Below, piece by piece: positions 1 to 64,000 of a DNA stretch of 64,000 nucleotides. The stretch covers positions 62,001 to 126,000 of the forward strand of contig NZ_JALBGD010000010.1 in assembly GCF_023507705.1 (NCBI RefSeq). The letters run 5' to 3'. The stretch comes from Stappia sp. WLB 29. GTDB lineage: Bacteria; Pseudomonadota; Alphaproteobacteria; Rhizobiales; Stappiaceae. The position numbers and the translations under genes are program-made. Positions within the stretch are counted from its first letter, which is position 1; the number at the start of each line of letters is the position of its first letter. The notes below the pieces were generated by a model. That model ran no database searches, was not told where the DNA came from, and saw only the letters and a list, made by a program, of their open reading frames with translations.

Positions 1-2
1 CG

Positions 3-242
3 CCCGAGGAGGCCGACAATGCCGCCTCGTCGATCATGACGGTGCAGCTCTGCGCCACCGCCTTCGGCGCGGCCATCGCCGGGCTTGCGGTCAATCTGGC
101 CGGCGGCGGCACGTCGTCCGGTGGCATGGACGTCGCCAATGCGGCACGCTGGCTGTTCGCGACCGTGGCGCTCGCCCCGCTGGCCTGCATCCTCGCGATG
201 CGCAGTCTATCGTTCCGGCAGGCGCTCATCCGGTCCGCTTGA
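3..242 (+). CDS. MFS transporter, C-terminal fragment (cut by window start)
   Basis: The reading frame is open from the window edge to a stop at 240-242, giving the last 79 residues of a protein. It holds two hydrophobic segments separated by a short Gly/Ser-rich loop, ending in a basic tail. The phrase AASSIMTVQLCATAFGAAIA resembles the last two membrane spans of drug/sugar-type major facilitator permeases. The substrate cannot be told. The family assignment is an inference from a short hydrophobic stretch. Confidence 0.55.
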   Translation, partial: PEEADNAASSIMTVQLCATAFGAAIAGLAVNLAGGGTSSGGMDVANAARWLFATVALAPLACILAMRSLSFRQALIRSA

Positions 243-269
243 GGACCGCAGACCATGAAGGGAAGTGCA

Positions 270-800
270 ATGTCCGTCGCGTTCGTCGAGCCGGATGCCG
301 ATCTGCTCGAACGCCTGCTGCCTGTCGCCCGGCGGATTTTCACCGACACGTTCGCGGAGCGCTACGACACGGCGGCCTTCGAGGTGTTCTGCGAGGAGGT
401 GTACCGCCCCGGCGGGGCGATGTCGCAGGATTTCGGAGCGGCCGGGATCCGCTGGCAGGTCGCGGTGAGCGGCGGACAGCCGATCGGCTATGCCAAGCTG
501 ACGCCGCTGCGCGCGCCCGCGCCCGATCCGGAGGCCGGCGCGCTGGAGCTGCAGCAGCTCTACGTCCTCAGCGACTGGCAGGGCCGGGGTGTCGCCGACC
601 GGCTGATGCAATGGGCGCTGCAGACCGCGGCCGCAGATGGGGCGGGGGAAGTCTACCTGACCGTCTTCGACCACAACGAACGGGCGAAGCGCTTCTATAC
701 CCGCTACGGGTTCAGCGAGGTCGGGCGCTGCACGTTCCGGCTCGGCGAGCGGATCGACGACGACCGGATCTGGCGCGTGCGCCTGCCGGCCCGCCGTTGA
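270..800 (+). CDS. GNAT-family N-acetyltransferase
   Basis: A 176-residue acetyltransferase of the GNAT fold, expected to move acetyl from acetyl-CoA to an unknown amine in the cytoplasm. The core is visible as LELQQLYVLSDWQGRGVADR (beta4 plus the Q/RxxGxG/A acetyl-CoA loop WQGRGVA), followed by the C-terminal NERAKRFYTRYGF segment typical of the family. An upstream in-frame ATG at 255 exists, but AAGGGA at 258-263 sits six bases before the ATG at 270, so the later start is preferred. It follows the MFS gene by 27 bases and may be co-transcribed with it. Confidence 0.85.
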   Translation: MSVAFVEPDADLLERLLPVARRIFTDTFAERYDTAAFEVFCEEVYRPGGAMSQDFGAAGIRWQVAVSGGQPIGYAKLTPLRAPAPDPEAGALELQQLYVLSDWQGRGVADRLMQWALQTAAADGAGEVYLTVFDHNERAKRFYTRYGFSEVGRCTFRLGERIDDDRIWRVRLPARR

Positions 801-865
801 GGCGGCAGCTTTCGCGGTGTCTTCGGAGCTCACGAGGCGGACCTGCGTCGGCCATCTTCTCGCTG

Positions 866-1010
866 TCATGCCTGCGAAGGCAGGCATCCAGTATCCGCTC
901 GCGGTCGTGGTGACGCGAAGAGGGGCTTCCTCTTGGCGCCTTCAGGGCGTGAGCGGAACCGTTCGGGGTTACTGGGTCCCGGTCTTCGGCTGCGCCGAAA
1001 CCGGGACGAC
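866..1010. repeat. Inverted pair of REP-like palindromic elements
   Basis: Two hairpin-forming units lie face to face in the 251-base gap after the acetyltransferase gene. Unit A has arms ATGCCTGC/GCAGGCAT at 868-887 and is followed by CCAGTATCC. Unit B has arms of about 14 bases at 976-1007. Read on the minus strand, it continues into CCCAGTAACC, so the two units share the order TGTC, hairpin, CCAGTA-CC. This architecture matches dispersed palindromic repeats (REP/BIME-like) of proteobacterial genomes. No gene was found in this gap. Confidence 0.7.
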
Positions 1011-1051
1011 AGGCGGAGGGTGGGGTGCTGCCTGCGTATCGTGATGGCGGA

Positions 1052-1345
1052 CTATGGAAGGCCGTGAAAGAGGTCGCGCCAGTCGCGGTTATGCTCTTCG
1101 ATGAGCCTGATCTTCCAGGCCCGTTTCCAGCGCTTGATCTGCTTTTCCCGCCGGATGGCGGCTTCGACATCGGTATGATGTTCGAAATAGACAAGGTGGG
1201 TGACGTCGTGGCGGGCGGTGAAGGAGCGCGCGATCTTGTCGCGATGCTCCGAAACCCGGCGTGCAACATCGTTGGTGACCCCCGTGTAGAGGGTCCCGCC
1301 GACGCCGCTGGCCAGGATGTAGACATAGTAGTTGTGATCGCGCAT
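1052..1345 (-). CDS. GIY-YIG nuclease-domain protein (UPF0213/YhbQ-like)
   Basis: A 97-residue single-domain protein. The N-terminal YYVYILA and LYTGVTND are the two halves of the GIY-YIG signature, followed by RRVSEH and the conserved Glu/Lys-rich helix AIRREKQIKRW. Stand-alone domains of this size are common in alphaproteobacteria. Related proteins have been proposed to act on DNA in repair, but the physiological role is unclear. The frame extends 27 codons upstream to 1426, but that part overlaps the end of fhs and looks non-conserved, so the start MRDHNYY is chosen. Confidence 0.85.
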   Translation of the reverse strand: MRDHNYYVYILASGVGGTLYTGVTNDVARRVSEHRDKIARSFTARHDVTHLVYFEHHTDVEAAIRREKQIKRWKRAWKIRLIEEHNRDWRDLFHGLP

Positions 1346-1394
1346 TCGCCCCACATGCCCGATTTCGGCCGCCCCGCCAGGGCGGGGCTGGCGC

Positions 1395-3065
1395 CTAGAA
1401 CAGGCCCTCGATCCGGCCGTCCGCATCGAGGCGGATGTGGTTGGCGGAGGGGACCTTGGGCAGGCCGGGCATGGTCATGATCTCGCCGCAGATCGCCACG
1501 ACGAAGCCGGCGCCGGCCGAAAGCCGCACCTCGCGCACCGGCACGATGTGGCCGGTCGGCGCACCGCGCAAGGTCGGGTCGGCGGAGAAGGAATACTGCG
1601 TCTTGGCCATGCAGACCGGCAGGTGGCCGAAGCCGTCCGCCTGCCAGCGTTCCAGCTGGTCGACCACCGACTTGTCGGCGGCGACCCCGTCGGCGCGGTA
1701 GATCTTGCGGGCGATGGTCTCGATCTTCGCCATCAGCGGCATGTCGTCGGGATAGATCGGCGCGAAGTTGGACGACCCGCCCTCGACCATCTCGACCACT
1801 TTGCGGGCAAGGTCCTCGGTGCCCTTGGAGCCTTCCGCCCAGTGGCGGCAAAGTACCGCCTCGACGCCCTGCTCGGCGGCATAGGCCTGGAGCGCTGCGA
1901 CCTCGGCGTCCGTGTCGCTGACGAAGTGGTTGATGGCAACGACGACCGGCAGGCCGAAGCTCTTCACGTTCTCGATGTGGCGGCCGAGATTGACGCAGCC
2001 GCGTACCAGCGCCGCGACATTCTCCTCCCCCAGCGCCTCGCGGCCAACGCCGCCGTTCATCTTCAGCGCCCGGACGGTCGCGACGATGACCGCCGCGTCG
2101 GGCTTCAGACCCGCCTTGCGGCACTTGATGTCGAAGAACTTCTCCGCGCCGAGATCGGCGCCGAAGCCGGCCTCGGTGACCACGTAGTCGGCAAGCTTGA
2201 GCGCGGTCTTCGTCGCGATCACCGAGTTGCAGCCATGGGCGATGTTGGCGAAGGGGCCGCCATGCACGAAGGCCGGGTTGTTCTCCAGCGTCTGCACGAG
2301 GTTCGGCTGCATCGCCTCCTTGAGCAGCACGGTCATGGCGCCGTCCGCCTCCAGGTCGCGCGCGGTGACCGCGCTGCGGTCGCGGCGATAGCCGACGATG
2401 ATGTCGCCGAGCCGCTTCTGCAGGTCGGCAAGGTCGCTGGCAAGGCAGAGGATCGCCATGATCTCCGAGGCGACGGTGATGTCGAAGCCGGCCTCGCGCG
2501 GGAAGCCGTTGGCGACGCCGCCGAGCGAGGCGACGATCTGGCGCAGCGCCCGGTCGTTCATGTCCATCACCCGGCGCCAGGTGATGCGCCGCGTGTCGAG
2601 GCCGAGCGCATTGCCCCAGTAGATGTGATTGTCGATCAGCGCCGACAGCAGGTTGTGGGCGGAGGTGATGGCGTGGAAGTCGCCGGTGAAATGGAGGTTG
2701 ATGTCCTCCATCGGCACGACCTGGGCATAGCCGCCGCCGGCAGCGCCGCCCTTCATGCCGAAGCAGGGGCCGAGCGAGGGCTCGCGCAGGCAGATCGCCG
2801 CGCGCTTGCCGATGCGGTTGAGCCCGTCGCCAAGGCCGACCGTGGTTGTGGTCTTCCCTTCGCCGGCGGGCGTCGGGTTGATGGCGGTGACCAGCACCAG
2901 CTTGCCGTCGGGGCGGTCCGACAGGCCCTTGATGAAGTCGGAGCGGACCTTGGCCTTGGTCGATCCGTAGCTTTCCAGCGCGTCCGCCGGAATGTCGAGC
3001 CGCGCGCCGACCTCGGCGATCGGCTTCATCCTGGCGGCGCGGGCAATCTCGATGTCACTGGCCAT
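1395..3065 (-). CDS. fhs: Formate--tetrahydrofolate ligase
   Basis: A 556-residue enzyme that joins formate and tetrahydrofolate using ATP to make 10-formyl-THF, feeding purine, fMet and C1 metabolism. The length is the family norm. The ATP loop [11 protein letters not shown] (about residues 65-75) and the signature regions [20 protein letters not shown] and [17 protein letters not shown] are intact. It is preceded by a 151-base gap after the start, with GGGGAGAGGAC upstream of the ATG as the ribosome site. The GIY-YIG gene lies 49 bases downstream on the same strand. Confidence 0.98.
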
Positions 3066-3216
3066 GGCAAACTGTCCTCTCCCCGGGCGGTCGTTGATCT
3101 GCCGCCGTCTATCGTTCGATTTGGAAAGCCGATCCTAGAGGCTGAGGGCAGGGCCGACTGTTTGCGATCCGACATGCCGGCATCGCGCAATCGTCGTCCT
3201 GCGGGTCAAAATGCGG

Positions 3217-4059
3217 TCAGTCCTCGCCGGTGGCGAGCGGCATGTCCTCGCGTCCGCCCCACTCGGTCCACGACCCGTCATAGACGGCGGAGCGTTCGTG
3301 GCCGGTGATGGCGAGTGCCAGCGACAGGATCGCCGCGGTGACGCCGGAGCCGCAGCTGGTGATGACGGGGCGCGAGCGGTCGATGCCGGCCGCGTCGAAC
3401 GCGGCGGCAAGGTCCTCGGCGGGCTTCAGGCGGCCGTCCTCCATCAGTTCGGTGAAGGGCAGGTTCAACGCGCCGGGCATGTGGCCGCTGCGAAGCCCTG
3501 CGCGCGGCTCCGGATCGCGGCCGGCGAAACGGCCGCGCGAGCGCGCGTCCAGCACCTGCTGGCCGCTGCGGAGCGCCTGCGCCACCTTGTCGAGATCGGC
3601 GACGAGGCCGTTGTTGAGCCGCGCGGTGAAGTGGCGCTCGCCGCGCGGGGCGGGCGCGCCGTCCTCGAGCGGGCGACCTTCCGCCTTCCACTTGGGCAGG
3701 CCGCCGTCGAGCACGAAGACCTGGCTGACGCCCATGGCGCGGAACATCCACCACACGCGGGCGGCGGAATAGAGCCCGACGCCGTCGTAGACGACGATGG
3801 TCTGGCCGTCGCCGATGCCCATGCGCCGCATCATCGAGGAAAAGACATGCGCGGGTGGGAGCATGTGCGGCAGGTCGCTGGTCGTGTCGGCGACCGCGTT
3901 GACGTCGAAGAACACCGCGCCGGGAATGTGGCCTTGCGGATACTCGGGCGGGGTGTCCGGCTTGCCGAGCGGCGGCAGCCAGGCATTGACGACGACAAGG
4001 TCCGGCGAGGCGATCTTGTAGGCCAGCCACTGGGTCGAGACGAGCGGGGAAAGCGCCAT
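3217..4059 (-). CDS. sseA: 3-mercaptopyruvate/thiosulfate sulfurtransferase
   Basis: A 280-residue tandem-rhodanese protein. The inactive first domain (DVNAVADTTSDLPHMLP) is followed by a catalytic second domain. The active loop SCGSGVTA near residues 234-241 carries the CG(S/T)GV pattern associated with 3-mercaptopyruvate sulfurtransferases rather than thiosulfate rhodaneses. It would transfer sulfur from mercaptopyruvate to thiols or cyanide in the cytoplasm. The start at 4059 follows the alaX stop by 47 bases on the same strand, so the two genes are probably co-transcribed. Confidence 0.94.
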   Translation of the reverse strand: MALSPLVSTQWLAYKIASPDLVVVNAWLPPLGKPDTPPEYPQGHIPGAVFFDVNAVADTTSDLPHMLPPAHVFSSMMRRMGIGDGQTIVVYDGVGLYSAARVWWMFRAMGVSQVFVLDGGLPKWKAEGRPLEDGAPAPRGERHFTARLNNGLVADLDKVAQALRSGQQVLDARSRGRFAGRDPEPRAGLRSGHMPGALNLPFTELMEDGRLKPAEDLAAAFDAAGIDRSRPVITSCGSGVTAAILSLALAITGHERSAVYDGSWTEWGGREDMPLATGED

Positions 4060-4106
4060 TGCTGAAAGCCTCGCTGGAGCGATGGAAGGGGAGAGGGGGA
4101 GGAGCG

Positions 4107-4820
4107 TCAGTCGGCGAGCTGGATGCGCACGCGCCGGTTCTGGCGGCCCTTCTTCTCGATCTTGGTGACGATGAGCGGGCCGATCTCCGAGGTGCGGCTG
4201 ACATGGGTGCCGCCGCAGGGCTGCAGGTCGACATCGCCGATGCGCACCAGCCGCACGCGCCCGCTGCCCATCGGCGGCTTGACGCTCATGGTCTTGACCA
4301 TCTCGGGCTTGGCCAGCAGCTCCTCGTCGGTGATCCAGTCGGTGGTGACCGCATGGTCGGCGGCGGCGATCTCGTTGACCTTCGCCGCGACCTCGTCCTT
4401 GTCCGGGCTGCCCTCGGGCAGGTCGAAGTCGAGACGGCCCTCGCCCTCGCCGATCTGTCCGCCGGTGACGGGGAAGGGCAGGACGACGGAGAGCAGGTGC
4501 AGCGCGGTGTGCACGCGCATCAACCGGTAGCGGCGATCCCAGTCGAGATGCAGCACGATCCCGTCGCCGACGGCCGGGAGCGCCTCGCCCTCCGCCGGAA
4601 CATGGACGATCTGGCTGCGGTCCTCGCCATAGACGGTGGTGGCAATCGGGATCTGGCGGCCGTCGGCAAGCTCGATCCGGCCGCTGTCGCCCGGCTGCCC
4701 GCCACTGGTCGCGTAGAAGACGGTCCGGTCGAGGACGATGCCGCCGCGGTCGGTGATGGCGGTCACCCGCGCATCGCAGCTGCGCAGGTAGGCATCGTCT
4801 CGAAAAAGCAGGTCCGTCAT
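4107..4820 (-). CDS. alaX: Alanyl-tRNA editing protein AlaX
   Basis: A 237-residue free-standing editing domain related to the editing half of alanyl-tRNA synthetase. It hydrolyses Ser-tRNA(Ala), and possibly Gly-tRNA(Ala), in trans. The zinc site is complete: HTALH at residues 104-108 and CGGTH near residues 202-206. The N-terminal TVFYATSGGQPGDSG is the conserved second editing motif. The length fits the AlaX-M class. It is grouped with sseA downstream on the same strand. Confidence 0.94.
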   Translation of the reverse strand: MTDLLFRDDAYLRSCDARVTAITDRGGIVLDRTVFYATSGGQPGDSGRIELADGRQIPIATTVYGEDRSQIVHVPAEGEALPAVGDGIVLHLDWDRRYRLMRVHTALHLLSVVLPFPVTGGQIGEGEGRLDFDLPEGSPDKDEVAAKVNEIAAADHAVTTDWITDEELLAKPEMVKTMSVKPPMGSGRVRLVRIGDVDLQPCGGTHVSRTSEIGPLIVTKIEKKGRQNRRVRIQLAD

Positions 4821-4921
4821 GAAAATTCCCCGGTCGGTCAGCCGTGCGATTCAGGCAGGAGCGCCAGCCTATCCGATCGGCTCCGGCAATCAACCGTCCG
4901 CGGCGGCGAGAATCTACCGCC

Positions 4922-6373
4922 TCAAAGGATCGGCGAGAACAGCCGCGCGGCCTGGGCGATGAGGCGGAAGGCGAAGGAGCGCACCTCCAGATCCTCCGGC
5001 GTCGTCGGTCGTGCATTGGCGAAATCGCGCTCCAGCATCCGCTCCACCTTGCCGATTGAGCGGTCGTGGGTGAACCACAGCGTCACCTCGAAATTGATGC
5101 GGAAGGAGCGGGAGTCGAAATTCACCGTGCCGATGCCTGCGAGCGCGTCGTCGACCAGGATCACCTTCTGGTGCAGGAAGCCGGATGTGTAGCGATAGAC
5201 CTTGATGCCGTAGTCGACCATGTCGTCGGCATGGGCGTAGCTCGCCAGCCAGACCAGCCGGTGGTCGGCCTTCTCGGGCAAGAGGATGCGCACGTCGACG
5301 CCGCGCATGGCCGCGGCCATCAGCGCGGTCTGGATCGCCTCTTCCGGCACGAAATACGGACTGACGATCCACAGCCGCTCGCGCGCCCGGGCGATGACTT
5401 CGGAAAAGGCGATGGCGCAGTCGTCGAACCGGTCGGCCGGGCCCGTCGGCATGACCAGCACGGGCTCGTCGCCCGGCTGGGGGATCGGCACCGGCAGATA
5501 GGGCCGGATCGGCGTGCCGGTCGCCCAGTGCCAGTCCTCGCAGAAGGAGAGGGCGCAGGCGATGGCCGCAGGCCCCGCAACCTTCACATGGGTGTCGCGC
5601 CAGTGGCCGAATTCCTTCGACAGGCCGACATACTCGTCGCCCACATTGTGCCCGCCCACCCAGGCTGTCTCGCCGTCCACCACGACGATTTTGCGATGGT
5701 TGCGGTAGTTGAGGCGCATCGGGCCGGTAAAGCGCAGCCACTTGTGGCGCTGGTTGAAGCCGGCGATCCTGACGCCCGCCTTGCGCAACCGGCGGCGGTA
5801 GCTGCGCGGCAAGCCCTTGGAGCCGACGTCGTCGTAAAGGACATGGACGCGCACGCCCGCCTCGGCGCGCTCGGTCAGAACCTCGGCCAGCCGCTGACCG
5901 AGCCCGTCGTCGCGGATGATGAAGAACTGCACCAGGACCTCGTGCCGCGCCCTGGCGATGCCGGCGAAGATCGAGTCGAACGTGTCCGGTCCGTCGACCA
6001 GCAATTCGACCGAATTGCCGGCGAGAAACGGGATCTGGGCGATGCGGGTAAGCACCGGCCAACTGGTGCTGGTGGTGGCATCGGCCAGCCGCAACTCGCC
6101 GGCGCGCGCCGCACGGGTCGCGCGGCCGGCATAGGTGCGGACCTCGCCGTAGTCCTCGAACCTCTTCCAGCCGAAGACGAGGTAGAGGAAGGCGGTGGGG
6201 AAGGGGAGGAACAGCAGCGACAGCAGCCAGGCGACCGAGCCCTGCGAGGTACGGGAATGCAGCACCTCGCGGACCGCGCAGACGGCAGCGAGCGTGTAGA
6301 GCGCAAAGGTAAGCGCAGCGATGATCGGCAGGTTGGCGACGAGCGCCTCGGCGAGATCGAAATCGCGGATCAT
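4922..6373 (-). CDS. cls: Cardiolipin synthase (phospholipase D type)
   Basis: A 483-residue inner-membrane phosphatidyltransferase that makes cardiolipin from phosphatidylglycerol. Two N-terminal membrane spans (residues about 13-35 and 45-65) precede two PLD domains. The HKD motifs are intact: HRKIVVVDG near residue 226 and HQKVILVDD near residue 401. Size and layout match the ClsA type. The start at 6373 is followed by the membrane span expected for this class. Confidence 0.96.
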   Translation of the reverse strand: MIRDFDLAEALVANLPIIAALTFALYTLAAVCAVREVLHSRTSQGSVAWLLSLLFLPFPTAFLYLVFGWKRFEDYGEVRTYAGRATRAARAGELRLADATTSTSWPVLTRIAQIPFLAGNSVELLVDGPDTFDSIFAGIARARHEVLVQFFIIRDDGLGQRLAEVLTERAEAGVRVHVLYDDVGSKGLPRSYRRRLRKAGVRIAGFNQRHKWLRFTGPMRLNYRNHRKIVVVDGETAWVGGHNVGDEYVGLSKEFGHWRDTHVKVAGPAAIACALSFCEDWHWATGTPIRPYLPVPIPQPGDEPVLVMPTGPADRFDDCAIAFSEVIARARERLWIVSPYFVPEEAIQTALMAAAMRGVDVRILLPEKADHRLVWLASYAHADDMVDYGIKVYRYTSGFLHQKVILVDDALAGIGTVNFDSRSFRINFEVTLWFTHDRSIGKVERMLERDFANARPTTPEDLEVRSFAFRLIAQAARLFSPIL

Positions 6374-6559
6374 CTCAACTCGGTAGAAACGAGGGTCGGG
6401 GGAAGACGGTAGGGAGGAACCCGCCCAAATACAAGGCAGGTCGGAAGTGTCACAGTTTGAAAATTTAAGTCGGAACGTTCCGGTTTTGGCGAGTTGCAGT
6501 GGGTTTAGTTTTTCGTGTTACGATTGCTCCGCAGTGGAGCGAATGCTGGGGGAAAGCGA

Positions 6560-7078
6560 ATGGCAGAGTTCAACAGCGAAACGGTGGTTCAAATGACCAT
6601 TAGACAGCTTGTTATCGGGGTTGTGGGTATAAGTGGGGCCCTTTGGGCTATAGCTCATTTCACCTTTGGCGGGATCAAGTCCGATATATCCGATATAAGG
6701 GTTGCCGTCACACAAGCACAGAATCGAAACGCAGACACCCATCAGGCCGCCACGACAGCAGACAGCGATCTTCGCTCGCAGTTTGCTGGACTGACTGCAG
6801 AACTTAGGGTCACAAATGCGGGGCTGACTACCCTGACGGACTCTGTTGGCGGCTTGAATGAAAGCATCAAGTCCGTAGATGCCCGATTGGCTGCGTCCGT
6901 TTCTAGGCAAGAATCTTTCGAACGCTATGTGGCGGTTCGGCTCGGGCCGATTGATGCCAAGCAAACCAACTTCGAAATTCCCATACAATGGCTTGAACAG
7001 CAGCAAGAAGTTGTGCCGACTCTGACCCAAGGCGACAACCCTTATGTAGACTGGTATCGGTCCCTTATTCAGCGGTAG
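6560..7078 (+). CDS. Orphan single-pass membrane protein with coiled-coil-like region
   Basis: A 172-residue protein I do not recognise. Residues about 10-33 form one membrane span (QLVIGVVGISGALWAIAHF). It is followed by a long polar helix-prone stretch with spaced T/A/L/D residues (SDLRSQFAGLTAELRVTN...TLTDSVGGLNESIKSVDARL) that looks like a coiled coil, and then a short acidic tail. The ATG at 6560 has GGGGGAAAG just upstream. The ATG-like start at 6515 has no ribosome site. Base composition and codon use are visibly poorer in G+C than in its neighbours, suggesting recent acquisition. Holin-like or phage-tail-associated roles are possible but unsupported. Confidence 0.7.
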   Translation: MAEFNSETVVQMTIRQLVIGVVGISGALWAIAHFTFGGIKSDISDIRVAVTQAQNRNADTHQAATTADSDLRSQFAGLTAELRVTNAGLTTLTDSVGGLNESIKSVDARLAASVSRQESFERYVAVRLGPIDAKQTNFEIPIQWLEQQQEVVPTLTQGDNPYVDWYRSLIQR

Positions 7079-7211
7079 TTGCACGCTACTTGCGAAGACC
7101 CGCGCGGCCCAAGCTTGGGTGCAACTTCGTCCATCATTGCGACCAGAGCTTGTCGGTGACGCCGGCAGCCACGGCAGGGCTCATCCGCAGCGTCCCGCTC
7201 AGGCTACCTCC

Positions 7212-8252
7212 TCAGGCGACCTCCTCGAACGGGGCGGCGATGGTGCTCGGCTTTTCCAGCCAGCCCGGCACCGGCAGGTCCTTGGAGCGCAGGAAGTCCG
7301 GGTTGAACAGCTTCGACTGGTAGCGGTTGCCGTAGTCGCACAGGATGGTGACGATGGTATGCCCGGGACCCATCTCGCGCGCCATGCGGATGGCGCCGGC
7401 GACATTGATGCCGGAGGACCCGCCAAGGCACAGGCCCTCGTGCTCCAGCAGGTCGAAGACGACCTGCACCGCCTCCGCATCCGGGATCTGGAACGGCATG
7501 TCGACCGGTGCATCCTCCAGGTTGGCGGTGATGCGGCCCTGGCCGATGCCCTCGGTGATCGAGGAGCCTTCCGCCTTCAGCTCGCCATGGGCGTAGTAGT
7601 TGAAGAGCGCGGCGCCCATCGGATCGGCAAGGCCGATGCGGATCTTCGGGTTGAACCCTTTCAACGCCATGCCGACGCCGGCCAGCGTGCCGCCCGAGCC
7701 GACGGCGCAGACGAAGCCGTCGACCTTGCCGTCGGTCTGGCGCCAGATCTCCGGGCCGGTCGTCTCGACATGCGCCTGCCGGTTGGCGACATTGTCGAAC
7801 TGGTTGGCCCAGATCGCGCCGTTGGCTTCCGTCTTCGCCATCTGTTCGGCAAGGCGGCCGGACAGCTTCACGTAGTTGTTGGGATTGCGATAGGGCACGG
7901 CCGGCACCTCGACCAGCTCCGCGCCGGCGAGCCGCAGCATGTCCTTCTTTTCCTGGCTCTGCGTCTCGGGAATGACGATCACCGAGCGGTAGCCGAGCGC
8001 ATTGCCGACGAGCGCAAGGCCGATGCCGGTGTTGCCGGCCGTGCCCTCGACGATGACGCCGCCGGGGCGCAGGGCGCCGCGCGCCTCCGCATCGCGGACG
8101 ATGTAGAGGGCGGCGCGATCCTTGACCGACTGGCCGGGATTCATGAACTCGGCCTTGCCGTAGATCTCGCAGCCGGTCAGCTCGGAGGCCCGGTTCAGGC
8201 GGATCAGCGGCGTGTTGCCGATTGCGTCGATCACGGAGGTCTTGATGTCCAT
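7212..8252 (-). CDS. cysK: Cysteine synthase A family PLP enzyme
   Basis: A 346-residue beta-family PLP enzyme, expected to make cysteine from O-acetylserine and sulfide. The PLP lysine lies in QSVKDRAA (about residues 41-48). The PLP phosphate loop is GSGGTLAG. The substrate loop reads EGTAGNTGIG where classical CysK has EPTSGNTGIG. This variant occurs in a CysK-like subgroup shared by alphaproteobacteria and fungal mitochondria, so activity is likely but the preferred substrate is less certain. It faces the chrR-like gene across a 365-base divergent gap. Confidence 0.9.
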   Translation of the reverse strand: MDIKTSVIDAIGNTPLIRLNRASELTGCEIYGKAEFMNPGQSVKDRAALYIVRDAEARGALRPGGVIVEGTAGNTGIGLALVGNALGYRSVIVIPETQSQEKKDMLRLAGAELVEVPAVPYRNPNNYVKLSGRLAEQMAKTEANGAIWANQFDNVANRQAHVETTGPEIWRQTDGKVDGFVCAVGSGGTLAGVGMALKGFNPKIRIGLADPMGAALFNYYAHGELKAEGSSITEGIGQGRITANLEDAPVDMPFQIPDAEAVQVVFDLLEHEGLCLGGSSGINVAGAIRMAREMGPGHTIVTILCDYGNRYQSKLFNPDFLRSKDLPVPGWLEKPSTIAAPFEEVA

Positions 8253-8467
8253 CGCTCGTTCCGTCCGTTCCAGGGTCGTGCGGTGCCGGCCGCGTGGCGT
8301 CCGGGCGCGTTGTGAAATGGGCCGGCAGGGTAGGCCGGAGGGGAAGGGCCTTCAAGCGAACCCATCCCATTTGTCAGGCCGTCGTTGATAATCCTTTCGG
8401 CCCTGTTCTACAAAGTTGATCGATAAATCATCACAGTGCACGTAAGCTTGGAATCGTATGCTGGCGA

Positions 8468-8497
8468 TGATCCGCTGAGGGGCTGGCGTCGTAACAC
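8468..8497 (+). promoter_or_regulatory. Candidate RpoE (ECF11)-type promoter for chrR-like/SDR arm
   Basis: TGATCC at 8468-8473, an 18-base spacer, then TAACAC at 8492-8497. The same TGATCC-N18-TA arrangement lies upstream of the photolyase gene (16510-16539, minus strand). It resembles the -35 TGATCC / -10 TAAG.. consensus I recall for Rhodobacter sphaeroides RpoE. The surrounding 365-base divergent gap (8253-8617) otherwise holds an A/T-richer stretch at 8400-8455 that probably carries the cysK promoter. No other gene is seen there. Confidence 0.6.
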
Positions 8498-8617
8498 TGG
8501 CAAAGGATCTCCGGACACGACCGTGCCGTCACTCGGGATGTATTGGCGCGGAGCGGTTCGTGGAGTATGAGCGATGAGACGCGGCCTTGGGGGTGCCGCG
8601 ACAGGGATTGGATTGGA

Positions 8618-9262
8618 ATGGACGCATCACGCGAACAGTTCGACGCGTTGCTGGCCGGATATGTGGCCGGAACGCTGGCCGAACCTGCAAGACTGCTTGT
8701 GCGGAGCCATCTCGACCTGTCGCCGGTCAATCGCGGGTTCGTCCGCGATCTCGAGGCTGCAGGCGGGACGATGCTCGAAGAGATCGCCCCGGCGAGGATC
8801 GACAATCGGGATGCCATGCTGGCCGCGATCTTCGCATCCCCCGCCGAGGAGCCAATCTCGGTGCCGCGGATGGCCGTCAGGACGCGGCTGCCGTTGCCGC
8901 TCTTCGACTTCATCGGCAAGGATGTGGCCGACATCCCCTGGAGAACCAAGCTTCCGGGCCTCAAGGAGTACAAGGTCGCCGAGATGGACGGCTGCAGCGC
9001 CAGCCTGCTGTGGATCCGCGCCGGCATGGCGATGCCCTCCCATACCCACCACGGCACCGAGCTGACTCTGGTGCTGGAGGGCGGCTTCACCGACCTGCAC
9101 GGACACTATGTGCGCGGCGACGTCGCCTATGCCGACGACGATGTCGACCACCGGCCGGTGGCGGACGACGACGAGGACTGCATCTGCTTCGCCGTCACCG
9201 AAGGCAGCCTGCGGCTGACCGGCCCGATCGGCCGGCTTTTCGCGCCTTTCATGCGAGGCTGA
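8618..9262 (+). CDS. ChrR-family protein with degenerate anti-sigma zinc site
   Basis: A 214-residue homologue of the anti-sigma factor ChrR, with an N-terminal anti-sigma domain (FDALLAGYVAGTLAEP) and a C-terminal cupin. In Rhodobacter sphaeroides ChrR the N-domain zinc ligands are His6, His31, Cys35 and Cys38. Here the first position is Glu/Arg (SREQFDALL), the His is kept (SHLDLS), and both cysteines are replaced (HLDLSPVNR). The cupin ligands HTHHGTE and the CIC pair (EDCICFA) are kept. No ECF sigma gene adjoins it, unlike the usual rpoE-chrR pair. The start at 8618 matches the ChrR N-terminus; ATG 8567 and TTG 8543 are alternatives. Confidence 0.82.
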   Translation: MDASREQFDALLAGYVAGTLAEPARLLVRSHLDLSPVNRGFVRDLEAAGGTMLEEIAPARIDNRDAMLAAIFASPAEEPISVPRMAVRTRLPLPLFDFIGKDVADIPWRTKLPGLKEYKVAEMDGCSASLLWIRAGMAMPSHTHHGTELTLVLEGGFTDLHGHYVRGDVAYADDDVDHRPVADDDEDCICFAVTEGSLRLTGPIGRLFAPFMRG

Positions 9263-9407
9263 TCCGCCGCTGATACATTTCGAGCCCGTCGCGGCCGGAC
9301 CCTGACGGGATCCGGCCGTGCGGTGTGTTTTATTCCCTTCGCAGCTTCGAGGCGATCCGCCGGCACCTGCCTGCCGTAAACCCTGCAAGACAGGATGGAG
9401 GCAGACG

Positions 9408-10226
9408 ATGAGATTGAAGGCGCGCGGTGCCGTTGCTCCTCAAGACGGCGTGGCCTGGGTCACCGGCGCAAGTTCGGGCATCGGCGCAGCGCTGGCGCTG
9501 GAACTGCAGCGGTACGGCTGGACGGTGGCGGTGACGGCGCGCTCGGCCGATGCGCTCCAGGATCTGGCCAAGATGGCGATCCCGGGTGCGATCCTGCCGA
9601 TGCCGGGCGACGTGACCGATGCCGCGCGCATGGCCGAGATCGTCGCCGAGCTGGAAGAGAAGCATGGCGGTATTGCGATGGCCGTGCTGAACGCCGGGGT
9701 CTACCTGCCGGTCGACGGCACCGATCCCGACCTTTCCGCCTTCCACACTTCCTTCGACGTCAACCTCAAGGGAACAGTGAACGCCCTGGTGCCGCTGGTG
9801 GCGGCGATGAAGCCGCGCCGGCGCGGCCAGATCGCCATCGTCGCTTCCGTCGCCGGCTATAGCGGGTTGCCGACCTCGGCGGCCTACGGGGCGACCAAGG
9901 CAGGCCTCATCAATCTGGCGGAGGCGATGAAGTTCGACCTCGACCGGCTCGGCATCTGCCTGCAGGTGATCTCGCCTGGCTTCGTCGACACGCCGGCGAC
10001 GAAGGACAATCCTTTCCCCATGCCGCACCTGATGAGCGTCGAGGCGGCCGTTGCCGAGGTGGTCGAGGGGCTGGAGGCGCCGAACGGCTTCGAGATCACC
10101 TTCCCCAAGCGCTTCACCCGGCAGCTGAAGCTGCTGCGCCTGCTGCCCTACCGGCTGTATTTTCCGCTGGTCGCCCGCGCCACCGGCTGGTCGGGCAAGG
10201 GGGAGCCGAAGACGAAGGACAGCTGA
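9408..10226 (+). CDS. Short-chain dehydrogenase/reductase
   Basis: A 272-residue classical SDR. The NAD(P) loop TGASSGIG is at residues 19-26, NAG follows in VLNAGVY, the catalytic Ser is in VASVAGYSG, and the Tyr/Lys pair is in AAYGATKAG. The C-terminus has a hydrophobic, basic tail (RQLKLLRLLPYRLYFPLVA) suggesting membrane association, as in fatty-acid or lipid-modifying SDRs. GGAGG at 9394-9398 precedes the ATG, and longer upstream starts lack such a site. It lies 145 bases behind the chrR-like gene and probably shares its promoter. Homologous SDRs accompany the RpoE-dependent singlet-oxygen genes of other alphaproteobacteria. Confidence 0.9.
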   Translation: MRLKARGAVAPQDGVAWVTGASSGIGAALALELQRYGWTVAVTARSADALQDLAKMAIPGAILPMPGDVTDAARMAEIVAELEEKHGGIAMAVLNAGVYLPVDGTDPDLSAFHTSFDVNLKGTVNALVPLVAAMKPRRRGQIAIVASVAGYSGLPTSAAYGATKAGLINLAEAMKFDLDRLGICLQVISPGFVDTPATKDNPFPMPHLMSVEAAVAEVVEGLEAPNGFEITFPKRFTRQLKLLRLLPYRLYFPLVARATGWSGKGEPKTKDS

Positions 10227-10235
10227 GGCCGGCGG

Positions 10236-11582
10236 TCACACCGTCCGGCGGCTTGGCGCCGCCTCGCGCGCGGCGAGCGAGCGGGCAAGGTCCGCATGCG
10301 CGTTCGCATCGAGCGGAAAGTTCCACATCAAGGCGATGGCGGCGAGCTTGAGGGCGACGGGCACGAGCGCATAGAGCGTCACCAGCATGCCGAGGCCGTC
10401 CGTGCCGGTGCCCTCCGCGGCAAAGCCGGCAAGGTCGAGCAGCGGGAAGGCAAGCCCGACGGCGAGCGCCAGCGACAGTTTCGTCGCAAGCCCCCACAGC
10501 GCGAAATAGAGCCCGGACCGGCGGCTGCCGGTCGCAAGGCGGTCGACATCGATCACGTCCGCCTGGATGGCGGACGGGAGGGCAAGGTCTGCGCCGAGTG
10601 CCAGGCCGGTGAGGACGCAGATCGCGGCGAAGCCGAAAAGGTCGCCCGGGCCGAGCAGCGGCACCAGGGCGAAGATCGCGCAGGCGCCCAGCATGGCGAG
10701 CGACCAGCTGCGATGCTTGCCGAGCCGCCTGGAGACGGCGATCCACAGCGGCACGCCGGCAATGCCGCAGAAGAAATAGAGGAACAGGAACGGCCCCTGC
10801 ATCTGCGGCGCCTCCAGCACCCGCGCAACGAAGAACAGGAACAGGGTCGCCGGCAAGCCGTTGGCGAAGCCGTTGACGATGAAGGCTGCAAGCAGGCGCA
10901 GGAACGGGCGGTTGGCGGCCAGATGGGCAAATCCCTCGCGCAGGCCCGGCAGGGCACGGCTCGCCTCCACCGGTTCAGGGAGGACGCGGACGGCAACGGC
11001 GACCGCCAGGGGAAGCGACAGGGCGACGAGCCAGGCGAGCACGGCAAGCGCATCGCCCTGGCCGCCTGCCCCGCTCGCCTCCACCAGCGCCGGCACGGAA
11101 ATCGCGACCAGCGTGCCGACGAGCACCATCCCCTCGCGCGCTCCGGCAACGCGGCTGCGGCCGTGATAGTCGTCGGCAAGCTCCGCCCCCCAGGCGGTGT
11201 AGGGTATGATCGCCGCCGTATAGCCGACCGAGAGCGCCAGTCCCCAGCCGAGCAGATAGGCCCAGCTCGCACCATCGGGCGGCGTCAGGATCATGAAGGC
11301 CGCGAGTGCGGCGGGCAGGGCGGCGAGCGCCAGCCAGCCGCGCCGCCGGCCGAGCGGCGGACGGAAGCGGTCGGCGGCGAGGCCCACCAGCGGATCGGAG
11401 ATCGCGTCCGCCAGCCGCACGATCAGCAGGATGAATCCGACCTGCGCGAGCGGCAGGCCGATGGCGCCGGCATAATAGCTCGGCAGGATGACGTAGAGCG
11501 GCAGGGTGAGCGCCGCCAGAGGCAGCGCCGGTCCCGCATAGGCCGCAAGTTGCGCCCATGACGGGCCCGGCGCTGGCGCCAT
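10236..11582 (-). CDS. MFS transporter of the MelB/GPH type
   Basis: A 448-residue permease with about 12 hydrophobic segments. The loop after the second span (RLADAISDPLVGLAADRFRP) has the D..DP..G..SDR pattern of glycoside-pentoside-hexuronide cation symporters, so it is a MelB-like fold. In this stress cluster the cargo may be a lipid or lipid precursor rather than a sugar; that is inference from context. It is the last gene of the five-gene minus-strand arm, three bases after the methyltransferase stop, and ends tail to tail with the SDR. Confidence 0.88.
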   Translation of the reverse strand: MAPAPGPSWAQLAAYAGPALPLAALTLPLYVILPSYYAGAIGLPLAQVGFILLIVRLADAISDPLVGLAADRFRPPLGRRRGWLALAALPAALAAFMILTPPDGASWAYLLGWGLALSVGYTAAIIPYTAWGAELADDYHGRSRVAGAREGMVLVGTLVAISVPALVEASGAGGQGDALAVLAWLVALSLPLAVAVAVRVLPEPVEASRALPGLREGFAHLAANRPFLRLLAAFIVNGFANGLPATLFLFFVARVLEAPQMQGPFLFLYFFCGIAGVPLWIAVSRRLGKHRSWSLAMLGACAIFALVPLLGPGDLFGFAAICVLTGLALGADLALPSAIQADVIDVDRLATGSRRSGLYFALWGLATKLSLALAVGLAFPLLDLAGFAAEGTGTDGLGMLVTLYALVPVALKLAAIALMWNFPLDANAHADLARSLAAREAAPSRRTV

Positions 11583-11585
11583 ATG

Positions 11586-12815
11586 TCATCGCGCCTTTTC
11601 GTAGATCATCTGGCGCACGTCGATATTGCCCGAGCGGAAGCCGGCCTCGCAGTAGTGGAAATAGAACTCCCACAGCCGCTTGAACCGGTCGTCGAAGCCG
11701 AGCGGGCGGATGCGCGGCCAGGCGGCCCAGAAGCGCTGGCGCCATTCCTCCAGCGTGCGGGCATAGTCGTGGCCGAAGATGCGCTGGGCGGCGAGTTTCA
11801 GGCCCGAGCGGTCGCCGAGCGCTTCCAGCTCGCCCGGAGGCGGCAGCATGCCGCCCGGGAAAACGTGGCGCTGGATGAAGTCCGGCGTGCGGCGGTAGTC
11901 GTCGAACAGCTTGTCCTGGATCGTGATGATCTGCAGGCCGGCCCGACCGCCGGGCTTCAGGCAGTTCGACACGGTCTGGAAATAGGTGCTCCAGTATTCC
12001 TCGCCGACCGCCTCGAACATCTCGATGGAGGCGACGCGGTCGTATTGCCGGCGCTCGTCGCGATAGTCCTGCAGCTTCAGCGTCACCCGGTCGGCGAGAC
12101 CCGCGTCCTGGATGCGCTTGGAGGCGAAGTCGAACTGCTCGCGCGAGATGGTAAGGCCGGTGACCCTGGCGCCGATCTCGCTGGCGACGAACTCGGCAAA
12201 GCCGCCCCAGCCGCAGCCGATCTCCAGCACGTGGTGATCGGGCGTGATGCCGCTCTCCTCCGCCAGCGCCCGGTACTTGCGCTTCTGCGCCTGTTCCAGG
12301 TCGTTGACGCCGCCGTCGTAGAGCGCCGAGGAATAGGTCATCGTCGGGTCGAGCCATTCCTTGTAGAACGCATTGCCGAGGTCGTAATGGGCGGAGATGT
12401 TGCGCCGCGAGCCGGACCGGGTGTTGCGGTTCAGCCAGTGACGGACACGCACCATCATGCGGAAGATCGGGCTGCCGCGCAGCATGTCGGCGGTGGCGTC
12501 GCGGTTGCGGCAGAACAGCTCCAGGAAGGTGGTGACGTCGGAACTCGTCCACTCGCCGACCATGTAGCTTTCGCCGACGCCGATATCCGAGCCGCTGAGC
12601 AGGCGGCGGATGAAGCGCCAGGAGTGGATGCGCACCTGCGCGTCCGGGCCGGGCAACTCGCCGCGGATCAGGAAGTGCTTGCCTTCGGGGGTCTCCACGC
12701 TCAAGGACCCGGCCTTGAGGTTGAGCGCGATGCGAAGGCCGAGGCGCGCGAGCCGGGGAAGTCCGGCCAGGGCCTGGCGGGCATTTTCAGGTGTGAGAAC
12801 GATCGCAGTCGACAT
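11586..12815 (-). CDS. Cyclopropane-fatty-acid-synthase-type SAM methyltransferase
   Basis: A 409-residue lipid methyltransferase that uses SAM to modify unsaturated acyl chains in membrane phospholipids. The SAM site is VLEIGCGWGGFAEF. The family hallmarks EMFEAVGEEYW and YCEAGFRSGNIDV are present. Related Rhodobacter enzymes controlled by RpoE take part in making methylated, trans or furan fatty acids that deal with singlet oxygen, so cyclopropanation is not the only possible outcome. GAGGAG lies eight bases before the ATG at 12815; the frame continues 11 codons upstream without a better site. DUF1365 precedes it by 34 bases. Confidence 0.93.
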   Translation of the reverse strand: MSTAIVLTPENARQALAGLPRLARLGLRIALNLKAGSLSVETPEGKHFLIRGELPGPDAQVRIHSWRFIRRLLSGSDIGVGESYMVGEWTSSDVTTFLELFCRNRDATADMLRGSPIFRMMVRVRHWLNRNTRSGSRRNISAHYDLGNAFYKEWLDPTMTYSSALYDGGVNDLEQAQKRKYRALAEESGITPDHHVLEIGCGWGGFAEFVASEIGARVTGLTISREQFDFASKRIQDAGLADRVTLKLQDYRDERRQYDRVASIEMFEAVGEEYWSTYFQTVSNCLKPGGRAGLQIITIQDKLFDDYRRTPDFIQRHVFPGGMLPPPGELEALGDRSGLKLAAQRIFGHDYARTLEEWRQRFWAAWPRIRPLGFDDRFKRLWEFYFHYCEAGFRSGNIDVRQMIYEKAR

Positions 12816-12849
12816 GATCGGTCGCTCCTCGTCGGACAGCCGGGACACT

Positions 12850-13686
12850 TCAGCTACCCGTATATGCTTTGTGGCGTCGAATGGTTCCCGGACGTTGAGA
12901 CGGCGAATGAAAAGGCGCGCCCTTCAGCCACAAGCGGAGCGCCTCCCAGTGGATTCCGCCGACCACTTTGAGTGTCATGAACGGGATTTTCAAGCAGAGC
13001 GAGAAAAGTGCCCGGCTGGTCGCCGGAAGCGCCGTTCCCGCGAAAGCTGCGGACAGCAGAGGTCCCTCGGCGTCACTTTCCAGGATGCGAATGCGCACTG
13101 CCTTGCCCGGCGGCAGCACGCGGAAGGCGTAGGTCTGCGCCATGTCGATGAAGGGCGAGACGTAGAAGGCCTTGGCGCGGGACTGGCGGATCCCCTCCGG
13201 CCCGCGCTGGCTCTCGCGCACCGGCTCCACATAGGTGTGGATGTCGCCGAACGTGTTGCGCACCTCGTAGACGAGCGCCGTGAGCCGGTCGTCCGCGTCA
13301 TAGGCGAAATAGACCGACAGCGGATTGAACACGTAGCCGAGGATGCGCGGATAGCACAGCAGCAGGATCCGCGCCGGTGGCTCGTCTATCCCGCGCGCGG
13401 CGAGCAGCGCCTCCACATGGGCGCGCAAGGGGGTGCCGTCGCGCGGGCCGTGATCGGCCTCGTGGAAGGAAGCGAGATTGAAGCGGCCGACGGAGAACAG
13501 CCGCGACTGCCGGTCCGCCTCGCCCAGCCGGTCGAGATCGACCAGCAGCGAGAACACCGAATAGTCGAAGCGGTGGCCGAAGGGCTTCAGCCGGGCATGC
13601 ATGACCTTGCCCGGATAGAGCACGGCGGCCGCCTCGGGCGGCGGGCCGTTGGCGTCCTGTGTCGTCGCCATGGGGCGCGGGGTCAT
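12850..13686 (-). CDS. DUF1365 family protein
   Basis: A 278-residue cytoplasmic protein of the DUF1365 family. Visible signatures are the N-terminal LYPGKVMHARLKPFGHRFDY, the central LLCYPRILGYVFNPLSVYFAYD, and NTFGDIHTYV. The biochemical role is unknown. The gene is almost always linked to an FAD oxidoreductase and a Cfa-type methyltransferase, as here, which implies a shared lipid-modification pathway. Its ATG overlaps the stop of the FAD gene by four bases (ATGA at 13683-13686), showing translational coupling. Confidence 0.93.
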   Translation of the reverse strand: MTPRPMATTQDANGPPPEAAAVLYPGKVMHARLKPFGHRFDYSVFSLLVDLDRLGEADRQSRLFSVGRFNLASFHEADHGPRDGTPLRAHVEALLAARGIDEPPARILLLCYPRILGYVFNPLSVYFAYDADDRLTALVYEVRNTFGDIHTYVEPVRESQRGPEGIRQSRAKAFYVSPFIDMAQTYAFRVLPPGKAVRIRILESDAEGPLLSAAFAGTALPATSRALFSLCLKIPFMTLKVVGGIHWEALRLWLKGAPFHSPSQRPGTIRRHKAYTGS

Positions 13687-14987
13687 TCGGCGGCCTCCGC
13701 GGTGCGCGCGACGCCGTCCGCGCCGACGCGCCAGGGGATCTCGCAGCCGATCGCCTCGGCGACGGAGAGGCCGGCGGCAAGGCCGTCCTCGTGAAAGCCG
13801 TATCCGCACCAGGCGCCGCAGAACCAGGTGTTGCGATTGCCCTGGATCTGGCCGAGCGCCTTCTGTGCGGCGATGGCGGCCGCGTCGAACTGCGGATGAT
13901 CGTACTCGAAGGCGCCGAAAGTAAGGTCCTCGCGCGGAGGCTCGACCGGATTGAGGCTGACGAAGACCGGCTTGTCCTGGGGAAGGTTCTGCAGCCGGTT
14001 CATCCAGTAGGTGACCGAGGCATCGCGGTAGGGCGCGCCTGGATCGCTGGAGGCGATGTAGTTCCACGACGCCCAGACCCGACGCCGGCGCGGCATCAGC
14101 GTTCGGTCGCGGTGCAGGTACACCTGGTTGGGACGGTAGCGCACCGCGCCGAGGATGTTGCGCTCTTCCGGCGAGGCGTCGGCGAGCATCGCCAGCGTCT
14201 GGTCGGTATGGGAGGCGAGCACCACGTGGTCGAAGACGTCCTCGTGGCCCGACGTGTCGCGCACATGAACCCGGCCCTTGTGGCGGGTGACCTCGGCGAC
14301 GGGCGTCGCCAGCCTGACGCGGCCGCGCAAGGGCGACAGGAGGCGCTCCACATAGGTTCGGCTGCCGCCCGAGACCGTGCGCCAGACCGGGCGATCGCGG
14401 TTGACCAGCCGGTGGTTCTCGAAGAAGGCGATGAAGTTTTCCGCCGGGAAGGCCAGCATGTGCGCCGGTGGCGTCGACCAGATCGCCGCGCCCATCGGCA
14501 GCAGGTAGTCGCTGGCAAAGCAGGGCGAGAACTTGCGCCGCGCCAGGTAGTCCGCGAGCGACAGGCCGCTCAGATAGCCGGAGGCGCGGTCGGAAACGCT
14601 CATGCGGTTGAAGCGCAGGATCTCGCGCAGCATCCACATGAAGCGCAGCGAGACGATGTTGCGCCGCTGACCGAAGATGGTGTCGAGATTGCAGCCCGAC
14701 CACTCCCGTACGCCGCCGTCGAGCGAAAAGGAAAAGCTCATGTCGCTCGCCTCGGTCGAGACGCCGAGATGATCGAACAGGGCGGTCAGGTTGGGGTAAT
14801 TCAGCTCGTTGTAGACGATGAAGCCGGTGTCCACGGCCATCGGGGTGCCGTCATAGTCGATGTCCACGGTGGCGCTATGGCCGCCGGGGCGCGCACGCTT
14901 CTCGTAGAGTGTGACGTCGTGCCTCCCGCTCAGGGCCCAGGCGGCGCTGTTGCCGGCGATGCCGGAACCGATGACGGCAATGCGCAT
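13683..14987 (-). CDS. FAD-dependent oxidoreductase (amine-oxidase fold) of the DUF1365/Cfa cluster
   Basis: A 434-residue flavoprotein with an N-terminal dinucleotide-binding loop GSGIAGNSAA (residues 7-16) and the following RPGGHSATVD that contacts FAD. Close relatives are annotated as NAD/FAD-binding or amine-oxidase-like proteins and sit with DUF1365 and Cfa methyltransferases. The Rhodobacter homologue belongs to the RpoE regulon and is linked, as I recall, to trans or furan fatty-acid formation, which would make this an acyl-chain desaturase or isomerase. It lies 16 bases after the photolyase stop. Confidence 0.9.
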   Translation of the reverse strand: MRIAVIGSGIAGNSAAWALSGRHDVTLYEKRARPGGHSATVDIDYDGTPMAVDTGFIVYNELNYPNLTALFDHLGVSTEASDMSFSFSLDGGVREWSGCNLDTIFGQRRNIVSLRFMWMLREILRFNRMSVSDRASGYLSGLSLADYLARRKFSPCFASDYLLPMGAAIWSTPPAHMLAFPAENFIAFFENHRLVNRDRPVWRTVSGGSRTYVERLLSPLRGRVRLATPVAEVTRHKGRVHVRDTSGHEDVFDHVVLASHTDQTLAMLADASPEERNILGAVRYRPNQVYLHRDRTLMPRRRRVWASWNYIASSDPGAPYRDASVTYWMNRLQNLPQDKPVFVSLNPVEPPREDLTFGAFEYDHPQFDAAAIAAQKALGQIQGNRNTWFCGAWCGYGFHEDGLAAGLSVAEAIGCEIPWRVGADGVARTAEAAE

Positions 14988-15003
14988 TGCGTATCCTTCT
15001 TCT

Positions 15004-16473
15004 TCAGGAAGCGTTTTTTATGGTTTGGAAGGCATCGAGGGCACGCTGGCGCGCCGCGCCGTGCTCGACCATCGGCCGCGGATAGGTGTCGCCGAGGCGG
15101 ATGCCGGCACGCTCCAGAATCTCGCGCGGGGCCTCATGGGGCTTGTAGATGTGGGAGGCTGGCAGGCGGGCGAGTTCCGGTACCCAGCGCCGCACATATG
15201 TGCCGTCGGGGTCGAACTTCTCGCCCTGGCTGGTGGGATTGAAGATGCGAAAGTAAGGAGCGGCATCGGCCCCCGAGCCCGCCACCCACTGCCAGCTGGC
15301 GGTGTTGTTGGCCGGGTCCGCATCGACGAGCGTGTCCCAGAACCAGGCCTCGCCCTTTCGCCAGTCGATCATCAGATGCTTGATCAGGAAGGACGCGACG
15401 ACCATCCGCACCCGGTTGTGCATGTAGCCGGTCTGCCAGAGCTCGCGCATGCCGGCATCGACCAGCGGATAGCCGGTCTGTCCCTTCGTCCACACGCGGA
15501 ACTGCGTCTCGTCCGTGCGCCAGGGGAAGTCGTCGAAGCGCGGCTGGAAATTGGCATGGCCGATATCGGGAAAGTGGAAGAGCAGGTGGTAGGAGAACTC
15601 CCGCCAGCCGAGTTCGGCGCGGAACTTGTCGAGCTGCTTGTCGCCGATCTCGTCGCGCGCTGCGGTGCGCTCGCCGGCCGCATACCAGACGCGGCGGGGC
15701 GAGATCTCGCCGAAGCGCAGATGCGGCGACAGCAGGGACGTTGCGTCCTCGCCCGGCATGTCGCGCTGGGCGGCATACCGGCAAAGCCGGTCGTCGAGAA
15801 ATGCCTCCAGCCGCTTGCGCGCACCGGTCTCGCCCGGCGTCCAGGTGTCGCGCAGGCCGCCGGCCCAGTCGGGGCGCGCGGGCAGGGGAAGCAGGTCGTC
15901 GATCTCCTCGCTCTCGAGCGCGGGCGGTGCCGGCAAGGGGCGGGCGGGGGTCTCGAAATCCTTCGGCTGCGCCGGGGCGCCGCGCGCATTCATCGCGCGG
16001 AAGAAGGGGGAGAACACGCGGTAGGGCTGGCCTTCGCGGGTGAGAACGTCCCACGGTTCGGCCAGCAGCGCGCCGTTGAAGCTCTCGGCGACGAGGCCGT
16101 CGGCGCGCAAGGCGGATTTCAGCTCGGTGTCGATGGCGATGCCGGCCGCCTCATAGCGCCGGTTCCACACGATCCGCGCGGCCCCAGCCTCGGCGAGCAC
16201 CTCGCGCACGGCCGTCAGCGCCGGGCCTTTGCGCAGGACCAGCGGCACGCCGATCCTCGCAAGGTCACGGGCAAGCGCCTTCAGCGACAGGTTCAGCCAC
16301 CAGCAAGAGGCACCGCCCGGTGCGCGGGGCGCGTCCTTGCCCTCGTCCAGCACATAAAGGGCGACGACGGGGCGTCCCTCTTCCACCGCTGCGGCAAGCG
16401 CAGGATTGTCGTCGAGGCGCAGGTCATCGCGGAACCAGACGACAATCGGGGCAGGGCTGTCCTTGGATGGCAT
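15004..16473 (-). CDS. phrB: Deoxyribodipyrimidine photo-lyase (class I)
   Basis: A 489-residue light-driven repair enzyme that splits cyclobutane pyrimidine dimers using FADH-. The N-terminal antenna domain begins IVVWFRDDLRLDDNPAL. The C-terminal FAD domain carries TGYPLVDAGMRELWQTG, MHNRVRMVVASFL and the terminal NNTASWQWVAGSGADAAPYF block of class I CPD photolyases. It is the first gene of the minus-strand stress arm and is preceded by a TGATCC-N18-TATCGA promoter, so light and singlet-oxygen induction is likely. The (6-4) or cryptochrome alternatives fit the signature less well. Confidence 0.95.
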   Translation of the reverse strand: MPSKDSPAPIVVWFRDDLRLDDNPALAAAVEEGRPVVALYVLDEGKDAPRAPGGASCWWLNLSLKALARDLARIGVPLVLRKGPALTAVREVLAEAGAARIVWNRRYEAAGIAIDTELKSALRADGLVAESFNGALLAEPWDVLTREGQPYRVFSPFFRAMNARGAPAQPKDFETPARPLPAPPALESEEIDDLLPLPARPDWAGGLRDTWTPGETGARKRLEAFLDDRLCRYAAQRDMPGEDATSLLSPHLRFGEISPRRVWYAAGERTAARDEIGDKQLDKFRAELGWREFSYHLLFHFPDIGHANFQPRFDDFPWRTDETQFRVWTKGQTGYPLVDAGMRELWQTGYMHNRVRMVVASFLIKHLMIDWRKGEAWFWDTLVDADPANNTASWQWVAGSGADAAPYFRIFNPTSQGEKFDPDGTYVRRWVPELARLPASHIYKPHEAPREILERAGIRLGDTYPRPMVEHGAARQRALDAFQTIKNAS

Positions 16474-16509
16474 ATGGAGGAAATTCCGTCTTCAGCGGGT
16501 CTGTGCCTT

Positions 16510-16539
16510 TCGATACGCCGTTTGATGTCTGATGGATCA
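16510..16539 (-). promoter_or_regulatory. Candidate RpoE (ECF11)-type promoter for the photolyase operon
   Basis: On the minus strand TGATCC (16534-16539) is followed by 18 bases and TATCGA (16510-16515), ending about 37 bases before the phrB start codon. It has the same spacing as the site at 8468-8497. Two identical -35 hexamers at identical spacing in front of both arms of one cluster make chance unlikely. Confidence 0.68.
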
Positions 16540-16603
16540 GCACTTTTTACGCAGTCGCCGCGAAAGGCGAGCAGGTGCGCAAGGCGGGCCACGGGCGGAA
16601 ACG

Positions 16604-16637
16604 AAAAAACGGCCGCGCGATTGGCGCGGCCGTTTTT
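16604..16637 (-). terminator. Rho-independent terminator (usable on both strands)
   Basis: A perfect 10-base stem ACGGCCGCGC/GCGCGGCCGT (16609-16618 with 16624-16633) and a five-base loop are flanked by A-tract and T-tract. It lies 115 bases beyond the stop of the minus-strand gene at 16753 and insulates the phrB promoter region. Confidence 0.88.
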
Positions 16638-16752
16638 GTCAAGGGAGGTCGGTCGAACGGGTCTGTATCCGGCCGGCGCGGGGAAGCGTGTTGCCGGAAC
16701 TACAAGCCAAGGGTCAGGTGCACATCAAACGCTACCGAACACGCGCGGCAGA

Positions 16753-17436
16753 TCAGGCGCGAAACGGTTCCGTGATCCAGTTCCAGGCGACGACGACGCT
16801 GTCGGCCGCGGCGCCAAGGCTGACGACGATGGCGGTCCACACAGCGTTACCGAACGCGGCGATCCGCATCATCGCCGATGGTTCCGAGCGGGGGGTCTCC
16901 TCGATGAACTCGATCGTGGTCTGCAGGTCCGGATCGTCGACCACGCGGCGGGTCACCACGAGGCGGGCATCGGGGGCAACGCGCGACTGGTCGGTCTTGG
17001 CGACGCGCGTCTCGCTATCCTGCGGGTCCGCCATGGCACGCACGACGACGGCGCGACCGTCGGGCAGCAGATGCGTCTCGTTCTGCGCCACTTCGCTGTC
17101 GTAGATCACCTCGCCGTGCTCGTCGATCAGCTCGACCCACGTGATCTTGCGACCGTTGCGTTCCACCTCGCCGACCCAGATGGCATAGGAGCTCTCGCCG
17201 TCGGTGCCCTGAGGCGTGCCGAGCGTGACCGCCAGACGGTCTTCGGGAATGAGAAACGTTTCGCGGTCGCTCTTCTGGAGAACCGTGTCGGCGGAATCCG
17301 CGCGGAGCTCGGACCCGGTAACAACCGCGGCAATGCCGATTGCGGCTGCAATGGCCAGTCCTGTGCGGGTAGCGCCGTGCCGGGAAGTCACACTCCGTGA
17401 CTTTCCTGCAACGATATTCTTTGCATCTTCAAACAT
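16753..17436 (-). CDS. Membrane-anchored protein of unknown function
   Basis: A 227-residue protein with no family I recognise. Residues about 25-42 are a hydrophobic span (TGLAIAAAIGIAAVVTG), suggesting an N-in anchor or uncleaved signal. The middle (residues 50-175) is a charged beta-rich region (YAIWVGEVERNGRKITWVEL, TRRVVDDPDLQTTIEFI), probably periplasmic. A second hydrophobic stretch near residues 190-215 precedes a short tail. GGGAGG stands six bases before the ATG. It is single and followed by a strong terminator, so it is its own transcription unit. Confidence 0.75.
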   Translation of the reverse strand: MFEDAKNIVAGKSRSVTSRHGATRTGLAIAAAIGIAAVVTGSELRADSADTVLQKSDRETFLIPEDRLAVTLGTPQGTDGESSYAIWVGEVERNGRKITWVELIDEHGEVIYDSEVAQNETHLLPDGRAVVVRAMADPQDSETRVAKTDQSRVAPDARLVVTRRVVDDPDLQTTIEFIEETPRSEPSAMMRIAAFGNAVWTAIVVSLGAAADSVVVAWNWITEPFRA

Positions 17437-18008
17437 TCGTCGCCTCCCAAGGCTGGGCGGTCCCGAGTTCTTTGGTCGGTAACCGCCTGAATGTTGCTAA
17501 GCTTGAGATTTGGTGTATGCCATCCAAATATTCTAGGCCAAGCCTGCACCAACGTCTCTCAAACATCCTGACAAAACAGTAACGCGCATCACACCTATGC
17601 GGTTCCGCTGGAAACGATTTTTTCATACATCGGCAGGGCGCCGTGATAACGCGCTGGAATCGCAAGAGTTTCAAACGGGGCAGGAATGGGGCGCGTGCGA
17701 GGCGAAAAGGTGGCGAGGTTAATCTCACGTTTCCGTGAGTTTCGGACGGCGCGCGTGGCCGGAGGCGTTGCGTAGCTGCCGAACAGGGCGTTCGTGCGCG
17801 GGGGCAAGCTCGCGGGCCTGCAAGGCGCGGCAGCAGACGGCACGGCCCGAGGCGGTGCGCTCCCCCGTCACCTCGGCGCCGCAGACCGTGAACAGGGTCT
17901 GCGGCGTCAGCGTCGCCTTCGAGTTTCCAGGGTCAGCACGTTGCCGCCGTGCAACAGCGCCGGCGCGGGATGGGTCCCACGCCGGCTCGTTGCCGGGTGG
18001 TGTGCGCC
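17437..18008. other. Intergenic region without a convincing gene; hairpin at 17878-17905
   Basis: This 572-base stretch separates two minus-strand genes. Its left part (17440-17650) is A/T-richer and should hold the promoter of the unknown membrane protein. The right part carries a 10-base hairpin (GCCGCAGACC/GGTCTGCGGC, 17878-17887 with 17896-17905) about 100 bases past the tupA stop, possibly a transcription end or mRNA-stabilising hairpin, although no T-tract follows. Short open frames here lack ribosome sites and protein-like composition. Confidence 0.5.
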
Positions 18009-18842
18009 TCAGCTGCCGGGCTTGGCGTTGGCGAAGAACAATTGCTGGCCGTCGATCTTGTAGTCGGCGATGACCTGCTGCCCCTCGTCGGAGATCACCC
18101 AGTCGACGAACTGCTGGCCGAGGTCGGCCTTCACGTTCGGGTGCTTCTCCTTGTTCACGAGGATGATGCCGTACTGGTTGAACATCTTCTCGTCGCCCTC
18201 GACGGCGATCTTGTATTCGCCCTTGTTGCCGAAGGAGATCCAGGTGGCGCGGTCGGTCATGACATAGGCGCCCATGCCGGTGCCGGTGTTGAGCGTCGCG
18301 CCCATGCCCGAGCCTGTCTCGCGATACCAGCCGCCCGACGCTGCCTCGACGTCGATATCGGCCGCCTTCCACAGGGCGAGCTCGGCCTTGTGGGTGCCGC
18401 TGTCGTCGCCGCGCGAGGCGAACGGGGCCTCGGCCTCGGCGATCTTCTTGAGCGCGTCGACAACATTGGCGGAGCCGGCGACACCGGCCGGATCCGACGG
18501 CGGGCCGACGATGACGAAGTCGTTGTACATGACGTCGAAGCGCTCCACGCCGTCGCCGTCGGCAACGAACTTCTCTTCCGCCGGCTTGGCATGGACGAAC
18601 AGCACATCGCCGTCGCCATTGGCGGCGTTCTTGATCGCCTGGCCGGTGCCCACGGCCACGACGCGCACCTCGATGCCGGTCTTTTCCTTGAACTTCGGCA
18701 ACATGAACTCGAACAGGCCCGAGTTCTGCGTCGAGGTGGTGGACTGCACCACGATGAAATTTTCTTCCGCATGCAGCGGGGCGGTAAGGCCCGTCGCCAG
18801 AAGGCCGGCTGCGGCGAGTGTCAGGAACCGACGACGAAGCAT
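18009..18842 (-). CDS. tupA: Tungstate ABC transporter, periplasmic binding protein
   Basis: A 277-residue secreted solute-binding protein. A signal peptide covers residues 1-25 (cleavage after LHA). The oxyanion-binding motif TTSTQNSGL is at residues 35-43, characteristic of TupA/WtpA-like tungstate binders rather than molybdate ModA. It would capture tungstate in the periplasm for TupB/TupC. The permease and ATPase genes lie directly upstream on the same strand (22-base gap to tupC), so tupB-tupC-tupA form one operon. Confidence 0.93.
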   Translation of the reverse strand: MLRRRFLTLAAAGLLATGLTAPLHAEENFIVVQSTTSTQNSGLFEFMLPKFKEKTGIEVRVVAVGTGQAIKNAANGDGDVLFVHAKPAEEKFVADGDGVERFDVMYNDFVIVGPPSDPAGVAGSANVVDALKKIAEAEAPFASRGDDSGTHKAELALWKAADIDVEAASGGWYRETGSGMGATLNTGTGMGAYVMTDRATWISFGNKGEYKIAVEGDEKMFNQYGIILVNKEKHPNVKADLGQQFVDWVISDEGQQVIADYKIDGQQLFFANAKPGS

Positions 18843-18864
18843 GTTGAAACTCCTACGTTGTTGA

Positions 18865-19659
18865 TCAGCCTTGCGCGCCCTGTCCGTCGAGGAAAAGGCG
18901 CCCTTCCAGCCAGGCCCCGGCGGCTTCGGATCGGGGGGAGCAGAGCACCCGCGAGGCGGGGCCGCTCTCCGCGACCCGGCCGGCCTGCAGGAAGACGATG
19001 TCGTCCGCCAGCCGCCGGGCCTGGCCGAGATCGTGGCTCACCATCACGACCGTGACGCCGCGCCGGCTGGCATCGGCGATCAGGCTTTCGATGGCCTGGG
19101 TCGACGCCGGGTCGAGGCTCGCCGTCGGCTCGTCGAGGAACAGGAGCTCGGGATCACAGGCGAGCGCGCGGGCAAGGGCAAGGCGCTGCTGCTCGCCGCC
19201 CGACAGCACCCGAGCCGGGCTGCGGGCAAGGTCGCCGAGCTGCGCCTTGTCCAGCGCCTCGGCGATGCGTGCCTCGCGCGCAGGCCCCCGCAAGCCCCGC
19301 ACCTTCAGCGCGAAGGCGAGATTGGCGAGCACCGAGCGGCGCAGCATCACGGGACGCTGGAACACCATCGCCTGTGCCCGTCGGGCGCTCTTGTCGAGCG
19401 GGCCGCCGCGCCAGGTCATCCGGCCGGCGGTCGGCACGATCAGCCCGTGCAGAAGGCGCAGCAGCAGGCTCTTGCCGGCGCCATTGGCGCCCATGATCAT
19501 GGTCTTGCGCCCCTGGCCGATGCGGATGTCGATGCCGTCGATCAGGCGCTTGCCGCCGATCTCCAGCCGCAGGCCTTGCGCCTCCAGCAGGGCGGGGACG
19601 GCTGCCGCGGCAATGCTCGCGGCGTCTTCCACTTCGGTTCTGGCCGCCGCCTCACGCAT
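18865..19659 (-). CDS. tupC: Tungstate ABC transporter, ATP-binding protein
   Basis: A 264-residue ABC ATPase. Walker A is GANGAGKS (residues 57-64), the Q-loop is VFQRP, the signature is LSGGEQQR, Walker B is LLFLDEP, and the H-loop is VSHD. It energises tungstate import through TupB. The gene starts inside the last eight bases of tupB, indicating coupled translation. The first 20 residues are Ala/Glu-rich and lie outside the usual domain, so an internal start is possible. Confidence 0.92.
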   Translation of the reverse strand: MREAAARTEVEDAASIAAAAVPALLEAQGLRLEIGGKRLIDGIDIRIGQGRKTMIMGANGAGKSLLLRLLHGLIVPTAGRMTWRGGPLDKSARRAQAMVFQRPVMLRRSVLANLAFALKVRGLRGPAREARIAEALDKAQLGDLARSPARVLSGGEQQRLALARALACDPELLFLDEPTASLDPASTQAIESLIADASRRGVTVVMVSHDLGQARRLADDIVFLQAGRVAESGPASRVLCSPRSEAAGAWLEGRLFLDGQGAQG

Positions 19660-20359
19660 AGGCGGCCCTCGCGGCGGAGGCGCGCAGGCCCATGACGGCG
19701 GCGTTCACCAGGACGGCGATCACCAGCAGCACGACGCCGAGCGCCAGCGCCAGCTCCAGGTTGCCCTTGGAGGTCTCCAGCGCGATGGTCGTCGTCATCA
19801 CCCGGGTGACGTGGTTGATGTTGCCGCCGACGATGATCACCGCGCCGACCTCCGCGACGGCGCGGCCGAAGCCGGCGAGCGCCACGGTCAGCAAGCTGTA
19901 GCGCGCATCCCACAAAAGCGCACCGATGCGGGTGAGGGGACCGACGCCGAGCGAGCGGAACTGCTCGGAATATTCGCGGTCGAGATCCTCGATCACCTGG
20001 CGCGTGAGGGCGGCGACGATCGGCGTGACCAGGATGGTCTGTGCGATCACCATCGCAGTCGGGGTGTAGAGCAGGCCGAGCGGGCCGAGCGGACCGGAGG
20101 CCGACAGCGCCAGATAGACGACGAGGCCGACCACGACCGGCGGCAGGCCCATCAGCGAGTTGAGCAGGACGGTCGCCAGCGTGCGGCCGGGAAAGCGGAA
20201 CGCGCCGACGACGGCGCCGAGCGGCAGGCCGATCAGGCAGGCGGCGATGACCGCCGTGATCGTGACGCGCAGGGACAGTGCGATGATTTCCATCAGGTCC
20301 GCATCGCCCGACAGGATCAGGGCAACCGCATCGCCGAGAACGGACGCAAAGGTCTGCAT
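19652..20359 (-). CDS. tupB: Tungstate ABC transporter, permease
   Basis: A 235-residue inner-membrane permease with about five hydrophobic spans and the binding-protein-dependent EAA-like loop REYSEQFRSLGVGPLTRIG, the contact site for TupC. It belongs to the TupB/WtpB group. It is first in the operon. The 176-base gap to the divergent MOT1-type gene holds the promoters of both, so both uptake systems may respond to the same signal. Confidence 0.92.
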   Translation of the reverse strand: MQTFASVLGDAVALILSGDADLMEIIALSLRVTITAVIAACLIGLPLGAVVGAFRFPGRTLATVLLNSLMGLPPVVVGLVVYLALSASGPLGPLGLLYTPTAMVIAQTILVTPIVAALTRQVIEDLDREYSEQFRSLGVGPLTRIGALLWDARYSLLTVALAGFGRAVAEVGAVIIVGGNINHVTRVMTTTIALETSKGNLELALALGVVLLVIAVLVNAAVMGLRASAARAAYA

Positions 20360-20503
20360 GCCTGTGATTTCTCCCTCTCAGGGGAAGAAATGCACAAAAA
20401 AGTCTAAAAATCCACCCGTTCGGCACCGTGACCGGCAAATCCCCTGACGGAAAATGCGGAGAGCGTTGCTTTCCTGCGCAATCTTCGGGATGCTGTTGGC
20501 AAG

Positions 20504-20519
20504 GTGAGGAAACTCTCAC
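20504..20519. promoter_or_regulatory. Short inverted repeat between tupB and MOT1-type gene
   Basis: GTGAG-N6-CTCAC lies 17 bases before the start codon of the molybdate transporter gene, in the divergent control region. It could be an operator or, in mRNA, a small hairpin near the ribosome site. It does not match the ModE palindrome. The functional call is tentative. Confidence 0.3.
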
Positions 20520-20535
20520 AAGAAAAACGAAAATA

Positions 20536-21735
20536 ATGCACGAAAACGCGCAAAAGGGCACGATCGAGAAGACTGTGACGCTCGGTGCGCCGCAGCAAAG
20601 GCCTGTGCGCGATGCGCTGGCGCATGTGCTGGCCGAGGCGTCCGGCGCCTGCGGCGATCTCGGCACGTTCCTGCCCTACGTGGTTCTGGTGCTGGTCGCG
20701 GGGCTGGCCGCGCCCGCGCCGGTGTTTGCCGGCTTCGCGGTCGCCTACCTGATGGTGGCACTGGTCTACCGCCTGCCCATCGCCGTGCAGCCGATGAAGG
20801 CGTTCGGCGTGGCGATCCTGACCGGAGCGGTCGCCGGAGTCGAGATCGCCTGGGGCGGGGCGCTGCTCGGCGTGCTGCTGGTCGGTTTCGCCTGCACGCC
20901 GCATCTGGTACGGGCGGCGCGGGCCATTCCGCAGTCGGTGGTGACGGGCCTGCAGGCGGGCCTCGGCTTGCTGCTCGGCGCCTTGGCTTTCCGGATGATC
21001 GGCGGGCAATGGCTGCTGGGCGCGGCCGCCGTCGCCGTGCTGGCGCTCAGCTTCGTGCTGCCGCGCGGGCCCTGGGCCCTTCTGCTGGTGGTCGCCGCCG
21101 TCGCATTCGGCCCGCTGCTGGGCGACGGGCTCGCCGCTCCCGGATTGGCGCTGCTTGCCGCCGGCGGAGCGGCCGGGGCGACAGTGCAAGCGCCGTCCCT
21201 GCTCGATGCGGTGACCTTCGGCGTGCTGCCGCAACTGCCCCTGACGCTGCTCAATGCCGTCGTGGTGGCGGCGGCCGTGGCGCGGTCGCTGCACGGCGAG
21301 GCGGCGCGGCATGTCGGCGAGCGCCGGCTCGCCGCGACCTCGGGCCTCGTCAATCTGGTGATGGCGCCGCTCGGCGCCCTGCCCATGTGCCATGGCGCGG
21401 GCGGCATTTCCGGCCATCACCGCTTCGGCGCGCGGGGGATGCTCGCTCCGCTGCTGCTGGCGGGCCTGTGCGCCGCCGCCGCCCTGTCGGGCGATGCGGT
21501 GGTCGAACTGCTTGCCCGCATTCCCGCGCCGGTCGCCGGCGCATTGCTGCTTTACGCTGCCTGGGACCTTGCCTTCAGTCGCCGCCTGTTCGATGCCCGG
21601 CCCGACTGCCGGCCGGTGATCGCCGCCACGGCCCTCGGCACGTTCGGCCTCGGCGTGTTGCCGGGATTTGCCGCGGGCCTTGCCGCCGAGGCGGTGCGGG
21701 CGCGCCTGTCCGCGCGGCGGCGCGCCAGCAGGTAA
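20536..21735 (+). CDS. MOT1-type molybdate transporter (SulP-related, no STAS domain)
   Basis: A 399-residue polytopic protein with about 10-12 hydrophobic spans. It carries the hallmarks of the MOT1 family: GDLGTFLP (residues 40-47), QPMKA (85-89), and PMCHGAGG followed by HHRFGAR (about 283-299). MOT1 proteins import molybdate with high affinity, and bacterial members are often annotated as putative sulfate or molybdate permeases. Placement back to back with the tungstate ABC transporter supports oxyanion uptake for molybdenum or tungsten enzymes. The ATG at 20536 has only a weak ribosome site. Confidence 0.88.
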   Translation: MHENAQKGTIEKTVTLGAPQQRPVRDALAHVLAEASGACGDLGTFLPYVVLVLVAGLAAPAPVFAGFAVAYLMVALVYRLPIAVQPMKAFGVAILTGAVAGVEIAWGGALLGVLLVGFACTPHLVRAARAIPQSVVTGLQAGLGLLLGALAFRMIGGQWLLGAAAVAVLALSFVLPRGPWALLLVVAAVAFGPLLGDGLAAPGLALLAAGGAAGATVQAPSLLDAVTFGVLPQLPLTLLNAVVVAAAVARSLHGEAARHVGERRLAATSGLVNLVMAPLGALPMCHGAGGISGHHRFGARGMLAPLLLAGLCAAAALSGDAVVELLARIPAPVAGALLLYAAWDLAFSRRLFDARPDCRPVIAATALGTFGLGVLPGFAAGLAAEAVRARLSARRRASR

Positions 21736-21746
21736 ACCGCCCCTAT

Positions 21747-22838
21747 TCAGCCGTCGCGGCGGGCCTTCACCAAGGCACCGTCGCCGCCTTCCAACAGCAG
21801 GGCGCCTGTCTCGTCGATGCGCCAGCCGGTGAGCTTCGGCAGGGTGTCGAGGAACTTGCGCTCCTGGTTCATCAAGGCCGGGGCGCAGGCCATCATCGTC
21901 GAGATCGCGCGCGGGTCGATGGCGATGCGGTCGCCGTTGGTGGCAAAGCGGGTGCCGTAGCTGTTGCAGGTGGCCCGCCCGCCGAGCTGGCCGTCGGCGG
22001 CAAAGATCAGCGTCACGCGCGAATTGTCGATGATGCCGCTTCTCGAGATGTCCTCGACCACCCATTCGCCGCCGGGCAGAGTATCCATGCCCGAGGCGAT
22101 ATCCGGCGTCTCGACTTCCAGCGTACAGGGCGGCTGCTCCTGTCCGCGCAAGGTGAAGCTCGCTTCCAGCCCCTTGGTCCACAGCACGGTGGTGGCATCG
22201 CCGTCCGCCTCGTAGCGCACGCCGCTGGCGGCCGGCGTCTGCGTGAGGGCCAGCGTTTCATCGCCGAGCTCCAGCACCGCGCTCTCGCCGGTCTGCCGCA
22301 GCCGGCCCGCGACGTCGCCGCAGGCGAGGCTCGCGGTGACCTGGGCCGGCAGGCCGCGCGCCAGCAGCACATCGCCGGCGTCGATCTCGATCGTGCCGGC
22401 TGCATCCGCTGCGATCTCGACCGAGATCGGCACAGAGACCCAGCCCGGTCCGTCGCCGTCGGTGAGCTGCAGGCGCAGGGCATAGTTCGTGCCGGGCACG
22501 AGTTTGGCGCCCTCGGCCTTCAGGTAGAAGGGGACCGGCACCTGCCGGCCCTCCAGCTTCTGGCGATTTTCCGCAACGAGGCGCACGGTCGCCGGGTCGA
22601 CCTCCGGCTGGAGCGCTGCCATTTCGCGCAGTTCCACCACCAGCTCCGCAGTGCTGCCGATGGCGATGCGCTCGCGATAGGCGGCACTGCCCGTCACCTT
22701 CACCGACCAGGCCTCGTCCTGCGCCGTGGCGGGCTGCAGCGAATAGGCCAGCGCGGTGCCGGCCAAGACCCCGGCCAAGACCCTGGCAAGGGCCAGAGTA
22801 ACGAAGGCTGCCGTGGTGGGTTTGCGTGTCTGTTCCAT
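21747..22838 (-). CDS. Secreted protein with YbaY-like and META (HslJ-like) domains
   Basis: A 363-residue exported protein. An N-terminal signal (residues about 12-40, ending PATAQ) precedes a YbaY/type III lipoprotein-like beta domain (SAAYRERIAIGSTAELVVELRE). A middle region containing LACGDVAGRL resembles a C-type lysozyme-inhibitor fold. A C-terminal META domain follows (GGEWVVEDISRSGIIDNSRVTLIFAADGQLGGRATCNSYG, seen in two parts). META proteins such as HslJ are linked to envelope stress and antibiotic tolerance. AGGACAGG precedes the ATG at 22838. It stops 12 bases from the MOT1 gene, tail to tail. Confidence 0.8.
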   Translation of the reverse strand: MEQTRKPTTAAFVTLALARVLAGVLAGTALAYSLQPATAQDEAWSVKVTGSAAYRERIAIGSTAELVVELREMAALQPEVDPATVRLVAENRQKLEGRQVPVPFYLKAEGAKLVPGTNYALRLQLTDGDGPGWVSVPISVEIAADAAGTIEIDAGDVLLARGLPAQVTASLACGDVAGRLRQTGESAVLELGDETLALTQTPAASGVRYEADGDATTVLWTKGLEASFTLRGQEQPPCTLEVETPDIASGMDTLPGGEWVVEDISRSGIIDNSRVTLIFAADGQLGGRATCNSYGTRFATNGDRIAIDPRAISTMMACAPALMNQERKFLDTLPKLTGWRIDETGALLLEGGDGALVKARRDG

Positions 22839-22990
22839 GCCTGTCCTGCCATGCTTGCAAAGCGGCCGCACATCCTCGAACGGTGCCCGGTCGCAGCGAT
22901 CCTTTCTCGGCTTAGCGGCGAAAGCGGGGCCGATGCAAGCTTTGCCGGCCGGCGGGCCGGGATCCCCACCTACGCGAACCTGCGCTTATT

Positions 22991-23007
22991 GTTCGCGTTT
23001 CGTGAAC
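22991..23007. promoter_or_regulatory. Inverted repeat upstream of the VOC gene
   Basis: GTTCGCG-TTT-CGTGAAC is a seven-base dyad with one mismatch, followed by an A/T-richer segment at 23007-23030 that could serve as a promoter for the VOC gene. A regulator binding site is plausible; the protein is unknown. Confidence 0.35.
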
Positions 23008-23110
23008 GATACTATGAGGAAAGGGCGGATTGTAATTGCGCCGCGTGAGGCGCACATTCGAGGTCACAGATTGCGGGCGTTCCGTCCCGCATTGAGACCT
23101 GGAGACAGTC

Positions 23111-24007
23111 ATGTCCGCCACCACCCTCGATAGCCGGACCGGCGCGCAAGCCGACCGTTTCGACATGGCCGCAGCGCCCATGCGCGTCGGCATCGTCACG
23201 CTGGCCGTGCGCGACGGCGCGCGCGTCGCCGGTTTCTATCGCGATGTTCTGGGCCTTGAAGACCTCGGCACGGATGGCCTTGATGCGCTGCTCGGCGCCG
23301 GCGGGGTGCCGCTGCTGCGCCTGCGCGGCGATGCGGCCCTCGAGATCGCGCCGCGCTCGGAAGCGGGGCTGTTCCACACGGCCTTCCTGCTGCCGACGCG
23401 GGCGGATCTCGGCCGCTGGCTCGCCTTCGCCGCCGCGCGCGGCCTGCGCCTGCAGGGCGCCTCCGACCACAAGGTGAGCGAGGCGGTCTACCTCGCCGAC
23501 CCGGAAGGCAACGGCATCGAGATCTATGCCGACCGCGCCCCGTCGGCCTGGACGGATGCGTCGGGTGCCATCGTCATGTCGACGGACCCGCTGGATGCGC
23601 CTTCGCTGCTGGGCTCGGCTGAGGGCACGCAGTGGCAAGGGGCGCCGGCCGGCACCATCGTCGGCCATGTGCACCTGCAGGTCGGGGCCACGGACAAGGC
23701 CGACGCCTTCTATGCCGGGTTGCTCGGCTTCGACATCGCCGCGCGCTATCCGGGCGCGAGCTTCTACGGCTCGGGCGGCTATCACCACCAACTGGCCGGC
23801 AACATCTGGAACAGCCGGGGCGCGGGGCCGCGAAAGGCAGGCCGCACCGGATTGGCCGAGTTGGAGATCGTCCTGCGAGATGCTGGCAGGATCGGCGCCA
23901 TCGCCGACGCCGCCCGCAAGGCCGGGCTGGAACCGGCGGAGGAGGGGAGCGACGGGCTCGTCATCGCCGACCCTTGGGGCACGCGCCTGCGTCTGACCGC
24001 GGCCTGA
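23111..24007 (+). CDS. VOC-family protein (CatE/catechol 2,3-dioxygenase-like)
   Basis: A 298-residue protein with two vicinal-oxygen-chelate repeats. Candidate metal ligands are His in LFHTAFLLP, Glu in GNGIEIYADR, His in GHVHLQVGA, and the pair in YHHQLAGN. The layout is that of the Bacillus CatE/YfiE group of ring-cleaving dioxygenases, although many members have no known substrate. The start follows GGAGAC by five bases. It converges on the MarR gene, 27 bases away. Confidence 0.85.
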   Translation: MSATTLDSRTGAQADRFDMAAAPMRVGIVTLAVRDGARVAGFYRDVLGLEDLGTDGLDALLGAGGVPLLRLRGDAALEIAPRSEAGLFHTAFLLPTRADLGRWLAFAAARGLRLQGASDHKVSEAVYLADPEGNGIEIYADRAPSAWTDASGAIVMSTDPLDAPSLLGSAEGTQWQGAPAGTIVGHVHLQVGATDKADAFYAGLLGFDIAARYPGASFYGSGGYHHQLAGNIWNSRGAGPRKAGRTGLAELEIVLRDAGRIGAIADAARKAGLEPAEEGSDGLVIADPWGTRLRLTAA

Positions 24008-24034
24008 CCCAGGAGTGTCGGCGGTCGGGGCCGG

Positions 24035-24538
24035 TCAGGCCTTGGCGTCTCCAGCCTCCAGCTCTTCCAGCAGCCTTCGCAGCAACCCGGCCAGCGCCTC
24101 GCGCTCTGCCGGGGCAAGGTGCGCGAGATACCGCGCCTCGTTCGCCATGTCCGCGCGGAAGGCCTCTTCCGCCAGCGAGATGCCGGCCGGGGTCAGCACG
24201 ACCTCGAGGCTGCGTCCGTCGCTCACCGATTTCTCGCGCGCGATAAGGCCTGCCTTCTCCAGCCTCCCGAGCCGGTGCGTCAGTCCGCCGGAGGAGATCA
24301 TCAGCGTCGAGTAGAGCTCGGTCGGCGTCAGCCGATAGGGTGGGCCGGAGCGGCGCAGGGTGGAGATGACGTCGAACTCGCCGCGGTCGAGGCCGAAGCC
24401 TGCGAAGGTCTTCTCGATGCTGCTGCCTGCCAGCAGCGTCAGCCGCCGCGCCCGGCCGAGGATCGCCATCGGCTCGGTGTCGAGATCCGGCAGTTCCCGC
24501 GCCCACTGCGCCCTCAGCCTGTCGACGTGATCCGCCAT
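24035..24538 (-). CDS. MarR-family transcriptional regulator
   Basis: A 167-residue winged-helix repressor. The recognition region is LTPTELYSTLMISSGGLTHRLGRLEKAGLI, followed by the wing DGRSLEVVLTPAG. It faces a cupin gene across a 139-base gap that contains two palindromes, so it very probably represses both itself and the cupin gene until a small phenolic or oxidant ligand is bound. The ligand is unknown. Confidence 0.92.
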   Translation of the reverse strand: MADHVDRLRAQWARELPDLDTEPMAILGRARRLTLLAGSSIEKTFAGFGLDRGEFDVISTLRRSGPPYRLTPTELYSTLMISSGGLTHRLGRLEKAGLIAREKSVSDGRSLEVVLTPAGISLAEEAFRADMANEARYLAHLAPAEREALAGLLRRLLEELEAGDAKA

Positions 24539-24603
24539 GGCATTCCTCTTTCTCGCTCACTGCTGCCGCTCGAAGCCACGACCGCCGGCTCAGTCTCTCG
24601 ATA

Positions 24604-24661
24604 TCAAGATATTTATCTTGACGCAAAGGCAAATCTGCAGAAGTATCTTCACGTCGAGATA
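24604..24661. promoter_or_regulatory. Two palindromic MarR operators over the cupin promoter
   Basis: Site 1 (24604-24621) is a perfect eight-base dyad TCAAGATA-TT-TATCTTGA. Site 2 (24644-24661) is TATCTTCA-CG-TCGAGATA, the same dyad with two mismatches. A -35 candidate TTGACG (24618-24623) overlaps site 1. A -10 candidate AAGTAT lies 17 bases on (24641-24646) and overlaps site 2. Bound repressor would block the promoter of the cupin operon. Confidence 0.7.
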
Positions 24662-24677
24662 GTGAAGGAGAATTGCC

Positions 24678-25070
24678 ATGACTGCCAGTGCCTGCACTTC
24701 TGTCCGGGCTTCTGTCGAGGAGGTCGGACGGCCCGAGATCTCGGTGCGCCGCCATCGCCCACCGGCGCCGGGCGAAAGCCCGACGGTGCGGTTCGAGGGG
24801 AAGGATTACGGCTCGCCGGTTTCGATGTTCGTCACCGACAGCGCGCCGGGGACCGGATCGCAGCTGCATATCCATCCCTATCGCGAAACCTGGGTGGTGC
24901 GGAAAGGCGAGGCGGAATTCCTGGTCGGCGGCGAGCGGCTGCGCGCCTCTGCCGGCGACATCGTCGTCGCGCCGGCCGATGTGCCGCACCGCTACCTCAA
25001 TGTCGGCACGGAGCAGCTGGAGCTGGTCTGCATCCATCCGTCCGACACGATCCGCCAGCAGGATCTTTAG
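24678..25070 (+). CDS. Cupin-domain protein
   Basis: A 130-residue single cupin. Motif 1 is QLHIHPYRETWVVRKGEAEF, with metal ligands His, His and Glu. Motif 2 is PADVPHRYLNVG, with the last His. Small cupins of this type can be dioxygenases, isomerases or ligand-binding proteins. Control by the adjacent MarR regulator suggests a role in handling the inducer. It is followed after 14 bases by the DUF4287 gene, likely in one operon. Confidence 0.88.
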   Translation: MTASACTSVRASVEEVGRPEISVRRHRPPAPGESPTVRFEGKDYGSPVSMFVTDSAPGTGSQLHIHPYRETWVVRKGEAEFLVGGERLRASAGDIVVAPADVPHRYLNVGTEQLELVCIHPSDTIRQQDL

Positions 25071-25084
25071 GAAGGAAATCACTG

Positions 25085-25306
25085 ATGTCCTCGTCCGAAG
25101 ACAAGCAGCCGGTAAAGGGGCCGGCCTCCTATTTCCCCTCCATCGAGAAAAAATACGGCCGCCCCATCGCTGAATGGAAAGCCCTGATCCGCGCCCAGCC
25201 GGGTCTCAAGCACATGGAACTGGTGGCCTGGTTGAAGGCGACGCACGGCCTCGGCCACGGCCACGCCAACGCGCTGGTTGCCCATACGCTCGCCGAGGAT
25301 AAATGA
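25085..25306 (+). CDS. DUF4287 small protein
   Basis: A 73-residue protein with the DUF4287 signature: SYFPSIEKKYGRPIAEWKAL followed by GLKHMELVAWLKATHGLGHGHANALV. The pattern of two helices with a conserved GLGHGHANA segment is typical. The function is unknown; family members are often near glyoxalase, cupin or stress genes. GGAAGGAAAT precedes the start. A short GC hairpin (AGGGGG/CCCCCT, 25346-25360) lies 40 bases downstream and may end the operon. Confidence 0.87.
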   Translation: MSSSEDKQPVKGPASYFPSIEKKYGRPIAEWKALIRAQPGLKHMELVAWLKATHGLGHGHANALVAHTLAEDK

Positions 25307-25396
25307 GGGGAACTTGGCCAGCCCGCGATGCGTTGGCTCGACAAGAGGGGGCTTCCCCCTGAGAACAATGGTTCGCGAACTTTCGAGGCAAAACTG

Positions 25397-25870
25397 ATGG
25401 ATGCGTCGACCCTGCCGGCTCTTTTCGGGTTTCTGGCAGCCTGTTTTCTCGCGGCCCTGACCGGGGCGCTGTTCCGCCCGGGCGAGTGGTACGAGCGCCT
25501 GAAGAAGCCGTCCTGGCGCCCGCCCAACAAGCTGTTCGCCCCGGTCTGGACGGTGCTCTATGTGATGATCGGGGTGTCGGGCTGGCTGGTCTGGCGCGAG
25601 GCGGGCTTCGACGGCGCGGCTCTGCCGCTCGCCGTCTACGGCATCCAGCTGGTGCTCAACGGCGTTTGGACGCCGCTGTTCTTCGGCCTGCACCGCCCGG
25701 ACCTCGGCATGATCGACATCGTGCTGGTGTGGCTGTCGATTGTGGCGACGATTCTCCTGTTTTGGCCGGTGCACATCCTCGCGGCGCTGCTGCTCGTGCC
25801 CTATCTCGCCTGGGTCACCTTCGCCGGCGCGCTGAACTTCTCGATCTGGCAGCTGAACCGGGAGGGGTGA
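25397..25870 (+). CDS. tspO: TspO/MBR family tryptophan-rich sensory protein
   Basis: A 157-residue inner-membrane protein with five spans, homologous to Rhodobacter TspO (CrtK) and the mitochondrial translocator protein. Visible hallmarks are WYERLKKPSWRPPNKLFAPVW (in two parts), the WTVLYVMIGVSGWLVW span, and the C-terminal NFSIWQLN. TspO binds porphyrins and is linked to oxygen and light responses, which fits a genome carrying a ChrR/photolyase cluster and cobalamin genes. The frame is open 23 codons upstream, but MDAS matches the family start. Confidence 0.94.
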   Translation: MDASTLPALFGFLAACFLAALTGALFRPGEWYERLKKPSWRPPNKLFAPVWTVLYVMIGVSGWLVWREAGFDGAALPLAVYGIQLVLNGVWTPLFFGLHRPDLGMIDIVLVWLSIVATILLFWPVHILAALLLVPYLAWVTFAGALNFSIWQLNREG

Positions 25871-25949
25871 GGCAAACGCAAATTGCCGCGCGGCGCGATG
25901 CGTCGTGCGGTGGCGGCATGATCGGATGTTCTGGGAGAGAGCGAGAGAG

Positions 25950-26024
25950 TGGCTCCCCGGGCCGGATTCGAACCAGCGACCAAGCGGTTAACAGCCGCTT
26001 GCTCTACCACTGAGCTACCGGGGA
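25950..26024 (-). tRNA. tRNA-Asn(GTT)
   Basis: Read on the minus strand, the acceptor arms TCCCCGG/CCGGGGA, D-arm AGCTCAGTGGTAGAGC, anticodon loop CTGTTAA (GTT), T-arm with GGTTCGAATCC, discriminator G and encoded CCA are all present. The 75-base length includes the CCA. Confidence 0.97.
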
Positions 26025-26242
26025 TCACAAGTCACGCGGGGCAGATGCACCGCGTCGGTGGCAGGCGTATAGCAAACTGCGCCGCCGCTTGCCAAGTCCT
26101 TTGTCGCAAAACTTTTCCACAGTCGGGATGCCTCGCGATCCTCAGGGCGTTGGCGCGCGGGCAGGCAAGGTCGCCGTTACGGAAGGCATCCGCCGGAGCT
26201 GCCGTGCCACGCTGCTGGACGCGGGCCCCTTCGGCAGGCTAT

Positions 26243-26460
26243 GAGTCGTCATCCTCCGGTCCTTTCTGACGGACGAAGTCCGATGAAAGGGGAAAGTCGG
26301 AATGCGGTGGGGGAGGACCCAAATCGGGCTCCCGAATCCGCAGCTGCCCCCGCAACTGTGAGCGGCGAGCCTTCCTGCATGAACCACTGGGCCATTGGGT
26401 CCGGGAAGGGCAGGGCGAGGCATTGACCCGCGAGCCAGGAGACGAGCCGGATCATCCGGG
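26243..26460 (+). promoter_or_regulatory. Cobalamin riboswitch
   Basis: The adenosylcobalamin aptamer core is visible: GGAATGCGGTG near 26300, GCTGCCCCCGCAACTGTGAGC at about 26344-26364, CCACTGGGCCATTGGG at 26385-26400, GGGAAGG at 26403-26409, and the B12 box AGCCAGGAGAC at 26433-26443. A downstream GGGCC...GGCCC hairpin (about 26458-26482) could be the expression platform. It should shut off the following cob operon when cobalamin is plentiful. The boundaries are approximate. Confidence 0.95.
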
Positions 26461-26589
26461 CCTTTTTCAAGGGTCCGGCCCGAAACGTCACGCGCCGTCG
26501 GGTGGACGGCAGGAGGCTAGAATGTTCCCGTTGAACGGCGCCCGCCGCTTCAGCTTTCCCGGCATATTCCGTGGCCGGAGGGCTTGTGC

Positions 26590-27165
26590 GTGAGTGATGC
26601 TCCCGCTGCCCGCGTATCGTCGATCACGGCCCGCACCGTGCTGGTGACGGGCGGCGCACGCTCGGGCAAGAGCCTTTATGCCGAGGGGCTGGTGCGTGCC
26701 TCGACGCGCGAGCGCATCTATGTCGCCACCTGCACGCCCTATGACGAGGAGATGCGCCAGCGCATCGACCGCCACCGCGACCAGCGTGGCGGGGGCTGGC
26801 GCACCATCGAGGAGCCGCGCGATCTGGCCGGCGTCATCGCCGCCGAGAGCACGGCGCATCGCGCCATCCTCGTCGATTGCCTGACCCTGTGGCTCAGCAA
26901 CCTGATTTTCGCTGAAGCCAATCCGGAAGCGGAAACGGCCCGGCTTGCCGGGGCGCTGTGCGCAGCGCCCGGTCCGGTCGTTCTCGTCACCAACGAGGTC
27001 GGCTCGGGCATCGTTCCCGACAATGCGCTCGCCCGCCGCTTTCGCGACGAGCAGGGTCGCCTCAATCGCCGCATTGCGGAACTCGCCGATGTCGCGGTGC
27101 TCGTCGCCGCCGGCCTGCCGCTCGTTCTCAAGCCGTCCCACCTCCAGCCGGAGATTCGCCTATGA
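26590..27165 (+). CDS. cobP: Adenosylcobinamide kinase/adenosylcobinamide-phosphate guanylyltransferase
   Basis: A 191-residue bifunctional enzyme of nucleotide-loop assembly, known as CobP in the aerobic pathway and CobU in enterics. It phosphorylates adenosylcobinamide and transfers GMP to it. The P-loop GGARSGKS is at residues 21-28, and the family motif HRDQRGGGWRTIEEP follows. The GTG at 26590 has GGAGGG seven bases upstream, whereas the TTG at 26584 would be too close. It is the first gene after the riboswitch and overlaps cobW by four bases. Confidence 0.95.
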   Translation: MSDAPAARVSSITARTVLVTGGARSGKSLYAEGLVRASTRERIYVATCTPYDEEMRQRIDRHRDQRGGGWRTIEEPRDLAGVIAAESTAHRAILVDCLTLWLSNLIFAEANPEAETARLAGALCAAPGPVVLVTNEVGSGIVPDNALARRFRDEQGRLNRRIAELADVAVLVAAGLPLVLKPSHLQPEIRL

Positions 27166-28271
27166 CCGCCTCCACGCCCCGCACCGCCGGCAAGATCCCG
27201 GCCACCATCGTCACCGGCTTCCTGGGGGCCGGCAAGACGACGCTGCTCTCCAACCTGCTGCGCGAGGCGAAGGGCAAGCGCATCGCCCTCATCGTCAACG
27301 AGTTCGGCGACATGGGCTTCGACGGTTCGCTGGTCGACGGCTGCGCCGATCCGGACTGCGCGGCGGAAGAGGTGGTGGAACTGACCAACGGCTGCATCTG
27401 CTGCACCGTCGCCGACGACTTCCTGCCGACGATGGAAATGCTGATCGCCCGCGACGAGGCGCCTGACCACATCGTCATCGAGACCTCGGGCCTTGCCCTG
27501 CCGCAGCCGCTGGTGCGCGCCTTCTCCTGGCCGAGCGTCAAGACCCGCGTGACGGTCGATGCGGTGGTGACGGTGGTCGATGCGGCGGCCGTCGCGGAAG
27601 GCCGCGTCACGGGCGACGAGGTGGCGCTGGCCGCGCAGCGCGCCGCCGACGAGGCGCTGGACCATGACAGCCCGGTGGAGGAACTGTTCGAGGACCAACT
27701 GATCTGCGCTGACCTCGTCGTGCTGAACAAGGCCGACCTCGTCGACGCGGCGACGCTGGAGCGCGTGCGCGCCGAAGTCGCCGGACGTGTCCGCGCGGCG
27801 GTGGAGATCGTCGCGGCGGAAAAGGGCATGCTCGCCGCCGACGTGCTGCTCGGCCGGATGAGCGCCTCGGAAGAGGACATGCACGGGCGCGAGAGCCATC
27901 ACGAGCATCACCACCACGACCATGACCATGATCACGACGATCACGATCACGATCATGACCACGATCACCATCATCATCACGACCACGACGACTTCGTCAG
28001 CCATGTGGTCGAGCTCGCCCCGCTCGCCTCGCTGAAGGATCTGGAGGCGCGCGTTGCCGCCGCCATGGCGGTGCCCGGCGTCCTGCGCATCAAGGGTGCG
28101 GTCGGCATCGAGGGCAAGGCGGCGCCGGCCATGGTGCAGGCGGTCGGCCCGCGCGTCGAGGCGTGGTTCGCGCGCGATGCCCGCGGCCCCGGCCGGGTCG
28201 TGGTGATCGGCCTTGCCGGCTTCGACCTTGCCCGCGTCGAGGGCCTGCTCGCCAGCGCGCTCGCGGCCTGA
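27162..28271 (+). CDS. cobW: CobW GTPase with histidine-rich metal-binding insert
   Basis: A 369-residue COG0523 GTPase. The P-loop GFLGAGKT is at residues 19-26, the metal-transfer motif CICC is at 78-81, and the NKAD base-recognition motif is present. Residues about 245-277 are an almost pure His/Asp run (HHEHHHHDHDHDHDDHDHDH and onward) suited to hold several metal ions. CobW is thought to deliver cobalt to the CobNST chelatase, and cobN follows directly. The ATG overlaps the cobP stop (ATGA). Confidence 0.96.
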   Translation: MTASTPRTAGKIPATIVTGFLGAGKTTLLSNLLREAKGKRIALIVNEFGDMGFDGSLVDGCADPDCAAEEVVELTNGCICCTVADDFLPTMEMLIARDEAPDHIVIETSGLALPQPLVRAFSWPSVKTRVTVDAVVTVVDAAAVAEGRVTGDEVALAAQRAADEALDHDSPVEELFEDQLICADLVVLNKADLVDAATLERVRAEVAGRVRAAVEIVAAEKGMLAADVLLGRMSASEEDMHGRESHHEHHHHDHDHDHDDHDHDHDHDHHHHHDHDDFVSHVVELAPLASLKDLEARVAAAMAVPGVLRIKGAVGIEGKAAPAMVQAVGPRVEAWFARDARGPGRVVVIGLAGFDLARVEGLLASALAA

Positions 28272-28308
28272 TCCGGACGGCAGGCAAGGCGACAGGGCAG
28301 GAGACGGC

Positions 28309-31300
28309 ATGCATATTCTCGCAGGACGGAGCGGACGCATCGACCAGGGCGACGAGGCGGTCGATCTCGGCCAGTCGCCGGCCGATGTCGTGGTGCTGTC
28401 GGCCGCCGATACGGAACTCGCCTCGCTCGCCGCCGTGGCAGCGGGGGGCGGCGGTGCGGGGCAGCCGAGCCTGCGTCTCGCCAACCTGATGGCCCTGTCG
28501 CACCCCTATTCGGTCGACATGTATGCCGATCAGACGGTGGCGGGCTCCCGCCTCGTCGTGCTGCGCCTGCTCGGCGGGGCGGAATACTGGCCCTATGGCG
28601 TCGAGCGGCTGACCGAGACGGCGCGCGGGCATGGCCTGCATCTGGCGGTGATGCCGGGCGACGACCGCTGGGACGCGGACCTTGCCGCCCGCTCCACGCT
28701 GCCGGTCGACGAGGTGATGCGCCTGTGGCGCTATCTGGCCGAAGGCGGGGCGGAGAATCTCGGCAACTTCCTGCGCTACGCCGCGCATCTGCTGGACGGG
28801 GCGGAGGAGCCCGATCCGCCGCGTCCGCTGCCGCGCGCCGGCCTGCTGCTGCCCGGCCGGGCTCGCCCGACGCTGGCCGAGCTCAAGGCGACCTGGGCCG
28901 ATCCTGCCGCGCCCGTTGCCGCCATCGTCTTCTACAAGGCCTTGATGCAGAGTGCGGCGACCGCGCCGGTCGAGGCCCTGTGCGCGGCTCTGGCGGGCGA
29001 GGGCATCAACCCGCTGCCGATCTTCGTCTCCTCGCTGAAGGAGGCCGAATCCGCCTCCGTGCTGGCAGCGCTCTTTGCCGAGGCGCCGCCCGCCGTGGTG
29101 CTCAACGCCACCGCCTTCGCCGTCTCGAAGGCCGGCGAGGCCCATAGCGAAACGCCGCTCGACGCACCTAGCGTGCCGGTGCTGCAGGTGGTGTTCTCCT
29201 CGTCCTCGGAAGAGGGCTGGCGCGACGCAGACCAGGGCCTGTCGATCCGCGATCTTGCCATGCATGTGGTGATGCCGGAGGTGGACGGGCGCATTCTCAC
29301 CCGCGCTGTGTCCTTCAAGGAGCAGGCGCCGCACGATCCGCTGACCCAGTCCGCGACCATGCGCTTCGTGCCGAAGCCCGATCGTGTGGCCTTCGTCGCG
29401 GCCCAGGCCGCGCGGATCGCCCGCCTCGCCGCGACCCCGGCAGCGGAGCGCAAGGTGGCGCTGATTCTGGCCAACTATCCCAACAAGGACGGGCGCCTTG
29501 CCAATGGCGTCGGCCTCGACACGCCGGCCTCCTGCGCCCGCCTGTTGCAGGCGCTTGCCGCCGAGGGCTACCGCATCGACGGCGCGCCGGATGGCTCTGC
29601 CGAGCTGATGGCGCGGATCAGCGACGGCCCGACCAACGACATCGCCGCCCGCCGCGTACGCTATGGCGGCGCGCAGCTGCCGCTCGCCGACTATGCCGCC
29701 TTCTTCGCCCGGTTGCCGCAGGCGGTGCGCGAGGCGGTCACGGCGCGCTGGGGGGAGCCGCAAGACGATCCGCATGTGGAGGAGGGGGCGTTTCGCCTCG
29801 CCGTGACGGGCTTCGGCAACGCGGTCGTCGGCATCCAGCCGGCGCGCGGCTACAACATCGATCCCAAGGCGACCTATCACGACCCGGACCTGGTGCCGCC
29901 GCACCACTATTTCGCCTTCTACATCTGGCTGAGGGAGGCATTCGGCGTCCACGCCGTGGTGCATCTGGGCAAGCACGGCAATCTCGAATGGCTGCCGGGC
30001 AAGGCGCTGGCGCTGTCGGAAGACTGCTTCCCGGAAGCGGTGCTCGGGCCGCTGCCCAACGTCTATCCCTTCATCGTCAACGATCCGGGCGAGGGGGCGC
30101 AGGCCAAGCGGCGCACCTCCGCGGTCATCGTCGATCACCTGACGCCGCCGCTGGCACGCGCCGAAAGCCACGGCGTTGCCGCCGAGCTGGAGGTGCTGCT
30201 CGACGAATATTACCTGGCGCAGGGCGTCGACCCGCGCCGGCTGAAGGCGCTGACCCGCGACATTCTCGAGGCGGCGGAGCGGCACGGCCTCGACCGCGAC
30301 ATCGGCCTGACCAGCGAGATGGACGAGGAGACGCGGCTTGCGCGGCTCGACGCGCATCTGTGCGACCTGAAGGAGCTGCAGATCCGCGACGGGCTGCATG
30401 TGCTGGGTGCCGCGCCGCAGGGCGATCTGCTGACCGCGCTTCTGGTTGCGCTGGTGCGGGTGCCGCGCGGCGAGGGGCCGGCGAATGAGGGCATCACCCG
30501 GGCGCTTGCCCGCGACCTGGGGCTGGAGGGCTTCGATCCGCTCGCCTGCGCCTACGAACTGCCCTTCGACGGGCCGCGCCCGGTGCTGCTCGAAGAAGTG
30601 GCAAGCAGCCCCTGGCGCAGCTGCGGCGACACGGTGGAGCGGCTGGAGCTGTTGGCAGCCCGGCTGGTGGAGGCGGGCCGCGCGCCGGCCGGCTTTGCCG
30701 CTACCGCCGCGGTGCTGGAAGAGATCGAGACCCGCATCCGCCCGGCCATCACCGCCTCGGGCGAGGCGGAAACCGCCGGCGTTCTCGCCGGTCTTGCCGG
30801 GCGCTTCGTACCGCCGGGCCCGTCCGGCGCGCCGACGCGCGGGCGCCCCGACGTGCTGCCGACGGGCCGCAACTTCTACTCCGTCGATGTGCGCGCCGTG
30901 CCGACCGAGACCTCCTGGCGCATCGGCGCGGCCAGCGCCGAGCGGCTGGTCGAGCGGCATTTCCAGGACGAGGGCGAGTATCCGGCCGCCGTCGTGCTGA
31001 CCTGCTGGGGCACGGCCAACATGCGCACCGGCGGCGACGACATCGCCCAGGCGCTGGCGCTGATCGGCGCCCGGCCGAAATGGGAGGCGGGCTCGGGCCG
31101 CGTCACCGGCTTCGACATCCTGTCGTTGGCCGAGCTCGGCCGACCGCGCGTCGACGTCACGCTGCGGATTTCCGGCTTCTTCCGCGATGCCTTCCCGCAT
31201 CAGGTCGACCTGTTCCAATCGGCGGTCGCCGCCATCGCCGCGCTGGAGGAGCCGGAGGACGCCAACCCGCTCGCCGCGCGCGCCCGCAAGGAAGCCGCCC

Positions 31301-32070
31301 GGCTGGAGGCGGACGGCCTTGCCCCGGCGCAGGCCCGCCGGCAGGCGCTCTACCGCGTCTTCGGGTCGAAGCCCGGTGCCTATGGCGCCGGCCTGCAGGC
31401 CTTGATCGACGAGCGGCTCTGGGAGGCCCGCGCGGACTTTGCCGACGCGTTCCTCGCCTGGGGCTCCTATGCCTATGGCGGTGGGGCGAAGGGCGAGGGC
31501 GCGCGCGCCAGCCTGACCGCGCGCCTGTCGCAGGTCGACGCGGTGCTGCACAACCAGGACAACCGCGAGCATGACCTGCTCGACAGCGACGACTACTACC
31601 AGTTCGAAGGCGGGCTCGCCGCGACGGTGGAAACGCTGAAGGGCACGGCGCCGAAGATCTATCACAACGACCATTCGCGCCCCGAGCGCCCGGTGATCCG
31701 CACCCTGTCGGAGGAGATCGGCCGGGTGGTGCGGGGGCGCGCCGCCAATCCGAAGTGGATCGCCGGCGTCATGCGCCACGGCTACAAGGGCGCGTTCGAG
31801 ATCGCTGCGACGGTGGACTATCTCTTCGCCTTTTCCGCCACCACCAATGCGGTGGGCGACCATCACTTCGACCAGCTCTATGAGGCCTATCTGGACGACG
31901 GCGACGTCCGCGCCTTTCTGGAGACGGCCAATCCGAAGGCGCTGGAGGAAATCGAGGCGCGCTTCCGCGAGGCGGTCGAGCGCGATCTGTGGCGGCCGCG
32001 GCGCAATTCGGTGCGCGCTGCCTTGAATATTGAGAGCCCGCAGGGGCAGGAAAGGGAGACGACTTCGTGA
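28309..32070 (+). CDS. cobN: Aerobic cobaltochelatase subunit CobN
   Basis: A 1253-residue large chelatase subunit that inserts cobalt into hydrogenobyrinic acid a,c-diamide with CobS and CobT and ATP. The signature region HLGKHGNLEWLPGKALALSE and the nearby VYPFIVNDPGEGAQAKRR are intact, as are late motifs such as NPKWIAGVMRHGYKGAFE. The length is normal. GCAGGAGAC precedes the ATG at 28309. cobS and cobT are not in the window. The stop overlaps the GTG start of cobO by four bases. Confidence 0.97.
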   Translation: MHILAGRSGRIDQGDEAVDLGQSPADVVVLSAADTELASLAAVAAGGGGAGQPSLRLANLMALSHPYSVDMYADQTVAGSRLVVLRLLGGAEYWPYGVERLTETARGHGLHLAVMPGDDRWDADLAARSTLPVDEVMRLWRYLAEGGAENLGNFLRYAAHLLDGAEEPDPPRPLPRAGLLLPGRARPTLAELKATWADPAAPVAAIVFYKALMQSAATAPVEALCAALAGEGINPLPIFVSSLKEAESASVLAALFAEAPPAVVLNATAFAVSKAGEAHSETPLDAPSVPVLQVVFSSSSEEGWRDADQGLSIRDLAMHVVMPEVDGRILTRAVSFKEQAPHDPLTQSATMRFVPKPDRVAFVAAQAARIARLAATPAAERKVALILANYPNKDGRLANGVGLDTPASCARLLQALAAEGYRIDGAPDGSAELMARISDGPTNDIAARRVRYGGAQLPLADYAAFFARLPQAVREAVTARWGEPQDDPHVEEGAFRLAVTGFGNAVVGIQPARGYNIDPKATYHDPDLVPPHHYFAFYIWLREAFGVHAVVHLGKHGNLEWLPGKALALSEDCFPEAVLGPLPNVYPFIVNDPGEGAQAKRRTSAVIVDHLTPPLARAESHGVAAELEVLLDEYYLAQGVDPRRLKALTRDILEAAERHGLDRDIGLTSEMDEETRLARLDAHLCDLKELQIRDGLHVLGAAPQGDLLTALLVALVRVPRGEGPANEGITRALARDLGLEGFDPLACAYELPFDGPRPVLLEEVASSPWRSCGDTVERLELLAARLVEAGRAPAGFAATAAVLEEIETRIRPAITASGEAETAGVLAGLAGRFVPPGPSGAPTRGRPDVLPTGRNFYSVDVRAVPTETSWRIGAASAERLVERHFQDEGEYPAAVVLTCWGTANMRTGGDDIAQALALIGARPKWEAGSGRVTGFDILSLAELGRPRVDVTLRISGFFRDAFPHQVDLFQSAVAAIAALEEPEDANPLAARARKEAARLEADGLAPAQARRQALYRVFGSKPGAYGAGLQALIDERLWEARADFADAFLAWGSYAYGGGAKGEGARASLTARLSQVDAVLHNQDNREHDLLDSDDYYQFEGGLAATVETLKGTAPKIYHNDHSRPERPVIRTLSEEIGRVVRGRAANPKWIAGVMRHGYKGAFEIAATVDYLFAFSATTNAVGDHHFDQLYEAYLDDGDVRAFLETANPKALEEIEARFREAVERDLWRPRRNSVRAALNIESPQGQERETTS

Positions 32071-32699
32071 GCGACAAGAAGGCCGAAATGAGCGAAGAGG
32101 AGCTCAACGCCCGCCACGCCGAGAAGATGCGCAAGAAGAAGGCTGCGCGCGACAAGATCATGGCGACCAAGACCATCGAGAAGGGTCTCCTGATCGTCCA
32201 TACCGGCAAGGGCAAGGGCAAGTCGACGGCCGGCTTCGGCATGGTGTTCCGCTCGCTCGGCCATGGCCACAAGGTCGCCGTGGTGCAGTTCGTCAAGGGC
32301 CGCATCGAGACCGGCGAGCGCATGGCGCTGGAGCGCTTTTCCGACCTCGTCACCATCAAGCGCATGGGCGAGGGCTTTACCTGGGAGACCCAGGACCGCC
32401 AGCGCGACATCGACGCCGCCCGCGCCGCCTGGGAGGCGGCCAAGGACCTGATCCGCTCGCGCGAGCATCGCCTCGTCCTGTGCGACGAGCTGAACATCGT
32501 GCTGCGCTACGACTACCTGCCGATCGAGGAAGTCGTCGCCTTCCTGCGCGACGAGAAGCCGGAGGACGTGCATGTCGTCGTCACCGGCCGCAACGCCAAG
32601 GACGAGCTGATCGAGATCGCCGACCTCGTCACCGAGATGGAGCAGGTCAAGCACCCGTTCCGCTCCGGCGTGAAGCCGCAGGAGGGGATCGAGTTCTGA
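32067..32699 (+). CDS. cobO: Cob(I)yrinic acid a,c-diamide adenosyltransferase
   Basis: A 210-residue CobA/CobO-type corrinoid adenosyltransferase. The P-loop HTGKGKGKSTAGFG lies near residues 46-59. Motifs VVQFVKGRIETGE and LCDELNIVLRYDYLP follow. It attaches the 5'-deoxyadenosyl group to cob(I)yrinic acid diamide. The start is GTG with AAAGGGAG upstream, and its GTGA overlaps the cobN stop. The highly charged N-terminus (KKAEMSEEELNARHAEKMRK) is usual for this form. Confidence 0.97.
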   Translation: MSDKKAEMSEEELNARHAEKMRKKKAARDKIMATKTIEKGLLIVHTGKGKGKSTAGFGMVFRSLGHGHKVAVVQFVKGRIETGERMALERFSDLVTIKRMGEGFTWETQDRQRDIDAARAAWEAAKDLIRSREHRLVLCDELNIVLRYDYLPIEEVVAFLRDEKPEDVHVVVTGRNAKDELIEIADLVTEMEQVKHPFRSGVKPQEGIEF

Positions 32700-32720
32700 T
32701 GATGGCGAGGGGAGGCGACC

Positions 32721-33200
32721 ATGCAACTGCGTGAGGCAACGGCAGCCGAGGCAGAAGAAATCGCCGACGTGCTTCGTCGCAGCATCGTCGAGCTGTGCGG
32801 AGCCGACCACGGGGGTGATGCCGCAACCGTCGCCACGTGGACTGCCAACAAAACCGCAGAGAGCGTGCGCGACTGGATGGCCGCATCCGGTGCGGTTCGG
32901 GTCGCTGTCTCGCCGGAGGATGTCATACTGGGCGTCGGCGCCGCAGCGCCGGATGGCACGATCCTGCTCAACTATGTCGCGCCAGAGGCGCGGTTCACCG
33001 GGGTCAGCAAGGCGGTGCTTGCCGGGCTGGAGGCCTGGCTGGTCGAACGTGGCGTCACGGAGGCCAGGCTCAACAGCACGCGCACGGCGCATACCTTCTA
33101 TCGCGCCCGCGGATACAGCGACGACGGTCCTGCCGTGCCGTGGCTCAAGGCGTCCGCCCAGCCCATGCGCAAGTCTCTCAGCTTGCGAATGTCGACGTAA
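32721..33200 (+). CDS. GNAT-type acetyltransferase inside the cob operon
   Basis: A 159-residue predicted N-acetyltransferase. The N-terminus [20 protein letters not shown] and the C-terminal [19 protein letters not shown] are typical of GNAT proteins. The acetyl-CoA loop reads [10 protein letters not shown], a weak match to R/QxxGxG/A. It is 21 bases after cobO and two bases before cobQ, so it is expressed with the cobalamin genes, but no acetylation step is known in that pathway. It may act on a side product or simply be a passenger. Confidence 0.82.
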
Positions 33201-33202
33201 GG

Positions 33203-34672
33203 ATGGCATCGCGCCGCATCCCCGCCCTGATGATCCAGGGCACCGGCTCGAATGTCGGCAAGAGCCTTGTCGTGGCGGGGCTCTGCCGGCTGTTCGCCGA
33301 CCGGGGGCTGAAGGTGCGGCCGTTCAAGCCGCAGAACATGTCGAACAACGCGGCCGTCACCGCCGACGGCGGCGAGATCGGCCGGGCGCAGGCGCTGCAG
33401 GCGATGGCCGCGCGCGTGCCGCTGTCGGTGCACATGAACCCGGTGCTCCTGAAGCCCGAGACGGATGTGGGGGCGCAGGTCATCGTGCAGGGCAAGCGCG
33501 CCGGCACGATGCGCGCGCGCGAATACGGCAGCCGCAAGGCCGAGCTCCTGCCGAAGGTGCTGGAGAGTTTCGACCGGCTCAGTGAGGGCGCGGACCTTGT
33601 TCTGGTGGAAGGGGCGGGCAGCCCGGCGGAGATCAACCTGCGCGCCGGCGACATCGCCAATATGGGCTTTGCCGAGGCGGTGGATATTCCCGTCGCCTTG
33701 TGCGGCGATATCGACCGCGGCGGGGTGATCGCGAGCCTCGTCGGCACCCATGCGATCCTGCCCGAGGCGGAGCGGACCCGCATCAAGGCCTTCCTGGTCA
33801 ACCGCTTCCGCGGGGATGTGTCCCTGTTCGACGAGGGCGTGCGGGAGATCGCCGCGCGCACCGGATGGCGGCCGCTCGGCGTGGTGCCGTGGTTTGCCGA
33901 TGCGCACCGCTTGCCGGCGGAAGATGCGCTGGCGCTGGAGGAAAGCGACGGCGACGGCTCGGTGAAGATCGCCGTGCCGGTGATCAGCCGCATCGCCAAT
34001 TTCGACGATCTCGATCCGCTGCGGCTGGAGCCGGGCGTGACGCTGGAACTGGTCGGCCCGGGCCGGGCGCTGCCGGGGGATGCGGATCTGGTGCTGCTGC
34101 CGGGGTCCAAGTCGACGGTCGGGGATCTCTCCTTCTTCCGCGCGCAGGGCTGGGACATCGATCTTGCCGCCCATGTGCGGCGCGGCGGCCGCGTCATGGG
34201 CGTGTGCGGCGGCTACCAGATGCTCGGGCGCACCATCTCCGACCCCGACGGCATCGAGGGAACGCCCGGCACCGTCGACGGGCTTGGCCTCCTCGACGTC
34301 GACACCGTGCTGACGGCGGACAAGCGCCTCGTCGAGGTGACCGGTCGCCATGCGGCGAGCGGCTCGGCGCTCTCCGGCTACGAGATCCATATCGGCCGCA
34401 CGCAAGGAGCCGACACCGCGCGGCCCTTCGCGCTGCTGGGCGAGGTCGGCGAGCCGGACGGCGCGGTCTCGGCGAACGGGCGCATCGCCGGCACCTATGT
34501 GCACGGGCTGTTTGCCTCCGACACGTTCCGTGCTGGCCTGCTGGCGGAACTGGGCAGCGGCTCCACCCGCGCTTACGAGGGCGAGATCGACCGCACGCTC
34601 GACGCGCTGGCCGCGCATCTGGAAGCCTCGCTCGATATCGAGGCGCTGCTGGAGATCGCCCGCGCGCGGTGA
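33203..34672 (+). CDS. cobQ: Cobyric acid synthase
   Basis: A 489-residue glutamine-dependent amidase that amidates carboxylates b, d, e and g of adenosylcobyrinic acid a,c-diamide. The ATP loop is [10 protein letters not shown] (about residues 12-21) and is followed by [13 protein letters not shown]. The triad-type glutaminase domain has the nucleophile in [10 protein letters not shown] and the His in GTYVHGLF. It is last in the plus-strand cob operon, two bases from the tail of the convergent DUF938 gene. Confidence 0.97.
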
Positions 34673-34674
34673 AC

Positions 34675-35289
34675 CTACCCGCCGATGCGCCGCCATATCA
34701 GCAGCTGGTTGTTCGCCGGCATCGCAAGGTCTTCCAGCAGGGTCAGCCCCTGCGCTTGCGCCAGTTCGTCAAGCGCCTCGAAATCCCGAATGCCGCTCAG
34801 CGGGTCGCGCGCCCGCAATTGCGCGTCGAATTCGGCATTGCTCCTGGTGGTGAAGGCGCCGCCATATTTCATCGGCCCGTAGACGCAGCACAGGCCACCC
34901 GGCGCCAGCACCTCGCCGACGCGGGCAAAGAACTGCCCGACATGCGCGAAGGACATGATGTGCAGCGTGTTGGCTGTGAAGACCGCGTCGAAGGCATCGG
35001 GCGCGTCCGCCGCCGGCAGCGGCCAGGGCGGGGCGGCAACGTCGAGGGCGAGCGGCGGCGGTGTCCGTGTCGTCCCTTCTGCCTCGAGCCTCGCCGCAAC
35101 CCCCTCGACGGCGCCGGGCAACTCGCTGCATTGCCAGACGAGCTGCGGCAGGGCCGCGGTCATGTGCACCGCATGCTGGCCGGTGCCGCTGCCGATCTCC
35201 AGAACGCGCCGGCAGTGCGCGAGATGGGGGCGGAGCGCTGCGAGGATCGCGTCCTTGTTGCGTTCGGCGGAGGGGGCGAAGGGAAGCAT
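34675..35289 (-). CDS. DUF938 class I SAM-dependent methyltransferase
   Basis: A 204-residue protein with the SAM loop LEIGSGTGQHAVHMTA and the DUF938 signature FTANTLHIMSF, then GPMKYGGAFTTRSNAEFD. The substrate is unknown. It lies eight bases after cobD on the same strand and ends two bases from cobQ, so it is transcribed with cobC-cobD. Whether it takes part in corrinoid chemistry is not known, and DUF938 genes also occur without cob genes. Confidence 0.9.
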   Translation of the reverse strand: MLPFAPSAERNKDAILAALRPHLAHCRRVLEIGSGTGQHAVHMTAALPQLVWQCSELPGAVEGVAARLEAEGTTRTPPPLALDVAAPPWPLPAADAPDAFDAVFTANTLHIMSFAHVGQFFARVGEVLAPGGLCCVYGPMKYGGAFTTRSNAEFDAQLRARDPLSGIRDFEALDELAQAQGLTLLEDLAMPANNQLLIWRRIGG

Positions 35290-35297
35290 TGCGGACC

Positions 35298-36278
35298 TCA
35301 CAGGAACAGCGGGACGAGCGCGACGGCCGCCACCGCGACGGCCTGCAGCACCATCGCCTGGCGGAACACCTTCAGCGCCCTCGAAATGTCGCCGGCACTG
35401 GCCTCGCGCCGGCCGCCTTCGTTCATGAACGGATCGTCGACCGTATAGCCGGGATAAGCGCGCGGGCCGGCCAGCGCCAGGCCCAGCACGGCAGCCATCG
35501 CCGCTTCCGGCCAGCCGGCATTGGGCGAGCGGTGCTTCGGCGCGTCCCGCCGCATCACGGCTAGGCTTTCCTTGAGGCTGCCACCGTTCAGCGGAGCGGT
35601 GAGCGCCATGGCGAGCCCGCACAGGCGCGCGGCCGGCCAGTTCACCAGATCGTCGAAGCGCGCGGAGGCCCAGCCGAAGGCCTCGTGACGCTCGGTCCGG
35701 TGGCCGATCATCGAATCCGCCGTGTTCACCGCCTTGTAGGCGATCAGCCCCGGCAGGCCGAGGAGCAGGAACCAGAAGGCCGGCGCGGTCACTCCGTCGG
35801 CGGCGTTCTCAGCGCAGGATTCGATTGCCGCGCGGGAAACGCCGGCCTCGTCGAGCTGCTGCGGATCGCGGCCGACGATCATCGCCACCGCCCGCCGCCC
35901 GCCGGCAAGCCCGTCCTCCAGCAGGCCGTCGCGCACCGCCGCCACATGTTCGTAGAGGCTCTTCTGGGCAATGAAGATCGCCGCGATCACCGCAACGCCG
36001 ATCTCGCCGAAGGGCAGCGCGCGCAGGATCGCCTCGAGCAGCGCGCCGATCAGCAGCGAGCAGGCGACAAGGCTGGCGAGGAACACCGCGCCGTAGATCT
36101 TGCGCGTGCGCGGCGAGGCGGCGGGGTCGTTGAAATCCTGGTCGGCGATCTCGATCACCTTGCCGAACAGCACCACCGGATGCGGCACCGCGCCCCAAAG
36201 CCAGCGCGGATCGCCGATGAGCGCATCGAGCACCAATGCCAGCAGCAGCAGGAAGGCGGTGTCGGCAAAGAGCAGCAT
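35298..36278 (-). CDS. cobD: Adenosylcobinamide-phosphate synthase (CobD/CbiB)
   Basis: A 326-residue integral membrane enzyme that attaches (R)-1-aminopropanol phosphate to adenosylcobyric acid. The start ALVLDALIGDPRWLWGAVPHPV is the family hallmark. SRAAIESCAENAADGVTAPAFW and AYKAVNTADSMIGHRTERHE follow, in that order. About four to five hydrophobic spans are seen. It lies four bases after cobC, which makes its aminopropanol phosphate precursor. Confidence 0.96.
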   Translation of the reverse strand: MLLFADTAFLLLLALVLDALIGDPRWLWGAVPHPVVLFGKVIEIADQDFNDPAASPRTRKIYGAVFLASLVACSLLIGALLEAILRALPFGEIGVAVIAAIFIAQKSLYEHVAAVRDGLLEDGLAGGRRAVAMIVGRDPQQLDEAGVSRAAIESCAENAADGVTAPAFWFLLLGLPGLIAYKAVNTADSMIGHRTERHEAFGWASARFDDLVNWPAARLCGLAMALTAPLNGGSLKESLAVMRRDAPKHRSPNAGWPEAAMAAVLGLALAGPRAYPGYTVDDPFMNEGGRREASAGDISRALKVFRQAMVLQAVAVAAVALVPLFL

Positions 36279-36282
36279 GGCT

Positions 36283-37299
36283 TCAGCGCCCGGTTGCGCC
36301 GCTGTCGGCCATGGCGCCCTGCAGTGCGGCCTCCAGCCGGGCCAGCCCTTCGCGCCCGCCGGGCAGGCCGATCCGCAGCCAGGTCGGGGCGTAGTCGAAG
36401 ATGCGGGTCCAGATCCGCTGGCGGGCGAGTGCCTCGTGCAGGCCGGCCGCGTTGCGCGTGCCCGCCAGCACGAAGAGCGGCGTTCCGCCGAAGACGGAAA
36501 GTCCGTGCATCTGCAACGACATCGTCAGGTCGGCGGCTTCGTCCGCGAGCCGTGCCATCATTGCCCGGCGCCAGGCATAATTGCCGAGCGCCTGCGTGCC
36601 GGTCTCGATTGCGGGGCCGGAGACGGCCCAGCTCTCCAGCCGCTCGCAAAGCGCGGCGACAATGGTCTCGGGTCCCGCGGCAAAACCGAGGCGCAGCCCG
36701 GCAAGGCCGTAGAACTTGCCGAAGGAGCGCAGCACCAGTGCCGGGAGCCCGGCCAGATGCGGCAGCGCGCTGGCGCCCGGCACGCAGTCGGCGAACGCCT
36801 CGTCGACGACCAGCATGCCGCCGCGTTCCGCCAACTGCCCGGCCATGTGGCGCAGGCTCGAGGGGTCGACCAGCCGGCCGTCGGGGTTGTTCGGGTTGAC
36901 GATCACCAGCACCTTGACCTCGGGCGCCAGCTCGGCATGCGGCGAGGTTATCTCGCAGACCCGCCGTCCGGCGCGGCGCCAGCTATCCCCGTGGCTGCCA
37001 TAGGTCGGCCCGGCAATGGCGACGTCGCCCTGGGGCAGCACATGCGGCAGCAAGGCGATCAGCGCCTGCGTGCCGGGCGCGGCGGCGAGTTTCAGGTGAG
37101 CGGGCACCTCATAGGCCCTGCGCGCGGCGGCAAGCAGCCGGTCGAGCGCACCCTGCGAGGGCAGGTCCTGCCAGCAGCGGGCGGGCAAGGCAGGCACGGG
37201 ATAGGCATACGGATTGATGCCGGTCGACAGGTCCAGCCAGTCCTCGGCAAGCCCGCCATACCGGGCCATCGCGCCGCCCAGATCGCCGCCATGCTTCAT
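36283..37299 (-). CDS. cobC: Threonine-phosphate decarboxylase, cobalamin type (CobC)
   Basis: A 338-residue class I/II aminotransferase-fold PLP enzyme that makes (R)-1-amino-2-propanol phosphate from threonine phosphate. This is the activity of Salmonella CobD, named CobC in the aerobic pathway. Visible parts are DLSTGINPYAYPVP, APGTQALIALLP, NPNNPDGR, DEAFAD, and the PLP lysine in RSFGKFYGLAGLRLG. The ATG at 37299 has GGAGG seven bases upstream; a longer open frame to 37542 crosses the tRNA-Cys gene and is rejected. Confidence 0.94.
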   Translation of the reverse strand: MKHGGDLGGAMARYGGLAEDWLDLSTGINPYAYPVPALPARCWQDLPSQGALDRLLAAARRAYEVPAHLKLAAAPGTQALIALLPHVLPQGDVAIAGPTYGSHGDSWRRAGRRVCEITSPHAELAPEVKVLVIVNPNNPDGRLVDPSSLRHMAGQLAERGGMLVVDEAFADCVPGASALPHLAGLPALVLRSFGKFYGLAGLRLGFAAGPETIVAALCERLESWAVSGPAIETGTQALGNYAWRRAMMARLADEAADLTMSLQMHGLSVFGGTPLFVLAGTRNAAGLHEALARQRIWTRIFDYAPTWLRIGLPGGREGLARLEAALQGAMADSGATGR

Positions 37300-37498
37300 G
37301 CCCTGATCCTCCGGTGAATGGTCCTGTTGTTGCCGTCTGCATGACAGATAGACCACGGGGAACGCGACAGGAAAAACGAAAATGCAGCCGCGAGAAGAGA
37401 TTGCGCTGGCGGAGCGGTCTTGATGCGCGGGACAAGCACGCGCCATCGCCATTCGCAGAGGCGGGCGGCAGCTATATCGGGGAAGGAAGGGAGGGTGC

Positions 37499-37572
37499 TG
37501 GAGGCCTCGCCCGGAATCGAACCGGGGTGCACGGATTTGCAATCCGCTGCGTCACCACTCCGCCACGAGGCC
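37499..37572 (-). tRNA. tRNA-Cys(GCA)
   Basis: On the minus strand the acceptor arms GGCCTCG/CGAGGCC, D-arm GGCGGAGTGGTGACGC, anticodon loop ATTGCAA (GCA), T-arm GGTTCGATTCC, discriminator T and encoded CCA are complete. The length is 74 bases. Confidence 0.97.
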
Positions 37573-37714
37573 AGCGGGCAGACTTATCAATCACATGCGA
37601 ACGCAGGTCAAGCGGTGTTCGACGTTTCCCCGGACTGCCTGTCGAAAATCGTCGGGCAGCCCGCGACAGCGCCGCGCCGGCGCTGTTTTGTCCACAGGGG
37701 AGGGTGAGGGGTGC

Positions 37715-37924
37715 TCACTCCGCCAGACTGCGATTGCGGGACGCACATTCGGCGGCGTCCTCACCTCGGATGGGAATGATGTCCAGCGTTGCCGGTGAGA
37801 CGGCCTGCCCCTTTCGCCGCATCTCCTGGCCGATCAGTATCAGCGCTTGCTCCAGGTTTTGGTCAAACAGGCAGCGATTGATTTCGGTCGACAGCGTGAT
37901 CTGCCGATTGGTTCTGCTTATCAT
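37715..37924 (-). CDS. Small orphan protein (69 residues)
   Basis: A 69-residue protein I do not recognise. It is soluble, with an N-terminal polar segment (MISRTNRQITLSTEINRCLF) and an amphipathic helix-like middle (QNLEQALILIGQEMRRKGQ). GGGAG lies six bases before the ATG, and a poly-pyrimidine stretch lies upstream. It is divergent from the Lrp/AsnC regulator (153-base gap), which may control it. The clear ribosome site and coding-like composition support it, but its size keeps confidence moderate. Confidence 0.55.
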   Translation of the reverse strand: MISRTNRQITLSTEINRCLFDQNLEQALILIGQEMRRKGQAVSPATLDIIPIRGEDAAECASRNRSLAE

Positions 37925-38077
37925 GGTTTCTCCCGGTTTTTTTGGCGGCGCGCGGCCGTCCGGAACTGGCCAGCATGTTTAGCCGTCCAAAACGAAAGAT
38001 TGCAGAAGTCGATTTGACAATCTTTGTGCGAATTGCAAACTCGCAGTGGTCGCTGACGGCGGTGCCGGGAGGAAAGT

Positions 38078-38668
38078 GTGGCGGGAACATCCTGCAAGGA
38101 CAGGCCCGAAGCGGAGCTTTCGGTGTTGGATCGCAAGTTGGTCGGCCTCCTGACGGAAGACGCCCGCCGATCCCATACCGAGCTTGCGGCGCGCCTCGGC
38201 GTCTCGCGGACGACGGTCAAGAACCGCATCGACCGGTTGATGGACCTCGGCGTCATCGAGCGTTTCACGATAAAGCTGGCCGGAAGCGAAGAGAGGAAGC
38301 TGCGCGGCGACGCTTCGTTCTTCCACATGAAGCTGCGTCGCCCATTCTGTAAGAGTGTGCATGATGCAGTTCGCGGCTGGCCCGAACTGATAGGTGCCTG
38401 GTCCATCGCCGGTAGCACCGACATGACGCTGCTCGTCCAGTGCGAGGGGCTGGAGCGTATCGAGGAGTTGCGGGAACAACTGGCTCGCCATCCGGAGGTG
38501 GAGCTTGTCTGGACCGCCATGGTCCTGCGGCAATGGACATTGAAGTCGTCTAGGAACCGGGACTACGAGCCCGGCGAGGGACCCGACCGCCTCGACTTCC
38601 GCTTGTTGGAAATGGCCGGCATGAGCGGGGCAGGACAGGTCGAGAGCGACGAGGGGAAGGTCCGGTAG
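38078..38668 (+). CDS. Lrp/AsnC-family transcriptional regulator
   Basis: A 196-residue regulator. The helix-turn-helix is RRSHTELAARLGVSRTTVKNRIDRLMDLGVIERF, seen here in its two helices, followed by a RAM-like ligand domain (DMTLLVQCEGLERIEELREQ). It is longer than the usual 150-165 residues because of an N-terminal leader and a C-terminal extension of about 40 residues. The start is GTG at 38078 after GGAGGAAA. It ends against the flavin monooxygenase gene on the other strand. The target is unknown; the divergent small gene is a candidate. Confidence 0.88.
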   Translation: MAGTSCKDRPEAELSVLDRKLVGLLTEDARRSHTELAARLGVSRTTVKNRIDRLMDLGVIERFTIKLAGSEERKLRGDASFFHMKLRRPFCKSVHDAVRGWPELIGAWSIAGSTDMTLLVQCEGLERIEELREQLARHPEVELVWTAMVLRQWTLKSSRNRDYEPGEGPDRLDFRLLEMAGMSGAGQVESDEGKVR

Positions 38669-38729
38669 TCTCGTGAAACCGCATCGACGTCGGCCAGCCG
38701 ATCCGCTGAGCTGATTTCGGCAGACAAAC

Positions 38730-38751
38730 CGGGCGGATCGCTCCGCCCGGT
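38730..38751. terminator. Hairpin between convergent lrp-type and monooxygenase genes
   Basis: A perfect nine-base stem CCGGGCGGA/TCCGCCCGG with loop TCGC lies 61 bases after the Lrp-type stop and 21 bases after the monooxygenase stop on the other strand. It has no long T-tract, so it may be a weak bidirectional terminator. Confidence 0.6.
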
Positions 38752-38772
38752 GCTGTGTCGGCTGGCCCTGGC

Positions 38773-40572
38773 TCAGCCCTTGTGATGCACCTGTTGCAGC
38801 CCGTAGACCGGCGTCGGGATGCCTTCCATCCGCGCCTTCAACTGCAGCGACAGGAACTGCGAGTAGTGGCGCGACTGGTGCAGGTTGCCGCCGTGGAACC
38901 ACAGCGCTTCCTGCTGCGTCGGCTTCCACATGTTGCGCTGCTCGCCCTCCCAGGGGCCGGGATCCTTCGGCGTGTCGGAGCCGAGCCCCCAGACCTTGCC
39001 GACCTTGTCGGCGGTCTGCTGGTCGATCAGGTCGGCGACCCAGCCGTTCATCGAGCCGTAGCCGGTGGCGTAGACGATCACGTCGGCCGGGATCTCCACG
39101 CCGGTGTCGAGCTTGACGGAATTCTCGGTAATCTCCTCCACCTGGCCGGCCGCCAGCTTGATCTTGCCGTCGATGATCAGCTGCGAGGCGCCGATATCGA
39201 TGTAGTAACCCGAGCCGCGCCGCAGGTACTTCATGAAAAGCCCCGAGCCGTCGGCGCCGAAGTCGAGCCGGAAGCCGGCCTTTTCCAGCGCCGCATAGAA
39301 GTCGGCGTCGATCTCGCGGATCTTGTCGTAGATCGGCTTCTGGAACGTGTGCAGGATCCGGTAGGGGAGCGAGGCGAAGATCAGGTCCGCCTTCGCCGTG
39401 GTCATGCCGTTCGCCACCGCCTGCTCGGAATAAAGCGCGCCGAGGCCGTGTTCCATAAGTGGATCGGAGCGGACGATATGGGTGGTCGAGCGCTGGACCA
39501 TGGTCACGTCGACGCCGGCCTCGTAGAGCGCGGCGCAGATGTCATGGGCCGAGTTGTTCGAGCCGATGACGACGACCTTCTTGCCCTTGTACCCGTCGGG
39601 GCCGGGATGTTTCGATGAGTGGTGCTGCTCGCCGGCAAAGCGGTCCGCGCCCTTGAACTGCGGGATGTTGGCCTTGCCCGACATGCCGGTCGCGAAGACG
39701 AGCTGCTTCGGCCGCAGCACCACCTCCTCGCCGTCCCGGTCGACCGTGACGACCCATTCCTTGTTGGCCTCGTCCCATTTCGCCGAGCGGGCGGTGGAGC
39801 GGGTCCAGTAGTTCAGCTCCATCACCTTGGTGTACATTTCCAGCCAGTCGCCGATCTTGTCCTTTGGCGCGAAGACCGGCCAGTTCTTCGGGAAATCGAT
39901 ATAGGGCAGGTGGTCGTACCAGACCGGATCGTGCAGGCAGAGCGACTTGTAGCGCTTGCGCCAGGAATCGCCCGGCCGGTCGTTGCGCTCGACGATGATC
40001 GTCGGCACGCCGAGCTGCCGCAGCCTTGCGCCGAGCGCGATGCCGCCCTGGCCGCCGCCGATGATCACCACATAGGGCTGCTTCGTGTAGCCGAGCGTCG
40101 CGGCCTCTTCCTCGCGCTCCTCCTTCCAGGTCTTGCCGCCGGGATTGACTCCGTGCCTGGCGCCGAGCGGCCGGCTGAAGCCGGCCTTTTCCTCGTGGCC
40201 CTTCAGCTCGACCATGGTGGTCAGCAGCGTCCAGATCAGCCCGTCCTTGAGGCGGATCAGGCCGTAGCCGCGCGCCACCGCCGTCTCGAAGGTGATCCAG
40301 GCCTGGGTCACGCCGTCGGCCTCGCTGGCCTCCTCGCCCTCGGCCACCTGCCAGGAAGTCGGCTTTGTCAGGGCAAGCTGCGCCTCCAGCATGTCGCGGA
40401 CCTCGCCGCGTCCCTCCACGGTCTTGATGTTCCAAGTGAAGGTGACGAGGTCGCGCCAGTAGCACTCCTCGGCGAACATGTTGACGGCCTCGTCGATCCG
40501 GCCCGCCTCCAGGGCCCCGCCGAACCGGTCGAGAAAGGCCTGCACGCGGGCCGTCGGTGTCTTGTCGAGCAT
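38773..40572 (-). CDS. Flavin-containing monooxygenase with N-terminal NTF2/SnoaL-like domain
   Basis: A 599-residue FAD/NADPH oxygenase. Residues 1-130 look like an NTF2/SnoaL-like alpha-beta barrel (FLDRFGGALEAGRIDEAVNM, VEGRGEVRDML). The oxygenase proper follows: FAD loop IIGGGQGGIALGARL (about residues 173-187), NADPH loop VVIGSNNSAHDI, and YATGYGS near the end. Substrate candidates are small ketones, alkylamines or sulfides. GGGAGGAGA precedes the start. The gene has its own sigma54 promoter and lies downstream of an AcoR-type activator, so it is probably induced by its substrate. Confidence 0.9.
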   Translation of the reverse strand: MLDKTPTARVQAFLDRFGGALEAGRIDEAVNMFAEECYWRDLVTFTWNIKTVEGRGEVRDMLEAQLALTKPTSWQVAEGEEASEADGVTQAWITFETAVARGYGLIRLKDGLIWTLLTTMVELKGHEEKAGFSRPLGARHGVNPGGKTWKEEREEEAATLGYTKQPYVVIIGGGQGGIALGARLRQLGVPTIIVERNDRPGDSWRKRYKSLCLHDPVWYDHLPYIDFPKNWPVFAPKDKIGDWLEMYTKVMELNYWTRSTARSAKWDEANKEWVVTVDRDGEEVVLRPKQLVFATGMSGKANIPQFKGADRFAGEQHHSSKHPGPDGYKGKKVVVIGSNNSAHDICAALYEAGVDVTMVQRSTTHIVRSDPLMEHGLGALYSEQAVANGMTTAKADLIFASLPYRILHTFQKPIYDKIREIDADFYAALEKAGFRLDFGADGSGLFMKYLRRGSGYYIDIGASQLIIDGKIKLAAGQVEEITENSVKLDTGVEIPADVIVYATGYGSMNGWVADLIDQQTADKVGKVWGLGSDTPKDPGPWEGEQRNMWKPTQQEALWFHGGNLHQSRHYSQFLSLQLKARMEGIPTPVYGLQQVHHKG

Positions 40573-40636
40573 ATGGTCTCCTCCCGTTGCTCAGATGCCC
40601 GGGGACGGATCTGCGCTCGCCCGGTAGCGTTGAGAT

Positions 40637-40653
40637 GGCAAACCGCGTGCCAA
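40637..40653 (-). promoter_or_regulatory. Sigma54 (-24/-12) promoter of the monooxygenase gene
   Basis: The minus strand reads TTGGCACGCGGTTTGCC, an essentially exact match to the RpoN consensus YTGGCACG-N4-TTGC with the invariant GG and GC at correct spacing. Transcription should begin near 40626, about 54 bases before the monooxygenase start codon. Confidence 0.85.
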
Positions 40654-40700
40654 GCGGTGCGGGCAAAAGAACGCTTTTCGTTCAAGGACTTGGGCGCGCC

Positions 40701-40765
40701 TGTTGCGCACCCCTGTTGCAGCGTCGCGCAACAGGCCTGCAACACCTGTCGCAGCCGGTGCAACA
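40701..40765 (-). promoter_or_regulatory. Upstream activator sites with TGTTGC/GCAACA dyads
   Basis: Dyad 1 is TGTTGC-N8-GCAACA (40714-40733) and dyad 2 is TGTCGC-N7-GCAACA (40747-40765). Extra half-sites TGTTGC (40701-40706) and GCAACA (40739-40744) lie between and beside them. They are about 75-140 bases upstream of the sigma54 start, the usual distance for enhancer-binding proteins, and are the likely target of the adjacent AcoR-type regulator. Confidence 0.75.
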
Positions 40766-40777
40766 GGCCGGCGCAGA

Positions 40778-42715
<1,938 letters not shown>

Positions 42716-42824
42716 GGCTATTTCCTCCCGCCGCGATGCTCGCATGGCCGGGCGCGCCCCACAAGGCGGGATCGGGGAGTAGTGCCAAAGGAGGAGGAGG
42801 GAGGCGCGCGGATATCCGCTCCGC

Positions 42825-43580
42825 TCAGGGCGCGTCGGGCGTGTCCTTGCCGGCGATCCGGCGGGTGAGAGCCGGGGAGAGGCCCGTGCTGTCCTTCGCC
42901 GGCGGGCGGGCATAACTGCCCTTGTCGGCGCCGGACGGGTGCAGGCGGTGGAGCGAAACCGCCTGCAAAACGGCGGCTTTTACCGGGTCCAGAAGCACCG
43001 CCGGCACCTCGTCGGCGATGTCCTCGGCGAGCCCGGCGATCGGCGCACCGCCGAGTATCAGGATATCCGCATGCGCGGCGGCGCGGCGGCAGGTCTTAAC
43101 CAGCGGTGCGCGCATCTCCTCCGCCACCGCCGCGATGGAGCCGAAGGCGGCATCCGGCGTGAAGGTGCCGGCAAAGCGCGTGCCGAGCCCTGCGCGCGTC
43201 ACCTGCTCCTCGTACCAGGGCGTGAGGCGGGGCGAAAAGGTGACGAAGGCGAAGCGCTCCCCCAGCGCCAGGGCGGCCAGCATCGCCGCTTCGGAAAGGC
43301 CTGACACCGGCAGGTCGAAGAGCTCGCGCGCGGCAGAAAGTCCCGGATCGCCGAACGCGGCGATGACCGCGGCATCGAAGCGTCCCTCGTGCTCCGCCAG
43401 CAGGTCGAGCACGGCGGCGCCGGCGATCTGCGCCTCTGCGCGCGAGGAGATGTAGGGAAACCCTTGGCGCGCCGTCAGGGGCAGCAGCTCGACATCTGCC
43501 GGCAGGACCGTTGTCGCGCTGCGCGCAAGCCGCTGGGTCAGCGCCTCGGTGGTGTTGGGGTTGAGCAGCAGCAGGCGCAT
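42825..43580 (-). CDS. Asp/Glu/hydantoin racemase-like protein lacking both catalytic cysteines
   Basis: A 251-residue protein that starts MRLLLLNPNTTEALT, the hallmark of hydantoin/allantoin racemases. In active members the two acid-base cysteines lie in VIACFxDPGL and VLGCAGM. Here these read VIAAFGDPGL (Ala75) and ILGGAPI (Gly178); the only cysteine left is elsewhere (KTCRR). The fold is likely kept, but classical two-base racemisation should be lost. It may bind a ureide or act as a decarboxylase-like or regulatory relative. A C-terminal tail of about 35 residues is extra. The ATG overlaps the dctM stop (ATGA). Confidence 0.85.
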   Translation of the reverse strand: MRLLLLNPNTTEALTQRLARSATTVLPADVELLPLTARQGFPYISSRAEAQIAGAAVLDLLAEHEGRFDAAVIAAFGDPGLSAARELFDLPVSGLSEAAMLAALALGERFAFVTFSPRLTPWYEEQVTRAGLGTRFAGTFTPDAAFGSIAAVAEEMRAPLVKTCRRAAAHADILILGGAPIAGLAEDIADEVPAVLLDPVKAAVLQAVSLHRLHPSGADKGSYARPPAKDSTGLSPALTRRIAGKDTPDAP

Positions 43581-44860
43581 CAGTAGCCCAGCCTTTCGGG
43601 CAGCCAGGTGACGATGCCGGGAAAGATCATGCAGGCCAGCAGCACGGCATACATCGCCGCGATGAAGGGCCAGCTCTCGCGCACCAACTCGCCCATCCTG
43701 ACGCCCGTGATGCCGCAGACGACGAACAGGACGACACCGACCGGCGGCGTCAGCATGCCGATCACCAGGTTGAAGACGAAGAGAAAGCCGAAATGCAGCG
43801 GGTCGATCCCGTATTGCAGGGCGATGGGATGGAACAACGGCACCAGCATGATGTAGGCGGCGTTGGATTCCAGGAACATGCCGACGACGAGCAGCATCGC
43901 CGCGATGAGGCAGAGGAACAGGAACGGGCTGTCGGTGACGCCTTGCATCAGACCGGCGAGCTTCATCGGCAGCAGGTCGATGGTGAAGAGGAAGGTCACC
44001 GTCGAGGCGAAGGCGATCATCGCGCCCACCAGGGCCGAGGTCTTCGCGGCGGTCAGCAACACGTCCGGCAGGTCGGACAGCTTCAGCTTGCGCGTCACGA
44101 AGAAGCCGAGGACCAGCGCATAGCAGACGCCGACCGCGGCCCCTTCCGTCGGGGTGAAGGCGCCGCCGACGATGCCGCCGATGACCAGAACCGGCATCAG
44201 AAAGACGACGAGGCTGCGCCTGAGCTCGCGCAGGATGTTGGAGAGCGTCACCGGCGTGCCGGCCAGCGGGTAGTTCCGCTTCCAGGCGATCAGCCAGCAC
44301 AGGACCATGAAAAGGGCGAACAGGATCAGCCCGGGAATGACGCCGGACATGAACATGCCGCCGACCGAAACGCTGGACCCGGCCATGAATGCGTAGACGA
44401 TCATCGCGCCGGAGGGCGGGATGATCGGGCCGAGATTGGCGGCCGCCGCCACGATGCCGGTGGAGAAGCCGAGACCGTATTGCTTCCTGAGCGAAGGCAC
44501 GAGCGTGGAGGAGAGGGCCGAGGCGTCGGCGACGGCGGCACCCGAAACGGAGGCGAGACCGGCCCCGGCGACGATGGTCACTTGGGCGAGGCCGCCGCGC
44601 ACCCGGCCGATGAAGGCGTTGGCGAAGTCGACCAGCCTGTCCATGATCCCGCCCTTTAGCATCAGTTCGCCGGCGATCATGAACAGCGGGATCGACATCA
44701 GCGGGAATGAGTTGACCGCGTTCATCAGGCGCGGGGCCAGCACCGCGACGTCGATGCCCGACAGCCACAGGCCGGCCAGCGCCGCAACGCCGAGCGAGAA
44801 GGCGAGCGGCATGCCGAAAAGGGCGAGCACGAGAAAGGCTGCGATGACGAAGAGGCTCAT
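43580..44860 (-). CDS. dctM: TRAP transporter large permease (DctM)
   Basis: A 426-residue membrane protein of about 12 spans. Hallmarks are PLMSIPLFMIAGELMLKGGI, VSGAAVADASAL, and NLGPIIPPSGAMIVYAF. It forms the sodium-driven transport channel for the organic acid bound by the DctP partner. It overlaps dctQ upstream and the racemase-like gene downstream by four bases each, so the set is translationally coupled. Confidence 0.95.
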   Translation of the reverse strand: MSLFVIAAFLVLALFGMPLAFSLGVAALAGLWLSGIDVAVLAPRLMNAVNSFPLMSIPLFMIAGELMLKGGIMDRLVDFANAFIGRVRGGLAQVTIVAGAGLASVSGAAVADASALSSTLVPSLRKQYGLGFSTGIVAAAANLGPIIPPSGAMIVYAFMAGSSVSVGGMFMSGVIPGLILFALFMVLCWLIAWKRNYPLAGTPVTLSNILRELRRSLVVFLMPVLVIGGIVGGAFTPTEGAAVGVCYALVLGFFVTRKLKLSDLPDVLLTAAKTSALVGAMIAFASTVTFLFTIDLLPMKLAGLMQGVTDSPFLFLCLIAAMLLVVGMFLESNAAYIMLVPLFHPIALQYGIDPLHFGFLFVFNLVIGMLTPPVGVVLFVVCGITGVRMGELVRESWPFIAAMYAVLLACMIFPGIVTWLPERLGY

Positions 44861-45342
44861 GCCCGGGGCTCCATCGGGACCAGCGCGAGATGGACGAGAT
44901 GCAGGGCCGAGTGCAGCGCGCCGAGGATGACGGGGAAGAAGAACACGCTCGAGGTGATGTCGAGCGCGCCGAGCCGCTCGGACCATGTGGCCAATGCGAC
45001 GCCGATGGTGGTCCAGAACACGACGCCCATCAGCGCCGCGCCGAGGGCGCTGGTCGCTCGTGCGACGAGGCGGCGAACGCCTACGGGCAGGCGCTCGACC
45101 AGCAGCGTGATCCCCACATGGGTTCCATCGCGGATGCCGAGCGGGATTGCGAGGAAGATCGTCCACACGAAGGCGATGCGGCTGACCTCGTCGGCCCAGT
45201 CGAGCGAGCCGTTGAAGACATAGCGCATCACCACCTGAGCCGAGACCACGGCGACCATGGTGGCCGCACCCAGGATGACGAGGACGCGCGCGCCGGTATC
45301 GGCGCGCGCGAGGACGAAGGTCAGGAGGCGGTCGAGCGCCAT
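44857..45342 (-). CDS. dctQ: TRAP transporter small permease (DctQ)
   Basis: A 161-residue, four-span subunit. The conserved MRYVFNGSLDWADEVSRIAFVW segment (seen in parts) identifies the DctQ family. It partners with DctM. The ATG at 45342 begins MALDRLL; 11 upstream codons in the same frame are not family-like. It starts four bases after the dctP stop. Confidence 0.93.
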   Translation of the reverse strand: MALDRLLTFVLARADTGARVLVILGAATMVAVVSAQVVMRYVFNGSLDWADEVSRIAFVWTIFLAIPLGIRDGTHVGITLLVERLPVGVRRLVARATSALGAALMGVVFWTTIGVALATWSERLGALDITSSVFFFPVILGALHSALHLVHLALVPMEPRA

Positions 45343-45346
45343 CGGA

Positions 45347-46339
45347 TCACATGCCGAGCTTGGCGGTCTCGGCATCCAGCAGCGTCACCAGCTCCGGAGC
45401 GAGGCGAGCCTTGGTCTCGGCGGCGACGCCGGCGGTCTTCTCGCGCAAGGCGGCCGCCAGCTCCGGCGAAACCTCGGTGAAGGTCATGCCCTTGGCGGTG
45501 AGCTGCGCCAGACCCGCTGCATCCTGCTCGGCAGCCAGCTCCCGCTGATAGGCGACGGCCGTCGCCATGGCCTCGCGGACCATCGCCTGTTTTTCCGGGG
45601 CAAGCCCGTCGAACCACTTCTTGTTGCCGACCACGGAGATGAAGTCGAAGAAATGCCCGGTGTTGGAGACGTGCTTCTGCACCTCGGCGTAGCCGGCGAC
45701 GTTGATGATCGCGAACGGGTTCTCCTGGCCGTCGATCACGCCCTGTTCCAGGGCGGAATAGAGCTCCTTGACGTCCATTGCCACCGGGTTGGCGCCGAGC
45801 GCGCGGAAGGTGGCAAGGTGCGTCTCGTTCGGCTGCAGGCGGATCTTCAGCCCCTCGATGTCACTGAGGGCGACCACCGGGCGGACATTGTTGGTCAGGT
45901 GGCGGAAGCCGAGCTCCATGTAGCCGAGGGAGGTCATGCCCTCCTTGGCCAGCATGTCGTCGAGCGCGGTGCCGACCGGCCCATCGGCGATCGTGAAAGC
46001 CGCCTCGCGGCTCGGGAACTGGAACGGCAGGCCGATGACTTCCAGCTCCGGCACGGTGCGGGTCAGGTAAGCGGTGCCCACCCACATCATCTCGATGGCG
46101 CCGATCTTCACGGCCTGTACGTTTTCGGCCGCGCCGCCGAGCTGCTGTGCCGGGAAGACGTTGACGTCGATCTCGCCACCCGACAAGCGCTCGATCTCTT
46201 CCTCGAACCTCGCGATGGCAAGCGAGGAGGAGTGCTCGGTGGCGAAGTTGCCGGCGATGCGGATCGTGTCCTTGGCGTCGGCCATGGTGGCCGACAGGAC
46301 GAGGGCGGCGGAGGCGACAAGCGGGAGAATGGCTTTCAT
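45347..46339 (-). CDS. dctP: TRAP transporter solute-binding protein (DctP), internal start
   Basis: A 330-residue periplasmic binding protein beginning MKAILPLVASAALVLSATMADA, a typical cleavable signal peptide seen as N-region, hydrophobic core and ADA cleavage site. The mature part has the TRAP signature Arg segment (LSDIEGLKIRLQPNETH) and LYSALEQGVIDGQENPF. GGAG lies about ten bases before the ATG, supporting independent translation. The start is in the same frame as the upstream uraD sequence with no stop between them. The ligand is unknown; the ureide-related neighbours suggest a ureido acid or similar carboxylate. Confidence 0.88.
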   Translation of the reverse strand: MKAILPLVASAALVLSATMADAKDTIRIAGNFATEHSSSLAIARFEEEIERLSGGEIDVNVFPAQQLGGAAENVQAVKIGAIEMMWVGTAYLTRTVPELEVIGLPFQFPSREAAFTIADGPVGTALDDMLAKEGMTSLGYMELGFRHLTNNVRPVVALSDIEGLKIRLQPNETHLATFRALGANPVAMDVKELYSALEQGVIDGQENPFAIINVAGYAEVQKHVSNTGHFFDFISVVGNKKWFDGLAPEKQAMVREAMATAVAYQRELAAEQDAAGLAQLTAKGMTFTEVSPELAAALREKTAGVAAETKARLAPELVTLLDAETAKLGM

Positions 46340-46903
46340 GGCTGGGTGCTCCAGGGTTGCGGCGAGGGAGGTCCGGGGCGGTTTCGCGCCCGGCCCGAAG
46401 GCGCGGGCGGCACGGGAGCGGATCACCGAGGCGATCTCCTCCAGCGTGGCGGCATGCTCCTCGGGCGCCGCCGCGGCAAGGCGGCGCTCGAAGGTGGCAA
46501 GAAGGGTCTCAAGGTCGGGAACGCGGTGCAGAGCGATAATGAAAGGATGGGAGAACCGTGCCCGATAGGCGGCGTTGAGTGCGCGCAGCCGGGCGGCATC
46601 GCCTGCCGAAAGCGACAGCAGGCCGAGCCGGGCCTGTTCGCCGGTCGAGGCGTCGGTCATGCGCCCTTCGGCCGCTTCCTCGCCGGCGAGCTCGGGGTGA
46701 GCGGCAAACAGCACCCGCTGGCGCTCCGGGCCGGCAGCAAGGATGGTCTCCGCCAGCGCGGCGGCAAGCGCCGCATCGTCGGCGAAGGGGCGGCTGTCGA
46801 CGGTCAGCTCCACCACCCAGGGCGAACGCTCGACCAGGGGCTCGAGCAGCGCAAGCGCCGTTTCGCGGGAAGCCGAGTTGAGCGTGTCGAGGGCGGAAGT
46901 CAT
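45347..46903 (-). CDS. uraD: Open UraD-DctP reading frame (OHCU decarboxylase followed in frame by TRAP binding protein)
   Basis: From ATG 46903 the frame is open for 518 residues. Residues about 1-172 are an OHCU decarboxylase (uric acid degradation, giving S-allantoin). The catalytic His is in AAHPELAGEEA, the Glu in DASTGEQARLGL, then LNAAYRARFSHPFIIAL and a final helix TLEEIASVIRSRA. A 16-residue Pro/Gly linker leads straight into the DctP signal peptide. Either the cell makes a real fusion with an internal signal, or uraD has lost its stop codon and DctP is mainly made from ATG 46339. The domain identities are secure; the nature of the product is not. Confidence 0.75.
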   Translation of the reverse strand: MTSALDTLNSASRETALALLEPLVERSPWVVELTVDSRPFADDAALAAALAETILAAGPERQRVLFAAHPELAGEEAAEGRMTDASTGEQARLGLLSLSAGDAARLRALNAAYRARFSHPFIIALHRVPDLETLLATFERRLAAAAPEEHAATLEEIASVIRSRAARAFGPGAKPPRTSLAATLEHPAMKAILPLVASAALVLSATMADAKDTIRIAGNFATEHSSSLAIARFEEEIERLSGGEIDVNVFPAQQLGGAAENVQAVKIGAIEMMWVGTAYLTRTVPELEVIGLPFQFPSREAAFTIADGPVGTALDDMLAKEGMTSLGYMELGFRHLTNNVRPVVALSDIEGLKIRLQPNETHLATFRALGANPVAMDVKELYSALEQGVIDGQENPFAIINVAGYAEVQKHVSNTGHFFDFISVVGNKKWFDGLAPEKQAMVREAMATAVAYQRELAAEQDAAGLAQLTAKGMTFTEVSPELAAALREKTAGVAAETKARLAPELVTLLDAETAKLGM

Positions 46904-47015
46904 GGCGGGCCTTTGCCGTCCGGTGTCCTTGTGCCCTGAACGCTAGCCGGCCCTCATCATTGCAATCCATGACATTATCGACAATCCTGCGTTCTAGAAA
47001 TTAGGATGCCTCGAA

Positions 47016-47954
47016 ATGTCGCTCCACCTTGTCCCCCGCGGTCTGCACTATGTCGAGGCCGTTGCCGAGCACGGCTCGATCCAGGCGGCCTCGCGCGCCA
47101 TCGGCATTGCCGCCTCGGCGATCGACCGGCAGATCAAGCTGCTGGAGGACCGGCTCGGGGTGCAACTGTTCGACCGCATGACCACCGGCATGACCTTGTC
47201 CCCGGTGGGGGAGATGTTCGTGGTGCTGGCGCGGCGCTGGCGGGCGGACGAGAACCGCCTGTGGTCCGACGTGAAGCAGATGCAGGGCATAAGCCTCGGC
47301 CATATCCGCCTCGTGACGATGGACAGTCTGGTCAACGGCGTGCTGCCGCGCTTCCTGCACCATGTGGCGGAGGTGTATCCGCGGGTGCGGATCGATGTGG
47401 AGATCGCAACGCCAGACGATGCGACGACCGTGCTCGACCGGGGCGATGCCGATGTCGCGCTCGTCTTCAACCTGCGCCCGCATCGCGACCTGCATGTGGT
47501 GTGGAGCGCGGAGCTGCCGCTGCACTGCGTCGTCGCGCCGGGCCATCCGCTGGCGGAGCTGAGCCAGGTGAGCCTTGCCAAGGTGCGCGACCAAGCAACC
47601 GTCGTGCAGAGCCCGTCGCTGGCGATCCGCCGCATGCTGGAGGCGCGGCACGGCTGGATGTTCTCGGAAAACCGCCCGCCGGTGGTCACCAACTCGCTGC
47701 AACTTCTGAAGCAGCTCGTCGTCTCCGGCAGCCACGCCGCGCTGACCTCGGAGCTGGACACGGCGCAGGAGCTGCTGGACGGGCGCCTCGTCGCCATTCC
47801 CGTGACGGGGCAGAATGTGGTACCCCAAAGCATCGCGCTGGCCATCAGCTCCCGCCGCGCGCTGCCGCGCATCGCCACCCGCGTTGCCGACCTCCTGGCC
47901 GCCGATGTCGCCGTCATGCTCGCCGAGGTGCGGGCGCGCAACCGGTTGCCCTGA
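47016..47954 (+). CDS. LysR-family transcriptional regulator
   Basis: A 312-residue regulator. The N-terminal helix-turn-helix is VAEHGSIQAASRAIGIAASAIDRQIKLLE, seen in its two helices, followed by a periplasmic-binding-like effector domain (HIRLVTMDSLVNGVLPRFL). It diverges from the uraD-dctP frame. The 112-base gap between them is A/T-rich and contains ATTGCAAT at 46959-46966 and ATTATCGACAAT nearby, candidate LysR sites. It most likely controls the TRAP/uraD/racemase operon. Confidence 0.92.
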   Translation: MSLHLVPRGLHYVEAVAEHGSIQAASRAIGIAASAIDRQIKLLEDRLGVQLFDRMTTGMTLSPVGEMFVVLARRWRADENRLWSDVKQMQGISLGHIRLVTMDSLVNGVLPRFLHHVAEVYPRVRIDVEIATPDDATTVLDRGDADVALVFNLRPHRDLHVVWSAELPLHCVVAPGHPLAELSQVSLAKVRDQATVVQSPSLAIRRMLEARHGWMFSENRPPVVTNSLQLLKQLVVSGSHAALTSELDTAQELLDGRLVAIPVTGQNVVPQSIALAISSRRALPRIATRVADLLAADVAVMLAEVRARNRLP

Positions 47955-47959
47955 AACGC

Positions 47960-47982
47960 AAAAAGGCCGCCCATCGGGCGGC
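47960..47982 (-). terminator. Rho-independent terminator of gabD
   Basis: On the minus strand a seven-base stem GCCGCCC/GGGCGGC (47966-47972 with 47976-47982) is followed by TTTTT, 28 bases after the gabD stop. It also faces the end of the lysR gene. Confidence 0.85.
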
Positions 47983-48009
47983 TCTTCGCTCATTCCTGGT
48001 GAAGAGGGA

Positions 48010-49464
48010 TCAGAGTCCCAGCCCGCCGACGCAGGCGTATTTGATGTTGAGATAGTCCTCGACGCCGTATTTCGAGCCCTCGTTTCCAAGGCCGGACTCC
48101 TTGACGCCGCCGAAGGGCGCGACCTCGGTGGTGATCAGCCCCTCGTTGACGCCGACCAGTCCGTATTCCAGCGCCTCCATGACGCGGAAGGCGCGCCCCA
48201 AGTCCTGGGTGTAGAAGTAGCAGGCAAGGCCGTATTCGGTATCGTTGGCCATCGCCACCGCCTCGTCTTCCGTGTCGAAGCGGAAGAGGGGGGCGAGCGG
48301 TCCGAACGTCTCTTCGCGCGCGACCTTCATCTCCGGCGTTGCACCCACGACCAGCGTCGGCTCGAAGAAGCTGCCGCCATTGGCGTGGCGCTTGCCGCCC
48401 GCGAGCACCTTGCCGCCCTTGGCAAGCGCGTCCTGGATGTGCTCTTCGACCTTCTCCACCGCCTTGCCGTCGATCAGGGGGCCTTGCGTCACGCCGTCTT
48501 CGAGGCCGTTGCCGACCTTGAGCGCGTCGATGGCGGCGCCGAGCTTTTCCGCGAAGGCGTCATAGACGCCGGACTGCACGTAGATCCGGTTGGCGCAGAC
48601 GCAGGTCTGGCCGGAATTGCGGAACTTCGAGACCATCGCCCCTTCCACCGCCGCGTCGAGGTCGGCGTCGTCGAAGACGATGAAGGGCGCGTTGCCGCCG
48701 AGTTCCATCGAGATCTTCTTCATGTGGGCGGAGGCGTTGGAGGCGAGCTTCTTGCCCACTTCCGTGGAGCCGGTGAAGGTGATCTTGCGCAGATGCGGGT
48801 TCTCGCACATCTCCGCCGCGATCTCGGCGGCCGAGCCGGTGATGACGTTGACCACCCCGCGCGGGAAGCCGACTTCCTCGGCGAGCGCTGCAAAGGCGAG
48901 CGCGGAGAAGGGCGTCTGGCTCGCCGGCTTGATCACCATGGTGCAGCCGGCGGCAAGGGCCGCGCCGAGCTTGCGCGAAATCATCGAGTGGGGGAAGTTC
49001 CAGGGCGTGATCGCGCCGGTGACGCCGACCGGCTCCTTGGTCACCAGGATCCGCTTGCCGCGCCAGGGCGAGGGGATGATGTCCCCGTCGATGCGCTTGG
49101 CCTGCTCGGCGAAGAAGCGGATGTACTTGACGCCGAGCGCGATCTCGCCCTTCGCCTCGGCCAGCGGCTTGCCCATCTCGGTGGTGAGGATTTCCGCGAG
49201 CGCGTCGTGGTTGGCCAGGATCGCGTCGCACAGCTTGTGCATCAGGGTGCCGCGCTCTTCCGCCGTCGTCGCCTTCCAGTCCTGGAAGGCGAGATAGGCC
49301 GCCTCGATGGCGCGCGCGGTCTCCGCCCGGCCGCAGCGCGGCACGGTGCCGACGATCTCGCCGGTCGCCGGGTTGTCGACCTCGATCACCGATCCGGTGT
49401 CGGCATGGGTCCACAGTCCGCCGATATGGCAGGACTGCTTGAAGAGCCTGTGGTCGCTGATCAT
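48010..49464 (-). CDS. gabD: Succinate-semialdehyde dehydrogenase, NAD(P)+
   Basis: A 484-residue aldehyde dehydrogenase. The catalytic Cys is in FRNSGQTCVCANR, the general-base Glu in SMELGGNAPFIVF, and the cofactor loop is FTGSTEVGKK. The C-terminal GLITTEVAPFGGVKESGLG is characteristic of the GabD/glutarate-semialdehyde group. It oxidises succinate (or glutarate) semialdehyde. GGGAG lies seven bases before the ATG at 49464. The GntR gene lies 89 bases upstream on the same strand. Confidence 0.93.
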   Translation of the reverse strand: MISDHRLFKQSCHIGGLWTHADTGSVIEVDNPATGEIVGTVPRCGRAETARAIEAAYLAFQDWKATTAEERGTLMHKLCDAILANHDALAEILTTEMGKPLAEAKGEIALGVKYIRFFAEQAKRIDGDIIPSPWRGKRILVTKEPVGVTGAITPWNFPHSMISRKLGAALAAGCTMVIKPASQTPFSALAFAALAEEVGFPRGVVNVITGSAAEIAAEMCENPHLRKITFTGSTEVGKKLASNASAHMKKISMELGGNAPFIVFDDADLDAAVEGAMVSKFRNSGQTCVCANRIYVQSGVYDAFAEKLGAAIDALKVGNGLEDGVTQGPLIDGKAVEKVEEHIQDALAKGGKVLAGGKRHANGGSFFEPTLVVGATPEMKVAREETFGPLAPLFRFDTEDEAVAMANDTEYGLACYFYTQDLGRAFRVMEALEYGLVGVNEGLITTEVAPFGGVKESGLGNEGSKYGVEDYLNIKYACVGGLGL

Positions 49465-49553
49465 TCTTGCACTCCCGTTGTTGTTGTCGCGGGCCGGCCG
49501 AAAGGACTTCTGGGCCGGTCGTCGTCCTGTCGGGGCCGCATGCGGCCCGAGGT

Positions 49554-50270
49554 TCAGCGCAGCGTCACGGAATAGACGAGGTCCTGCGTGTTGCAGGCGC
49601 TCACCCGCCATTCGACCGGGGTTCCCTCCAGATCATAGGCGAGGCGGTCGACGGCCAGCAACGGAAAGCCCTTTGCAACCCCTAGGAAGCCGGCCTGCTC
49701 CGCATCGGCGGCGACCGAGCGCAACTCCTCGTGCACCACGGTGACCATCACGCGAAATTCGCTCTGGTACATGGCGTAAAGTGCCTGCGGCAGCCGCAGG
49801 TTCCCGATGCCGGCAAACCGCGCGCCCGGCAGCACGATCCGTTCGATCAGGACCACCCGGCCGTCGAGACTGCGCTCGCGAAAGATCCGCACCACCGGCG
49901 CGCCCTCGGAAAGTTGTAGCCGCGCGGCCTCCGTCGCATCCGCCGTGCCGTCCTCGACATGGGTCCGGCGCAGCTCCGGCGTCAGCCGTTCGCCGCCCGG
50001 CCGGGCGAAAAAGAAGAACTGGAACAACGGCCGCGCCGCCTGCGGCTGGCGGGCGAAGCTGCCCTTGCCCTGGCGCCGCTCGATCAGGCCTTCTGCGGCC
50101 AGCGTCTCGACCGCCTTGCGCAGCGTGCCCTGGGCGACGCCGAACTCGCCCGCCAGCACCTGTTCGCTCGGCAGCCTGTGGCCCGGCGGCCAGCTGCCGT
50201 CGGTCAGCCGGGTGCGCAGGATCTCCTCGACCCGGCGGTAGAGCGGACTGTATCCGGCCTTGGCGATCAT
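49554..50270 (-). CDS. GntR-family regulator, HutC/UTRA type
   Basis: A 238-residue repressor. The N-terminal winged helix is RLPSEQVLAGEFGVAQGTLRKAVETLAAEGLIERRQGKGSF, seen as helices and wing, followed by a UTRA ligand domain (APVVRIFRERSLDGRVVLIERIVLP). It is divergent from the Ldh-family dehydrogenase gene and upstream of gabD. The A/T-rich stretch at 50328-50352 in the 281-base gap holds a partial dyad (CTTGTATA/TATTTG on the minus strand), a likely operator. Confidence 0.92.
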   Translation of the reverse strand: MIAKAGYSPLYRRVEEILRTRLTDGSWPPGHRLPSEQVLAGEFGVAQGTLRKAVETLAAEGLIERRQGKGSFARQPQAARPLFQFFFFARPGGERLTPELRRTHVEDGTADATEAARLQLSEGAPVVRIFRERSLDGRVVLIERIVLPGARFAGIGNLRLPQALYAMYQSEFRVMVTVVHEELRSVAADAEQAGFLGVAKGFPLLAVDRLAYDLEGTPVEWRVSACNTQDLVYSVTLR

Positions 50271-50551
50271 TGCGGGGGCCTCATGCGGGCGTGGGCGCCG
50301 GTGCTCGAGCTTTGCATCCGATCATTCATCAGACAAATATCATATACAAGAATGTGAGGGGTGTTTTGCACGACAAGCGACTTTTGCGGATTTTCCCCGG
50401 CCGGTAACGGCATGCGGGGACGGGAGAGACGAACAGGGCTCTTTCCGAGCGGCACGAAGCGGTCTAAACGGCGGGAAGATCCGGCGCCGCGCGCGCCGCA
50501 GCCCGTCATTCCGGCCCTTGCCCGGCCCTGCCGACCACGAAAGCCTCCGCC

Positions 50552-51580
50552 ATGTCCTCCTCGGTCACCCTCACGCTGGACGAAGCCGGCGCCTTTGCCC
50601 GCGCCGCCCTCATCGCCGCCGATACCTCCGCAGAAAACGCCGAATCCGTCGCCCGCGCGCTTGTCGCCGCCGAGGCCGACGGCCAGGCCGGGCACGGCCT
50701 GTCGCGGGTGTCCTCCTATGCGGCGCAGTCGAAGAGCGGCAAGGTCGACGGCCACGCGGTGCCGGACTTCTCGCGCCCCGCGCCGGCCCTGCTGCGGGTG
50801 GATGCGGGCCTCGGCTTCGCCTATCCCGCCTTCGACCTGGTGATCGACGCGCTGCCCGGCATCGTCGCGGAAACCGGCATCGGCCTTGCCGCCATCCGCC
50901 GCTCGCATCACTTCGGCCAGGCCGGAGCCCATTGCGAGAAGTTGGCCGAAAAGGGCCTCGTCGCCTTCGTCTTCGGCAATGCGCCCAAGGCCATCGCGCC
51001 CTGGGGCGGGCGCAAGCCGCTGTTCGGCACCAACCCCATCGCCTTCGCAGCGCCTCTGTCGGAGGGCCGCGCGCCGCTGGTCATCGATCTCGCCGTGTCG
51101 CGCGTGGCGCGCGGACGCATCCTGTCGGCGCAAAAAGCCGGCCTGCCGATCCCTGAGGGGTGGGCGCTCGATGTCGACGGCAACCCGACGACCGATGCCG
51201 ATGCGGGCATGGCCGGCACGATGATCCCCATCGGCGAGGCCAAGGGCGCGGCGCTCGCGCTGATGGTGGAGGTGATGGCCGCCGCGCTGGTCGGGGCGAG
51301 CCTTGCCTTCGAGGCCTCCAGCTTGTTCTCGGGGGAAGGGGCGGCGCCCGACCTCGGCCAGACGGTGATCGCCATCGACCCGGGCATGAGTTCGGCCGGC
51401 GCCTATGGCGAGCGGATGGAGACGCTGGTCGCGGCCATCGAGGCGGAGGACGGGGTGCGCCTGCCGGGCTCGCGCCGGCTGGAGGCACGCGCCCGCGCCG
51501 CCCGCGAGGGGCTGACTATCCCCGCAGCGGTCCATGCGGAGATCGCGGCGCTGGCCGGCGAGGACTGGCGCGACGCGTAG
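50552..51580 (+). CDS. Ldh-family oxidoreductase (malate/ureidoglycolate/imine reductase type)
   Basis: A 342-residue NAD(P)H oxidoreductase of the malate/L-lactate dehydrogenase 2 family, not the Rossmann type. The active-site His is in IRRSHHFGQAGAHCE. PWGGRKPLFGTNPIAFA and VIDLAVSRVARGRI are family hallmarks. Members include ureidoglycolate dehydrogenase (AllD) and delta1-piperideine-2-carboxylate reductase (DpkA). The nearby gabD and GntR genes fit amino-acid catabolism; the uraD-TRAP locus 4 kb away would fit AllD. The sequence alone does not decide. Confidence 0.88.
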   Translation: MSSSVTLTLDEAGAFARAALIAADTSAENAESVARALVAAEADGQAGHGLSRVSSYAAQSKSGKVDGHAVPDFSRPAPALLRVDAGLGFAYPAFDLVIDALPGIVAETGIGLAAIRRSHHFGQAGAHCEKLAEKGLVAFVFGNAPKAIAPWGGRKPLFGTNPIAFAAPLSEGRAPLVIDLAVSRVARGRILSAQKAGLPIPEGWALDVDGNPTTDADAGMAGTMIPIGEAKGAALALMVEVMAAALVGASLAFEASSLFSGEGAAPDLGQTVIAIDPGMSSAGAYGERMETLVAAIEAEDGVRLPGSRRLEARARAAREGLTIPAAVHAEIAALAGEDWRDA

Positions 51581-51600
51581 GGGGGGCATCGTCCTGCCGC

Positions 51601-52018
51601 ACAGCCCTCTCCTTAGCGTCCTCCCGGACGGCGCGTGAGCACCGAGCCGGGATCGGCGTGCCGAGGGCCTGCCGGACACGCTCCCGAAAGACACCACGAC
51701 CGTCGGGGCTCTCCGGTTCCGGGTCGCGGCTTCGCCTTGCCCGGAATGACGCCTGGGGAGGTTGGAGCAAAGAAAACACCTGCCGAGGTTGCCAATGGTT
51801 CCCGGCTCTCCGGCTTCGCCTGCGGCCGGGATGACGTCTGAGGGGGGGAAGCTGGACCGGGATGACGTCTGAGGGGGAGGCGCGGCCCTGGCGTACCCCT
51901 CCGAAGTCACCCCGGGCAAGCGCAGCGCGACCCGGGGCCTATTGGTTGCCAGAGCGACGGCGAGACGCGCAGCCCTCTCCCCGCGTCCTCCCGGACGGCG
52001 GGCGAGCGCTGAGCCGAC
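51601..52018. repeat. Repeat block: direct repeat plus three palindromic REP-like units
   Basis: The 450-base gap between the Ldh gene and tamB holds no gene. A direct repeat of about 48 bases (51602-51650 and 51971-52018; both contain CGTCCTCCCGGACGGCG) frames it. Inside are two minus-strand units (about 51711-51757 and 51799-51841) and one plus-strand unit (about 51905-51950). Each has an ATGAC/GTCAC end and a GGGTCGCG...CCCGG-type hairpin, and the last two end in mirrored TTGGCAACC/TTGGTTGCC. The phrase CCGGGATGACGTCTGAGGGG is duplicated at about 51816-51876. Confidence 0.75.
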
Positions 52019-52030
52019 CGCCAGCCCCTG

Positions 52031-55000
52031 CTACTTGCCGAATTCGCGCTCGAAGAAGATGCCGGCCTTGGATTCGCCGTCCGCGCCGACCTCGCCGCGC
52101 AGCTTCAGCGACTTGGTGACGTCGATGTCGACGGTGACGCGGCTGGAGCCGGCTTCCGTGCCCTGTTTCACGCCGAGATAGATGTTGTCGCTGAGGTACT
52201 TGCCGACCGCGAGCGAGGGGCCGGAGGTGCCGTCGGTCTCGACGTCGATGGCATCGACGCCGAGCGACTGGCGAAGGGCGCCGAGCGGTCCTTCGCCGCT
52301 GCCGCCGGTCAGCGCCAGCACCGAGGCGCCGAGCTGGGCGATCTGGGTGGGCGAGAGCTGGCTCATCGACCGGTCGAACAGGAACTGCGCCAGCACCTCG
52401 TCCTGCGGTAGCTGCGGCGAGGAGGTGAAGGCGATCTCCGGCTGCGCCGCCGGGCCGGTGACGGTGATGGTGACCTGCGCGCTGCTGGTCTGCGAGGTGG
52501 CGGCAAAGTCCAGCCGCGGCATCAGGGAGCCGGTAAAGCCGACATCGCCGCGGTTGAACTGGACGCGGCGCGTCAGCACCTGCATCAGGCCGCGGCGCAT
52601 GTTGAACGAGCCGACGGCTTGCGGGTCGGCGGTGGTGCCGACGATGCGCAAGGTGCCGCCCATCTCCGCATCGAGGCCGCGGCCACGCACGAAGATGCGC
52701 CCCGGCGCGGAGACGTTGACATCGAGGCTGATCGGCCGGCTGCCGCCAGCGCCGGACCTGCCCTCGTCGCGGGCGAGCGCCGCATCCTGCTGGCGCACCG
52801 CTTCCGGAGCGTTGACATGGGTCACCGCGAGGGGATTGATCGCCCCAGGCAGACTGCTGGGAATGGTGATGTCGGCACGGGCGACGGTGACGTTACCCTC
52901 CAGCCGGGCACCGCGCGCCTGGTCGGCGAGGGGTCCGGTGAGGCGCAGGTCGGCACTGAGCGTTGCCTGCACCACGCGCCCGTCGGAATAGCGCCCGTCG
53001 CGCACCTGCACCCTGAGGTCTGCCGGCATGCCGCCGTCGAGACCGATACGCCCGCCGGCCGACAAGTTACCCCCGGCGGCGATGGCTGCGTTAAGATCGT
53101 TGATCGCAACACCTGAATTGTCGACGGCGATGCTGCCGGTGAAATTCTGCAAGGTGAGGCCGGAGGCGAGCTGCGTCAGCGAGAGCTGGCGTGGCTGCAA
53201 CGTGATGCTGTAGCGCGGCGCGGCGAAGGAGCCGGTGATCTTGCCCGAGACGGCAAGCCCGCCCTGGCCGGAAAAGCCCGACAGGATCAGCCGTTGGCGC
53301 GCCGCGCTGAGCGGGACGTTGCCGCTGAGCGTGATGTCGAGGGCCCCGGGCGCCGCAATGGCGACCGGCCCGCTGGCGGTCAGCGCAAGGCCGTCCGCAC
53401 CGGTGATGTCGGTGGTCTGAGTGATGCGGCCGCCCTGGAAGCGGCCGGTGGAGCGCAGGCCGACGGCGGCGAGACCGTTTTCCCGCAAGGGCGCGGCGGA
53501 GAGGTCGGCGATCGACAGCGACCATTCGGCCTGCGGATCGGCGGCTGCGCCGCGCACGGCGACCGTTCCCGATGCGCTGCCCGTGGGCGACACGCCGGGG
53601 GCGAGAGGCGCGAGCGCCGTCAGCGGCAGGGCATTTATCCTCGCATCGATGGCAAGCCGCTCGCCGGCGGTGCCGCTGACATCGACGCGGCCTTCGCCGA
53701 TCCGCAATCCCAGGTTTTCGATTGTCGTGGTGCCGTCGGCAACCGCGATGCGTGCTTCCTGCGCCAGGCGGGTGGCAAGGCCGCGATAGCGCCCCTGCAG
53801 CGAGGACAGCAGGATTTCGAGCCCGTTGTCGGTCGGCTGCAGAGCCGCCGTCAGGGCGACGCCGTCGGCATTGCCGTCCTGCGAGAGGCGGGCATCCAGC
53901 TCGATATCGGTGCGCGTTCCTTGCGTGGTCGCGGTCGCGGTCACCGTCTCGATGGCGGTGCCGCCGGCGGTGATGCCGCCGAGCGTCGCCTCGCCCGAGA
54001 GCGTCGGTGCGGCGAGCCCGCCGCGCGCCGTTCCGGAAGCGGAAAGCCGTGCGATCCGGTTGCCGGCAACCGCGATATCCTCGCCCTGCAAGGTCAGCTG
54101 CGCCCGCTGGTCGGCGCCGGATCCCGTCAGCGCGAGCTTGCCCGACAGCGCACCCTCCAATTCCGTGAGGGCGAGGGCCGAGAGCTCGGAAAGCTTCGGT
54201 GCCGCGATGTCGAGCGTGCCGGTGACCGTGCCGATCGCATCCGTGAGGTTGCCGATCTCGAAGGCGCCGTTGATGCGGTTCTCACCTGTGGCCAGCGAGA
54301 AGGTCGGGATGGAGAGGCCGGGGCCTTTCGGCTCCGCGTCGATCTCCGCATCCAGCCGGTTGCCGTCGACGGTGCCGCGCGCCTGGATATTGGCCGACAG
54401 CGCCTCCGGCGCCGTCGTCGCGGTGACGTCCACCTCGAGATCCGTGACCGGCTTGCCGGCGAGCTGCAGGGACTGCGCGGTAAGGGTGGCGGCGACGTCG
54501 GGACCGGTGAGCGCGCCCCTGGCGGTGCCCTCGATCCGGGCCGCGCCCACGACCTGCGGCGCGAAACGGGCAAGATCCGCCAGCGTCACCGTGTAGCTGC
54601 CGTCGATGGTCTGCGCGGTCACCGCACCGTCGAACGTCGTCTCGATGCCGTTCAGCGTCAGGGCGAGGGCGTCGATCCCGGCGCCCGGAGCGGAAGGGTC
54701 GACGGTGGCGCGCGCATCGAGCGTCAGCGGCCCGGCGAGCATCTCCGCGCCCTCGACCAGCGGCTGCAGATGGCGCGCGGTCAGTTTCGCGGTGAGGGCG
54801 AGGGGCGCGTTTGCCGCGGTGGTGTCGAGATCCTCGCCGGCAAGGCGCAGGCCGATGCCCTCGAGCTGCGCTTCGGTGGTTTGCACCCGCGCGCTGTCCA
54901 GCGCCAGCGACCAGCCGAGCGCATCGCGCGGGCCGCTGGCCGTCAGCGCCAGGGTGGTCTCGCCGATGGTGATCAGCCGGTCGGGCAGCTCGACGCCGAT

Positions 55001-56095
55001 CATCGCGCCGTCGCCGGCCGACAGGCGCATGTCGGCGCTGGCATCGATCCGCCCGTCCTCGGGCAGGTCGGCGCGGAAGCTGGAGGAAAGCGTGCCGGTC
55101 TCGAGGGTGCCCTGCGCCCGCTGCGGCGCGAAATCGCGGGTGAGGATAACCTCCGCGTCGAGCACCGTGCGGCCCATGACCAGCGCGGCGGCGACCGGCG
55201 GGGCAAGGGCGGACAACTCGCCCTCCAGCCGCGCGGTCAGCTGGCGGGTGTCGCCGGTCTCGGCAAGGCGGGCGGTGCCGGCGATCTCCGTGCGCCCGTC
55301 CAGCGCCAGCGTCATCTGCGCCTGCCAGTCGTCGAGCGGGCCGTCGCCCTTCAGCGCGACATCGAGCGCGGGAAGGCCCTCGATCTGCAGCAGGCGGGCG
55401 GCAAGACCGCCGCGCGGCTCCTTCACGGTGACGTCGAAGAACAGTTCCTCCGCCTGCGGCATGAAGCGCACGGTCGCGGCGATGTCGCCCGGCGTGCCGT
55501 CGATGCGGCTGACGGTGAGCTCCGCATCGGCCGCCTGCGGCGCGTCGGACAGGCTCGCCTGCGCCTGCGCGGTGAGGCGCACCGGCGTACCGACGACGGG
55601 AGCGGCGATGTCGATCTCCGCGATCCGCGCCTGGCCGAGGCGGAAGGGCAGCAGCGGCACGGAGCCGCCGGACGTGTCCTCGCTCTGCGAGGGGACGGGG
55701 AGGCGCGCGAGAGAAACGCGGGCAACGTCGATGGCTTCGACATCGACAGTGCCGGACAGGAGCGCCAGCGGGTCCCAGGCGAGCCGCGCCTGCTCGACCG
55801 TGAGATAGGTGCCTGCAGCGTCCGAAACCTCGACCCGCTCGACGCTGGCATCCAGCCCCCAGCCGACCTGCAAGCCGGCGAGCCGCACGCCGCCGTCCGG
55901 GCCGCCGGCGATGCCGTTGACCAGAGACACGACCGCGTTGCGCCCGGCCTCCGTCTGCAGCGCGCCGAGCAGTCCGAGCACCAGCAGGGGCACGATCACC
56001 ACGACGGCGACGAGCACCCGCAGCAGCAACCGGGCGGTGGCGCGCAGGAAGGAGCGGGAACGGCGGCGGCCCGGCGATGCGGTCAAGTCATGCAC
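52031..56095 (-). CDS. tamB: Translocation and assembly module protein TamB
   Basis: A 1354-residue envelope-spanning protein. A basic N-terminus and one membrane span (about residues 20-45, LLLRVLVAVVVIVPLLVLGL) anchor it in the inner membrane. A very long repetitive beta-rich body follows, and the C-terminal DUF490/TamB domain is clear (FNMRRGLMQVLTRRVQFNRG, then LPQDEVLAQFLFDRSMSQL, ending FFEREFGK). It works with TamA in outer-membrane protein insertion and, as an AsmA-like bridge, probably in phospholipid transport. It is downstream of tamA but separated by 239 unusual bases. Confidence 0.96.
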   Translation of the reverse strand: MHDLTASPGRRRSRSFLRATARLLLRVLVAVVVIVPLLVLGLLGALQTEAGRNAVVSLVNGIAGGPDGGVRLAGLQVGWGLDASVERVEVSDAAGTYLTVEQARLAWDPLALLSGTVDVEAIDVARVSLARLPVPSQSEDTSGGSVPLLPFRLGQARIAEIDIAAPVVGTPVRLTAQAQASLSDAPQAADAELTVSRIDGTPGDIAATVRFMPQAEELFFDVTVKEPRGGLAARLLQIEGLPALDVALKGDGPLDDWQAQMTLALDGRTEIAGTARLAETGDTRQLTARLEGELSALAPPVAAALVMGRTVLDAEVILTRDFAPQRAQGTLETGTLSSSFRADLPEDGRIDASADMRLSAGDGAMIGVELPDRLITIGETTLALTASGPRDALGWSLALDSARVQTTEAQLEGIGLRLAGEDLDTTAANAPLALTAKLTARHLQPLVEGAEMLAGPLTLDARATVDPSAPGAGIDALALTLNGIETTFDGAVTAQTIDGSYTVTLADLARFAPQVVGAARIEGTARGALTGPDVAATLTAQSLQLAGKPVTDLEVDVTATTAPEALSANIQARGTVDGNRLDAEIDAEPKGPGLSIPTFSLATGENRINGAFEIGNLTDAIGTVTGTLDIAAPKLSELSALALTELEGALSGKLALTGSGADQRAQLTLQGEDIAVAGNRIARLSASGTARGGLAAPTLSGEATLGGITAGGTAIETVTATATTQGTRTDIELDARLSQDGNADGVALTAALQPTDNGLEILLSSLQGRYRGLATRLAQEARIAVADGTTTIENLGLRIGEGRVDVSGTAGERLAIDARINALPLTALAPLAPGVSPTGSASGTVAVRGAAADPQAEWSLSIADLSAAPLRENGLAAVGLRSTGRFQGGRITQTTDITGADGLALTASGPVAIAAPGALDITLSGNVPLSAARQRLILSGFSGQGGLAVSGKITGSFAAPRYSITLQPRQLSLTQLASGLTLQNFTGSIAVDNSGVAINDLNAAIAAGGNLSAGGRIGLDGGMPADLRVQVRDGRYSDGRVVQATLSADLRLTGPLADQARGARLEGNVTVARADITIPSSLPGAINPLAVTHVNAPEAVRQQDAALARDEGRSGAGGSRPISLDVNVSAPGRIFVRGRGLDAEMGGTLRIVGTTADPQAVGSFNMRRGLMQVLTRRVQFNRGDVGFTGSLMPRLDFAATSQTSSAQVTITVTGPAAQPEIAFTSSPQLPQDEVLAQFLFDRSMSQLSPTQIAQLGASVLALTGGSGEGPLGALRQSLGVDAIDVETDGTSGPSLAVGKYLSDNIYLGVKQGTEAGSSRVTVDIDVTKSLKLRGEVGADGESKAGIFFEREFGK

Positions 56096-56251
56096 CCCGA
56101 CGGGCTGAAAAACGAGTCGTCATGAAAAGACTTATCCCGCAATCTTGAAGCGAAATCATGGCGTGGCGGCAGCTTGCCCTGAATCGATGCGTCAAGGCGT
56201 TGAATCGGAATCGGAACCTTATCGTTCCCGCTTATGCCTCTGGAATGATTC

Positions 56252-56299
56252 GCAAAATCGAATTTCGATAGGATTTTGCAAAATTTCGAGAAATTTTGC
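56252..56299. promoter_or_regulatory. AT-rich nested palindromes between tamA and tamB
   Basis: A 22-base palindrome GCAAAATTTC-GA-GAAATTTTGC occupies 56278-56299. It overlaps a second dyad GCAAAATC...GATTTTGC (56252-56259 with 56272-56279), whose loop itself holds the dyad ATCGAA-T-TTCGAT. A further TTTCTCGAAAT lies at 56325-56335 over the tamA stop. The whole 239-base gap is strikingly A/T-rich for this chromosome. It could be a tamA terminator, a tamB promoter/operator, or a nucleoid-protein site. Confidence 0.55.
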
Positions 56300-56334
56300 G
56301 TTTCAAGCGCCCAAACCGTCTCAATTTCTCGAAA

Positions 56335-58341
56335 TCAGAACGCCTGGCTGAGGCCGACATAGATGGCGAAGCTCGGGTCGTCCTTTTCCGGGTTGAGCGG
56401 TACGGCGACGTCGAGCCGGAGCGGCCCGACGGGCGTGAAGTAGCGGATGCCGGCGCCGACGCCGACCTTCAGCCCCTCCGAAAAATCCGGATAGACCGCG
56501 CTGAAGCTGTTGCCGGCATCGACGAAGCCGACGAGGCCGATCGTCTCGGTGACCTTCATCCGCACTTCTGCCGAGGCCTCCACATAGGAGCGCCCGCCGG
56601 TGACCTCGCCGGCGATCCGGGGGCCGACATTGCGATAGGCATAGCCGCGGATCGACCCGCCGCCGCCGGAGAAGAAGCGCCGCGCCGCCGGCACCGCCCG
56701 AATGGACGGGGCGATGATGCTGCCGGCGCCGACGCGCCCGGCGAGCACGAAGCGGCGGGACTCGTCCAGCGCCTGGTAGGCGGAGACCTGCGCCTTGGTG
56801 AAGAGCATGAAGTTGCCGCCCTTGGCGTCGTAGGCGGGCTCGGCGAAGGCGACGGCGTTGAGGCCTTCGGTCGGGTTCAGCTTGTCGTCGCGCGTGTCGT
56901 AGGCGACCTCGCCGATGATGCCGGTAAGCAGGTAGGTGCGGTTGCCGAAGACGTCCTGCTCGTCGGCGAACTGCACCTCGGCGCCGACCCGCGCGGACAG
57001 ATGGTCGCTGAACTCGCGCCGCACGAAAGCATCCAACGTGACGTTGCGGCTGCGATAGGCGTCGGGGATTTCCTGCTTGGCGCTGAGACTCGTCGTGAAG
57101 GTGGTCAGCGGCCCGAAGGCGCCGGGCTTCTCGAAGGCGATGCGGCCGGCATATTCCAGGTCCGACAGGCTGTTGTCGCCGAGGCGGCCGACCGAGCCCT
57201 CGACGCTGAGCAATTCGCCGCGGCCGAACAGGTTGCGCCGGCGCCAATAGGCCTCGACGCCGAAGCCTTCGGAACTCGACCAGTTGGCGCCGACGCCGAT
57301 GACGTTGCGCTTGCGCTCGGAGACCTCGATGGTCATCGGCAGGCGCCCGTCCGGGCCGACCTGCTCGCCCGGCACGATGCGCACCGAAGAGAAGATGCCG
57401 AGATCGGAGAGCCGCTTGGTGGCGCGCTCGATGGCCTGCGGGGAGTACTGCTCGCCCTCCGGCAGCATGGCCTGGGTGACGACGAAATCGGGATCGGTCG
57501 CCTCGGTGCCGCTGACGGTGACCTCGCCGAAGCGCGCGTCCCGTCCGGGCGCGGCGACGAGGCGCACGTCCAGCCGGTTGGTGGCGTGGTCGGCGACGAT
57601 CTCGCGCCGCTCGATCCTGGCGAAGGGATAGCCGGCCGACTTCAGGTCGGCGACGATGCGCTGCTCGGCGCGCAGCACCTTCTCGGAATTGGCGGTCTCG
57701 CCGCTCACCAGCCCGTAGCTTTCCGGTGTGCCGATGAGCGCGTCCTGCGCGGTGCTCTCGACCGACAGGCTGCCGAAGGAAAACAGCGGGCCGGGCGACA
57801 CGCGGATCGTCACCGGAACGGGGCGCGGGCCAGGCAGGGACGGCATGCGCAGCGCCGCCTCCAGCGTCAGGCCGGCGACACGAATGTCGACGGTGCCGGC
57901 ATAGTAGCCCTCGACATAGAGCCGGCCGACCAGGCGCTCGAAGTCCGAATTGGCGCGGGCGATCAGCCCGGCCTCGCCCGAGGGCGGGCGGTCGGCATCG
58001 CTGACGAGTTCGGAGGTGCTCTCCAGCTTTTCCTTCAGATCGTCGTTGCCGCCGGACAGCGACAGCGTGACGGTATAGGGAAAGGGATCGACGACGGCGG
58101 TTTCGGCCTCGCTCTCAGACTTGCCGAACGGCCACCAGCCGAACAGGTCGAGGGCGGAGGCCGGGGCGGCGGACAGGCCGAGCAAGGTGCCGGCCATCAG
58201 CGCAACGCAAAGGGGGCGCCGGCGATGGTCCCGCCGTGCCGTCCTCGCATTCCCCGCCAAAAACGCCGGCAGGTCAGCTGTCCGGATCTCGTCGATACGC
58301 ACGAGACGTCCTGTTCCGGTTGAGCCCGAAAGGTCCTTCAT
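56335..58341 (-). CDS. tamA: Translocation and assembly module outer-membrane protein TamA
   Basis: A 668-residue BamA-family (Omp85) protein. The signal peptide is late, about residues 45-65 (LCVALMAGTLLGLSAAPASA), so the true start may be downstream of the ATG at 58341. POTRA domains follow (FERLVGRLYVEGYYAGTVDI; RFGEVTVSGTEATDPDFVV). The C-terminal 16-strand barrel contains FFSGGGGSIRGYAYRNVGPR, the conserved lid-lock RGY loop, and ends YVGLSQAF with the terminal Phe beta-signal. It inserts autotransporters and other barrels together with TamB. Confidence 0.93.
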   Translation of the reverse strand: MKDLSGSTGTGRLVRIDEIRTADLPAFLAGNARTARRDHRRRPLCVALMAGTLLGLSAAPASALDLFGWWPFGKSESEAETAVVDPFPYTVTLSLSGGNDDLKEKLESTSELVSDADRPPSGEAGLIARANSDFERLVGRLYVEGYYAGTVDIRVAGLTLEAALRMPSLPGPRPVPVTIRVSPGPLFSFGSLSVESTAQDALIGTPESYGLVSGETANSEKVLRAEQRIVADLKSAGYPFARIERREIVADHATNRLDVRLVAAPGRDARFGEVTVSGTEATDPDFVVTQAMLPEGEQYSPQAIERATKRLSDLGIFSSVRIVPGEQVGPDGRLPMTIEVSERKRNVIGVGANWSSSEGFGVEAYWRRRNLFGRGELLSVEGSVGRLGDNSLSDLEYAGRIAFEKPGAFGPLTTFTTSLSAKQEIPDAYRSRNVTLDAFVRREFSDHLSARVGAEVQFADEQDVFGNRTYLLTGIIGEVAYDTRDDKLNPTEGLNAVAFAEPAYDAKGGNFMLFTKAQVSAYQALDESRRFVLAGRVGAGSIIAPSIRAVPAARRFFSGGGGSIRGYAYRNVGPRIAGEVTGGRSYVEASAEVRMKVTETIGLVGFVDAGNSFSAVYPDFSEGLKVGVGAGIRYFTPVGPLRLDVAVPLNPEKDDPSFAIYVGLSQAF

Positions 58342-58763
58342 CGACCCATCTTGTAAGCCTAAGGCTAGGCCCGAATGGTTGACCGGTTCTGAACCGGAGG
58401 TCCCGTCCGGACCAATTCGCTCACCATATGGCATGTTTCATGCGCTTTGACGAATCTCGTGCCGCCGCGGATTCGCCAAGTCGGCGCCTGCCGCTAGGCG
58501 CCGATGTCCGCCCTGCCGCAGGAGGGGAACGGCCGGGCGCTGCTGCTGCACCCGGCGAAGTCCATCCCACAAATGCCTGAAAACCGGGGCAATTTTGTCA
58601 GATTCATTTTCTGTTTGATTAACCAATGGGGTAAACAATGTTGCCGATGAACAACAGGTGGCGGGCTTGCGGCGGCGCGCGTCCATCCAGCTTGGACACC
58701 CGCCCGAGAGGGTGCTAACAGAAGCGGGCGTGACACGTCCGGAATGTCACTACCGAGGCCTTG
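58342..58763. other. Divergent control region of tamA and capsule locus
   Basis: A 422-base non-coding stretch. The left part (58342-58437) is an upstream continuation of the tamA frame without a convincing start. A lower-GC segment at 58580-58645 (CAATTTTGTCAGATTCATTTT and following) is the best promoter candidate for the capsule genes. I see no RNA gene or clear operator. Short frames on the minus strand (58438-58736) are not protein-like. Confidence 0.5.
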
Positions 58764-59897
58764 ATGCGTTTATTGATCCCTGTTTTCCTTGCGTTTTCGC
58801 TCGCAGGCTGCGCCGGCCTGCCGGGGCAGGGACCTGCTGCGATCACCATTACCTCCGAAGAGATCGAGGGTGATGCGGTCAGCTCGGACTATGTGCTGCT
58901 GTCGCTGGACCGTTCGACGGTCGCGGCGGTGCACGACTACCGCCCGGCGCTGTTCTCCCGCCATTTCGCCACGGTGCCCGGCGCCGGCCGCTCGACGCGC
59001 CTGGGCATCGGCGACCGCCTGGTCGTGACGATCTGGGAAGCGGCGCCCGAGGGCCTGTTCTCCACCACCGACGGCAAGAACGTCTCGGTCCCCGTGGTGG
59101 TCGACGAGGCCGGTTATATCTTCATTCCCTATGCCGGCCGCATTCAGGCGAACGGCCTGACGGTCGAGGGGCTGCGCTCCTCGATCCAGGAGCGGCTGAA
59201 GGGCAAGGCCATCGAGCCGCAGGTGCTGGTTCTGGTGGAAGGCAACGAGAGCAGCGGCGTCGTCGTGGTCGGCGACGTGATGAAGCCCGGCCAGTACACC
59301 ATGTCGGTGCGCGGCATGCGCCTGCTGGAAGCGGTGGCGCGGGCCGGCGGCTCGCGCGAGGCGACCTACGAGACGGTGGTGACGGTCAAGCGCGGCTCGC
59401 GCTCGGGCGAGGCGCGCCTCGTCGACCTGATCGAATATCCGGAAAACAACATCTGGCTGACGCCGGGCGACAACGTGCTGGTGACGCACAAGCCGCGCAC
59501 GTTCTCCGCGTTCGGCGCGGTGCAGAGCACGCAGTTGGTGCCGTTCAAGACCGAATCGGTGACGCTGGCCGAGGGCCTGGCCCAGGTCGGCGGCCTGAAG
59601 GATTTCTTCGCCGATGCCGGCGGCATCTTCCTGTTCCGCTACGAGGACCGGGATCTGGTCCGCAAGATCCGCGGCGACGAGGTGGCGCAGAAGTTCTCCA
59701 AGACCAAGGTGCCGGTCGTCTACAAGCTGAACCTGCGCGCCGCCGAGGCGTTCTTCCTGGCCCGCTCGTTCGAGATGCGCGACAAGGACATCATCTACGT
59801 CGCCAACCATCCGACGGCGGAGTTCGGCAAGTTCCTGCAGATCATCGGCCCGCTGCTGTCCAGTGCCAGAACGGTCGACGCGCTGGCCGCCAATTGA
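58764..59897 (+). CDS. Polysaccharide export lipoprotein (Wza/KpsD-type, OPX family)
   Basis: A 377-residue outer-membrane export protein. The lipoprotein signal ends at LAGC (residues 13-16). The polysaccharide-export domain starts at RLGIGDRLVVTIWEA, and two SLBB-type segments follow (SGVVVVGDVMKPGQYTMSVR; AVQSTQLVPFKTESVTLAEG). It would form the outer-membrane part of a capsule or exopolysaccharide channel. The downstream KpsS/KpsC-like genes point to a group 2-type, Kdo-linked capsule. A TTG one codon earlier is less likely than the ATG at 58764. Confidence 0.93.
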   Translation: MRLLIPVFLAFSLAGCAGLPGQGPAAITITSEEIEGDAVSSDYVLLSLDRSTVAAVHDYRPALFSRHFATVPGAGRSTRLGIGDRLVVTIWEAAPEGLFSTTDGKNVSVPVVVDEAGYIFIPYAGRIQANGLTVEGLRSSIQERLKGKAIEPQVLVLVEGNESSGVVVVGDVMKPGQYTMSVRGMRLLEAVARAGGSREATYETVVTVKRGSRSGEARLVDLIEYPENNIWLTPGDNVLVTHKPRTFSAFGAVQSTQLVPFKTESVTLAEGLAQVGGLKDFFADAGGIFLFRYEDRDLVRKIRGDEVAQKFSKTKVPVVYKLNLRAAEAFFLARSFEMRDKDIIYVANHPTAEFGKFLQIIGPLLSSARTVDALAAN

Positions 59898-59990
59898 CGT
59901 CGGCCCTCGCCCCGGCGAGGGGACGTGTGCCCGTGACGCTGCGAGCGGCAGGCTTTCGCCATCCGGCCGGCGCCGCAACGGACGCCTGAC

Positions 59991-61343
59991 ATGCCGCAAG
60001 AGACGCAAACGCGCACGGTGCTTTTCCTGCAGGGTCCGCCCTCAGACTTTCCGCGCGTCGTCGCCGACGAGCTGGAAGCGCTCGGCCATCGCAGCTTGCG
60101 CATCAACCTGAGCCTGTCCGACTGGCTGCTGTGGCACGATGCCCGCTGCACCAGCTATCGCGGCAGCCTGAAGGCCTGGCCGGCCTATCTGGAAGGCTAT
60201 GTCCGCGAGCACGGCGTCACCGACATCGTCTTCTACCAGGACCGCTTTCCCTACCATTCGGCGGCCATCGAAGTCGGGGCGCGGCTCGGCCTGCGCACGG
60301 TCGCCTACGAGAACGGCTACCTGCGGCCCGACTGGATCACCGCCGAACTGGACGGCATGTCGGCGCGCTCGCTGTTTCCGGACGACGTGCCGGCGATCCG
60401 CGAGGCGGCTTCGGTGCTGGCGCCCATCGACCTGACGGTGCGCTATCGCCATCCGTTCTGGCTGGAGGCGGTGCACGAGGTGACCTTCCACCTCGTCAAC
60501 GCAATCCTCTTCATGTTCTGGCCGCGGTTCACCCAGGACAAGTTCTACCACCCGATCTTCGAGTATCTGGCGATGATCCCGCGGCTGGTCTTCTCCGGCC
60601 GGCGCGAGCGCAACGCCAACATCCTGATCGCCGACCTGATCGAGTCGCGCTGCCCGTATTTCGTCTTTCCGCTGCAGCTCCAGAGCGACTATCAGCTGCG
60701 CTACAACGCACAATACGACCATCTGGCCGACGCGCTGAACGAGGTGCTGGCCTCCTTCGCCGCGAATGCGCATCTGGCGGCGCATCTGGTGGTCAAGATC
60801 CACCCGATGGACCAGGGCATCGAGCCGTGGGGGCGGATCGTGCGCCAGCTGGCGCGCAAGCACCGGGTCAAGCACCGGGTGCACCTGGTCGACGGCGGCC
60901 ATCTGGTGACGCTGCTGGAGCATGCCTCCGGCGCGCTGATGGTCAACTCCACCACGGGCCTGCACGCGGTGCGGCTCGGCTGTCCGGTGAAGATCCTCGG
61001 CGTTGCCGTCTACGACCTGCCGGGGCTGACCTGCCAGCTGCCGCTCGACCGGTTCTGGCGCACGCCGCAGGCGCCCGATGCCGGCGTCTACGACGCAGTG
61101 CAGCGGCTGATGGGTCATGCGATCCAGATCCAGGGAAATTTCTACACGGCCGAGGGCAAGCAGGCGGCCGCGCGCGAACTGGCGCGGCGGCTGACGCAGA
61201 ACGGCGTCAACGAACCTGCCGCCTGCAGGCGCCCGGCACCGCGAACGGACAAGGCGCGGCGGCTCGGCATTCCCATGACCTTCTCCGAGGAGATGCGGGT
61301 TCGAGGCCGCATCGGGCGGTGGTGGCGTGCCTGGCGCGGCTGA
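59991..61343 (+). CDS. KpsS-like capsule polysaccharide (Kdo) transferase, copy 1
   Basis: A 450-residue protein related to KpsS/LipB, the cytoplasmic beta-Kdo transferase that builds the lipid-linked Kdo primer of group 2 capsules. Hallmarks: VLFLQGPPSDF at the N-terminus, RLGLRTVAYENGYLRPDWIT, VVKIHPMDQG, and VNSTTGLHAVRLGCPVKILG followed by VYDLPGLT. It is longer than typical KpsS (about 390-400 residues) through an acidic/basic C-terminal tail. It overlaps the next gene by 17 bases. Confidence 0.9.
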   Translation: MPQETQTRTVLFLQGPPSDFPRVVADELEALGHRSLRINLSLSDWLLWHDARCTSYRGSLKAWPAYLEGYVREHGVTDIVFYQDRFPYHSAAIEVGARLGLRTVAYENGYLRPDWITAELDGMSARSLFPDDVPAIREAASVLAPIDLTVRYRHPFWLEAVHEVTFHLVNAILFMFWPRFTQDKFYHPIFEYLAMIPRLVFSGRRERNANILIADLIESRCPYFVFPLQLQSDYQLRYNAQYDHLADALNEVLASFAANAHLAAHLVVKIHPMDQGIEPWGRIVRQLARKHRVKHRVHLVDGGHLVTLLEHASGALMVNSTTGLHAVRLGCPVKILGVAVYDLPGLTCQLPLDRFWRTPQAPDAGVYDAVQRLMGHAIQIQGNFYTAEGKQAAARELARRLTQNGVNEPAACRRPAPRTDKARRLGIPMTFSEEMRVRGRIGRWWRAWRG

Positions 61344-62625
61344 AACGCGCGGGAGCCGCGCCCGGCATTTCCTGTTTTTGCAGGGGCCGCTGTCGCCGCT
61401 CTATCGGCAGATCGGCGCAAGGCTGGCCAAGGCCGGCCACGCGGTGACGCGGGTCAATTTCTGCAGCGGCGACTGGCTGCACTGGCACGGGCGCGAGTGC
61501 CGCTTCTGGCGCGGGCGCCTCGCCGACTGGCCGGCGGAGGCGGCGCGGCTGATGGAGGAGGACGCCGTCACCGACCTCGTCCTGCATGGCGACACGCGGC
61601 CCTATCACCGCCCGGCGGTGCTGGCGGCGGAGGCACGCGGGATCGCCGTCCATGCAACCGAACTGGGGCTGGTGCGGCCGGGCTACATGACGCTGGCGCG
61701 CGGCGGGCTGGGCGTGCTGAGCCGGCTGCCGGACGATCCGGCCGCGATCCGCCGGGCGGCGGCGCGGCTGGGCGAACCGGACTTGTCGCCCCGCTATCCG
61801 GGCTCCTTCGCGCTGGAGGCCTGGCAGGACGTTGCCTATCACCTGCCGAATCTGGCGGGCTTTCCCCTACACCCCTTCTATCGCCGCCATACGCCGAGCC
61901 ATCCGCTGGCCGATTACCTTTCCTGGATACGCCGGCTCGCCGGCGGGCGGCGGCGCAGGGCGGAGGCCGCGCGGACCGAGGCGGAGCTCCTGGCGGTCGA
62001 TGCGCCGCTGTTCCTGCTGCCGTTGCAGGTGGAGGGGGATTACCAGATCCTGGCGCAGTCTCAGTTCGGCACCATGCGCGCGGCGCTGGCCCGCGTGATC
62101 GCCGGTTTTCGCGAGGAGGCGCCGAAAGAGGCCCGGCTGGTGGTGAAGGCGCATCCGCTCGACAACGGCGAGGTGGACTGGCGCGCCGAGATCGCGCGAC
62201 ATGCGGGCGCGGACGGGGGGCGGATCACCTTCCTCGACGGCGGGTCGCTCGCCCCGCTGTTTCCGCGCCTTGCCGGACTGGTGACGGTGAATTCGACCGC
62301 CGGGCTCGACGCGCTGCGGGCCGGCGTGCCGGTCGCGACGCTGACGCCGGCGCTCTACGATATTGAGGGGCTGACCCATCGCGGGCCGCTCGCCGAGTTC
62401 TGGCGGGCGCCAAGTGCGCCCGATCCGGCGCTGCTTGCCGACTTCGTAAAAGTGGTGGTGGCGAGCTCGCAGCTGCGCGGCTCGATCCACAACCACGCGG
62501 GGCTGGACGAAGCGGTCGAAACGATGACGGCCCGGCTGCTGGACGACACAGCACCGGACCCGGAGTGGCATGTGGAGCCGCCGCCGCGTCTTGCCCGTGC
62601 CCGCGCGATGGGGGTGCCGCTGTGA
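61327..62625 (+). CDS. KpsS-like capsule polysaccharide (Kdo) transferase, copy 2
   Basis: A 432-residue paralogue of the preceding protein, sharing the same order of motifs: FLFLQGPLSPLYRQIG, GIAVHATELGLVRPGYMT, LVVKAHPLDNGEVDW, VTVNSTAGLDALRAGVPV and LYDIEGLTHRG. The last of these is closer to classical KpsS than copy 1. It starts with GTG at 61327 inside the tail of copy 1 and overlaps the KpsC-like gene by four bases (GTGA at 62622-62625). Two tandem KpsS-like genes suggest two successive transfer steps or two substrates. Confidence 0.9.
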   Translation: MPGAAETRGSRARHFLFLQGPLSPLYRQIGARLAKAGHAVTRVNFCSGDWLHWHGRECRFWRGRLADWPAEAARLMEEDAVTDLVLHGDTRPYHRPAVLAAEARGIAVHATELGLVRPGYMTLARGGLGVLSRLPDDPAAIRRAAARLGEPDLSPRYPGSFALEAWQDVAYHLPNLAGFPLHPFYRRHTPSHPLADYLSWIRRLAGGRRRRAEAARTEAELLAVDAPLFLLPLQVEGDYQILAQSQFGTMRAALARVIAGFREEAPKEARLVVKAHPLDNGEVDWRAEIARHAGADGGRITFLDGGSLAPLFPRLAGLVTVNSTAGLDALRAGVPVATLTPALYDIEGLTHRGPLAEFWRAPSAPDPALLADFVKVVVASSQLRGSIHNHAGLDEAVETMTARLLDDTAPDPEWHVEPPPRLARARAMGVPL

Positions 62626-64000
62626 GCGGGTGGCCGAGATGCCGGCGCTGGCTGCTGGTGGACAAGGAGCTTGGGCCGCATGCGCGCGCGCTGGCCGCGA
62701 TCCTGGGCGCGCCGACAGGTGCCGCGACCCGCGCCCCGCGCAAGGGCGAGGGGCTGGTCTGCCGTGCCGGCAGCGGCGAGGTGCACGCGTGCGCGCGGCA
62801 GGCGGAGGAGGCCGATATTCCGCTGCTGCTGGCCGGCTTGCTGCGCCTCGAGGCGCCGCCGGCGCCGCTCGCCAAGGACACGCTGATAGTGGCGCTCCTG
62901 CCGGTCGACCCGGCAATGGTCCTGCGCGTGGGCGAGGCGGCGGCGATCACGGCAGCTGTCGCGGCGCTGGAAGCGGGCGGCCTCGAGGACACGGCCGGCT
63001 GGGGCGCGGCGCTGTGCAAGCGGTTTTCGCTCGACGAGGAGCGGGCCGGGGAGTTGCTGGCGCAGGCGCATGTCCACCCCTCGCCCTATGAGGCGGGGAT
63101 GGCGCTGCCGGCGGCGCTGGCGCTGCAAGGGGCGGCGGCGGCCGCGCGGCGGGCGGAGGTTTCGGACAAGCCGCTGTTCTGCTTCGGCGCCAAGTCGTGG
63201 AACCACGCGACGATCCGGGCGGCGCTCGCCGGGCCCGGCGGGGCCTTCACCTTCTGCGCCAGTGCTGAGGAGGCGATTGCCTGCGCCGCGCGCGAGGGCG
63301 GACGGGCGCTCGGCTGGGCGGCGGGCGTGAGCGCGGAGATCGAGGCGGCGGCGGCCGGGGCGGGCGTCGAGCTGTGGCGGATCGAGGACGGCTTCCTGCG
63401 CTCGGTCGGGCTCGGTGCGGGCCTTGCGCGCGGCGCCTCGGTCGGCTTCGACGACGAGGGCATCTATTTCGATGCGCTGCGGCCGAGCCGCATGGAGCGG
63501 CTGCTGGCCGAACGGGTGCTGTCGCCGGCCGAGCGCGCCCGCGCGGACGGGCTGATCGCCCGCATCCGCAAGGCGCGGGTCACCAAGTACAATGTCGGCG
63601 GCAAGGGCACGCTGCCGAGCGTGCCGGCGGATCGCCCCGTGATCCTGGTGCCGGGGCAGGTGGCGGACGATGCCGGCGTGCGCCGGTCGCTGTCGGCGAC
63701 CATCGACTGCGCGGCTTGCCAGAACGTCAATCTGGAGCTGCTGCGGCAGGTGCGCGCGCGCAACCCGGATGCGCATATCCTGTTCAAGCCGCATCCGGAT
63801 GTGGCCGCGCGCCTGCGCGCCGGCCGGCTGGAGCCGCGCGAGACCGAAGGCCTCGCCGACCAGGTGGTGGAGGGCTGCGATATCCTCGACCTCGTCGACC
63901 TCGCCGACCGGGTCGAGACCTTCTCCTCGCTGAGCGGTTTCGAGGCGCTGCTGCGCGGCAAAGCCGTGACCGTCTACGGCATGCCGTTCTATGCGGGATG
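62622..64000 (+). CDS. KpsC-like capsule (Kdo) transferase, cut by window end
   Basis: The frame from GTG 62622 is open to the window edge (459 codons). Residues about 245 to the end match one KpsC repeat, apparently the C-terminal one: LWRIEDGFLRSVGLGAG, GIYFDALRPSRME, VTKYNVGGKG, VILVPGQVADDAGV, NLELLRQVRARNPDAH, FKPHPDV, and SLSGFEALLRGK then YGMPFYAG. The first 180 residues are Ala/Leu-rich and do not show a clear first repeat, whereas E. coli KpsC has two tandem transferase domains. It should add Kdo residues to the KpsS product. The ending is missing. Confidence 0.88.
   Translation, partial: MSGWPRCRRWLLVDKELGPHARALAAILGAPTGAATRAPRKGEGLVCRAGSGEVHACARQAEEADIPLLLAGLLRLEAPPAPLAKDTLIVALLPVDPAMVLRVGEAAAITAAVAALEAGGLEDTAGWGAALCKRFSLDEERAGELLAQAHVHPSPYEAGMALPAALALQGAAAAARRAEVSDKPLFCFGAKSWNHATIRAALAGPGGAFTFCASAEEAIACAAREGGRALGWAAGVSAEIEAAAAGAGVELWRIEDGFLRSVGLGAGLARGASVGFDDEGIYFDALRPSRMERLLAERVLSPAERARADGLIARIRKARVTKYNVGGKGTLPSVPADRPVILVPGQVADDAGVRRSLSATIDCAACQNVNLELLRQVRARNPDAHILFKPHPDVAARLRAGRLEPRETEGLADQVVEGCDILDLVDLADRVETFSSLSGFEALLRGKAVTVYGMPFYAG

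Follow-up and report, generated by a model that had tools for sequence, protein, structure and literature searches.

On the minus strand of the 64,000-nucleotide stretch of DNA analysed here, from the marine bacterium Stappia (hereafter the window), the gene for an OHCU decarboxylase (uraD) runs in frame into the gene for the binding protein of a TRAP transporter (dctP), followed by the two TRAP permease genes and by a gene for a homologue of hydantoin/allantoin racemases, with the gene for a LysR-type regulator on the opposite strand. The features of the locus are the following:

46903..45347, minus: fused open reading frame (ORF) uraD-dctP, with an ATG start, 518 amino acids and no internal stops
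46349..46903, minus: UraD part, residues 1-185, comprising the PF09349 domain (9-165) and a C-terminal tail
46349..46352, minus: GGAG, a Shine-Dalgarno-like site of dctP within the last UraD codons
46340..46348, minus: His-Pro-Ala codons, residues 186-188, joining the ancestral end of UraD to the methionine of DctP
45347..46339, minus: DctP precursor with its own ATG at 46339-46337, 330 amino acids plus stop
46274..46339, minus: MKAILPLVASAALVLSATMADA, a segment resembling a signal peptide (residues 189-210) that becomes internal in the long frame
RTSLAATLEHPAMK: the UraD-DctP junction stretch in the fused product
44857..45375, minus: dctQ, small TRAP permease (PF04290), whose true start is probably slightly downstream
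43580..45166, minus: dctM, large TRAP permease (PF06808 from residue 109)
42825..43580, minus: PF01177 homologue of hydantoin/allantoin racemases, 251 amino acids, both family cysteines replaced
47016..47954, plus: LysR-type regulator, divergent

UraD and the DctP precursor are both complete, and no stop codon separates them. Pfam profiles place OHCU_decarbox at residues 9-165 (117.1 bits, cut-off 24) and DctP (PF03480) at residues 221-496 (250.1 bits, cut-off 23.4), and the NCBIfam models TIGR03164 and TIGR00787 match the same ORF with 112.2 bits (cut-off 96.25) and 227.9 bits (cut-off 175.05), respectively. An earlier sequence-only reading had described the codons across 46337-46410 as sense throughout and the DctP ATG as lying in the uraD frame, and both statements hold for this stop-free ORF of 518 residues, in which each domain scores above its cut-off. 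The product consists, in order, of UraD with its usual tail (ending in TLE), a new His-Pro-Ala and the DctP precursor; the tail is also found in relatives, whose UraD ends at the same TLE or nearby.

When aligned to the chains of the solved UraD structures 2o8i and 2o70, the fused UraD keeps the HP, EQ and R..PF motifs, which we take to be the active-site motifs of OHCU decarboxylase, with a catalytic role. Residues H69, P70, E89, Q90, F117, P120 and F121 are invariant in 16 of 16 alignment rows and R116 is nearly so, and the fused UraD has, judging from its sequence, probably kept its activity. A second, standalone UraD, followed by allantoicase, is encoded elsewhere in the same genome at L063:8826-10490 (contig C23 of genome G000), and it scores 212.9 bits against TIGR03164, compared with 112.2 for the fused UraD. 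The standalone gene is the genome's housekeeping copy, to which the transporter-linked uraD is an addition, and the fused UraD may thus be dispensable.

In the DctP half, residues A208-D209-A210 resemble, by eye, a signal peptidase I site, and A210 is invariant in 16 of 16 rows. The signal-like segment is N-terminal only when translation begins at 46339 and is otherwise internal. AlphaFold2 models were usable only for whichever half had alignment rows: with UraD rows, the model supports a UraD fold over residues 1-170, where pLDDT block means were 68-94, and shows a tail of low confidence (171-190) and a helix (187-206), and with DctP relatives aligned, DctP was partly confident. Mean pLDDT was low overall for both alignments (58.5 and 56.1), and the models carry no information on contact between the domains.

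The window has a G+C content of 68.3%, and over the stretch of the fused ORF one of the other five frames has no stops and another has two. Antisense to the entire fused ORF lies a 560-codon open frame (45257-46939, plus strand), which we attribute to the high G+C and which has no gene-like signs. As a control for chance frames, seven DctP paralogues with long open frames were inspected, out of 33 DctP matches. The open frame extends 164-878 codons upstream of the DctP match in six of the seven and not at all in the seventh, and third-position G+C (GC3) in these extensions is 0.40-0.64 compared with 0.85-0.94 within the gene, which argues that they are shadows of other frames and not coding there. 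GC3 in the fused ORF is 0.81 for UraD, 0.90 for the UraD tail and 0.91 for DctP. A chance open frame in G+C-rich DNA was rejected as an explanation, since both halves score as proteins and have coding GC3.

A lost stop could also be an error of sequencing or assembly, for which a short indel would suffice in DNA of such high G+C, but we consider this exceedingly improbable because the window shares its junction with two other assemblies, from which it differs by 110 and 104 nucleotides within the ORF. The locus was found in three of 14 genomes of the genus (window, G008 and G012), is collinear across them and has a stop-free junction in all three, and the family-wide tally is 3 of 87. The fused ORF recurs at L009 and at L010/L011, the last of these from Stappia indica SBBC 49. 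The sequence-only reading had proposed looking for the same frame in related genomes and had named a stop codon in close relatives as evidence against it; the frame is present in the two further Stappia genomes and neither congeneric copy (0/2) has a stop. Agreement of the three genomes thus rules out an error peculiar to one assembly.

Outside Stappia, uraD and dctP are neighbours but separate genes. A scan of named genomes returned 44 loci, namely 1 from Stappia, 20 in which UraD adjoins DctP and 23 in which DctP was found but UraD was not detected, and the non-Stappia uraD-dctP pairs considered here number 23 (L012-L030, L040, L055, L059 and L061, the last three from other searches). The uraD stop is kept in 23 of 23 of these copies. 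In 18 it lies no more than 23 nucleotides from the dctP start or overlaps it, six of the 18 having a four-nucleotide ATGA overlap of the uraD stop with the dctP start, and the remaining five gaps are 37-81 nucleotides (L019, L026, L028, L030 and L055). Spacing and overlap of this kind are typical of translational coupling, and the uraD-dctP pair is probably coupled in this way. In five of the 23 copies (L012, L013, L026, L040 and L055) dctP is in the uraD frame, behind the stop. In L024 and L026 the UraD match lacks its N-terminal part and begins at residues 52 and 23, respectively. The presence of the stop in all of these distant relatives shows that the fusion, though present here, is derived and, on the sequences compared, restricted to one Stappia lineage.

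The junctions themselves suggest how the stop was lost. The Stappia junction reads GGAG-CACCCAGCC-ATG, and the closest other junction, that of L061, reads GGAG-TAACCCAGCC-ATG, with one additional base. TAA follows GGAG in L040 and L012, where the 9-nucleotide spacing and the frame are those of Stappia. GGAG is found at the equivalent place in 10 of 10 aligned junction sequences, and CAC at 46348-46346 occupies the place of the TAA that trails GGAG in several relatives. Because the Stappia frame differs from that of several relatives, the stop may have been lost either through a substitution plus a one-nucleotide deletion or through substitutions alone.

The surrounding cluster is found again in alpha- and gammaproteobacteria: a LysR-type regulator is divergent from uraD-dctP-dctQ-dctM, and the PF01177 homologue of racemases is often present. 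Among the 20 non-Stappia UraD loci of the named-genome scan, dctQ and dctM lie downstream in all 20, a divergent LysR is present in 19 and the racemase homologue is found in the fetched flank of 12. The PF06808 match to dctM begins only at residue 109, which places the true dctM start downstream of the one listed. The gene for the racemase homologue begins on the last base of dctM, at 43580, and this one-base overlap is a further indication that the cluster is tightly coupled. Among solved structures, the racemase homologue is best matched by that of allantoin racemase (5lfd, E = 2.7e-24), which fits ureide chemistry. Hydantoin/allantoin racemases have two catalytic cysteines; at these sites 3qvj reads IACFGDPG and LGCGGM, compared with IAAFGDPG and LGGAPI in the window protein, and cysteine was found at them in 0 of 20 aligned tblastn pieces, where the place was covered. 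Because the replacement is common to the aligned relatives, the protein may catalyse a different reaction. The gene neighbours suggest that the transporter's substrate may be a purine or ureide compound, on which a literature search gave only a general 'purine TRAP transporter'. The sequence-only reading had supposed that a fused product would link a purine/ureide enzyme with import of its substrate, but the two genes already adjoin in the conserved unfused cluster; the link between UraD and the transporter is thus part of the ancestral operon structure and not a product of the fusion.

Substitution rates were compared within and outside the fused lineage. UraD of the window has dS of 0.277 and 0.268 and omega of 0.089 and 0.103 against G008 and G012, respectively, and mature DctP has dS of 0.287 and 0.243 and omega of 0.045 and 0.059. 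The uraD differences in the fused lineage amount to 8.7-9.7 nonsynonymous versus 31-32 synonymous. In four unfused comparison pairs, which were chosen by us, omega is 0.073-0.229 for UraD and 0.029-0.112 for DctP; the fused UraD does not exceed these and thus shows no relaxation in its lineage, and its omega of 0.09-0.10 indicates that UraD remains under purifying selection. Decay of uraD is unsupported by omega.

The linker is unchanged (0 of 69 nucleotides) in all three Stappia pairs. In simulations with rates set by codon position, zero linker changes had P = 0.005-0.007 for the two pairs that include the window and were expected often (0.23) for G008-G012. Identity spans the junction over 110 nucleotides between the window and each of G008 and G012, and G008 and G012 share a 600-nucleotide identical run across it (ORF nucleotides 436-1035) despite 32 differences over the whole ORF. 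The chance of runs of these lengths anywhere in the ORF was 0.025 and 0.041 (110 nucleotides) and 0.00025 (600 nucleotides; 4000 simulations each). Given runs this improbable, the junction may have been spread by recombination, and the 600-nucleotide identity suggests recent recombination there. The fusion may postdate the divergence of the sequences on either side and, if the junction spread recently, the low omega of UraD may be partly older than the fusion. We make no claim of selection on the frame because the identity spans synonymous sites and the dctP initiation region and may reflect recent exchange.

Fusions elsewhere were sought in several ways. The patterns of the named-genome scan included the junction peptide EHPAMKAI, which should favour fused relatives, and the fused form was found only in the Stappia record; none of the other 43 loci is fused, 23 of them being DctP alone. 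On plasmids, 143 records matched, none covering 80% of the query, and no fused copy was found. Class and family samples yielded matches in 2 of 385, 2 of 394 and 6 of 394 genomes and no further fused copy; the best three candidates were scored for most genomes, the window's own genome was re-matched once, and every other match was either checked for the stop or was an already counted locus. A limited search of the literature returned no UraD-DctP fusion, which is a weak negative. The earlier statement that no UraD-DctP fusion is established thus stands as far as the genomes searched, where none was met outside the genus, and is less secure for print. From these limited searches the UraD-DctP fusion appears to be new.

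We consider it likely that the locus is a lineage-specific gene fusion that arose through loss of a stop codon in a tightly spaced pair. As the junctions show, uraD, the first gene of the cluster, lost its stop beside the dctP ribosome-binding site in a forebear of at least three Stappia genomes, and the frame now continues through His-Pro-Ala into the whole dctP precursor, with the GGAG and ATG of dctP retained. With no stop left, every complete translation from the uraD start would yield the 518-residue UraD-DctP, while most DctP would still be started at its own ATG, leave through Sec and be processed by signal peptidase, so that transport is unaffected. UraD function would be kept in the fusion, given that its sequence is constrained and its conserved motifs are intact. 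Less certain is what becomes of the long product: the internal signal peptide might serve as a cleavable signal-anchor, with DctP released outside and UraD bound to the membrane by a hydrophobic tail, or it might be ignored or clipped, with UraD staying cytosolic. A natural polyprotein, in which the internal signal is cut, the enzyme is anchored beside the importer, DctP is freed and the second start adds further DctP, strikes us as rather unlikely. The sequence-only reading had offered a fused protein and two proteins from nested starts as a choice; the two are not mutually exclusive, because the uraD start would give the fusion and the internal start DctP.

An alternative interpretation is that the fusion is a neutral accident, in which the DctP started at its own ATG is all that counts; the fused product would be made but broken down, and decarboxylation would fall to the standalone UraD. 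The second UraD beside allantoicase, with its far higher TIGR03164 score, and the retained GGAG and ATG of dctP are consistent with such an accident, but the omega of the fused uraD shows no decay, even if the constraint may partly predate the fusion, and we consider this interpretation improbable. We think it quite improbable that the fusion is a functional unit, with UraD tethered to the binding protein (as a cut polyprotein or a membrane-anchored enzyme) and decarboxylation taking place beside uptake. The frame, the linker and the UraD motifs have been kept, the unchanged linker is rarely expected in the two window pairs, and uraD and dctP already share one cluster; however, the membrane should separate UraD from DctP, an unchanged linker is often expected in the closer pair G008-G012, its identity at the nucleotide level may be due to the ribosome-binding site, to recombination or to chance, and the searches met no UraD-DctP fusion outside the genus. 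Termination might instead persist at the junction, for example if ribosomes slip into the frame of the TGA in ATGA, so that a separate UraD is made. The ATGA is present in Stappia and contains the uraD stop in six of 21 relatives examined, but none of the four junction sequences folded has RNA structure beyond that of its shuffles (z = 0.94, 0.04, 1.30 and 1.70), and we regard continued termination as highly improbable.

If the locus is a fusion by stop loss, it has been caught near its beginning, and the ancestral state can be set against the fused one base by base. Because the partners come from opposite sides of the membrane, the fate of the fusion is directly testable. The conserved and apparently little-studied cluster, which combines an OHCU decarboxylase paralogue with a TRAP transporter, is a lead to the substrate. 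Were the fusion merely tolerated, annotation would name one 518-residue hybrid and hide the separately started DctP.

The nearest known systems are the unfused clusters of Chelativorans, Aquibium, Mesorhizobium L-8-3, Celeribacter, Marinobacterium and others, which have the same genes in the same order with a divergent LysR, and whose UraD and DctP (residues 189-518) are 42-73% and 67-86% identical to those of Stappia, but which differ in having their own uraD stop (23/23 copies). A 'purine TRAP transporter' and allantoin racemase are listed among the purine-use genes of ocean bacteria (PMC11698098), which resembles the present locus in associating a TRAP transporter with uraD and allantoin racemase in purine use and makes the functional link less new; its passages on these genes mention no fusion, and its transporter may or may not be the orthologue of the one in Stappia. 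Fusions of UraD-like domains are represented by NCBIfam NF010373 (an N-terminal domain with N-carbamoyl-L-amino acid hydrolase), which matches residues 2-170 with 86.3 bits, below its cut-off of 1087, and by NF010371 (an allantoicase model with a UraD-like C-terminal part), which matched the standalone UraD in its C-terminal part. The partners in these two models are cytoplasmic enzymes, whereas the Stappia partner is an exported binding protein. The FbcH cytochrome b/c1 precursor of Bradyrhizobium, encoded in one frame, has an internal signal sequence and releases a periplasmic protein. It offers a precedent for how an internal signal can work; at the Stappia locus the only sign of such processing is the signal-like segment, and the first part of FbcH is a membrane protein, whereas UraD is a soluble enzyme. 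Stop-loss fusion, the logic of the operon and the parts themselves are of known kinds, and it is the particular fusion of UraD to DctP that appears new.
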